Of a DNA stretch of 37,345 bases, positions 1-37,345 are shown piece after piece. Source of the stretch: an uncultured Alphaproteobacteria bacterium (GTDB lineage: Bacteria; Pseudomonadota; Alphaproteobacteria; Thalassobaculales; Thalassobaculaceae). The stretch's first letter is position 1; every line of letters starts with the position of its first letter. Made by a program: the position numbers and the translations under genes. Below the pieces are notes generated by a model. It saw only the letters and a program-made list of their open reading frames with translations, ran no database searches and had not been told where the DNA came from. The stretch is from the NCBI GenBank assembly GCA_902589475.1, contig CACITD010000024.1, positions 1 through 37,345 of the forward strand, read 5' to 3'.

Positions 1-432
1 AGGTCACCTTAAGTGCAGTCACTTAAATGTATAGTTAAAGTGGGAGCACTTACCCTATACTAAGATCACTTATTTCACGTAATACAAAACATAGTCCTAA
101 GCTCATTAAAGACTCTATTTTACTAAACTTAAGAAATAGATAGTTGGACATAGGGCAAGTGAACTAACACCTCCCAGTGACTCTTAAATGAGCTTACAGG
201 GGCATTCTACGTGTGGTTTCAAAGTGCATATCAAAGTGTCATACAAATTGGTGCCTGTTGACGAGTGATAGGTATATGTAACATATTGAAATTGCTTACA
301 TAGGTGTTAGCACTGATGCATGTCACAGGAAGTGAACCATCTCCTGGGCACCATTCTTTTAACTAACATATTGATATACGAGAGAGATTGATGAATGCTG
401 ACGCAAACTTCTTTGCGCACAAGAGATCCGTG
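1..432. other. Gene-free 432-base stretch rich in AAGTG/CACTT words
   Basis: I see no credible coding frame on either strand; it lies downstream of the TPR gene that ends at 433. The words AAGTG or CACTT occur nine times (11-15, 20-24, 38-42, 47-51, 67-71, 157-161, 222-226, 234-238, 330-334). The first pair forms a perfect inverted repeat, TTAAGTG-N4-CACTTAA at 9-26, and the second a shorter one at 38-51. A small hairpin, CGCAAA-cttc-TTTGCG (402-417), sits just past the stop codon of the TPR gene without a T-run. Function unknown; the left part may belong to a neighbour outside the window. Confidence 0.5.
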
Positions 433-2169
433 CTAGATTGTATAGAAATTTATTCCGAGAATAATACGTTTTTTCAACCCATTGTAATGTGCTGAATGCA
501 TCCTGCTTGCTGGAAAAATTATGAGGTCACCGTTGTTGGGCTGAATTACAATATCGGGTTGATGGAGACTTAAATTTCCTGGTTGGTCGGCCCCAATATC
601 CCCAACCTCGACATAGTAAACCGCAGCATATTTTACAGAGTGCAGATTAAACTCGTTATCCCACTTATTGAGATGGTGATGAGGGGTAGCCGCCGAGCGG
701 CCCTGATAGATAGCAAAAAAAGAGTCCTCGATGAAAATTTTACTGCGAAATATTTCCGAAACAGTATTTGTAAACCTTTCCTCAAATAGTTTTATAGTTG
801 GATCACTTGATGTAAAAAGATTGAAGCCTCGACTGTGTTTAACTCCTCCCTTTCGTATGTCAGACGCTGATTTATTCTCCGCCACATACTTCTCATGTTC
901 GGGACTTAATGATGGCAAGGAGCCCAACACTTTTGGTAGATTCTCACCCACTGATATATTGGCGCGTAAAAATCCAGAGTCTTTATTGAAGCAAGATTTG
1001 TTGTCGGGTACTCCCAATTGATTTGAGTTAGTTTGGGATAGAGACAGGTTTAAGTGCTTTAAATAAACCTTTTCAATTCCATTTTCATTTCTAAGCAGCT
1101 CAACTATACGATAAAGCGGCCATGCTTTTTTTTGATAACCCTCAGAATGAAATGCCATCGCAAGTTCTAAGTAAGCGTCCACAAAATCTGGTCGTAAGGT
1201 TATAACTTTCAAATAGTGTTCGATGCCTTTTCTGTACTTTTTTATTTTTATCAAAGTACGAGCCAAATTAAAATGGACCTCCGGGTGATCTGGATTAAGA
1301 TTAATTGCTTCGCCATAATGGCGTATTGCCAAATCAAACTTACCGAGTATGTCACTTAGCATAGCTAAATTATTATGCGCCTGTGCATAATCAGGTCTTA
1401 GCTCGATTACTTTGCTGTAACAGAGAACAGCTTCTGACAGTCTATCAACCTCGCTTAATACGACGCCGAGATTATAATGAGCATCTATATAATCTGATTT
1501 GAGCTCGATTGCCTTTTTATAGCTAATAATCGCTTCCTGAAACCTACCCAATTCATTAAAGGCATTTCCAAGGTTGTTATGAGCCTGAACGTTTTGGGGA
1601 CCTAATTCAATAGCTTTATTATAATACTCTATAGCGGACACATGTTCGCCTACGCTAGATTTAATAGTTCCAATAAAATTTGGGACATTAGGGTCTTTTG
1701 GGAATTGTTCTAAAAGTTTTATCCCAATGTTTAACGCTTTTTGAAAATCACCCTGCTGATAGAGTGAAATCAGTTCCGAGGCGCGTTCTGAGGGCACCAA
1801 ATCGTGCTTGGCGTTTGACGAAAGTTGTCTTTCAAAGTGATCAACTGCATCCCCTTTCAAACCTCTCTCACGTCCTTGCATTAATAGTTTGCGCGCGTTG
1901 CTAATTTGATTCAATTTTATCAAAGCGTCGATGTAGCTTATCCAATATTGATGTTGGTTTACATCAGCTTCTAATGCGGTTTGAAAGTGTGGAAGTGCAA
2001 GTGAAGCTTTTCCTAACCCGACCTTAAGAACACCCAAATTGTGATTTGCGATGCCATTTTTAGGATGCGATCTTAGTATAGATCTATATATTTTTTCAGC
2101 TTCCTGAAAACGACCATTCTGATGTGCGGACATTGCTCGCCGTAGGAATTTTTCTAAGTTCGGTTTCAT
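433..2169 (-). CDS. TPR-repeat protein with C-terminal 2OG-Fe(II) oxygenase-like domain
   Basis: Residues 1 to about 355 are a run of tetratricopeptide repeats: the pattern of A-x-N-N-L-G, then A-I-x-x-Y-x-x-A-I-E-L, then P recurs about every 34 residues, clearest at 165-330. Residues about 400-578 look like the putative 2OG-Fe(II) oxygenase domain often found after TPRs in marine bacteria. Candidate metal ligands are the His triplet at 497-499 in TPHHHLNKWD and the His residues of MHSAHYNG (558, 561), with R568 or a neighbour as a possible 2-oxoglutarate anchor. There is no signal peptide, so it is probably cytosolic. TPRs usually bind a partner protein; the substrate is unknown. The ATG at 2169 has only a weak ribosome binding site. 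It is transcribed divergently from the cupin gene. The TPR part is certain; the enzyme activity is inferred. Confidence 0.8.
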   Translation of the reverse strand: MKPNLEKFLRRAMSAHQNGRFQEAEKIYRSILRSHPKNGIANHNLGVLKVGLGKASLALPHFQTALEADVNQHQYWISYIDALIKLNQISNARKLLMQGRERGLKGDAVDHFERQLSSNAKHDLVPSERASELISLYQQGDFQKALNIGIKLLEQFPKDPNVPNFIGTIKSSVGEHVSAIEYYNKAIELGPQNVQAHNNLGNAFNELGRFQEAIISYKKAIELKSDYIDAHYNLGVVLSEVDRLSEAVLCYSKVIELRPDYAQAHNNLAMLSDILGKFDLAIRHYGEAINLNPDHPEVHFNLARTLIKIKKYRKGIEHYLKVITLRPDFVDAYLELAMAFHSEGYQKKAWPLYRIVELLRNENGIEKVYLKHLNLSLSQTNSNQLGVPDNKSCFNKDSGFLRANISVGENLPKVLGSLPSLSPEHEKYVAENKSASDIRKGGVKHSRGFNLFTSSDPTIKLFEERFTNTVSEIFRSKIFIEDSFFAIYQGRSAATPHHHLNKWDNEFNLHSVKYAAVYYVEVGDIGADQPGNLSLHQPDIVIQPNNGDLIIFPASRMHSAHYNGLKKRIILGINFYTI

Positions 2170-2367
2170 TCGTGTTTTTTTTGAACCTATTGTGTAGAAG
2201 ATTGATATTCATTATTGCTTATTTAGTAAAAATTCTCCAAGGCACTTTTCAGTGGCTAATGCCCAACTATGTTTTATCTGGCTAGAGTTCCATGGAACAA
2301 AAGATTATTCTATAGAAAAAATACATAAATTTTTAAAAGCATTTTCAAGTTAAATGGGGAAATAACA

Positions 2368-2829
2368 ATGCCTAAAGTTAAAGACTCGGATATTGTTCCG
2401 CAAAAACGAGATAGATATCCTGGAAATCACAAAAAAGTAACCGCCGGATACGAAAGGTTAGCCGTCGGAGATGCTGTTGGCTTAAGCCAATTTGGAGTGA
2501 ATAAAGTCACGGTGAAGCCTGGAGCGGCAACAGCTTTAAATCATTGGCACGAAAATGAGGATGAGTTCGTAATTGTTTTATCTGGAGAAGTTGTTCTTGT
2601 CGAAGGAGACATGGAAACACTCCTAAAAGCTGGCGAATGTGCGGGTTTTAAAGCGGGCGACCCTGTTGGTCACCATATAATTAATAAATCTTCTGAGGTT
2701 GCTATTTTATTTGAAATAGGTACGCGCTGCGACAATGAGGTCTGCCATTATACGGGCTTAGACTTCACCTACAGAAAAGTTAATGGGGTAGTTACCTTCG
2801 TTAATAAAGATGGAAGTATTGCCTCCTAG
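2368..2829 (+). CDS. Cupin-domain protein
   Basis: A 153-residue single-domain cupin. Cupin motif 1 is visible as N-H-W-H-E-N-E-D-E-F (residues 58-67), giving His59, His61 and Glu66 as metal ligands, followed by the Gly-rich turn at LSGEVVLVEGD. Motif 2 is the GDPVGHHIIN segment (97-106) with His102 or His103. The protein is soluble with no signal peptide. Small cupins of this type bind a divalent metal and act as isomerases, dioxygenases or sugar-binding proteins; the sequence does not say which. The ATG is preceded by GGGGAAATAACA, an acceptable ribosome binding site. It converges with the OmpA-like gene across the structured stretch at 2963-3138. Confidence 0.85.
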   Translation: MPKVKDSDIVPQKRDRYPGNHKKVTAGYERLAVGDAVGLSQFGVNKVTVKPGAATALNHWHENEDEFVIVLSGEVVLVEGDMETLLKAGECAGFKAGDPVGHHIINKSSEVAILFEIGTRCDNEVCHYTGLDFTYRKVNGVVTFVNKDGSIAS

Positions 2830-2962
2830 TAGCTAAATTTTCTATGATGCTTACCAGAGTGTATAAAATTTACCCTATTATAAAAAGTTATGAGATAATT
2901 TGCCGAACCATCAAAGTTTTATAAGCAACCAGAAACCAAGCAAGCATTTACCAATTTATTTG

Positions 2963-3138
2963 GCATCTGTGAAGATCGGCTGGGACCCATCACTTCCTTA
3001 ATGACCAGAGAGGGGGAAATTGTCCCTGGGGCTGCCCGAAGTGGTAACCTCTGCCAGGAGGTTTGATGAACCTGACAGATGCTGGGTCCCTCATTATAAC
3101 GCTGCGAGCCGCTCGCTGCGGGAAGGAGGGGCAGCCTC
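2963..3138. ncRNA. Candidate structured RNA: three-way junction, hairpin and pseudoknot; strand undecided
   Basis: The 308 bases between the cupin and OmpA genes (2830-3137) hold no complete gene. The left part is AT-rich. From about 2963 the composition jumps to about 58% G+C and complementary segments appear. P1 is GGGACCCA (2982-2989) with TGGGTCCC (3083-3090). It encloses P2, CACTTC (2991-2996) with GAAGTG (3038-3043). P2 encloses P3, CCAG (3005-3008) with CTGG (3026-3029). P1 also encloses P4, CTGCCAGG (3051-3058) with CCTGACAG (3071-3078). P5 is a 9-bp hairpin with one mismatch (3100-3108 with 3112-3120). GGCTGCCC (3030-3037), left single-stranded, matches GGGCAGCC (3129-3136) as a pseudoknot. 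An alternative helix GCATCTGT (2963-2970) with ACAGATGC (3075-3082) would compete with P4. The one imperfect pair in P4 is A-C on the + strand but G-U on the - strand, while extending the pseudoknot favours +. Alternatives are a decayed coding fragment (an open + frame from about 2900 to 3066) or a palindromic element. Confidence 0.4.
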
Positions 3139-3989
3139 TAAAAGTTCATTTTGATCAATATTTCAGATCGTCTATTACGAGGTTCACTTTGACCATCAGC
3201 AGTTGGGATGGCAGGCGCTGTCTCGCCTTCTGCCGATACCCCTATAGATCGATCACCTATGCCATAATCAGATAAAGCTCGATGAACACCAATGGCTCTC
3301 TCAACAGATAGATTATGATTATATCGTTCTGTACCGGTTCGATCTGCATGACCCACTACGGTCAGTGAGACTTTGTCATGCATTGGTATACGGCCTACTT
3401 CTGCAGACAGGTATGCCTGATCTTCAGGAGATATGTCTGAGCTATCGTGATCATAGTAAATAACGATCTTGCGTTCTGCCTCAGCTTCATCTGTGATGGT
3501 TAGGCCAACTTTCTCCTGTATACGGTCCATAGCCATTTCAAATCGGTCACGGCATGTTTTTATGTGTTCGTATTGCCATCCCTCTTCAGCCTGTTCTACC
3601 CAGCAGTCAAAGCCAACGACAGCTTCAGCCGTCGCTTCGGGTAGTGTGTCCTTTACTCCCATCTTCAAGGCTGTCGCCAATCGCCTGGATGCTCTGGTTA
3701 AATCATGCTTGAAAGGCTCTTTGATATACCAGTCATCCAACTTTTCCGGTCCCGGGGTATCTTTTCTATCCAGAACGTTCATCGCCTTGGTTGCAAAGTA
3801 ACCAGCATCATAATAGTCAACCATCTCATTTGCTTCGTAGTTGACGATTTCTTTGTATTTATTTGCTAACTGGCTTTTGTAATCCGTTCCCGGGATCACT
3901 CGCTCGCTCAGCTTTGCGATATTCATATGATCGCAAGCAACCAGCATCACCGATGCAAACCCCACTAACATTAATTTTACTGCAGACAT
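3138..3989 (-). CDS. OmpA-family outer-membrane lipoprotein
   Basis: The N-terminus is a lipoprotein signal: a hydrophobic segment ending in the lipobox LVAC with Cys19 as the lipidated residue. Residues 20 to about 165 are a family-specific region I do not recognise. Residues about 172-283 are an OmpA C-terminal peptidoglycan-binding domain: IVIYYDHDSSDIS begins it, VVGHADRTGT (211-220) carries the conserved Asp216, and ERAIGVHRAL and RNRRSEI (271-277) complete it. It probably tethers the outer membrane to peptidoglycan, as Pal-like proteins do, though it lies outside a tol-pal cluster. The ATG start has a good ribosome binding site (AAGGAG, about 6 bases upstream). The TAG stop lies two bases from one strand of the candidate RNA pseudoknot. 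Confidence 0.9.
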   Translation of the reverse strand: MSAVKLMLVGFASVMLVACDHMNIAKLSERVIPGTDYKSQLANKYKEIVNYEANEMVDYYDAGYFATKAMNVLDRKDTPGPEKLDDWYIKEPFKHDLTRASRRLATALKMGVKDTLPEATAEAVVGFDCWVEQAEEGWQYEHIKTCRDRFEMAMDRIQEKVGLTITDEAEAERKIVIYYDHDSSDISPEDQAYLSAEVGRIPMHDKVSLTVVGHADRTGTERYNHNLSVERAIGVHRALSDYGIGDRSIGVSAEGETAPAIPTADGQSEPRNRRSEILIKMNF

Positions 3990-4099
3990 TTCGATCTCCT
4001 TCTTTAAGAGATCTCAAACTACCGAATGAAAATGCTAATGCTTTGTTCAGATAAAGTTTATTCAATGGCAAAGCGCGGCCAAAATAAGGCAAGGCACCA

Positions 4100-5353
4100 T
4101 CAGATTTCAAAATGTGACTTCTCAAAATCACTAATATAATCTCTTGTCAAAGGTACAGTTGAAAGAGACTTGCTAAGCTGTATTTGAAACACCATCAAAA
4201 CCCCATGGCGAAATGCTGTCTCGCAACCTGCGAGATAAAACTCCCACATCCGACAAAATTTTTCATCATACATAGAAGCTATGGTTTCTCTATTTTTTTC
4301 AAATGCCCCTCGCCACAATTTTAAAGTTTCGGCATAGTGCAACCGAAGAATTTCCACGTCAGACACAAATAGTTTTGCTCGTTCTATAGAAGGAAGTTGC
4401 TCAGATAAGGTTGGGGTATATGCACCGGGGAAAATATATTTCTCCATCCACGCATTTTGGGGGCCAGGATCGTTGAACTTTCCGATGCAATGGATCAATG
4501 CGACGCCATCATCATTCAGTAAATCATATATTTTTTTATAAAATTCTGAATAATGTCGAGGACCAACATGTTCCAGCATGCCAACAGACACTATTCGATC
4601 ATACTGGTTGGTTAGCTCTCTATAGTCTTTGAGGAAAAAATTGATACGTTTTGCCGCTTTGCTGTGCATTGCATAGGTGCAGCTATATCGATGTTGTTCT
4701 CTAGACAATGTAACCCCATCAAGACTAATTTCTTCTAATTCGGCCAAAAATCGACCTAATCCTCCCCAACCTGACCCAATATCTAAAACTTTTTGTCCTT
4801 TCTCGAGAAGAAGTTTAGCGGCTATATGAAGTTTTTTTGCATGTTGAGCCGTTTCAATAGTATCTGATGGCTTTTTAAAATAAGCGCAGGAATATTGCCG
4901 GTCCGAATCTAAGAAAAGATCAAAAAGCTCGTCGCGTAAATCGTAGTGATGCGCGACTTTCCTCTGAGCTGACCCAATGGGATTATATGTTCTGAAAGCG
5001 GATTGAAGGCCTCTTAAAATTCCAAATATCTTTTGGAGTGTTGTGTTATCCAATGTTCTTTGATTGGCTAGACATATATCTAAAAAATCATAAACTGAGC
5101 CTTCTTCAAGGATAAGTGATCCATCGGAGTAAGCTTCGCCAAGGGCTAGCTGCGCATTGAAAAATAATCGAAAATGAAGACGCGGATCTGTTAATCGGAT
5201 GGTAACAGCCGGCCCGTTTTGGCCGGTAAAGATATGTGTCTTACCTCTCACGTCTATTACTGTTAAAGACCCATAACGTACAATTTTTTTTAATGATGAT
5301 CCCGCTAACATAGAGAATCGTCCCCCAATATCACCCATAAACTTGAGCTGCAT
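4100..5353 (-). CDS. cfa: Cyclopropane-fatty-acyl-phospholipid synthase family methyltransferase
   Basis: A 417-residue protein with the two-part layout of CFA synthases. The N-terminal lipid-associated part covers about 1-125. The catalytic S-adenosylmethionine methyltransferase covers about 130-400. Visible motifs are HHYDL (135-139), YSCAYF (154-159), the SAM loop VLDIGSGWGG (189-198), EHVG (261-264) and the late FPG at 308-310, all in the family order. It transfers a methylene group from SAM to unsaturated acyl chains of membrane phospholipids, which in many bacteria accompanies stationary phase or acid stress. The length is slightly above the about 380 residues of E. coli Cfa. Family members also include other fatty-acid methyltransferases, so the exact product is not certain. 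A second Met at residue 6 is a possible alternative start. Confidence 0.88.
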   Translation of the reverse strand: MQLKFMGDIGGRFSMLAGSSLKKIVRYGSLTVIDVRGKTHIFTGQNGPAVTIRLTDPRLHFRLFFNAQLALGEAYSDGSLILEEGSVYDFLDICLANQRTLDNTTLQKIFGILRGLQSAFRTYNPIGSAQRKVAHHYDLRDELFDLFLDSDRQYSCAYFKKPSDTIETAQHAKKLHIAAKLLLEKGQKVLDIGSGWGGLGRFLAELEEISLDGVTLSREQHRYSCTYAMHSKAAKRINFFLKDYRELTNQYDRIVSVGMLEHVGPRHYSEFYKKIYDLLNDDGVALIHCIGKFNDPGPQNAWMEKYIFPGAYTPTLSEQLPSIERAKLFVSDVEILRLHYAETLKLWRGAFEKNRETIASMYDEKFCRMWEFYLAGCETAFRHGVLMVFQIQLSKSLSTVPLTRDYISDFEKSHFEI

Positions 5354-5474
5354 GAAACAAGCCCTAATTGCTGATAGATAGGTACCTTCAAAAAACCTTA
5401 ATCTAAGTAGAAAATACCCATCAAAAGCTTTTTAAAAATTTTTTACGATGATTTTTATTATGTCAAAAAAAAAA

Positions 5475-5639
5475 TTACGACTTTTTTTCAATTATCAAAT
5501 TTATGTCGTCTTCACATTTGCCGCAGCAGGGCGTGCATTCAAATTCCGCTAGTATATCTCGCCATCTTGTTACTCCTGCGTCGATAACCGCAGCCACTTC
5601 ACGCTCTCTTATACCGTTACAATTGCAGACAAACATCAT
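5475..5639 (-). CDS. bfd: Bacterioferritin-associated ferredoxin (Bfd)
   Basis: A 54-residue gene. The translation begins MMFVCNCNGIRE and ends EKKS. It carries the four cysteines of the Bfd [2Fe-2S] domain: the pair in VCNCNG near the start and the CTPCCGKC segment near residue 36-43, about the normal spacing for this helix-turn-helix iron-sulfur fold. Bfd donates electrons to bacterioferritin haem so that stored Fe(III) is reduced and released. It is divergent from the bacterioferritin gene and shares a control region with three Fur-like boxes, which fits induction under iron shortage. Two adjacent ATGs (5639, 5636) are possible starts; GTGAG lies about 6-10 bases upstream. An uninterrupted run of ten T residues follows the stop on the coding strand. 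Confidence 0.9.
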   Translation of the reverse strand: MMFVCNCNGIREREVAAVIDAGVTRWRDILAEFECTPCCGKCEDDINLIIEKKS

Positions 5640-5682
5640 CGAACTCACGATTTTCCAACATTGAAGAAAGAATGAAGCCTAT

Positions 5683-5701
5683 GAGAATGATTGTCAATTG
5701 C
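5683..5701. promoter_or_regulatory. Fur-like box 1 between bfd and bfr
   Basis: GAGAATGATTGTCAATTGC matches about 13 of 19 positions of the classical Fur box (GATAATGATAATCATTATC). It lies 44 bases upstream of the bfd start, so it could cover the bfd promoter. Assigned from consensus by eye; in Alphaproteobacteria related regulators such as Mur or Irr might use such sites instead. Confidence 0.4.
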
Positions 5702-5735
5702 AAAGTTTGAACAGCGCGGAAACTGATAAAATTTT

Positions 5736-5754
5736 GATACTAAGAACCATTAGC
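5736..5754. promoter_or_regulatory. Fur-like box 2 (left copy of a direct repeat)
   Basis: GATACTAAGAACCATTAGC resembles the Fur box, and its surrounding 26 bases (5732-5757) are repeated at 5773-5798 with 22 of 26 identities. The copies start 41 bases apart, close to four helical turns, so both would face the same side of the DNA. This favours cooperative protein binding. Confidence 0.45.
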
Positions 5755-5776
5755 ACAAAAAAAGCAAAAAATCTTT

Positions 5777-5795
5777 GATAGTAAGAATCATTAGC
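5777..5795. promoter_or_regulatory. Fur-like box 3 (right copy of a direct repeat)
   Basis: GATAGTAAGAATCATTAGC matches about 14 of 19 positions of the classical Fur box and is the best of the three. It lies 79 bases upstream of the preferred bfr start and could regulate bfr. The role is inferred from the consensus and the neighbouring iron-storage genes. Confidence 0.5.
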
Positions 5796-5874
5796 GCATT
5801 TAACCATTGAAAACTCACCTCACCGCTTTAACTCTAGCACGTCAACGAAGACAACTATGATGAAGGGGAAAACA

Positions 5875-6354
5875 ATGAAAGCCGAAGCTGGAATAATTAG
5901 TCAGCTTAACATTATATTAAAGAATGAGCTGACGGCTATTAACCAATATTTTCTTCATTCTAGAATGATCAAGGACTGGGGCTTCGATCGTCTTGCCTCA
6001 AAAATCTATGAAGAATCTATTGGCGAAATGAAACATGCTGACCTTATCATAGAAAGAGTGCTGCTACTGGACGGCCTACCAAATCTTCAGGACCTCGGAA
6101 AATTGAAAATTGGTGAGGATGTAGAGGAAATTTTTAGCTCTGATCTTTCACTGGAAATGACGAACCAATCATGCCTTAAAGTTGCGATAAAACACTGTGA
6201 AGAGAAACATGACTACGTGACCAGGGAAATCTTTCAACGGATTTTGAATGACACAGAGGAACATATTGATTGGATTGAAACACAACAATCGCGCATCGAA
6301 AAGGTTGGCATACAAAACTTCTTACAAGAAGAGATGTACGAAAAGGAAGGCTGA
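5875..6354 (+). CDS. bfr: Bacterioferritin
   Basis: From the preferred ATG at 5875 (AGGGGA 6 bases upstream) the protein has 159 residues and aligns without gaps to E. coli Bfr (158). Two further in-frame ATGs at 5857 and 5860 would add six residues but lack a good ribosome binding site. Visible are NELTAINQYFLH with Glu18, EMKHAD with Glu51, the haem-ligand Met52 and His54, then Glu94 and His130. Bfr assembles as a 24-mer that oxidises Fe(II) and stores the mineral. One oddity: the position of ferroxidase ligand Glu127 is Thr in ND-T-EEH, with Glu at 128 and 129. The subunit may have an altered diiron site, or a neighbouring Glu may substitute. It forms a divergent pair with bfd. Confidence 0.93.
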   Translation: MKAEAGIISQLNIILKNELTAINQYFLHSRMIKDWGFDRLASKIYEESIGEMKHADLIIERVLLLDGLPNLQDLGKLKIGEDVEEIFSSDLSLEMTNQSCLKVAIKHCEEKHDYVTREIFQRILNDTEEHIDWIETQQSRIEKVGIQNFLQEEMYEKEG

Positions 6355-6370
6355 TTTTTTGAATGATTAA

Positions 6371-6418
6371 AAGCGCCTATTGAAGCAGGTCAATAGGTCG
6401 CACGCTCTATGCGTTTTT
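6371..6418. terminator. Probable bidirectional terminator between bfr and the isomerase gene
   Basis: CCTATTG (6376-6382) pairs with CAATAGG (6391-6397) around an 8-base loop. On the - strand the stem is followed three bases later by TTTT. On the + strand a second small hairpin (ACGC-N5-GCGT, 6402-6414) is followed by a T-run ending at 6418. It sits between two convergent genes and overlaps the stop codon of the second. Confidence 0.45.
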
Positions 6419-7022
6419 ACAGCCCAACTTTTGATGGGTTCCTGAGCCATTCTATTGCGTCTTCCAACCGATCATCTCCCCAAAAAACCTCGCTACCAAC
6501 GATAAAACTGGGACTTCCAAATATTCCTTTATACGCGGCGTCAGACGTCTGATTGTTGTAGAGTTCGTCAATTTCCTGAGACTGGCTACGAGCAATGATA
6601 TCGTCCATGTTCAATGACAAAGCGGTACAGGTTTTTGCAAGATTTTCATCCCCACCCGCCTCCAAACCACCCTGGAACCAGTTTATGTAGCTTTGAAGGA
6701 CGTAATCTTTTATCCAACCGTCTTGCAACCCTATCAAAGCTATTTTGTTAGCTCTATCAAATTCCTGGAGTGGATAGGGAGCGGGTACCGTTGCCGGAAA
6801 GCCATATTTCGCGGCTCGCCTTTCGATGTCTCTCCACATATATTTTACTTTACTCGCTTTACTAGGAGGGAACGGAGCGTTGTTCATATCGAGCATGATT
6901 TGGCGAACACTGAACGGCATTAACCTCAAGCTAATATCATGCTTCCTTTCAATTTCTTTCATGCGCATGACGGTGAGATACGTATATGTGCTGCCAATTG
7001 AAAACCAGAATTCTAATTCCAT
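6417..7022 (-). CDS. 2-hydroxychromene-2-carboxylate isomerase-like (DsbA/kappa-GST fold) protein
   Basis: A thioredoxin-fold protein of the DsbA / HCCA isomerase family. ELEFWFSIGSTYTYL at the N-terminus matches the strand and active-site turn of HCCA isomerases (usually D-x-x-S-P-Y-x-Y-L). The C-terminal FGSPSFIVGSEVFWGDDRL is the family hallmark, with the cis-Pro loop. There is no CXXC, so it is not a disulphide oxidase; a glutathione-dependent isomerase of aromatic-type substrates is more likely. The frame extends to a TTG at 7040, but AAAGGGA lies 6-7 bases before the ATG at 7022, which I choose as the start (201 residues). The substrate is unknown and no aromatic-degradation genes are adjacent. 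Confidence 0.82.
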   Translation of the reverse strand: MELEFWFSIGSTYTYLTVMRMKEIERKHDISLRLMPFSVRQIMLDMNNAPFPPSKASKVKYMWRDIERRAAKYGFPATVPAPYPLQEFDRANKIALIGLQDGWIKDYVLQSYINWFQGGLEAGGDENLAKTCTALSLNMDDIIARSQSQEIDELYNNQTSDAAYKGIFGSPSFIVGSEVFWGDDRLEDAIEWLRNPSKVGL

Positions 7023-7162
7023 GCTGGGATCCCTTTTCAAACGCTTAATAAGCTATTGGTTCAAGTTAAGTGACCGACCCCTCTCGATAAGTTGGCGGCC
7101 ACTAGAAGCTTTAATATCGGATAATCTATGAAGTGTTGCCCCTGGAATTATTAAAGCCTAAG

Positions 7163-10100
7163 TCAAAGTAGAACATCGGTTTCTACGGAGTAAGTTCCAA
7201 CTGACTGTGCCAAGAGCCCCATATTTGAAATGATGTCCAAGTAATAACTGCCATTTGTGGGAGCCGTATATGCAATACTCGCGTCAAAAGCTGTTCCACT
7301 GTCATCATCCTGGGCCACCAAAACTCCGTCTGCGTTATATAGGAAAGCTTGCGGATCCCAAAGTGTGCCGTGCGAACTGTTAGAACCACGCACGTCGAAT
7401 TGGTATGATGTTCCTGCTTCCAAAATAAATTGATAAATATCTCGGTCATTTTGAAAATCGATAGCGCCTCCAAAGATAGTATCCAATGGTGTTATTGGCG
7501 CATGTTCCTGGGTCTGTCCGATTAAGTCACCCAATGAGCTTGTCGATATCCCTGATTGCAGCACGTCAATTTGATAAGTGCCGGTTTGACTTGAACTAAA
7601 AGCTCCTGCCTCTAAAAAAACTTCCCCGGAGCCTGAGGTCGTGAAAGATAGTGAACTCTCGAGTCCAGTTCCACCATCATCATTTTGTGCTAGCACTCTG
7701 CTATCTGCATCGAGAACACGCAGCAATGGATCAGCTAACGTTCCTAATCCGGATGCGGATCCTCGTAAGTCGATCTGATATGTACCACCCGCAGTTACAC
7801 TAAGAGAGTAAACATCTTTGTCACCGCCCGTCTCAAGATCTCCTGCAACAGGTGTTCCAGAAGAAATCGCTATCAAACCAGAACCGGGTGTGTCGGCCAC
7901 ATCACCCCCGCTGGAACTTGATCCCACAGAAATCTCATAAGTACCCGTGTTCGCTCCAAACGCGCCAGCCTCGACATAAACAGCTCCAGTACTTGTTGGA
8001 GTATACGAAATCTGAGATTCTAATCGAAAACCACCATCATCATTCTGAGCAAGAATATTTCCATCAGGATCTCTTAATGTAAGTAACGTGTCTCGTAAGG
8101 TACCAACCGATGAGAAAAAACCTTTTTGATCAATTGTGTAGGTTGTTCCCGCTGTCACAGAAAGAGAAAAAACGTCTATATCTCTAGCTTCCTCTATATC
8201 TCCAGTTTGCGCCGAACCAATAATTAAACTGGAGTTGTTTCCAATGTCATTAGGTTGATCGTCCCCGCCTGAGACACTAGCGACATCGATTTGATAGGTG
8301 CCCGTCTGTCGTGAGCTAAAAGCTCCTGCCTCTATATATATAGTTCCAGATGAAGCTGCGGTGTATTCAAGCTTTGACTCAAAACCTGTTCCGCTATCAT
8401 CATCCTGCGCCAAAGTTGTACCATTAGCATCAATTAGGCGGACAAGAGGATCAGAGAGTGTGCCTAAGGATGATGGGGATCCCCTAAGATCGATTTGATA
8501 AGTTGCTCCAGCATCCACTGATAAAGAAAATACATCTTTATCTCCGCCGGTTTCTAACTCTCCAGTCGCGGCCGTCCCAACTGCAAGAGCAGCATTATTG
8601 CCGATTGAATCTGGATGGTCATCCGAACTTTCGGGGGGTGTTGGTGAAGGGGTTGTTGGAGCTGATGGAGGAGCACCCGAGACAAGGCTTGAAAGGGCAT
8701 TGACATCAACTACTCTGTATGTACCTCCTGTAGCCGGATCTGATAAAGTTGATGCCGACTGCGTTAAAAATGTTTCAAAATCATCTACTGACAGGTTGGG
8801 GTTGAGCTGACGCATCAACGAAGAAACACCGGCTACATAAGGCGAAGCCATGCTTGTCCCGCTAAGCGTTTGGGTCGCTGCACCTGCTCCTGGCGCGGCA
8901 TTGGTAATGAAAGTGCCTGGAGCAAATACCGCAGTAAGTGTCTCACTTCTTTGCGAATAGGACGCGGCACCCTCATTTGCACTATCTAATGCACTTATTG
9001 CAAGCGCATTTGGGTCTATAGCAGGATCACCTAAACCCTGTGCATTAAAAGTTCCAAAACTATTTCCGGCTGCGGCAAAAGTTATTACGCCCATAGAGCG
9101 GAGGGCTGCAAGTTCATCGGAGATTAGGCCTGCCGCTGACTCTATATTGGAGTTACTCCCATCACCCAACGATAAGTTAACGGACGTGATATTGAGAGCG
9201 GAAGCGTTACTTATAACCCATTGCAAACCTGCTTCCACACTTGAAGTGAAGCCACCATTCGCACCCAACACTTGAATGGCGGCAACATTTGCCCCAGGCG
9301 CGACCCCTGGTAATGATGTATCAGACGACATCGCTATTCCCGAGACGTGCGTTCCATGTCCGTCAGGATCCGATGCTCCGTTCCCGTCACCGTGAAAATC
9401 CTGCGAAGCCACAATTTTATCTGAAATTCCATCCCCATTTGCGTCACTGCCAAAGAATGGGTGGTCCAGGTCGATGCCAGTGTCTAAAACGGCTATCGTT
9501 GTACCTGACCCGTCAATCGAGGGATTATTTGCCTGAAAACTCGTCAAATTAGTCGCATTGGAGGCCGTAGCTAATGGCTGCAACGATCCCGTTGACTGTG
9601 AGACTGGGCTATTTGTCACAATGCCGCCAACTGATGACGTTTCAATTGACATGAGAGCGGCTAGTGACTTTTCTGTTAAGATCCCTGCTTCTGCCTTAGA
9701 ATTGCTATCATTAGCCGTTACAACGAAGTTAGAAGTTAGTTGACTGGTGCCGTCGTCTGCAAGAACAGAAATCGTGGTAGAAGGAAGTCCTTCTTTGAGC
9801 GTGTAACCATAAATTTGACCTGTGTTCTCATTGAACCCTAGATACTCAGGAAGTTCCGTCCCATCCGGGGACATAGCTGTCATTGACACGCGAGCTAACC
9901 CCGCCGATGAAAACTGCGACATATCGCCGATCTTTATATTGATTGCGCCATCTCCCGACAAATCGACACCCGAAAAAGGCAGGTTCAATGAGATCGTTGA
10001 AGTAGCACTCGCAACCTGTGCCGCCTCTCTAGCGTCAACAACGCCGCCATAACCTATAATACCCTCTGAGTTGTAATTTCCATCGGCCTGGAGGGTCTCA

Positions 10101-10459
10101 ATCTCAGCTCTATCCGCTGTATAATGGTGATTGCCAGTTTCTGTATTTAAAAATCTATGAATTGCCTGAGAGCCTGCCACTTCCTCACTCAGCAAGTTGA
10201 ACACAACACCTTCTTCAACGAAGTTGCTATCATTTCTCAACGCTGATATTTCATTTATATCAGCAGTAAAAACATGATCATTCGTGTTCGAATTTAGAAA
10301 CCTAAAAATTTGCAGGTCACCGCTCTCAAAACCTTCAAAAGCAGCCTTGCGAGATAAGCTTTGGTCCAGCGTAGTACCCTCGGCCTCGTTTGCATAATGC
10401 AGGAAACCCTCACCGTTTGAGTATTGAATTATTAGCTCATTATAACTTTTTGCGGGCAT
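7163..10459 (-). CDS. Large secreted-type subtilisin-like serine protease with C-terminal PPC-like repeats
   Basis: A 1098-residue multidomain protein. Residues about 1-140 contain a motif (F-R-F-L-N-x-x-T-x-x-H-x-x-T-A-D) at 51 and again at 101, like the DUF5648 family. About 155-250 look like a putative Ig-type fold. About 315-590 is a peptidase S8 domain with all catalytic residues: Asp326 in VLDTGID, His368 in DGHGTHVSG, Asn466 in AAAGNS and Ser536 in SGTSMASP. A Ser/Pro-rich linker (595-615) leads to four PPC-like beta domains (about 615-728, 735-846, 855-968, 990-1095), each with DxDVFSLSV-, TYQIDLRG- and QDDDSG-like segments. There is no N-terminal Sec signal, so export would be by another route, perhaps type I; no transporter is nearby and no RTX nonapeptides are seen. 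The ribosome binding site AAAGGA lies 8 bases before the ATG. A CRP-type palindrome lies upstream. Confidence 0.92.
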   Translation of the reverse strand: MPAKSYNELIIQYSNGEGFLHYANEAEGTTLDQSLSRKAAFEGFESGDLQIFRFLNSNTNDHVFTADINEISALRNDSNFVEEGVVFNLLSEEVAGSQAIHRFLNTETGNHHYTADRAEIETLQADGNYNSEGIIGYGGVVDAREAAQVASATSTISLNLPFSGVDLSGDGAINIKIGDMSQFSSAGLARVSMTAMSPDGTELPEYLGFNENTGQIYGYTLKEGLPSTTISVLADDGTSQLTSNFVVTANDSNSKAEAGILTEKSLAALMSIETSSVGGIVTNSPVSQSTGSLQPLATASNATNLTSFQANNPSIDGSGTTIAVLDTGIDLDHPFFGSDANGDGISDKIVASQDFHGDGNGASDPDGHGTHVSGIAMSSDTSLPGVAPGANVAAIQVLGANGGFTSSVEAGLQWVISNASALNITSVNLSLGDGSNSNIESAAGLISDELAALRSMGVITFAAAGNSFGTFNAQGLGDPAIDPNALAISALDSANEGAASYSQRSETLTAVFAPGTFITNAAPGAGAATQTLSGTSMASPYVAGVSSLMRQLNPNLSVDDFETFLTQSASTLSDPATGGTYRVVDVNALSSLVSGAPPSAPTTPSPTPPESSDDHPDSIGNNAALAVGTAATGELETGGDKDVFSLSVDAGATYQIDLRGSPSSLGTLSDPLVRLIDANGTTLAQDDDSGTGFESKLEYTAASSGTIYIEAGAFSSRQTGTYQIDVASVSGGDDQPNDIGNNSSLIIGSAQTGDIEEARDIDVFSLSVTAGTTYTIDQKGFFSSVGTLRDTLLTLRDPDGNILAQNDDGGFRLESQISYTPTSTGAVYVEAGAFGANTGTYEISVGSSSSGGDVADTPGSGLIAISSGTPVAGDLETGGDKDVYSLSVTAGGTYQIDLRGSASGLGTLADPLLRVLDADSRVLAQNDDGGTGLESSLSFTTSGSGEVFLEAGAFSSSQTGTYQIDVLQSGISTSSLGDLIGQTQEHAPITPLDTIFGGAIDFQNDRDIYQFILEAGTSYQFDVRGSNSSHGTLWDPQAFLYNADGVLVAQDDDSGTAFDASIAYTAPTNGSYYLDIISNMGLLAQSVGTYSVETDVLL
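7175..8617 (-). repeat. Four tandem PPC-like domain repeats inside the protease gene
   Basis: Domains encoded at about 8276-8617, 7922-8257, 7556-7897 and 7175-7492 are homologous. Copies 1 and 3 are closest: both begin with the same 11 residues LETGGDKDV(F/Y)S and end with QTGTYQIDV, which points to a recent duplication. Copy 4 is the most divergent and lies after a linker of about 20 residues. Each copy has an Asp-rich D-D-D/D-D-G loop that could bind calcium; that last point is inference. Confidence 0.8.
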
Positions 10460-10543
10460 TTGATTTTCCTTTAAGGTTTGAGACTTAATATTAAGACGTC
10501 TCGCTTTTACCTTTTAAGAATATCACAATATGTAATTTTGGGA

Positions 10544-10559
10544 TGTGAAATATTTCACA
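10544..10559. promoter_or_regulatory. Perfect CRP-type palindrome upstream of the protease gene
   Basis: TGTGAAATATTTCACA is a perfect 16-base palindrome with TGTGA-N6-TCACA spacing, the CRP half-site arrangement. Its centre is about 92 bases upstream of the protease ATG, suitable for an activator. No other gene starts nearby: the next gene on the same strand ends at 10585. Whether this organism has a cAMP-dependent CRP or another CRP/FNR-family protein cannot be told from the window. Confidence 0.55.
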
Positions 10560-10584
10560 CTACTGCACACTATTCATAAAAGTC

Positions 10585-11265
10585 TCATTTGTTCTGTTCC
10601 CTAGCCATTGACTTATAGTATCCAGGATTTTCATTGATTTGGGATATGGTCGTCTCTAAGTTTTTCATATCAATTTGGGAGGATATTATTTTGACACCTT
10701 CCTGCTTCAAGGGAATAATTTGTACAAATGGGCGTCCCTTCTCAATAACCATCACATCTCCCTTTTTTTTCAACGGAATGGCGAAAGGAATACTCACCAT
10801 GTTATAATAACGATCACAACGTACAACGCCCGATATGCAGAAAGCCTCGGCATTCCCTGATCTGTTGAACGGCGCAGTAAAAAGGCAGGAGTACCCCTTT
10901 GGGACCTCTATAACCCAAGGCAAACCTACTTTTACAACATGGAAATCTTGGAACTCAGCACCTTTATACTGCGAAAACTCGTGCCCTCCTATTATTGGAT
11001 AGCCTTTGTGATCACAAGCTATCATTTTTCCCAACTTTGGATGATCTCCTAAATACTCAAAGGTCATTGTCTTAGGAAACTCAATGATAATTCCCTGCAA
11101 CATTGCCTCAATTGCAGGTAAACAGTCGGACATATTCAGCTTGTTATTTGCTAACTTGTCTTTTCGTAAATCCTTTATCCATGAGGGGAAGTAATCATTT
11201 GAGGGTTTTGGGTCAGCCCACCAATCGGCTAGGCCAGGGACACGAGCTATTTTTATTTCAACCAC
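10585..11265 (-). CDS. Conserved hypothetical protein (DUF6065-like; resembles a marine phage family)
   Basis: A 226-residue soluble protein without signal peptide or membrane segment. The N-terminal DWWADPKPSNDYFPSWIKDL and the central PKGYSCLFTAPFNR, SGVVRCDRYYNMVSIPF and EKGRPFVQIIPLK recall a family I associate with T4-like cyanophages and some marine bacteria, in which the corresponding text reads roughly GYSCLFTHP, GVVDTDRY and G-T-P-x-x-Q-V-I-P-F. I recognise this only by memory of the pattern. No function is established to my knowledge. It starts at a GTG with AAAGG about 9 bases upstream and is divergent from the CoA-transferase gene. No other phage-like gene is visible around it. 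Confidence 0.65.
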   Translation of the reverse strand: MVEIKIARVPGLADWWADPKPSNDYFPSWIKDLRKDKLANNKLNMSDCLPAIEAMLQGIIIEFPKTMTFEYLGDHPKLGKMIACDHKGYPIIGGHEFSQYKGAEFQDFHVVKVGLPWVIEVPKGYSCLFTAPFNRSGNAEAFCISGVVRCDRYYNMVSIPFAIPLKKKGDVMVIEKGRPFVQIIPLKQEGVKIISSQIDMKNLETTISQINENPGYYKSMAREQNK

Positions 11266-11372
11266 GGAAACGGCCTTTGGTTGTACGTTTTAACTGGTTT
11301 CAAGTATACTAGCTGCATTATATTAACACCCTAACAAAGAACAGCTAGAAAATTTAAAAAAGGATGTCGCTG

Positions 11373-12545
11373 ATGGCTGGGGCACTCGAAGGCATAAAAA
11401 TTTTAGATCTAACATCGGTAGGTTTTGGTCCCTATGCTTGCCAAATATTGGGCGACTACGGTGCAGAAGTCATTAAAATTGAGTCGCCGGAGGGTGATAT
11501 CACGCGTGGCATAGGACCTTTTAGAAATAAAGGTATGGGACACTTTTTTATAAATGCAAATCGCAATAAAAGGAGCTTAGTTTTAGACTTGAAGACCAAA
11601 AAAGGAAAAGCTGCTTTTTTTACGCTTGTAGGAAAATCCGACGTTATTATGACATCAATTAGACCAGCGGCAATGGAAAGACTCGGAATCGGCTTTACAG
11701 CTTGCAAACAAATAAATCCATCACTTATCTATGTTGCATTGGTAGGGTTTGGACAATCAGGGCCATATGCAAAACGCCCAGCTTATGATGATATAATCCA
11801 AGGTGTATCTGGGATGGCCGCGATGCAGGGAGGAAGAGAGGGTAACCCTACCTTCGTGAATGCATCAGTATGTGATAAAATCTGTAGTCAAATTGCTGCC
11901 CATGCAACCCTAGCTGCTCTCTTTGCACGCACAAAATCTGGCACTGGACAGTTGGTTGAAGTCCCTATGTTTGAATCGATGGTAGGATTTAACCTGGTCG
12001 AACATCAATCTGGTATGACCTTTGACCCGCCACTTGGATCGACTGGCTACGAAAGATCGATGGTAAAGTATCGGAGACCTTATGCTACGAGAGACGGGTT
12101 TGTCTGTGCTTTGCCTTACACTACGAAACACTGGCAATCCTTTTTTTCTATAATGCACCGCGAAGATATGTTGAATGATCCGCGCGTTCTGGATCCAAAA
12201 GTTCGAAGCGAAAAAATAGGGGAATTGTATGAACTCGTTTCTGATTTAGTAGCCGACTGGGATACGGAGGATTTGTTGAAGGCGCTGGAAGAAGGTGATA
12301 TACCTCATGGAGAGGCGACTCAGCTCTATGATCTGAAAAATGACGACCACCTGGAAGCTGTAGGATTTTTCCAAACACATGAGCATCAATCAGAGGGAAT
12401 GATAAAACTTACATCACCACCTGTTAAACTCTCTGAAACACCTACTAACATCCGAAGGCTCCCTCCACTTTTAGGAGAACATAGTTCGGAGATTTTAAGA
12501 GAAATTGGTTATTCTGAGGAAGAAATAAGGGAGTTAATTGAATAG
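11373..12545 (+). CDS. CaiB/BaiF (family III) CoA-transferase
   Basis: From the ATG at 11373 the protein has 390 residues, the normal size. The start ALEGIKILDLTSVGFGPYACQILGD-type segment and GAEVIKIESP are the family signature at the N-terminus. LDLKTKKGKAAF, ADVIMTSIRP-like text and YVALVGFGQSGPY follow in order. The catalytic Asp is in NASVCDKICSQ (about residue 168). Enzymes of this family move CoA between acyl-CoA and a free carboxylate; the substrate (formyl, carnitine, mesaconyl and so on) cannot be told. The frame also has an ATG at 11364, but AAAAAGGA overlaps it and is spaced 8 bases from 11373, so I chose the second. It stands alone after a divergent promoter region. Confidence 0.9.
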   Translation: MAGALEGIKILDLTSVGFGPYACQILGDYGAEVIKIESPEGDITRGIGPFRNKGMGHFFINANRNKRSLVLDLKTKKGKAAFFTLVGKSDVIMTSIRPAAMERLGIGFTACKQINPSLIYVALVGFGQSGPYAKRPAYDDIIQGVSGMAAMQGGREGNPTFVNASVCDKICSQIAAHATLAALFARTKSGTGQLVEVPMFESMVGFNLVEHQSGMTFDPPLGSTGYERSMVKYRRPYATRDGFVCALPYTTKHWQSFFSIMHREDMLNDPRVLDPKVRSEKIGELYELVSDLVADWDTEDLLKALEEGDIPHGEATQLYDLKNDDHLEAVGFFQTHEHQSEGMIKLTSPPVKLSETPTNIRRLPPLLGEHSSEILREIGYSEEEIRELIE

Positions 12546-12574
12546 CCCAAGCCGGGTCACCCCGTAAAACTAAA

Positions 12575-12592
12575 TGTTTATAATAATAAACA
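12575..12592. promoter_or_regulatory. Perfect inverted repeat upstream of the rnd-lpt-rpoN run
   Basis: TGTTTAT-AATA-ATAAACA is a perfect 7-bp inverted repeat with a 4-base centre, 99 bases upstream of the RNase D start. With only two G-C pairs it is a weak hairpin and not followed by T, so a protein operator is at least as likely as a terminator for the CoA-transferase gene. Confidence 0.35.
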
Positions 12593-12690
12593 AACTCACT
12601 CACCAAAAGCTTTTTAAATAGCCAAACATTAGTTTACTAAGCGATCACAAGTTCTTATTCATCAATAGCAGCAAATGAGGAGATTGCTTT

Positions 12691-13323
12691 TTGAGTAGAA
12701 AAGAGAAAGCAAATATCACCCTTCACAAGGGGGATTTACCAGCCGGATTAGATTTTGGTAACTCTGTGGCCATTGATACCGAGACCATGGGATTAAAACC
12801 CCATAGGGATAGGCTATGTCTTGTCCAATTATCTTCGGGTAATGGAGAAGCTCATATCGTTCAGTTCGATCAGGAGGAATATAGGGCTACCAACTTAATT
12901 TCAATATTGCAGAACCCTGGGATATTGAAAATCTTTCATTATGCCCGATTTGATGTGGCAATTATGGAGATGTATTTAAATACAACCACGCAATCAGTAT
13001 TTTGTACGAAGATTGCCTCCAAACTAGTGCGTACTTATACAGATCGACACGGGCTGAAAGACCTATGCAAGGAGTTGTTAAATATCGAACTCTCAAAACA
13101 ACAACAATCTTCCGATTGGGGAACCTCAACGCTTACGGACGAACAAATGCAATATGCGGCATCTGATGTTCTTTATCTTCACAAAATAAAGGAGATATTA
13201 GCCAGCCGTTTAGCTCGAGAAAAGCGCGAAGCAATTGCCGAAGCCTGTTTTGATTTCATTGGAACACGGGCCAGTTTAGATCTTTTAGGGCTCGAAAATG
13301 AAGATATTTTTAGCCACATGTGA
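12691..13323 (+). CDS. rnd: Ribonuclease D (short, exonuclease domain only)
   Basis: A 210-residue DEDDy 3'-5' exonuclease. The catalytic set is present: Asp29 and Glu31 in IDTETMGL, Asp88 in HYARFD, and Tyr155 with Asp159 in YAASDVLYL. It lacks the HRDC domains of E. coli RNase D (about 375 residues), as is common for the alphaproteobacterial form that precedes the lpt genes. It trims the 3' ends of tRNA and other small RNAs. The start is a TTG at 12691 with TGAGGAGA 8 bases upstream; no better ATG exists near the N-terminus. It is the first gene of a likely transcription unit with lptC-lptA-lptB-rpoN, with about 70 bases to lptC. Confidence 0.9.
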   Translation: MSRKEKANITLHKGDLPAGLDFGNSVAIDTETMGLKPHRDRLCLVQLSSGNGEAHIVQFDQEEYRATNLISILQNPGILKIFHYARFDVAIMEMYLNTTTQSVFCTKIASKLVRTYTDRHGLKDLCKELLNIELSKQQQSSDWGTSTLTDEQMQYAASDVLYLHKIKEILASRLAREKREAIAEACFDFIGTRASLDLLGLENEDIFSHM

Positions 13324-13393
13324 TATACTCTTAAATTGTAAGGGAAGAGTTTTCTAAGAACTGTGTTTATCAAAACGTGCTGGTCAATTTGGA

Positions 13394-14083
13394 ATGCCTA
13401 CTTCATCTGGAACTAAGTCGGAACATTTGGAAGATATTACCGCAAGGCGAAGTCGACTGCTTTCCGGAAGAGTATCGGAACAACCTGCTCCAACGACCAA
13501 TCGCGTAATTGCGATGTTGAAATTACTATTGCCGGCTATCGCTATCGCAATAATCGGTTTAACATTCGCTTGGTCTCAATTAATGCCGGAAAAAGGCAAA
13601 TTCAGACTTGGCGAAGCCTCTATAGCCAATGTAGGTGTGGAGGGTGTGGTTATGGAGAACCCTAGATACCAGGGCGTTGACAGCCAAAATCACGCGTACC
13701 AAATTTCAGCTTCACAAGCAATCCAAAAGAACCAAACTGATAAGCTGATTTTCCTTGAACACCCCAAAGCCGATATATTCTTGAGGTCAGACAATTGGGC
13801 AGCTATCAACTCTAGAAATGGAATCTATAATAAATCACTGCAAGAAGTGAAGCTCTTCGGCGATGTTCATATCTACTATGACCGGGGCTTTGAACTGAAA
13901 ACTGACTCCATTAAACTAGATTTGAAGCAGGGAACGGCTATAAGTAACGATAAGGTTAATGCTTTCGGCCCAAGTGGTGAAATACACGCAGAAGGGTTAC
14001 AGATAGTCCAAAAGGGGAAACACGTAAAATTTTTAGGAAAGAGCAAAGCCAAATTTCTAATATCAGGGAACATTGGCTCGTGA
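13394..14083 (+). CDS. lptC: LPS export protein LptC
   Basis: A 229-residue protein with a cytoplasmic N-terminus, one transmembrane helix at about 40-60, and a periplasmic beta-jellyroll domain typical of LptC. Family-like text includes FRLGEASIANVGVEGVVMENPRYQGVD, the repeat of D-S-I-K-L-D-L-K near 175 and the final GEIHAEGLQI. LptC binds LptB2FG in the inner membrane and passes LPS to LptA. The identification rests on fold pattern and position directly before lptA and lptB. Only a weak ribosome binding site (TTTGGA) precedes the ATG. The stop codon overlaps the lptA start. Confidence 0.88.
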   Translation: MPTSSGTKSEHLEDITARRSRLLSGRVSEQPAPTTNRVIAMLKLLLPAIAIAIIGLTFAWSQLMPEKGKFRLGEASIANVGVEGVVMENPRYQGVDSQNHAYQISASQAIQKNQTDKLIFLEHPKADIFLRSDNWAAINSRNGIYNKSLQEVKLFGDVHIYYDRGFELKTDSIKLDLKQGTAISNDKVNAFGPSGEIHAEGLQIVQKGKHVKFLGKSKAKFLISGNIGS

Positions 14084-14913
14084 AGCGTAATGAAAAAAAC
14101 CTTCTTTTAGCAACCTCATTTGCCTTACTAATATTAGGAAATCCTCTTTCGGGGATTGTTTTGGCCAATTCGAAAACTAGCAACTCCAATCCGAGCCAAC
14201 CCATAGAAATAGATGCAGACCAAGGAATTGAGTGGCTGGCAGAGGATAAAGTCTATCTTGCACGAGGCAATGCCAACGCAAAGCAAGGTGACTTCTCTAT
14301 GCGAGCAGACATCTTGAAAGCGTTTTATCGAAATACAAAATCGAAAAAAGACGAGATTTATAGGATTGAGGCAAACGGTCAAGTCGTAATCAGAAACTTA
14401 GTCCAAAACGTTTTTGGTGAACATGGTATTTATGATCTAGATCGCTCGTTAATTGTGGTAAGTGGCAAAAATCTTCGACTTGATACAGGAAAAGAGATAG
14501 TTAGAGCTGAAGAAGGCCTGGAATTTTGGCAAAAGTCGAAGCTCGCAGTTGCTCGTGGCAATGCATCCGCTACCCGGAAAGATAGGACGATTCGTGCTAA
14601 TTTGTTAACAGTACAATTTATAGAAGATATAAATGGTAATCTCACTGCAAAGCAGATTGATGCACAGGGTGGCGTTCTTATAACAACGCCATCGGAAGTG
14701 ATAGTTGGAAATGAAGGAGTTTACAACGTAATTGAAGAGTTGGTAACTCTATCAGGTAATGTAAAAATAACGCGAGGAGAAAATCAGTTAAATGGCTCTT
14801 TGGCAGAAGTCAATTTGCAGAGTGGCGTCAGTAGGTTAATATCAGACAGGAGTTTGGGCGGCACTAAAAAGGTTCGTGGGCTTTTCATTCCTGAAAAGAA
14901 ACCGGCTCAATGA
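14080..14913 (+). CDS. lptA: LPS transport periplasmic protein LptA
   Basis: A 277-residue periplasmic bridge protein. The N-terminal 29 residues are a Sec signal ending around VLA. OstA/LptA features follow: the IEIDADQGIEW start of the beta-taco, V-Y-L-A-R-G-N-A-N-A, Y-D-L-D-R-S-L-I-V-V-S-G and V-T-L-S-G-N-V-K-I-T-R-G, repeated about three times. The protein is longer than E. coli LptA (185), as is usual in Alphaproteobacteria. It starts at a GTG that overlaps the lptC stop (GTGA), a sign of translational coupling. Ten bases separate its stop from the lptB start. It carries LPS across the periplasm between LptC and LptD. Confidence 0.9.
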   Translation: MKRNEKNLLLATSFALLILGNPLSGIVLANSKTSNSNPSQPIEIDADQGIEWLAEDKVYLARGNANAKQGDFSMRADILKAFYRNTKSKKDEIYRIEANGQVVIRNLVQNVFGEHGIYDLDRSLIVVSGKNLRLDTGKEIVRAEEGLEFWQKSKLAVARGNASATRKDRTIRANLLTVQFIEDINGNLTAKQIDAQGGVLITTPSEVIVGNEGVYNVIEELVTLSGNVKITRGENQLNGSLAEVNLQSGVSRLISDRSLGGTKKVRGLFIPEKKPAQ

Positions 14914-14923
14914 AAGAAGTTGA

Positions 14924-15706
14924 ATGATCAATTACCAACCCAAAATTTTGACTAACGATAAAGGTCCAAGACTCATTCAAAAAAATGATGGTCTAGTAGC
15001 GAGCAATATAGGAAAGCGTTTTAAAATGCGCCCCGTTCTACGAAATGTCAGCCTTTCTGTTCAAAGGGGCGAAGCAGTTGGATTGTTAGGACCTAACGGC
15101 GCAGGGAAAACCACTTGTTTTTATGTAATGATTGGGCTCATGAATCCAAACTATGGATCCGTTCATCTTGATGGCATGGATATTTCGAGTCTTGCGATGC
15201 ATAAACGTGCGAGATTAGGAATAGGTTATCTACCACAGGAGGCATCAATATTTCGAGGCCTTACTGTGGAACAAAATATTCGTGCTGTTGCAGAAATGAC
15301 AGAGCACAATAAGGATCGATGCGACTCCTTCATTGAGGATCTATTAGCGGAATTTTCTATAAGCCATTTACGCAGAACACCGGCCCTAGCCCTTTCCGGT
15401 GGGGAGCGCAGAAGACTTGAGATTGCTCGGGCACTTGCATCTCAACCCAACTTTATTTTGCTTGATGAACCGTTAGCGGGAATAGACCCAATCGCACTCG
15501 GCGAAATACGAGATCTTATTTCGCACTTGAAAGATAGGGGTATTGGAGTGCTGATAACTGATCACAACGTTAGAGAAACATTAGATATTGTTGATCGTGC
15601 CTATATCTTACATGATGGAACGGTTTTGATGGAAGGAGCGCCATCAGAGATTGTTTCACATCAAGAAGTTCGCCGCTTCTACTTAGGTGATCGATTTAAG
15701 CTGTAG
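14924..15706 (+). CDS. lptB: LPS export ABC transporter ATP-binding protein LptB
   Basis: A 260-residue ABC ATPase with all motifs: Walker A GPNGAGKT (56-63), Q-loop Gln105 in GYLPQEASIF, signature LSGGE (157-161), Walker B FILLDEP with Asp181 and Glu182, and His214 in the switch ITDHNV. The PQEASIFRGLTVEQNI segment is characteristic of LptB. It powers LPS extraction from the inner membrane together with LptFG, which are not in this window. The N-terminus is about 20 residues longer than that of E. coli LptB; an internal start is possible. The ribosome binding site GAAAGAAG precedes the ATG. rpoN follows after 11 bases. Confidence 0.95.
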   Translation: MINYQPKILTNDKGPRLIQKNDGLVASNIGKRFKMRPVLRNVSLSVQRGEAVGLLGPNGAGKTTCFYVMIGLMNPNYGSVHLDGMDISSLAMHKRARLGIGYLPQEASIFRGLTVEQNIRAVAEMTEHNKDRCDSFIEDLLAEFSISHLRRTPALALSGGERRRLEIARALASQPNFILLDEPLAGIDPIALGEIRDLISHLKDRGIGVLITDHNVRETLDIVDRAYILHDGTVLMEGAPSEIVSHQEVRRFYLGDRFKL

Positions 15707-15717
15707 GATGATCTAGT

Positions 15718-17298
15718 ATGGCCTTATCACAGCGTTTGGACCTGAGACAATCCCAATCACTGGTGATGACCCCTCAATTACAACAAGCCATAAAATTATT
15801 GCAATTTTCGAATGCTGAATTGACGGAGTTTGTAGAAAGTGAGTTAGAAAAAAACCCATTACTGGAAGCAGACGAAGGAGAACGATCATTTTCGGAAGAA
15901 GCGTCTGAAGATAATGTAACGGCCTATGAAAAAGCCCATGATCCGGATGTAAAACAAGCAGAAAGTGAGGAAGGTTTTTCAGATGAAATAGTCCAAGATA
16001 CTTTGCTTCAAACTTCATCAGAAAATTTACCATCATTAAATGATGATCCGAATGACACTGATTATGAAAACAACTGGGGAAGCGCCGGGGTTAATGATCC
16101 AAATGAGCTAGGACCGAGCGCAATTGGAGAGGACTATACATCATATAAGACCTCCGGCAACTCTAATAATTTTGACCATCCCGATTACAATATAGACGAG
16201 ACAGCTAGTGCTGACAAAACTCTTCGCCAACATTTATATGAACAACTTGGGGTAGACTTTATCGGCATTCAAGAAAGACTAATAGGCGCCCACTTGATTG
16301 AAATGATCGATGATACAGGATATTTATTGACTGACCCTTCCGACTTAATGGCAAACTTGGACTGTACCGAAGAGCAAATAAACAATGTTTTATGCAAATT
16401 GCAGCACTTCGATCCACCAGGTGTATTCGCCAGAAATTTATCAGAATGCCTTGCCCTGCAACTACGCGACAAAGACCGACTAGATCCTGCAATGCAGACG
16501 CTTATTGAAAACCTCGATCAACTAGCCAAACATGAGTTGGGTAATTTGAAGAAGTTATGCAATGTAGATGATGAAGATATTGTAGAAATGATATCCGAAA
16601 TAAAATCTCTGAACCCAAAACCAGGATTATTATTTGAGCCTTCAATTGAGCAACAAATTGCACCGGACGTAATACTCAGGGCTAGTCCAGACGGCACCTG
16701 GCTTGTTGAACTCAACCCGGAAACTTTACCTAAAGTACTAGTCAACAATAGCTACTATGCAAAAGTTTCGAAAAAGCAGATGCTTAAACCAGAAAAAGAG
16801 TATTTAAACGAATGTATTCAATCAGCCAACTGGCTTGTAAAGTCTTTGCATCAGAGAGCAACAACAATAATAAAGGTAGCTTCCGAGATAGTAAGTCAGC
16901 AAGACAACTTTTTTAGGTTTGGGGTACAATATCTAAAACCGCTTGTTCTTCGAGACGTTGCATCTGCAATAGAGATGCATGAAAGTACCGTCAGTCGTGT
17001 CACTAATAATAAATATATCTCTACCCCAAGAGGAATGTTAGAATTGAAGTATTTTTTTTCCTCCTCAATCGCATCTGCTGCGGGAGGCGATGCACTTTCG
17101 GCAGAAGCTGTAAAAGCAAGGATTAAAGCTCTAGTGGACTCAGAAGAACCCAACAAAATTTTGTCCGATGATCGCATAGTAGAGATACTTGTCGGCCAAG
17201 GTGTTGATATCGCTCGTCGTACCGTAGCTAAATACCGAGACGCGATGCGGATCCCTTCCTCGGTTCAAAGGAGACGACAAAAATCGATTAAAATCTAA
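15718..17298 (+). CDS. rpoN: RNA polymerase sigma-54 factor
   Basis: A 526-residue sigma-54. Region I (1 to about 50) is the Gln/Leu-rich segment LRQSQSLVMTPQLQQAIKLL ending ELEKNPLLE. Region II (about 50-150) is acidic and variable. The core-binding and helix-turn-helix parts follow (HESTVSRVTNNKYI). The RpoN box ARRTVAKYR is at 499-507. It directs RNA polymerase to -24/-12 promoters and needs enhancer-binding ATPases. Its position after lptB is standard in Alphaproteobacteria. Unusually, no hpf/raiA or ptsN gene follows; the next gene is a Nudix hydrolase. Confidence 0.96.
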   Translation: MALSQRLDLRQSQSLVMTPQLQQAIKLLQFSNAELTEFVESELEKNPLLEADEGERSFSEEASEDNVTAYEKAHDPDVKQAESEEGFSDEIVQDTLLQTSSENLPSLNDDPNDTDYENNWGSAGVNDPNELGPSAIGEDYTSYKTSGNSNNFDHPDYNIDETASADKTLRQHLYEQLGVDFIGIQERLIGAHLIEMIDDTGYLLTDPSDLMANLDCTEEQINNVLCKLQHFDPPGVFARNLSECLALQLRDKDRLDPAMQTLIENLDQLAKHELGNLKKLCNVDDEDIVEMISEIKSLNPKPGLLFEPSIEQQIAPDVILRASPDGTWLVELNPETLPKVLVNNSYYAKVSKKQMLKPEKEYLNECIQSANWLVKSLHQRATTIIKVASEIVSQQDNFFRFGVQYLKPLVLRDVASAIEMHESTVSRVTNNKYISTPRGMLELKYFFSSSIASAAGGDALSAEAVKARIKALVDSEEPNKILSDDRIVEILVGQGVDIARRTVAKYRDAMRIPSSVQRRRQKSIKI

Positions 17299-17364
17299 CT
17301 TGATAATAATTTGCAAAAAGTGTTGAGAAGTCATTATAAATAAATGCTTCTGAGGAGTGGTAAG

Positions 17365-17400
17365 ATGTTGACAAATCCAATCGCTAATCTTGGCCCATAA
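17365..17400 (+). other. Possible 11-codon leader ORF before the Nudix gene
   Basis: An ATG at 17365 with a strong Shine-Dalgarno (GAGGAG at 17352-17357) opens a frame of 11 codons encoding MLTNPIANLGP and stops at 17398-17400. The Nudix ATG lies two bases further at 17403, in another frame and without its own ribosome binding site. This arrangement could couple translation of the hydrolase to the leader. It may equally be chance. Confidence 0.3.
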
Positions 17401-17402
17401 TT

Positions 17403-18152
17403 ATGCTTGATGAAGAAAGTGGAAACAACTTGGAAAATAAAGAACAATCTGACAGAAACAACCAAACTGTTGGAGATTTGCCCACAAAGAACCCAGAAAT
17501 AAAATATCCGGTAAAACCTAAAGACTCAGCAAGCTTAATTGTCTTAAGGAATAAAGAAAGCGAGCTGCAGGTACTGATGGGCCGGCGGGGACGTAAAGCG
17601 GTCTTCAGCAATGTCTATGTATTTCCGGGGGGGAAACTTGAAGCGTGCGACAAGCTACCAAATCCTGCTTCAAATTTGCGACAAAATCTGTCCGAAAGAA
17701 TTTCAACCGATATAGGAAAATCAAGTAGCTTTGCGATGGCTGCTGTACGGGAAACCTTTGAAGAAACTGGGCTTTTCCTTGGCGCACCTGGGGACGTTGG
17801 GGAAACTCATAATCAAAGCTGGAACCAAGTGAGAGCTCTGGGACTTGCTCCAGATTTAGCTAAATTAGAATACGTTGGCCATGCAATCACGCCAGCCTCT
17901 AAAGCCTTTAGATTTAACGCACGTTTTTTCTATGCCTGGGAATCAGATATGTCAGGACAGCTTGGGGGCAGCGGCGAACTTGCCGATCTGGCGTTTTTAG
18001 ATATTGAAAAAGCATTAGAACTACCACTAGTTGATGTCACCCAGTTTATGTTAGAAGAAATAATTCGCCGTAAGGAAAGCGGCTTCACTATTCCCACAAC
18101 TTATCCCTTTTTCGGATATCGCAAGGATCGAAGGTACCAACGTTACAAATAA
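17403..18152 (+). CDS. Nudix hydrolase, NUDT19-like with interrupted Nudix box
   Basis: A 249-residue protein. The Nudix box is split: VFPGGKLEACDK (74-84) is followed by about 30 inserted residues and then AAVRETFEETGLFLG (113-127), so the Gly and the R-E-x-x-E-E-x-G parts are separated. This insertion is typical of the NUDT19/RP2-like subfamily, whose studied mouse member hydrolyses CoA and acyl-CoA diphosphates. GHAITPASKAFRFNARFF downstream is also typical. The first 40 residues are hydrophilic and probably disordered. The start is weakly supported: GAGGAG belongs to an upstream mini-frame. It is convergent with the metallo-hydrolase gene, with 17 bases between the stops. Confidence 0.87.
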   Translation: MLDEESGNNLENKEQSDRNNQTVGDLPTKNPEIKYPVKPKDSASLIVLRNKESELQVLMGRRGRKAVFSNVYVFPGGKLEACDKLPNPASNLRQNLSERISTDIGKSSSFAMAAVRETFEETGLFLGAPGDVGETHNQSWNQVRALGLAPDLAKLEYVGHAITPASKAFRFNARFFYAWESDMSGQLGGSGELADLAFLDIEKALELPLVDVTQFMLEEIIRRKESGFTIPTTYPFFGYRKDRRYQRYK

Positions 18153-18169
18153 AGCGTGCTAAGTCTACA

Positions 18170-19072
18170 TCACGTCAGGATGTACCGACCGTGGATATCC
18201 AGCCCGTCCATTGCCTCTACCTTCTTCTGCTCTACTAAGTAGATAACAGTAGCAAATAGGGAACGAGCTGCTGCTGCATGCAAGCTCTCTGATACATCTT
18301 GGTAAACAGTCTTAACCATCTGATCGATCGTGTTGTTTCCTAATTTCAAACATTCGAGAATGTTTTCTTCCCTCTCTCGGCGATGGTCTTGAAAAGCAGA
18401 AATAAGCTTCTGAGGTTCTAATATTTCAGGGCCATGTGCTGGGTAGTAGATTTTATCATCCCTTATAATTAGCTTATCAAGACTTCTCATATAATCACCC
18501 ATATCTCCATCAGGGGGAGAAACTATACTAGTTGACCATCCCATTACCTGATCACCTGGGAAAAGTACTTTCTCTTCATCCCAAGAAAAGCAAATATGGT
18601 TCGAGGTATGACCCGGAGTATGCAAACAACTAACACTCCAATCATCACCATAAATTACAGAACCATCTTGAATTTTCTCATCTGGACGAAAATCCATATC
18701 CCCGCCAGTTTGAGTTGTTAGTTTTAAACCTGGTTTTCCACTGCCATGTGGACCAAAACCATAAGTTGGAGCGCCAGTAATTTCTTTTAAGGCTTTCGCC
18801 GCTGGTGAATGATCATTATGTGTATGTGTAATTAGTATGTGTGAAACGGTCTCATTTTTTAGACCCTCAACAATAGCTTTGACATGCTCGGGTTGATCTG
18901 GACCAGGATCGATAACAGCAACGTTCCCTTCACCTAAAATATAAGTACCCGTACCCCTGAATGTAAAAGGACTGGGGTTATTGGCAGTTATCCTTCTTAT
19001 TCCAGGTGTAACATTCTCTATTTCCCCGTAATTCACCTCAAAATTTCTATTAAATGGGATTTTTGTAGCCAA
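18170..19072 (-). CDS. Metallo-beta-lactamase-fold hydrolase (LACTB2-like)
   Basis: A 300-residue MBL-fold protein. The metal ligands are visible: His83, His85, Asp87 and His88 in THTHNDH, His155 in HTPGHTS, Asp174 in FPGDQVMG and His213 in PAHGP. The C-terminal winged-helix-like part (about 230-290, with VYQDV and LFATVIYLVEQKKVE) is the LACTB2 pattern; human LACTB2 is a mitochondrial endoribonuclease. Bacterial members are usually annotated only as hydrolases. The start is a TTG at 19072 with AGGAGAG about 6 bases upstream; no ATG is available. The preceding FAH gene ends 9 bases before, so the two are probably co-transcribed. Confidence 0.88.
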   Translation of the reverse strand: MATKIPFNRNFEVNYGEIENVTPGIRRITANNPSPFTFRGTGTYILGEGNVAVIDPGPDQPEHVKAIVEGLKNETVSHILITHTHNDHSPAAKALKEITGAPTYGFGPHGSGKPGLKLTTQTGGDMDFRPDEKIQDGSVIYGDDWSVSCLHTPGHTSNHICFSWDEEKVLFPGDQVMGWSTSIVSPPDGDMGDYMRSLDKLIIRDDKIYYPAHGPEILEPQKLISAFQDHRREREENILECLKLGNNTIDQMVKTVYQDVSESLHAAAARSLFATVIYLVEQKKVEAMDGLDIHGRYILT

Positions 19073-19081
19073 AACTCTCTC

Positions 19082-19930
19082 CTATCCTTCAATTATTGGA
19101 TTTGAAAGCACACCTACTTGGGATATATCTATCTCACAAATATCACCTGGCCACATCCAAACCTTTGGATCCCGCCTAGATCCGACGCCTCCCGGTGTTC
19201 CTGTAGCGATGACATCGCCAGGAACTAATTCCGTGAAGGTTGAAATATAACTTATTATCCTTGGGATAGAAAAAATCATATCCGATACCTTGGCGTGCTG
19301 CATTACCTCACCATTTAGCCTTGATTCAACCGTTATACTTTGCAGGTCTGTTATCTCATCAGGGGTGATCATCCAAGGACCAAAGCCACCAGTTCCCATG
19401 AAATTTTTGCCCGGCGTGAACTGTGTAGTGTGCCTTTGAAACTCCCTTACACTTCCGTCATTATAACAAGAGTAACCAGCTATGTGACTGAAGGCATTTT
19501 CCTCGGAGATCCTGCGCCCCCGTGTTCCAATTATTACTGCCAGTTCCGCTTCAAAATCTAACGTGTCAGACTCTTTTGGTTTTATCATTGGAACATTGTG
19601 ACCAATTTGGGCATTTGCAAATCTGACAAAAATTGTGGGATTTCCAACCTCACCATGACCACCTTCCAATCTATGCTCATGATAGTTAAGTCCTACGCAT
19701 AGAATTTTTTCTGGATCAGTAATTACAGGGAGAAACATTGCCTGATCTACTGCCACTGTTCCCGGTTTTTTTGCTAAATCTTGGCCTACCTCTATTAATT
19801 TTTTCCGGGATATTGCGGAGCGTAGCGTGGGAAGTTCCTCTAACAAGGCTTCATCAACACTAACGAGCTGGCCGTCCTTCACAATGCCCCAGGTATTTTT
19901 GCTGTTATATATAAAACTTGCAAATTTCAT
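19082..19930 (-). CDS. Fumarylacetoacetate hydrolase (FAH) family protein
   Basis: A 282-residue FAH-family enzyme. The core begins KILCVGLNYHEH (75-86). The metal ligands are Glu127 and Glu129 in LDFEAELAVIIG and Asp158 in CYNDGS. The late family motif PGDVIATGTPGGVG is present. Members hydrolyse or decarboxylate acylpyruvates, 2-keto-3-deoxy acids or fumarylacetoacetate and need Mg or Mn; the substrate is not determined. The N-terminal domain (about 1-65) is the variable one. The ribosome binding site GAGGAG is about 9 bases before the ATG. It lies between an epimerase and an MBL hydrolase in a same-strand run, which suggests a catabolic role. Confidence 0.9.
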   Translation of the reverse strand: MKFASFIYNSKNTWGIVKDGQLVSVDEALLEELPTLRSAISRKKLIEVGQDLAKKPGTVAVDQAMFLPVITDPEKILCVGLNYHEHRLEGGHGEVGNPTIFVRFANAQIGHNVPMIKPKESDTLDFEAELAVIIGTRGRRISEENAFSHIAGYSCYNDGSVREFQRHTTQFTPGKNFMGTGGFGPWMITPDEITDLQSITVESRLNGEVMQHAKVSDMIFSIPRIISYISTFTELVPGDVIATGTPGGVGSRRDPKVWMWPGDICEIDISQVGVLSNPIIEG

Positions 19931-20010
19931 CGTATTTTCTCCTCAAGACCTTATAGCCGACTTCTATAAAAACAAGTAAACAATATATTTTATTAAGGAC
20001 GTAGGACCTG

Positions 20011-21021
20011 TCAGGGTTCGAGATTCCAAAAACCATTCGACTCATTGAGCCATATTTTGAAGTCCTCAAAAATTTCATTTAAATCTGCCGAAAGAGTGTA
20101 TCCTATGTCACGTAAAAAACGGTCTGGCGACATTTTTATCCTGTCTCTAGTTCCAAAAAGATCGATATTAGAAACCTCACCAAACTCGCATAGTCTGTAA
20201 TTAAAATCAGGATAAGACATTTTTAAAACCGCGCACCAATCGAAGACACTCCAGGTTTTACCGGAACTAATATTATAGAGAGAAGAGTTAACATTTTCAT
20301 GATTAGCCAATTTGTAAAGGGCTCGAGCCACATCGCGGCTATAGGTCCAGTCCCTTTCTTCTTTGCGGTCTATAAGAGCGGTTTCTCCCTTTAACGCTAG
20401 CAAAGTCGCTTGCATAGGCGCACTCAAAGTATCTCTGACCCCCGTGTCGTATTCCCAGCGTCCAAAAATGGCACTCAATCGAACGTTAATTACTCTCTTT
20501 TTTAATAGCTCACCCATCCTAAAAGCCACGCGTTCACCAGTATACTTCGATATAGCATATAGTGTCTGGGGATCTTCACGTGTTCCGAATTCATCTAGGC
20601 TATCTTTCCAGCCCGTATCACCAAAGCCACCATTTCCATAAGCTGAACCAGAACTAATATTAATAATTCTATTTACTGATGGGGCCTTGCAGGCCGCTTT
20701 GAGAACATTAAGAAGGCCAATAACGTTTACATCAAAGACAGATAGAGGATCTGAGATTTCCCGCTCGACACCCGCAGTAATTGCTGCGCCATAGAAAATG
20801 ACATCCACATCGTCTCCTGAAACAACTCGATCGACGTCTTCTGTATTGGTGATATCAAGTTGAATACTTGTAAATTTTCCTGGAAGTTTTGAGAAAACGT
20901 TACTAGCCGCAGGGGGGATCGGCGACTTATCTAAGGAGATTACTTGTTCCGAGGAAGAGAGCAATACCTCGATCACATTTAAACCGATAAACCCTGAACC
21001 CCCAACCACTAAGAAAGTCAT
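20011..21021 (-). CDS. NAD-dependent epimerase/dehydratase (extended SDR)
   Basis: A 336-residue extended short-chain dehydrogenase. The Rossmann motif GGSGFIG is at 7-13, with Asp31 selecting NAD. The catalytic Tyr155 and Lys159 are in YAISKYTGE, and the Ser pair is in NISSGSAYG (121-129). Downstream IFGRWEYDTGVRDT and RDWTYSRDVARALY are the usual substrate-side motifs of nucleotide-sugar epimerases, although relatives also act on non-sugar substrates. The genomic context is not a polysaccharide cluster, so a sugar function is not supported. It is 18 bases downstream of the cyclophilin gene and 80 bases upstream of the FAH gene. Confidence 0.9.
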   Translation of the reverse strand: MTFLVVGGSGFIGLNVIEVLLSSSEQVISLDKSPIPPAASNVFSKLPGKFTSIQLDITNTEDVDRVVSGDDVDVIFYGAAITAGVEREISDPLSVFDVNVIGLLNVLKAACKAPSVNRIINISSGSAYGNGGFGDTGWKDSLDEFGTREDPQTLYAISKYTGERVAFRMGELLKKRVINVRLSAIFGRWEYDTGVRDTLSAPMQATLLALKGETALIDRKEERDWTYSRDVARALYKLANHENVNSSLYNISSGKTWSVFDWCAVLKMSYPDFNYRLCEFGEVSNIDLFGTRDRIKMSPDRFLRDIGYTLSADLNEIFEDFKIWLNESNGFWNLEP

Positions 21022-21039
21022 ATAAACGAGCGACCTTTA

Positions 21040-21567
21040 TTACTTAATGTCAGCAGCGACCTGCATTTTTTCGATCTTGTCTGGATTTGCTGGCGGCTCT
21101 CCCCTTGTAATATTATCTACAAATTCCATACCGGCGCTTACTCTACCCCAGACTGTATATTGCTTATTAAGAAATTGGGCATCATCAAAGCAAATGAAAA
21201 ATTGGCTGTCACCGCTGTCGGGGTCCTGAGCACGCGCCATGCCGACAGCGCCACGTGTGAACGGCTCATCGGAAAATTCAGCTACCAATTTTTTGCCCGA
21301 GCCACCAGTTCCAGTACCGGTAGGGTCTCCTGTCTGCGCCATAAATCCGTCTATTACTCGATGGAATACAATACCATTATAAAAACCTTCCCGCGTAAGT
21401 TCTTTTATTCTTTCCACATGCTTGGGTGCAACATCTGGAAGTAAGTCAATTACGACGCGTCCATCCTTAAGATCGAGAAAGATCTGATTCTCGGGGTCAC
21501 TTGCCCCGGCTTTATCAGCTGTCATAATAAAAAACAAAGCTCCTATAATTAAAAGAAAACGACCCAT
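21040..21567 (-). CDS. Cyclophilin-type peptidyl-prolyl cis-trans isomerase, exported
   Basis: From the ATG at 21567 the protein has 175 residues. The frame extends to a TTG at 21579, but GGAG lies about 7 bases before the ATG. An N-terminal signal peptide of about 22 residues ends ADKAGA, so it is probably periplasmic. The cyclophilin core shows FYNGIVFHRVIDGFMAQTGDPTGTGTGG-type text (seen in pieces), AVGMARAQDPDSGDSQFFIC and FLNKQYTVWGRV. The catalytic Arg of FHRVIDGFMAQ is retained. It accelerates proline isomerisation during protein folding. The C-terminus is a short version without extra domains. It lies in the SDR-cobQ run. Confidence 0.92.
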   Translation of the reverse strand: MGRFLLIIGALFFIMTADKAGASDPENQIFLDLKDGRVVIDLLPDVAPKHVERIKELTREGFYNGIVFHRVIDGFMAQTGDPTGTGTGGSGKKLVAEFSDEPFTRGAVGMARAQDPDSGDSQFFICFDDAQFLNKQYTVWGRVSAGMEFVDNITRGEPPANPDKIEKMQVAADIK

Positions 21568-21621
21568 GCTAAGCTCCAAGGATCAAGGTTAAAAGAGATC
21601 CAATACAATACTCACAAGCTC

Positions 21622-23097
21622 CTAGCGCGCAAGGTCCAAAAGTCTTGGGACATCAATATTTTTATCTAAATGTTCAGAAAATTCATCTAACGTCCTTTCT
21701 ATCTCTATATCAAAGGACGACATGCTAAGTTTTTCCAGCCCACAATATTGAAGAAAGGCGTGGCGGAATTCGTCTTCGATGAACAATCCGTGCACGTATG
21801 TTCCCAGGACAAGGCCATTGGGTGACGATGCGCCGTCTAATCTTTCTTCGCCGTTCCCCGAGCAAATACTCACCAATGGGCGTGCACAGTCTGGCCCATA
21901 TGTTGATCCAATATGTATTTCATAACCAGTAATTTTTTTACCAAATTTGATATCGGTACCACTTACTTTTGTGACAGCTTTTTCTGAAGTAAGTTTCGTC
22001 GTCACATCTAATAAACCTAGTCCTGGGGCTGTTCCTGCATTACCTTCTATTCCTAGAGGATCACTAACTAGTTTACCCAGCATTTGATAACCCCCACATA
22101 TACCTAAAACAAGTTTTCTTTGTCTGATATGCGCCTGGATGTCTACATCCCATCCCTGCTCAACCAAAAAAGAGAGATCACCAATTGTCGATTTGCTCCC
22201 TGGAATCAAAATGAGATCTGCATCACTATTGATCGGCTCGCCAGGCTCCACTATTCTCAAATCTACACCTGGTTCGTTCTTTAAAGGATCCAAGTCATCA
22301 AAGTTAGCAATACGCGATAGCCTAGGCACAGAAATTTTCAATTGTTCTCTGATTGAGGCAGGCTCTCCTTTCAAACTCACTGCGTCTTCAGCAGGCAGCT
22401 TTCTCGCGTTTTGAAACCATGGAATGACTCCCAAACCTTGCCATTGCGTTCGTTTCTCGATTTCTTGAACACCCGATGTAAACAGTGATGCGTCACCACG
22501 GAACTTATTAATTACGAACCCTTTGATTAACTGGACCTCGTCAACGGGCAGCACAGCTTTCGTTCCAACTAAATTGGCAATCACTCCACCTCTATCAATA
22601 TCACCTATTAAGATTACGGGAGTGTTTACTGCTGTAGCAAAGCCCATGTTGGCGATATCGTTAGTTCTCAAATTTATTTCGGCTGTACTTCCCGCTCCCT
22701 CAACAAGAAGTAAGTCTGCCTCTTTCCGTATCTTTTCAAAACTTTCTAAAACATAGGGCAGCAGTTTAGGCTTTAGTTTTTGATATTCTCTTGCCGTAGC
22801 TCGGTCAAACATTTTTCCGTGAACAACGATCTGGGCGCCACTGTCCGTCTCAGGCTTTAGCAGAATAGGGTTCATATCAACGGTAGGTTGTATCCCGCAT
22901 GCCTTGGCCTGCAAAGCCTGAGCTCTTCCAACCTCCCCATTCCCTCCAGCTACAGCAGCATTATTCGACATATTTTGGGGTTTAAATGGTTGAACCTTAA
23001 TACCACGGTTTTTTGCCCATCTGCATAGCCCAGCTACCAAAAGGGACTTGCCTACATCTGACCCCGTTCCTTGAAACATTAAAGAGCGGGCAGACAT
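21622..23097 (-). CDS. cobQ: Cobyric acid synthase
   Basis: A 491-residue two-domain amidotransferase of adenosylcobalamin synthesis. The N-terminal part has the P-loop GTGSDVGKS (10-18) and QPFKPQNMSNNA of the CobQ/CbiP family. The middle carries LLVEGAGSTAEINLR and GDIDRGGVIA. The C-terminal glutaminase domain holds the nucleophile Cys334 in LGICGGYQML and His436 in TYVHGLF. It amidates four carboxyl groups of cobyrinic acid a,c-diamide, using glutamine and ATP. It is the only cobalamin gene in the window; the rest of the pathway must be elsewhere. No cobalamin riboswitch is visible just upstream, where the SDR gene ends 25 bases away. Confidence 0.95.
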   Translation of the reverse strand: MSARSLMFQGTGSDVGKSLLVAGLCRWAKNRGIKVQPFKPQNMSNNAAVAGGNGEVGRAQALQAKACGIQPTVDMNPILLKPETDSGAQIVVHGKMFDRATAREYQKLKPKLLPYVLESFEKIRKEADLLLVEGAGSTAEINLRTNDIANMGFATAVNTPVILIGDIDRGGVIANLVGTKAVLPVDEVQLIKGFVINKFRGDASLFTSGVQEIEKRTQWQGLGVIPWFQNARKLPAEDAVSLKGEPASIREQLKISVPRLSRIANFDDLDPLKNEPGVDLRIVEPGEPINSDADLILIPGSKSTIGDLSFLVEQGWDVDIQAHIRQRKLVLGICGGYQMLGKLVSDPLGIEGNAGTAPGLGLLDVTTKLTSEKAVTKVSGTDIKFGKKITGYEIHIGSTYGPDCARPLVSICSGNGEERLDGASSPNGLVLGTYVHGLFIEDEFRHAFLQYCGLEKLSMSSFDIEIERTLDEFSEHLDKNIDVPRLLDLAR

Positions 23098-23122
23098 TAT
23101 TCAGGCCCCAGAAAAACGACAT

Positions 23123-23860
23123 TTACCAATGTTCCACCCAAGGCCTTAAATCTATTTCAAAACTCCAGGCATTTCGGGGTTGACAATGCATATTCCAATA
23201 TGCCTCTGCGATCGCAGACGGATCCAAAATCCCATCATTTTCTTTTTGCGCGTATCTATCAGGAAACATTTTTTTTATCCACTCAGTATCGATGGCGCCA
23301 TCAATAACGACATGCCCAACATGAATGCCTTTGGGTCCCAACTCACGAGCCATTGATTGTGCCAAAGCTCGCAATCCATGTTTACCCGAAGCGAACGCAG
23401 AAAAACCATTACCTCCTCTCACACTCGCTGTTGCTCCGGTAAAAATGATAGTGCCTCGTTTTCTCTCACACATTGCGCGAGAAACCTCTCTACCCATAAG
23501 GAACCCACCAAAACAGCACATTTCCCAAACTTTAAAAAAAACGCGCGATGTCGTCTCATGTATTCCAAAACGGACATTACCCCCAACATTGTAAACAGCA
23601 ACTTCTATTGGTCCTATGTCCCTCTCTATCTTTTCGATAAATGGAACGACGTCATCCTCTCGCCGGGCATCAACTCCAAATGGATGAACAATGCCATCCA
23701 TCATCCTCATTTCTTGAGATAAGTTATCAAGGCTTTCGATTTTTCGTCTTGTTACAACAACTTGAAAACCTTCTTTGGCAAAGCGTTTTGCTATTGCTCC
23801 ACCAGTCGCATCTCCAGCACCAACAATCAGAGCTACACCCTTTTTAGTTTTAGTAGACAT
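23123..23860 (-). CDS. Atypical SDR-family protein lacking the catalytic tyrosine
   Basis: A 245-residue short-chain dehydrogenase fold. The cofactor loop is GAGDATGGAIA (14-24) and NVGG (91-94) replaces the usual NNAG. The active-site segment reads SAFASGKHG (154-162): the usual Tyr of Y-x-x-x-K is Phe156, while Lys160 is kept. The HVVIDGAIDTEW near 183 and this Phe match a subgroup (SDR_c10-like, from memory) that lacks the Tyr. It therefore may not be a normal oxidoreductase. The ATG has AGGA 7 bases upstream. It is first in the same-strand run that includes cobQ, and an FNR-type box lies 49-62 bases upstream of the start. Confidence 0.87.
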   Translation of the reverse strand: MSTKTKKGVALIVGAGDATGGAIAKRFAKEGFQVVVTRRKIESLDNLSQEMRMMDGIVHPFGVDARREDDVVPFIEKIERDIGPIEVAVYNVGGNVRFGIHETTSRVFFKVWEMCCFGGFLMGREVSRAMCERKRGTIIFTGATASVRGGNGFSAFASGKHGLRALAQSMARELGPKGIHVGHVVIDGAIDTEWIKKMFPDRYAQKENDGILDPSAIAEAYWNMHCQPRNAWSFEIDLRPWVEHW

Positions 23861-23908
23861 AAATTTTCCTACATCACAATTTTCTTTAATGCATGGCGGT
23901 CAAGTAAA

Positions 23909-23922
23909 TTGATACTTATCAA
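23909..23922. promoter_or_regulatory. Perfect FNR/Dnr-type box (TTGAT-N4-ATCAA)
   Basis: TTGATACTTATCAA matches the FNR consensus exactly. Its centre is about 55 bases upstream of the SDR start codon, a distance compatible with activation from about -41 or with repression, depending on the unmapped transcription start. It suggests oxygen- or NO-responsive control of the SDR-cobQ run, by FnrL- or Dnr-type regulators known in Alphaproteobacteria. No such regulator is in the window. Confidence 0.55.
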
Positions 23923-24018
23923 ATTCTCTAGCAAAAACAACTGATTGTTTCTTTGATAGACTAGGGAATTTTTTGAGAACAATGTAATATTATTTGAACT
24001 CAAGATAGTTTATTGGAG

Positions 24019-24804
24019 TCAAAAAACCGCCACTACTCGTGTTTCTATACTTCTACGTGGTGGGTAGTTTTCACCTCCATTAGGATTATCGAAAGATGTG
24101 TGCGGACAATAAACTACCCTGCCTGGTCTCTGGTCCATTTGTTTTAAAACGATAACTTCGTCAAGTTGCATTTCTGGAAAATAAAACCATTTGTGTGAAG
24201 GGTTGTAGACAGGAGCAGCTACCAAACTATCCCTTCCTCGGCCCGTATAAAAGTAATCAATTACGTCGTCATCCGCGAGACTGCTATTATCGATGAAGGC
24301 TAGCGGATTATTTATTGCAGGATGATCGAATGGTTGCCATGTGTTAAACCAGGCAAAAGTGTCACTTTCATTAGGGTCAACCCCATTTTCACGAAGAACG
24401 TCATGAGACATACCTACTACCCGCTTTACATTGTAATCGCAGTGGACAAAGCGTGCGTAGCCGTCGTTAAAATCGATCGGCTTTTCTGTTCTGACTAAAA
24501 AGCCGTAGTGGTATGCAGCCTTTGCACCGGTAAGTCGACATATTAAGTCTTGCATCTCACGCAGATATACACTGCTGATAAGGTCCTCATCTCTAAAATT
24601 ACTGCACTGAGTTCTATTATTTGTTAGCGTGAAACCAGTTTGTTCAAGACCAATTTTTCCATTTTCCAAATGGGGTCGTGCATCCTCTATTAACACGTCC
24701 TGATAAGCTGTATGTTCTCTCCTAGATTCCTTTGAACCAATTTTTGGGGCAACATTTTTATGCTTCCAGTCGGTATTAATATATCTAACTTTAGTCGGTA
24801 CCAT
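24019..24804 (-). CDS. CmcJ/AsaB-like hydroxylase or desaturase-family protein
   Basis: A 261-residue protein of the family that contains CmcJ (cephamycin biosynthesis) and fungal AsaB/GA4-desaturase-like enzymes. Visible traits are the R-F-V-H-C-D-Y region near 136-142, F-A-W-F-N-T-W-Q-P near 169-177, KWFYFPEMQLDEVIVLKQ and the C-terminal HTSFDNPNGGENYPPRRSIE with RVVAVF. In this family the His/Asp residues resemble 2OG-Fe(II)-type ligands (candidates His138, Asp140 and His235). It may hydroxylate or desaturate a small molecule. The ribosome binding site GGAGGTGA is excellent. No other secondary-metabolite gene is adjacent, so the substrate is open. Confidence 0.8.
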   Translation of the reverse strand: MVPTKVRYINTDWKHKNVAPKIGSKESRREHTAYQDVLIEDARPHLENGKIGLEQTGFTLTNNRTQCSNFRDEDLISSVYLREMQDLICRLTGAKAAYHYGFLVRTEKPIDFNDGYARFVHCDYNVKRVVGMSHDVLRENGVDPNESDTFAWFNTWQPFDHPAINNPLAFIDNSSLADDDVIDYFYTGRGRDSLVAAPVYNPSHKWFYFPEMQLDEVIVLKQMDQRPGRVVYCPHTSFDNPNGGENYPPRRSIETRVVAVF

Positions 24805-24951
24805 AAAGTCACCTCCGTTTATCCATACTCCATAGTTTTTATATTATGCATCATTGCTTCGACCTACATCAAGGAGTTAGACTAGTAGCTATTAAATAAA
24901 GATTTCTTTTAATCTTAACAAAACACGATTCAGTTACTAACGGATAGCTAA

Positions 24952-27759
24952 ATGACGTCTTTAACAGAAGCTGAGATGAACGAACAAGCAACTGACCGCA
25001 AACATGTTTTCTTAGTCGACGGATCGGGATTTATATTCCGAGCATTTCACGCACTACCCCCTATGAGTCGAGACGACGGAACACCGACTAATGCTGTTTT
25101 TGGGTTCACCAACATGCTAATCAAGCTGATTGAAGATCTAAAAGCTGATCACTGTGCGATAATATTCGATACTGCCAGAAAAACCTTTAGAAACGATGTT
25201 TATAAAGAATACAAAGCCAACCGACCTCCGCCACCAGACGAACTCATACCCCAGTTTGCACTTATACGTGAGGCCGTACGTGCCTTTAATATTGCCTGTA
25301 TTGAGATGGAAGGCTACGAGGCAGATGATTTAATCGCAACCTATACTCGATTAGCACGAGAACAGGATGCAGACGTAACAATCGTATCCTCAGACAAAGA
25401 TCTCATGCAACTTGTCCGACCAAACATAAAGATGTTTGATCCAATGAAAAGTAAGGATATTGGTGTAGAGGATGTTATTGAAAAATTTGGGGTCGGGCCG
25501 CAACATGTAGTTGATGTTCAGGCACTAGCCGGAGATACAAGCGATAATGTTCCAGGTGTTCCAGGGGTGGGGATCAAAACCGCCGCACAACTTATAAATG
25601 AATACGGCGATTTAGAATCACTATTGGAACGAGCTAGTGAGATCAAACAGCCAAAACGCCGTGACAACCTAATCGATCATGCTGAAATGGCACGCATAAG
25701 TAAAATACTTGTGACACTGAAGCAAGATGTAGACGTCTCACAGCCTCTTTCGAAATTAACATTGGAAAAACCAGACCCATTAAAAGTGTTAGAGTTTCTG
25801 CGTGCTCAAGGTTTCAAAAGATTAATCGCCCGATTTGAGGCTGAAGCACAGCAAGAATTCGGAGATGAGTTATCCCTATCAAACCCTGCCGATAAAATAG
25901 AAAAAAAATATGAATTAGTTGATAATTTAAAAAGTTTGAACGATTGGGTAGCACTAATCGAGAAAAATGGTTTAGTTGCTTTCGATACCGAAACCGACTC
26001 TTTAAATGCCTCACAAGCCAATTTAATTGGAATATCTTTAGCGGTTTCAGTCGGAAAAGCATGTTACATACCGTTACGGCACGAAGCCGGGGATAGCCAG
26101 ACAGAACTTCTTGGTAAATCAAAATTGGATGTCAAACAGATAGAGTTTGACGCCGCCATCGAAATCATCCGGCCTATTCTGGAAGACGCTAGCATTCTAA
26201 AAATTGGGCACAACATCAAATATGATGCCTTAATAATGAAACAACCGCACAATGGAGGAATAAACCTAAGTTCAGTCGATGATACGATGTGCTTATCCTA
26301 TGTTATGAATGCGGGTCTCCATGGACACGGGTTAGATGAGCTATCGCTTCTGCACTTCGATCACACAAATATAAAATACAGCGAGTTATGCGGGACTGGA
26401 AAAACAAAGCTTCCATTTGCAAAAGTTCCGCTAAATAAAGCGATGGAATACTCCGCCGAAGATGCGGACATGACATTTCGCCTCTACAAACAGCAAAAGA
26501 AAGACCTGCCAAGAAAACGCATGGCCGCCGTATACGAGACACTCGAACGTCCGCTTATCGAAGTATTGGTTGAAATGGAACATACTGGCATAAAGGTAGA
26601 TCCTATAATTCTAAAAAAAATGTCTGAGGATTTTTCACAACGGCTTCAAAGTCAGGCGAGTGACATTTATAGATTGGCCGGTGGTGAATTTAATATCGCG
26701 TCCCCCAAGCAATTAGGTGAAATTCTTTTCGATAAACTATCCCTACCAGGCGGAAAAAAAACAAAAACAGGTTCATATGCAACTGGGGCAGAAATTCTTG
26801 AAGATTTAGCGGCAAGCGGCAGTGACATAGCAGCAAAAGTTCTGGATTGGCGGCAAATTGCCAAACTTAAGTCAACGTATACTGATGCGTTAATTGAAGA
26901 AATTAATCCTAAAACTGGTAGAATACACACTTCATACTCAATGACAGGGGCAAGTACTGGACGCCTAAGTTCAAATGATCCTAATCTTCAAAACATTCCC
27001 ATAAGAACTGACGAAGGAAGGAAAATAAGAACTGCTTTTATTGCAGAGCAAGATAATGTGTTAGTTTCTATAGACTATTCACAGATAGAACTCCGACTGT
27101 TAGCCGAGATAGCAAATATCGACAGCTTGAAGCAGGCTTTCAGGGATGGCGTTGATATCCACGCTCAAACGGCTTCAGAAGTGTTTAATATCTCGGTCGA
27201 AAATATGGACCCGATGATCAGAAGAAACGCAAAGGCAATTAATTTTGGTATCATTTATGGTATTTCGAGCTTTGGCTTAGCACGACAACTGCGTTGCCCC
27301 CAAACCGAAGCCAAAGCATATATTGACGCTTATTTCGCGAAATATCCCGGCATTCAAACCTATATGGAGCAAACCAAAGTGGGCGCGAGAGAAAACGGTT
27401 TTGTTAAAACGCTTTTTGGTAGAAAAATCCATTTATCTGGTGTCAAGGAAGCCAACCCAGCACGGCGGGGTTTTTATGAAAGAGCAGCCATAAACGCACC
27501 TATCCAAGGAACCGCAGCCGACATCATAAAACGCGCCATGATTCGCATACCAAGTCTCTTAAACGAACAAAACCTAAACGCAAAGATGCTACTCACTGTC
27601 CATGATGAACTTTTATTTGAAGTACCGACTGCACAATTAGAAAAAACCTCTCAAATTATTTCGTCGGCAATGGAAGGAGCGGCCGCCCCTGCCGTAGAAA
27701 TGTCAGTACCCTTAGTAGCAGAAGTCGGTATCGGAAGTAATTGGGCGGAAGCGCATTAA
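24952..27759 (+). CDS. polA: DNA polymerase I
   Basis: A 935-residue full-length Pol I. Residues about 17-300 are the 5'-3' exonuclease (FLVDGSGFIFRAFHALPP-type start, YEADDLIATY, GDTSDNVPGVPGVG). About 325-530 is the proofreading exonuclease, which looks active: FDTETDSL (343-350), GHNIKYD and YSAEDAD hold the DEDD residues. The polymerase domain shows motif A DYSQIELR (about 708-715), motif B RRNAKAINFGIIYG (about 757-770) and motif C VHDELLFEV (about 883-891). It fills gaps in repair and removes RNA primers. A second Met at residue 9 is an alternative start, since the first ATG has a poor ribosome binding site. It converges with the nitroreductase gene. Confidence 0.97.
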   Translation: MTSLTEAEMNEQATDRKHVFLVDGSGFIFRAFHALPPMSRDDGTPTNAVFGFTNMLIKLIEDLKADHCAIIFDTARKTFRNDVYKEYKANRPPPPDELIPQFALIREAVRAFNIACIEMEGYEADDLIATYTRLAREQDADVTIVSSDKDLMQLVRPNIKMFDPMKSKDIGVEDVIEKFGVGPQHVVDVQALAGDTSDNVPGVPGVGIKTAAQLINEYGDLESLLERASEIKQPKRRDNLIDHAEMARISKILVTLKQDVDVSQPLSKLTLEKPDPLKVLEFLRAQGFKRLIARFEAEAQQEFGDELSLSNPADKIEKKYELVDNLKSLNDWVALIEKNGLVAFDTETDSLNASQANLIGISLAVSVGKACYIPLRHEAGDSQTELLGKSKLDVKQIEFDAAIEIIRPILEDASILKIGHNIKYDALIMKQPHNGGINLSSVDDTMCLSYVMNAGLHGHGLDELSLLHFDHTNIKYSELCGTGKTKLPFAKVPLNKAMEYSAEDADMTFRLYKQQKKDLPRKRMAAVYETLERPLIEVLVEMEHTGIKVDPIILKKMSEDFSQRLQSQASDIYRLAGGEFNIASPKQLGEILFDKLSLPGGKKTKTGSYATGAEILEDLAASGSDIAAKVLDWRQIAKLKSTYTDALIEEINPKTGRIHTSYSMTGASTGRLSSNDPNLQNIPIRTDEGRKIRTAFIAEQDNVLVSIDYSQIELRLLAEIANIDSLKQAFRDGVDIHAQTASEVFNISVENMDPMIRRNAKAINFGIIYGISSFGLARQLRCPQTEAKAYIDAYFAKYPGIQTYMEQTKVGARENGFVKTLFGRKIHLSGVKEANPARRGFYERAAINAPIQGTAADIIKRAMIRIPSLLNEQNLNAKMLLTVHDELLFEVPTAQLEKTSQIISSAMEGAAAPAVEMSVPLVAEVGIGSNWAEAH

Positions 27760-27806
27760 CAAACCAGTAATATCACGTTGGCCAGCACCAAATGTTTGAT
27801 CTGAGG

Positions 27807-28379
27807 TTACGGGCCCGACCATTCGCTTACAATCTCGTCTAAGTGTGGCCGGGTGCGGGGTTGAGGTGGCTCTACTGCGGTACCGATGTAGATCATTCCA
27901 ATTATATCAGTTTGATCTTGATGACCTAGAGCTGCTTTAATTTCTGTGTCAAAAGATAACCATTCTGTAACCCATTGCGCTGAATAACCGAGCGCGTGAG
28001 CAGCGTTTAATATATTCATGCATACCGCTCCGCCAGATAATCGCTGTTCCAATTCTGGGATTTTATGCGGCGATTGTATATCAGAAGTTACAACTAGCAA
28101 CACAGGTGCCCTTTGAGGTCGCTGTCTCTCGGCTTCTATTTGCTTCTCTGTTGCTCTTTCACCGTACTTATTTGTAAATATTTTCGCCGCAAGATCTCCC
28201 AAGGCTTTCTGACCCTTTGGAGTAATTACTTGAATTCGCCAGGGTCCAATTTTACCGTGATCTGGGACACGCAAGCCAACTTCAAGAATTTGTTGCAAAT
28301 CTTCTTTATCAGGTCCAGGACTTGTAAGATTTTTGACAAGCACTGACCGCCGTGATTTCAATAAATCTATTGCTTCCAT
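27807..28379 (-). CDS. Nitroreductase-family FMN oxidoreductase (YdjA-like)
   Basis: A 190-residue single-domain nitroreductase. The N-terminal SRRSVLVKNL, then LEVGLRVPDHGKIGPWRIQVI, is the YdjA-type FMN-binding signature in which Arg and Ser residues near position 10 contact the phosphate. The mid-part LSGGAVCMNILNAAHALGYSAQWVTEW and the late IGMIYIGTA are typical. These flavoenzymes reduce nitro compounds or quinones with NAD(P)H; the natural substrate is not known. The ATG is preceded by GAGGGAGC. It is 96 bases downstream of hemH on the same strand and may be expressed with it. Confidence 0.88.
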   Translation of the reverse strand: MEAIDLLKSRRSVLVKNLTSPGPDKEDLQQILEVGLRVPDHGKIGPWRIQVITPKGQKALGDLAAKIFTNKYGERATEKQIEAERQRPQRAPVLLVVTSDIQSPHKIPELEQRLSGGAVCMNILNAAHALGYSAQWVTEWLSFDTEIKAALGHQDQTDIIGMIYIGTAVEPPQPRTRPHLDEIVSEWSGP

Positions 28380-28475
28380 TATGCTCCCTCTTTTCCCTAA
28401 AAGGACAGTAGAGTTAAAGTCATCCCCCGTTTGCTTCTGCTAATTTAACGAAAAAAATTGAAGAGCAAAAATATT

Positions 28476-29528
28476 TTATTCTGGAATCCAGCCACTTAAC
28501 TCATTTAGAACAAGTTCTTGCAAAAGATCAATGCTGTCTTCCGAGGAGTTTAAGCAAGGCACATAAGTAAATTTTTCCCCGCCAGCTTCAACAAAACTCT
28601 CCTTCAAACCTATCGCGACTTCTTCCAACGTTTCAACGCAGTCGGATATAAACCCTGGAGAAATTATCGCTATTTTTTTTATGCCTTGCGATGGCAATTC
28701 AGTTATTACCTCTTGTATGTATGGCTTCAACCATTCTTCTCTACCAAACCTTGACTGGAAAGCTAATCTAACCCTGTCACCCCCCCAGCCAATTTCCTCT
28801 GCTAAAAGACGGGATGTTTGTGCACACTCACAGTGGTAAGGGTCGCCCGCATTCAAATAACGTTTGGGTAAACCATGAAACGACGTCAGAAGAACATCGG
28901 GTTGCCAATCGAGGAATGAGATATGCTCATTAATCGACTTTGCCAAGATCCTTATATAATTTTTATTGTTATAGTACGCTGGTGATGTTCTGATTACAGG
29001 TTGCCACCTCATCTTTTGTAAAGCCTGAAAAGCTTTATCATAAGCGCTTGCCGTTGTGGTGGCACTATATTGCGGATAAAGAGCCAGCAGAAGTATTTTG
29101 CGACAACCTTTAGCGCGCATTTCCTCCAGACGATCACCGATAGCTGGTGTCCCGTATCGCATTGCCCAATCTATCTCAACAGGAACCCCGTTCTCCTTGA
29201 AACGCTGAAATAATGACTCTGATTGCGCGCGGGTATGAAATCTAAGTGGCGACTCATCCGAAGTTTCCAGCCAGATTTCTTTGTACGCTTTCGCTGATAT
29301 CTTTGGCCTTACGTTCAATATAATTAAATTTAGGATTATACTCCAAAGGACCCGGTTCACTTCTATTACACGAGGATCTGATAAAAATTCCTTTAAATAT
29401 CGCCTTATACTCCAAAAATCTGTGCTATCAGGTGTGCCCAAGTTTAATAGTAGCACCCCAACTTTTTCTTTTGGAATATTTGGATGATCATCTGGGATAT
29501 GAGATGAAGTTATAAAATTTTCTGTCAT
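28476..29528 (-). CDS. hemH: Ferrochelatase
   Basis: A 350-residue ferrochelatase. It begins with about 20 extra residues, then VGVLLLNLGTPDS. The metal-site His218 is in LLTSFHGLPKRY, and the second acidic site is in FISDCVETLEEV (about 293-304). DPYHCECAQTSR and LAFQSRFGREEWLKP are family text. It inserts Fe(II) into protoporphyrin IX at the inner-membrane face, the last step of haem synthesis. It lies 77 bases downstream of infC on the same strand; a shared transcript is possible but unproven. No clear ribosome binding site precedes the ATG. Confidence 0.95.
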   Translation of the reverse strand: MTENFITSSHIPDDHPNIPKEKVGVLLLNLGTPDSTDFWSIRRYLKEFLSDPRVIEVNRVLWSIILNLIILNVRPKISAKAYKEIWLETSDESPLRFHTRAQSESLFQRFKENGVPVEIDWAMRYGTPAIGDRLEEMRAKGCRKILLLALYPQYSATTTASAYDKAFQALQKMRWQPVIRTSPAYYNNKNYIRILAKSINEHISFLDWQPDVLLTSFHGLPKRYLNAGDPYHCECAQTSRLLAEEIGWGGDRVRLAFQSRFGREEWLKPYIQEVITELPSQGIKKIAIISPGFISDCVETLEEVAIGLKESFVEAGGEKFTYVPCLNSSEDSIDLLQELVLNELSGWIPE

Positions 29529-29605
29529 TTTTTATTTAAACACTGAGAAAATAAAAACCGAAACTACAATTGCTGAGAGCCTGCACGCTGGGATCGCAGT
29601 GTTGT

Positions 29606-30142
29606 TTATTTTGGCGCAATAACCATAATCATTTGTCTGCCTTCGAGTTTTGGAAAAGCCTCGATTTTTGCCACATCTTCGGTATCGTCGCGAACTCTAT
29701 TCAAAACATTGACACCCAATTCTTGGTGTGCCATTTCCCGGCCTCTAAAGCGCATAGTGACTTTGACTTTATCACCTTCGTCTAAAAATTTTTGCACGTT
29801 ACGCATTTTCACCTGATAGTCGTGCTCATCAATATTAGGCCTGAGCTTAATTTCTTTTACCTCTATAATTTTCTGTTTCTTTTTAGCCTCATTTTTTTTC
29901 TTTTGGGCTTCATACTTGAACTTTCCATAGTCCAAAATTTTGCACACTGGCGGATCTGTATTAGGTGAAACTTCGACTAAATCTAACCCTTGGGCATCTG
30001 CTTCTGCTATTGCATCAGCTGTTTTCATAACGCCCAATTGCTCTCCCTCCGACGAGATACACCGCACTTCATCGTTGAGTATGTCCGTGTTTACACGTGG
30101 TCCGTGCTTCGCCGGTTGCTGGTTTAATGGTTGTTTTGTTAT
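29606..30142 (-). CDS. infC: Translation initiation factor IF-3 with non-canonical AUA start
   Basis: Translated from the ATA at 30142-30140 the product has 178 residues, the usual IF-3 length, starting (M)[13 protein letters not shown] and continuing [22 protein letters not shown], which is the normal IF-3 N-domain. An in-frame TAG lies immediately before the ATA, and no ATG, GTG or TTG occurs until the GTG at 30067, which would delete the conserved N-terminus. A perfect AGGAGG (30149-30154) lies 6 bases upstream. E. coli infC starts at AUU and is autoregulated by IF-3 discriminating against that codon; the same logic probably applies here. The linker [11 protein letters not shown] (about 85-95) and C-domain ([14 protein letters not shown]) are intact. 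It follows thrS directly. Confidence 0.93.
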
Positions 30143-30154
30143 CTAGAGCCTCCT
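30140..30154 (-). promoter_or_regulatory. Shine-Dalgarno and AUA start site of infC
   Basis: On the - strand the order is AGGAGG, CTCTAG, ATA. The hexanucleotide is a perfect anti-16S match with six-base spacing. The TAG inside the spacer closes the upstream frame. Its strength would compensate for the rare start codon and allow IF-3-dependent autoregulation. Confidence 0.75.
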
Positions 30155-30182
30155 ATTTTTCGTTGCTACACCCCATCTTATA

Positions 30183-32099
30183 CTAACTCGGCGGGGTAGA
30201 TTCTTTCAATAGTGTATTAACTGCATCGCCAAGCGCAAGTATTTCCTGCGATTTCCCACCTAAGCGCCTCACCGCTACTGTTTCGTTTTCTTGTTCTTTT
30301 GTTCCCACAACCAGTATCACCGGTATTTTTGCGTTACTATGCTCGCGAATTTTGTAGTTTATCTTTTCATTTCTTACATCAACGGCCGCTCTCAAGCCAA
30401 CTTTTTTACATTCTTCTAATACTTTGTAAGCATAATCGTCGTTATCACCTGTAATCGTAGTTATGACCGCCTGTACCGGGGCTAACCATATCGGGAATCT
30501 GCCTGCATACTGCTCGATAAGTATACCAATCCACCGCTCCATAGATCCTAGTATTGCTCGGTGCAACATGACCGGTCGTTTTTTAGACCCGTCAGAGGCT
30601 ATATAGTTAGCATCTAGGCGCTCAGGCAATACGAAATCTACCTGAAGGGTACCACACTGCCAATCTCTACCAATTGCGTCCCTGAGGACAAACTCGAGCT
30701 TGGGTCCATAGAAAGCACCCTCACCAGGATTCAATGTAGTTTCTAACCCAGCAGCTTCGCAGGCATTCTTTAGCGCCTCTTCCGCCCTATCCCAAGTCTC
30801 ATCATCCCCTGCTCTTACGCCTGGTCTATCCGAAAATTTGACACGAACATCTTCAAAACCGAAATCTTTGTATATTTTTCTTAATAAATCGCAGAAGATA
30901 ATGCTTTCGGAGGTTATCTGATTCTCAGAACAAAAAATATGCGCGTCATCTTGTGTGAATGCTCTAACTCTCATTATTCCATGCAGAGCACCGGACGGTT
31001 CGTTTCGATGGCATGAGCCGAATTCGGCCATTCTGATAGGTAGATCTCGATAACTTTTAAGTCCTTGTTTATAAATTTGAACATGGCCAGGGCAATTCAT
31101 AGGCTTGAGCGCAAGAGTTCGATCGTCTTCACTATCAGCCGTGAACATATTTTCTCTAAATTTATCCCAATGACCTGACGCCTCCCATAGGGATCTATCT
31201 ATCAACTGCGGTGTCTTTACCTCCTTGTAATTTCCATCCTCAAGTCTTCGGCGCACGTGCGCTTCGATTTCCCTGTAAAGTGACCAGCCCCGTGGGTGCC
31301 AAAATATCGAACCCACGGCCTCTTCTTGCATATGAAAAAGGTCCAGCTCTCTACCTAACCGACGATGATCGCGCTTTTCCGCTTCCTCTAACATATTTAG
31401 GTAGGCCTTTAACTTTTTTTCATCTGGCCAAGCTGTACCGTAAATTCGCTGCAGCATTGGGTTTGAAGAGTCTCCGCGCCAATAAGCGCCTGCCACGCTC
31501 ATTAGTTTAAAAGCGTGGCCAACATGTTTTGTTGATGGTGCATGGGGGCCTCGGCATAAATCCAAAAAGTTGCCCTGTCTGTAGAAAGAAATTGGCTCAT
31601 CGTCTGGAATACCCTCTATCAACTCGACTTTGAAGGGTTCTTTGATCTTCTCATAGTGCGACATCGCCTCATCACGAGCCCATACCTCTCTCTCGAATGG
31701 ATCTCCTCTATCTATGATTTCATGCATTTTTGTTTCTATGGTCTCGAGATCACCCTCCGTGAAAGGCTTTTCTCTATAAAAGTCATAATAAAAACCATTT
31801 TCTATTGCTGGACCAATTGTGACCTGAGTTTCGGGGTACAGTTCTGTTACCGCTTCGGCCATGACGTGTGCGCAATCATGCCTGATAAGGTCCAGAGCAA
31901 CTGAATCCTTCCGCGTTATAATTACCACATTACAATCTTGTTCAATCCGGAAAGATAAGTCCCTTTGATCCCCATCTACTATCATCATCATTGCTGACTT
32001 TGCTAGGCCGGGCCCAATAGCCGAAGCTAATTCAAAACCATCTACGGCCCCATCAAAACTGCGAATGCTATCATCCGGCAGGGTAATGTTAGGCATCAT
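30183..32099 (-). CDS. thrS: Threonyl-tRNA synthetase
   Basis: A 638-residue full-length class II synthetase. The domains in order are: TGS (1 to about 62), the editing domain with H-x-x-x-H-type text in [12 protein letters not shown] (about 73-85), the catalytic core (about 240-535) with [10 protein letters not shown], the Zn ligand Cys in MNCPGH, and [13 protein letters not shown], and the anticodon-binding domain (about 540-630, PVQAVITTI). It charges tRNA-Thr and edits Ser-tRNA-Thr. The two N-terminal Met codons are adjacent; AAAGG lies about 6 bases upstream. The 270-base region before it (shared with DUF1491) shows no T-box or leader that I can recognise. infC follows after 40 bases. 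Confidence 0.97.
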
Positions 32100-32369
32100 T
32101 CTTACCTTTTTGTTTTTGTTTAGTTTTATGAGTCACTATAATTTCGATATAAGACCTTCATGAAAAATATAGAACTTCGTTTTTTACTACGAATAAAATT
32201 CCAATTCTCTGTTTCCTACCTGGTCAAAGGTTGTAGCACATAGCCAGAATTTTTTTGGTATTTGTATCCAGTGTTTTCTCGGTTTTCAACCATCTAATTG
32301 AATTAGTGATGCAATAATTTCTAAGGTATTCTATTGTAAAACAGTTAAGACACAAATACATTAGGAAAT

Positions 32370-32705
32370 ATGAGTGAACCTCGGCTCAAGTCGATACTAC
32401 AAATACAAGCGGCAGTTTTGGCAAGTTCCAAAAAAGGGATACCTACAACGATCGTAAAACGTGGAGACCCCGACGCAGGTATTATATTTGTTAAAGTATT
32501 CGGCAGCACCATCGGATGCGTCATATTTAACCAATTATATGACTTTCAGAAAGATCGCCTTTATTGGTCAAAACTTACAGGTGATAAACCGGTTAAAGAG
32601 GCAGAGGCCGACAAACTAATTGAGAAACAAATGGGCTTTGATGAGGATATCTGGGTTCTAGAGGTGGAAGATAAACTCCTTAAAAATCCCCTCGATCCCG
32701 ATTAA
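32370..32705 (+). CDS. DUF1491 family protein
   Basis: A 111-residue protein. The family pattern is clear: PRLKSILQIQAAVLASSKKG, IVKRGDPDAGIIFVKV, a central LYWSKLTGDKPVKEAEADK and FDEDIWVLEVED near the C-terminus. DUF1491 is almost confined to Alphaproteobacteria and has no assigned function. No signal peptide or membrane segment is present. AGGA lies 5 bases before the ATG. It is divergent from thrS and converges with the EamA transporter gene. Confidence 0.88.
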   Translation: MSEPRLKSILQIQAAVLASSKKGIPTTIVKRGDPDAGIIFVKVFGSTIGCVIFNQLYDFQKDRLYWSKLTGDKPVKEAEADKLIEKQMGFDEDIWVLEVEDKLLKNPLDPD

Positions 32706-32782
32706 GTTTCTCACTGCCTCAATACGCTGACACTCCAAACAGTCGGCGGTAAATAATTCCAGCGTTATAACAATCAAAGCCG

Positions 32783-33697
32783 TTAGCGTGATTTATTTTG
32801 GGCATTCTTTAAATCATCCCATTGAGTTACCAATATACCACCTATTACCATGATCGCACCCAAAAATCGATCCAATGTTATACCTTCATTAAAAATCAAA
32901 ATTGCTGCAATAATACTAGCTACAGGTTGGCTATTATTTATCATTGCCGTTGGTTCAGAGCCTATACGTTGGATGGCAAAATAAAAAAAGGGTATCGATG
33001 CTGTCTGGAGCACTCCTACAAGCAAAAAACCTAACCAACCACCAATTTCATCAGGCAATCGCAGCTCATCAAGATACCAAGCCAAAACCCCAATTATTAG
33101 AGAGGCTATGGCAGATTGATAGAACACTATTATAAACGGGTGCACACGGGGGACTTTTCTCGCGACCCAAATGATATTTACAGCACAAGCAATACCTGCC
33201 GTAATACCAATTACAACACCCCGAAGGTCTAGTTTGTTTAAATCAACTCCCAACATTACAGCTAGCCCAAAGAAAGCGACAGTTATCGAAATTGTCTTTA
33301 TCAAAGAGGGCCACTTTCTAGCGATCAAATGATTTAAGATAGCCACTACAGGAGGATAAATGAAAAAAAGTAGCGCCGCCAAACTTATCGGAATGTACTT
33401 TGTAGAGCCTACGTTTCCAAACGCCATATGAGAAAAAAGGCATCCTAGAAAAAGCATAGAAATTAAGGCGCTGCGTGGGAGTCTAAGTGAAACCCCCATA
33501 CAGATACAAATTGTTCCCATGGCAACAACCGATAATAAAGACCTAAAAAACGCCACAGAAAGTGGTGTTGTTCCCCCGTCAAAGGCAAGTCTCCCTAATG
33601 CCACAGCCAAACCAAGTCCTAGAGAACATACAAGGGCAGAAAAAACACCACTCAAATTATATTTTTCAAGCCCTGTTATATTTTTGAAGTATTCCAA
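32783..33697 (-). CDS. EamA/DMT-family membrane transporter
   Basis: A 304-residue polytopic protein with about ten hydrophobic helices in two homologous halves, the drug/metabolite transporter (EamA) layout. The family text includes SVAFFRSLLSVVAMG in helix 2, KYIPISLAALLFFIYPPVVAIL near 110-130 and EPTAMINNSQPVASIIAAILIFNEG in the second half. The likely role is export or uptake of a small metabolite across the inner membrane. The start is uncertain: a TTG at 33697 (used here) has no evident ribosome binding site, and a TTG at codon 15 is an alternative. It is divergent from the TauD-like gene. Confidence 0.88.
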   Translation of the reverse strand: MEYFKNITGLEKYNLSGVFSALVCSLGLGLAVALGRLAFDGGTTPLSVAFFRSLLSVVAMGTICICMGVSLRLPRSALISMLFLGCLFSHMAFGNVGSTKYIPISLAALLFFIYPPVVAILNHLIARKWPSLIKTISITVAFFGLAVMLGVDLNKLDLRGVVIGITAGIACAVNIIWVARKVPRVHPFIIVFYQSAIASLIIGVLAWYLDELRLPDEIGGWLGFLLVGVLQTASIPFFYFAIQRIGSEPTAMINNSQPVASIIAAILIFNEGITLDRFLGAIMVIGGILVTQWDDLKNAQNKSR

Positions 33698-33818
33698 GAA
33701 ATATAGTCCATAGTTACGATTGTTTAGGTAATTGGAAAAGAAAAACTAGTTTAATCTTTTCAAATTTGATTAACATAAACGATCACCACTGAGTACTTTA
33801 TTTAAAAAGAATTAAACG

Positions 33819-34661
33819 ATGCCGCAATATAAACATATAGTAGTAAAACCAATAGCTGGCGCAATTGGTGCCGACATTGAAAACGTCGACATTTCCAAGC
33901 CGTTAAGTAATGATGAACTCTCTGAAATAAGAACCGCTTTCCTCAACCATCTGGTGATTTGTATCCGCGGTCAAACGCTACAACCCAAAAGTCAGCTGGC
34001 TTTTGCCAGGCACTTTGGCACGCCAATGATTTATCCCTTTGTAAAAGGTCTCGACGAATATCCAGAAATAACCCCAGTTATCAAGGAAAAAGAACATAAA
34101 ATAAACTTTGGTGGATTATGGCATTCTGATACCGCCTACGAACAAACTCCACCACTCGGCACTATGCTTTACGCACGCGAATTACCGCCCTATGGCGGTG
34201 ATACTGAATTTTCAAATATGTACCTAGCATACGAAACGCTTTCAAACGGCATGAGAGCATTACTAGAAAATTTAATCGCTGTGAACATATCAGGAAAAGG
34301 CCGCGTCCAAGATACTAGAGCCCCCATGCGAGGCACGGCAGCGACATCAGCAAGAGAAGATAGTTTCATAGCCGAACATCCAGTTGTCAGGACGCATCCA
34401 GAGACGGGTCGAAAATCGCTTTATGTAAATCTAGCACACACAAGCCATTTTAAGGGCATGACGGTAGAGGAGAGTGCACCGATACTAGACTATCTCTTTA
34501 ATCATCAAGTAAAACCAGAATTTACGTGCCGAGTGAAATGGGAACTAGGTACATTAACATTTTGGGATAATCGTTGTACGCAACATAACCCCCTCAATGA
34601 TTACCATGGCTTTAGAAGAGAAATGCATCGCGTTACGCTCGAGGGAGACAAACCCGTGTAA
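33819..34661 (+). CDS. TauD/TfdA-family alpha-ketoglutarate-dependent dioxygenase
   Basis: A 280-residue Fe(II)/2-oxoglutarate dioxygenase. The iron triad is visible: His102 and Asp104 in WHSDTAYEQ, and His256 in NRCTQHNPLNDY, with the 2-oxoglutarate anchor in GFRREMHRVTL (Arg266/267 or Arg271). The early GAIGADIENVDISKPLS is the family start. Members release sulphite from taurine or cleave aryl-ether acids; the substrate here is unknown and no sulphonate transporter is adjacent. It is divergent from the EamA transporter. The ribosome binding site is weak. Confidence 0.92.
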   Translation: MPQYKHIVVKPIAGAIGADIENVDISKPLSNDELSEIRTAFLNHLVICIRGQTLQPKSQLAFARHFGTPMIYPFVKGLDEYPEITPVIKEKEHKINFGGLWHSDTAYEQTPPLGTMLYARELPPYGGDTEFSNMYLAYETLSNGMRALLENLIAVNISGKGRVQDTRAPMRGTAATSAREDSFIAEHPVVRTHPETGRKSLYVNLAHTSHFKGMTVEESAPILDYLFNHQVKPEFTCRVKWELGTLTFWDNRCTQHNPLNDYHGFRREMHRVTLEGDKPV

Positions 34662-34771
34662 ACATTCGAAAAAAATTACAAAAATATGCACAATTTCTGT
34701 TAGATATGTTATATTGTTAATGTATTAGGCTATCTTTTTGCTTGATTTGTATGCTTTTGGAGTTGACCGAT

Positions 34772-35794
34772 ATGGGCCTGCGCATCCGGGAAGATTATCG
34801 TAGTATAACTGGTCCCGAAAAATCCGCCATACTTTTGATGTCGCTTGGTGAGGATCAGGCAGGGAAACTGTTTGCGCTACTAGACGATGAAGAAATAAAA
34901 GAGATTTCGCAGGTTATGGCCGGCCTGGGCACAGTGAGTTCCAATATCGTTGAACGTTTGTTTGTTGAATTTGCTGAACAATTATCCAGCACAGGATCCC
35001 TCGTTGGATCGATGGATAGCACACAACGGCTTCTAACCAAAATTTTGGGGGAAGATCGTGTTAATGACGTAATGGAGGAAATTAGAGGTCCAGCCGGCCG
35101 AACGATGTGGGATAAGCTGGCAAACGTCAATGAGCAAGTATTAACAAATTACTTAAAAAATGAATACCCGCAGACCGTAGCCGTGATACTAGGAAAGATA
35201 GCCCAGAGTCATGCTGCAAAGGTGCTTGCAATTTTACCTGAGAACTTCGCGATGGAAGTTGTAATGCGCATGCTCCGCATTGAAGCCGTTAATAAAGAAA
35301 TAGAAAAAGACGTTGAACGGGTCTTACGGACCGAGTTTATGTCAAACCTCGCGAGAACTAATAGGCGAGACAGCCATGAAACCATGGCACAAATCTTTTC
35401 AAATTTAGATAGAGCAACGGAAACCCGCTTCTTAACTGCATTGGAAGAACGTAATAAGGATGCATCGGAACGGATACGAGCACTGATGTTTACGTTTGAA
35501 GATCTAAAGAATGTAGATCCAGCGGGGATTCAAACGCTAATGCGCGTTGCCGATAAGGACAAAATGACGTTAGCTCTTAAAGGTGCGTCCGAGGAACTAA
35601 AGGACTTATTTTTTTCTAACATGTCAGAGCGTGCCGCAAAGCTGCTAAGGGAAGATATGGAAGCTGCCGGAGCCGTTAGATTAAAAGACGTGGAGGAAGC
35701 TCAGCAAGCTCTCGTTCAATCAGCTAAGGATTTAGCCGATAGAGGAGAGATTATTATCGGCGGCGGATCTGGCGACGATCAGCTGATATTTTAA
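34772..35794 (+). CDS. fliG: Flagellar motor switch protein FliG
   Basis: From the ATG at 34772 the protein has 340 residues, the normal FliG length. The N-terminal domain contains [17 protein letters not shown] and the middle domain [20 protein letters not shown] with the E-H-P-Q-like motif. The C-terminal domain has [19 protein letters not shown] and [13 protein letters not shown], the charged torque helix region. The frame also has TTG (34742) and ATG (34751) upstream, but GGAG lies 9 bases before 34772. FliG forms the rotor of the switch complex and binds MotA. No other flagellar gene is in the window, so it stands apart from the cluster. The next gene on the other strand ends 3 bases away. 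Confidence 0.95.
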
Positions 35795-35797
35795 AAT

Positions 35798-36670
35798 TCA
35801 ATCCTTCTGAAGGCCTTTGACATAAGGATAAATATTCATCTGGTCCTGCAATGGATCAGCATCATTAAACGCCTTTACGATATCATAAGCAGCCGCGATA
35901 GCCTTACTTGGTGTTCCTTCGCCATTTGCACCTTCAACAAACAAACTTATATCTTTTTCTATAATATGTGCTTCTGCCCCAGACGCATCGTATTGTTCAG
36001 TTGCTACATATTTCGGGAAAAGAAATTTTGTTGCGAAATTTTGCCCTGAACTCTCATTTATGACTTCCAACATTTCGCCAACCCTAAGCCCTCCAGCCTC
36101 GCCATAAGTTAAAGCTTCCGAAGAAATGACATATGACGCAATGCAAATAGCATTATTCAAAACCTTCATACGCTGTCCTTGACCTGGTTCGGTGCCCACG
36201 TGAACTACGGCTCGCGAGTACCCGTCTAGTAGCTTGTGTGCTTTTTTTAATTCGGAAGCTGGTCCTGATACCATACTCACAAGCGCACCTTCTTCGGCTC
36301 TAAACTTTAAACCGGAAACAGGACTATCCAAATATTGAATCCCCGCTTCATTCAAGATTTGAGCGTTGCGTTTTGCCGCGTCGATCCCAATAGTACATGT
36401 ATCCACAACTACTGTTCCTGCGACGCCCGCCTTTGCAATCTCGAGGACAACTTGCCTATTAGTTTCAATGGTTGGTAAAGATAAACCTATGACCTTTGCT
36501 CTTCTAGCGATTTCGTCGTTCGATTGCGCTATTATGCAACCATCCGAGGCTCTATCAGCTGTCCCTGCAATATCGTGGACAATCAGTTTACATCCCCTAT
36601 CGGAAGCATTTCGAGCCATGGGTGCCCCCATATTACCCAAGCCAATAAATCCAAAAAGATCCTCACTCAT
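35798..36670 (-). CDS. Beta-hydroxyacid dehydrogenase (3-hydroxyisobutyrate dehydrogenase-like)
   Basis: A 290-residue NAD(P)-dependent enzyme. The Rossmann motif is FGFIGLGNMGAPMA (6-19). The substrate loop is DSPVSG (115-120), and the catalytic Lys169 is in MKVLNNAI (168-175). These match the 3-hydroxyisobutyrate/tartronate semialdehyde reductase family. It oxidises a beta-hydroxyacid to its semialdehyde or the reverse. The ATG has GAGG 7 bases upstream. The SDR gene before it ends 26 bases away, so the two probably form one transcript and may act in one catabolic route. Confidence 0.9.
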   Translation of the reverse strand: MSEDLFGFIGLGNMGAPMARNASDRGCKLIVHDIAGTADRASDGCIIAQSNDEIARRAKVIGLSLPTIETNRQVVLEIAKAGVAGTVVVDTCTIGIDAAKRNAQILNEAGIQYLDSPVSGLKFRAEEGALVSMVSGPASELKKAHKLLDGYSRAVVHVGTEPGQGQRMKVLNNAICIASYVISSEALTYGEAGGLRVGEMLEVINESSGQNFATKFLFPKYVATEQYDASGAEAHIIEKDISLFVEGANGEGTPSKAIAAAYDIVKAFNDADPLQDQMNIYPYVKGLQKD

Positions 36671-36696
36671 AACTTCGCCTCAATTCAGTTAACTTT

Positions 36697-37345
36697 TTAA
36701 ACTTGAATACTCATGCCACCATCTATGGATAAAACCTGACCATTAACAAAGCTACCTGCCTCCGACATTAGGAAAACTGCTCCTCCGCCAAGTTCATGTG
36801 GTCGTCCCCATCGTGCGAGCGGTGTTTTGGAAATAACCCATTCGGAAAACTCCTGATCCTCAAGAAGTGCTGTGTTAAGTTCCGTTGCGATGTAACCTGG
36901 CGCTATTGCATTAACCAATATACCGTCCGCTCCAACCTCTACTGCCAACGCTCGGGTTAGAGCTCTGAGACCCTCTTTTGCAGCGATGTAGGCAGGTACT
37001 GTTGGGCGTGCTTGTGGGCCTAACATTGAAACGGTATTTATTATTCTTCCACCCCCATTGTTTTTCATCAACCGGATAGCCTCGCGGCTCAAACTAAAAC
37101 ACGATGTCAAGTTAGTTCGAAGAACGAGTTCAAAATTTTCGTTTGAAAAATCCAAAACAGGGCTCCTGAATTGTATACCCGCATTATTTACTAAACCGTA
37201 GAGATGACCGAACTCCTCCACTATCCGTTGCACAGCATTTTTTCCAGCCTCAAAATCAGTTACATCAAAGACCTGATAAGTTGCTTTGAGATTTCGCTTT
37301 GTTAATGCTCGCACTTTTTCACGAAGAGCACTTTCGTCACGAGCA
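36697..37345 (-). CDS. SDR-family oxidoreductase (FabG/gluconate dehydrogenase-like), N-terminus beyond the window
   Basis: The frame stays open to the right edge: codons upstream of the GTG at 37314 read ARDESALREK, which continues a normal SDR helix, so the start lies outside. Visible motifs are LVNNAG (about 40 residues into the visible part), the Ser in NTVSMLG, and the intact YIAAK catalytic pair (Y-x-x-x-K), followed by GILVNAIAPGYIATEL and the C-terminal GQVLSIDGG. It is a classical SDR that reduces or oxidises a hydroxyl or keto group with NAD(P). The context with a beta-hydroxyacid dehydrogenase suggests sugar-acid or hydroxyacid catabolism. Confidence 0.9.
   Translation of the reverse strand, partial: ARDESALREKVRALTKRNLKATYQVFDVTDFEAGKNAVQRIVEEFGHLYGLVNNAGIQFRSPVLDFSNENFELVLRTNLTSCFSLSREAIRLMKNNGGGRIINTVSMLGPQARPTVPAYIAAKEGLRALTRALAVEVGADGILVNAIAPGYIATELNTALLEDQEFSEWVISKTPLARWGRPHELGGGAVFLMSEAGSFVNGQVLSIDGGMSIQV

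What the first reader, a model, noticed from the sequence alone, without database searches (positions are those of the whole stretch)
2963..3138. Candidate structured RNA (three-way junction plus pseudoknot) between convergent genes
Nested and crossing 8-base complementarities fit one consistent fold: P1 2982-2989/3083-3090; inside it P2 2991-2996/3038-3043 with P3, and P4 3051-3058/3071-3078; then hairpin P5 3100-3120; then a pseudoknot joining 3030-3037 (left free between P3 and P2) to 3129-3136. An extra helix 2963-2970/3075-3082 excludes P4, as in a switch. The block is GC-rich in an AT-rich setting and has no complete gene. I do not recognise the family. Fragments on the + strand (GGGAA, CTGCCC, GCCAGGAG) faintly recall cobalamin riboswitches, but the core order is incomplete and no gene follows on that strand.
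Basis: partly seen in the sequence, partly recalled or inferred. Interest (0 to 1): 0.65.

Follow-up and report, generated by a model that had tools for sequence, protein, structure and literature searches.

The report
Folded RNA after a lipoprotein gene
Directly after the stop codon of an OmpA-type lipoprotein gene in an alphaproteobacterium lies a conserved, knotted RNA fold of about 160 nucleotides that matches no known RNA family; it is probably part of that gene's own message, and its function has not been tested.

Summary
The structure is real, but probably on the other strand. Two related genomes of a second genus carry a homologue (L003, L004) at the same place, 0-1 nt after the stop codon of the orthologous OmpA-family lipoprotein gene; the other neighbours differ. 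The RNA is 67% identical across genera, while four-fold sites of the adjacent gene are only 34% identical, so it is under selection. P1, P2, P3, P5 and the 7-8 bp pseudoknot all hold: 96% of pair cells are canonical and 7 pairs have compensatory changes (0 of 500 shuffles).

The minus strand (OmpA mRNA 3' UTR) fits better: P3 and P4 keep G·U pairs that would be C·A on plus, and the conserved fold lies 1.1-2.3 kcal/mol above the MFE in all three sequences, against 4.8-11.2 on plus. The proposed 'switch' helix is not conserved; nothing cobalamin-like was found.

No Rfam family matches. Covariance models found no further copy in samples of 385 class and 398 phylum genomes. I read it as a new, lineage-restricted 3'-UTR RNA; an exposed CUCCUU (anti-Shine-Dalgarno) linker suggests mRNA or sRNA regulation. 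Transcription and function are untested, and the covariation rests on effectively two lineages.

The parts
3138..3989 (-). OmpA-family lipoprotein gene, 283 aa, stop codon TAG at 3140-3138
   Evidence: Pfam OmpA E=3.6e-13
2975..3136 (-). conserved structured RNA, read as the OmpA 3' UTR
   Evidence: homologues L003:1509-1684 and L004:1133-1308; covariation
3129..3136 (-). PK1a, 5' strand of the pseudoknot (GGCUGCCC)
   Evidence: pairs with 3030-3037; 7-8 bp kept in all three sequences
3030..3037 (-). PK1b, 3' strand of the pseudoknot (GGGCAGCC)
3123..3128 (-). CUCCUU linker, anti-Shine-Dalgarno-like, present in all three sequences
   Evidence: about 10% by chance per sequence
3100..3120 (-). 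hairpin P5, two compensatory pairs; loop CGGCU could pair with tail AGCCG at 2981-2977
3094..3099 (-). conserved unpaired linker UUAUAA
3083..3090 (-). P1, 5' strand
   Evidence: pairs with 2982-2989, two compensatory pairs, one mismatch in the homologues
3050..3079 (-). P4 domain, stem 3079-3071/3058-3050, variable in the homologues
3038..3043 (-). P2, 5' strand
   Evidence: pairs with 2991-2996, one compensatory pair
3005..3029 (-). hairpin P3, stem 3029-3023/3011-3005, two compensatory pairs; 7 bp on minus only
2991..2996 (-). P2, 3' strand
2982..2989 (-). P1, 3' strand
2975..2981 (-). conserved 3' tail AGCCGA
   Evidence: 8/9 identical in the tail
3996..4002 (-). OmpA Shine-Dalgarno GAAGGAG, complementary to the CUCCUU linker
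   Evidence: sequence; pairing not tested

Best explanation
The element is a structured RNA in the 3' UTR of the OmpA-family lipoprotein mRNA (minus strand). It runs in the order PK1a - P5 - P1a - P4 - P2a - PK1b - P3 - P2b - P1b - tail and starts immediately after the stop codon. Shown: conserved sequence, compensatory pairing, linkage to the OmpA gene, better fit of the minus strand. Inferred: it is transcribed with OmpA (no credible intrinsic terminator was found near its ends). Inferred: the pseudoknot closes once the last ribosome has left the stop codon, giving a compact 3' end that resists 3'-5' decay, or a processed stable 3' fragment. Inferred: its exposed CU-rich segments (linker CUCCUU, P3 loop) pair with Shine-Dalgarno sequences, of OmpA itself or of other mRNAs, to tune envelope-protein synthesis. 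The confidence given is for 'OmpA-strand 3'-UTR regulatory or stability RNA'; the anti-SD step alone I put at about 0.3.
For: Homologues in two genomes of another genus at the same place relative to OmpA, with a different convergent gene and, where it can be read, a different upstream gene. RNA identity 67.5% against 34% at four-fold sites and about 52-54% in forced alignments of flanking DNA. Named minus-strand structure: 96.2% of cells paired, 7 pairs with double changes against 2.6 shuffled (0/500), and sliding the partner destroys it. Strand: P3 is 7 bp on minus and broken on plus; P4 keeps G·U on minus; constrained fold within 1.1, 2.3 and 1.6 kcal/mol of the MFE on minus against 4.8, 11.2 and 7.2 on plus. 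Distance to the OmpA stop fixed at 0-1 nt; distance to the other gene 4 nt or 146 nt. CUCCUU in all three. 3'-UTR-derived sRNAs cut near stop codons are known (PMC9438474), and so is 3'-UTR anti-RBS pairing in icaR (PMC7821165).
Against: No transcription data. Effectively two independent lineages (L003 and L004 are about 99% identical to each other), so covariation is limited. P5's top pair in L003/L004 is G·U on plus and A·C on minus, which favours plus. The UUAUAA linker reads as a -10-like TATAAC on plus. CUCCUU occurs in about 10% of shuffles per sequence. Four genomes of the same genus, some incomplete, show neither gene nor RNA, so the RNA is probably not essential.
Confidence: 0.6

Rival explanations
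1. An independent plus-strand noncoding RNA in the intergenic space, with its own promoter or cut from the convergent gene's transcript.
For: The same helices form on plus with 95% of cells paired; P5's top pair is G·U on plus; the region lies 3' of other plus-strand genes.
Against: P3 and P4 are mismatched on plus; the conserved fold is 4.8-11.2 kcal/mol above the MFE on plus; no promoter match directly upstream and no terminator on plus; the plus-side neighbour gene is not conserved.
Confidence: 0.17
2. A self-cleaving ribozyme in the OmpA 3' UTR that would cut at the stop codon and release the message: on minus the helix order resembles the nested pseudoknot of HDV-like ribozymes, with PK1 as HDV P1.
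For: PK1a begins directly after the stop codon; PK1a - P1a - hairpin - PK1b - hairpin - P1b follows the HDV order (structure); conserved unpaired linkers.
Against: No match to any Rfam model at E<=5; the extra covarying helix P2 is not part of the HDV fold and P4 is far longer than HDV P3; the HDV J4/2 catalytic motif is not apparent (from memory of the family).
Confidence: 0.05
3. A bidirectional terminator or insulator between convergent genes, without any further role.
For: Convergent arrangement in all three genomes; strong GC stems.
Against: No U-tract terminator at the element's ends on either strand; the only terminator-like sites are within chance expectation and lie elsewhere; conserved unpaired linkers and a pseudoknot are not needed for termination.
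Confidence: 0.13
4. Coincidence: conserved DNA of another kind (protein binding or coding) in which the helices are accidental.
For: Only two independent lineages; nested MFE z-scores are weak.
Against: Seven compensatory pairs, 0/500 shuffles; indels are not multiples of three and no shared reading frame was seen.
Confidence: 0.05

Closest known systems
L17 downstream element (Rfam RF01708)
   Same: An orphan structured RNA in the potential 3' UTR of one gene, often with no gene directly after it; its strand was argued from G-U pairs (PMC2864571).
   Different: Found in Lactobacillales and Listeria, after ribosomal protein L17; no sequence relation, as there is no Rfam hit here.
3' UTR-derived sRNAs of alphaproteobacteria, e.g. 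SorX of Rhodobacter sphaeroides
   Same: RNA from the 3' end of a protein-coding mRNA; such sRNAs are often cut near the stop codon (PMC9438474).
   Different: SorX is 75 nt and shown to be processed; the RNA here is about 160 nt with a pseudoknot, and neither transcription nor processing has been shown.
icaR 3' UTR of Staphylococcus aureus
   Same: A C/U-rich anti-RBS motif in a 3' UTR that can pair with the gene's own ribosome-binding site (PMC7821165).
   Different: No pseudoknot is mentioned in that review; for the RNA here the pairing is only a possibility.
HDV-like ribozymes
   Same: Order of the main helices on the minus strand (a nested pseudoknot starting at the 5' end); comparison from memory of the family.
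   Different: Extra helix P2, long P4 domain, no obvious catalytic motif, no covariance-model match.

Membership tests
Cobalamin riboswitch (Rfam) | Match to the covariance model | tested here: not met
   no match at gathering or at E<=5 on either strand
Cobalamin riboswitch (Rfam) | Position upstream of a regulated gene | tested here: not met
   convergent genes on both sides; none follows on either strand
HDV-like ribozyme | Match to the Rfam HDV models | tested here: not met
   no match at E<=5
HDV-like ribozyme | Nested double pseudoknot without an extra enclosing helix | tested here: not met
   a covarying helix P2 is inserted
HDV-like ribozyme | Self-cleavage | not testable with these tools
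   needs in vitro transcription
Structured 3'-UTR RNA element | Fixed position after one gene, on its strand | tested here: met
   0-1 nt after the OmpA stop in two genera; strand by G·U pairs and energy
Structured 3'-UTR RNA element | Compensatory base changes | tested here: met
   7 pairs, 0/500 shuffles, but effectively two lineages
Structured 3'-UTR RNA element | Co-transcription with the gene | not testable with these tools
   no RNA-seq available
3' UTR-derived sRNA | Discrete processed small RNA that pairs with targets | not testable with these tools
   the CUCCUU linker is only a lead
L17 downstream element (RF01708) | Match to the covariance model | tested here: not met
   no Rfam match
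tRNA or tmRNA | ARAGORN or Rfam match | tested here: not met

The most novel reading that the evidence does not exclude
A new class of complex 3'-UTR RNA in bacteria. Its pseudoknot strand sits at the stop codon, so folding is gated by the terminating ribosome: it senses whether the upstream gene is being translated and then controls the message or releases a regulatory RNA, or is itself a new ribozyme.
Probability: 0.12. Interest if true: 0.8.

Novelty: new variant of a known kind. Interest (0 to 1): 0.47.

Why it matters
Complex, pseudoknotted RNA domains in bacterial 3' UTRs are rarely described; Weinberg et al. 2010 (PMC2864571) call regulation of a gene by a structured 3'-UTR domain highly unusual in bacteria. 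This one is tied to a single OmpA-type lipoprotein gene, persists where the other neighbours have changed, and places a conserved pseudoknot strand directly at the stop codon, which suggests a simple test of translation-coupled folding. It also shows how much the choice of strand matters when reading such motifs.

Tried and rejected
Rfam at gathering on the window and at E<=5 on both strands of the region and of L003: only chance snoRNA-like scores. tRNA/tmRNA: none. Switch helix 2963-2970/3075-3082: absent in the homologues. Weak covariance-model hits in G075, G068, G037, G059, G016, G022 and G012 (11-23 bits): partial alignments without the full fold, taken as chance. The 17-nt pattern TATAACGCTGYRAGCCG in about 85,000 species genomes: 50 hits, of which only L063 and L090 (the same two loci) carry the RNA. 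In viral contigs: 17 hits from two patterns, none carries it. Plasmids and phages: none. Loci of 27 more distant OmpA homologues: none carries it. G032 match (L035): chance similarity in a coding end beside another OmpA gene followed by an ordinary terminator-like hairpin. Stop-codon readthrough: the frame after the stop is open in the window but closes quickly in L003, so it is not conserved (from the sequence). Two early paper searches failed on wording and one later.

Full report
What was claimed. A GC-rich block between two convergent genes holds nested and crossing helices that fit a three-way junction plus a pseudoknot on the + strand.

Checking it. The sequence contains the named helices. 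Exact 8-bp complements number three, against 0.22 expected, P=0.001 in dinucleotide shuffles. Ordinary nested folding energy is unremarkable, so the claim needs comparative evidence. Rfam gives nothing at gathering thresholds over the whole window, nothing credible at E<=5 for the region, and nothing credible for a homologue. ARAGORN finds no tRNA or tmRNA.

Homologues. The window is contig C24 of a genome assembly that is 59% complete; its relatives are Alphaproteobacteria. DNA search in relatives found the region's 3' part in G020:C62 and G033:C12, another genus of the same family. Reading on from the match gave the whole element. In both genera it lies next to the orthologous OmpA lipoprotein gene (68% identical), 0-1 nt after its stop codon. 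The other neighbours differ. The window has a cyclopropane-synthase-like gene upstream of OmpA and a cupin gene convergent to it. G020 has a dehydrogenase-like gene upstream and an aspartate-dehydrogenase-like gene convergent to OmpA (my reading of the ORFs). In G033 the aspartate-dehydrogenase-like gene is likewise convergent, and its upstream side is cut by the contig end. The distance from the RNA to the convergent gene is about 146 nt in the window and 4 nt in the others. The RNA therefore stays with OmpA.

Selection. Window against L003: 67.5% identity in the RNA, 34% at four-fold degenerate sites of the neighbouring gene (a chance-like level), and about 52-54% in forced alignments of flanking DNA. 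Unpaired positions outside P4 are 39/53 identical and paired positions 53/70, so linkers are conserved too, notably UUAUAA, GGUCAU and the tail AGCCGA.

Structure. On the minus alignment A3, with P3 extended to 7 bp, 96.2% are canonical and seven pairs show double changes (0 of 500 shuffles; all slides by 1 to 3 fail). These fall in P1 (2), P2 (1), P3 (2) and P5 (2). PK1 is invariant over seven pairs, which neither supports nor refutes it by covariation, but it is GC-rich (-13.5 to -16.8 kcal/mol as a duplex) and compatible with all other helices. The alignment was not fitted to the structure, but L003 and L004 are nearly identical, so this is effectively a two-lineage comparison.

Strand. P3 (G·U in the window) and P4 (G·U in the window and in L003) are intact only on minus; on plus these are C·A mismatches (and the sequences). 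The top of P5 argues the other way. Constraining the conserved helices costs 1.1, 2.3 and 1.6 kcal/mol over the MFE on minus, and 4.8, 11.2 and 7.2 on plus. With the fixed spacing to the OmpA stop, the minus strand is clearly favoured, which makes the RNA the 3' UTR of OmpA. On that strand the order is PK1a-P5-P1a-P4-P2a-PK1b-P3-P2b-P1b. P2a, PK1b and P3a are contiguous in the window, as expected for a coaxial stack (inference).

Distribution. Covariance models R1 and R2 find only these three loci in all 36 held genomes of the family and order, and only the window's own copy in 385 sampled genomes of the class and 398 of the phylum. A pattern scan of about 85,000 species genomes returned the same two outside loci. 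Viral contigs, phages and plasmids have none. Four other genomes of the window's genus, some incomplete, show neither the gene nor the RNA, and more distant OmpA genes have no such element. Metagenomes could not be searched.

Mechanism. No gene follows on either strand, so it is not a conventional riboswitch. The best reading is a 3'-UTR RNA of the OmpA message. PK1a occupies the first nucleotides after the stop codon, which a terminating ribosome would cover, so the full fold should form only when the ribosome has left (inference). It could protect the 3' end or persist as a 3'-derived sRNA; such sRNAs are often cut near stop codons (PMC9438474). The linker after PK1a holds CUCCUU in all three sequences (chance about 0.1 each), complementary to the Shine-Dalgarno sequence, including OmpA's own GAAGGAG at 4002-3996. 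Anti-RBS pairing by a 3' UTR is known for icaR (PMC7821165). This step is a lead only.

Against known kinds. The nearest described parallel is the L17 downstream element, also a structured RNA in a potential 3' UTR whose strand was argued from G-U pairs (PMC2864571); there is no sequence relation. The minus-strand order recalls HDV-like ribozymes, but an inserted covarying helix, no apparent catalytic motif and no model match speak against membership.

Verdict. A real, conserved, apparently uncatalogued RNA structure; strand reassigned to OmpA; lineage-restricted; function inferred only.

Noticed in passing
3072-3100 (+): Promoter-like CTGACA-N17-TATAAC on the plus strand inside the element. 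The -10-like TATAAC is invariant in L003/L004, the -35 is not (CTGAGC). If active it would make an RNA antisense to the OmpA 3' end.
   Followed up: partly
L164 (G033:C36:1-408) and L166 (G033:C12:281-1129): G033 carries the OmpA locus on two contigs (97% identical in protein, 94.5% in DNA), the second cut at the contig end before the RNA; a strain mixture or a duplication.
   Followed up: partly
3138-3989 and its homologues: This OmpA lipoprotein gene is sporadic: not found in four other genomes of the same genus nor in three of five of the other genus, although present with its RNA in both genera (some of these genomes are incomplete).
   Followed up: partly
433-2169 (-): 578-aa protein whose N-terminal part reads as TPR-like repeats and whose C-terminal part (PHHHLNKW...) looks like an oxygenase domain, by eye only.
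   Followed up: no
7163-10459 (-): 1098-aa subtilisin-like protease (HGTHVSG and GTSMASP motifs) with repeated C-terminal domains, by eye only.
   Followed up: no
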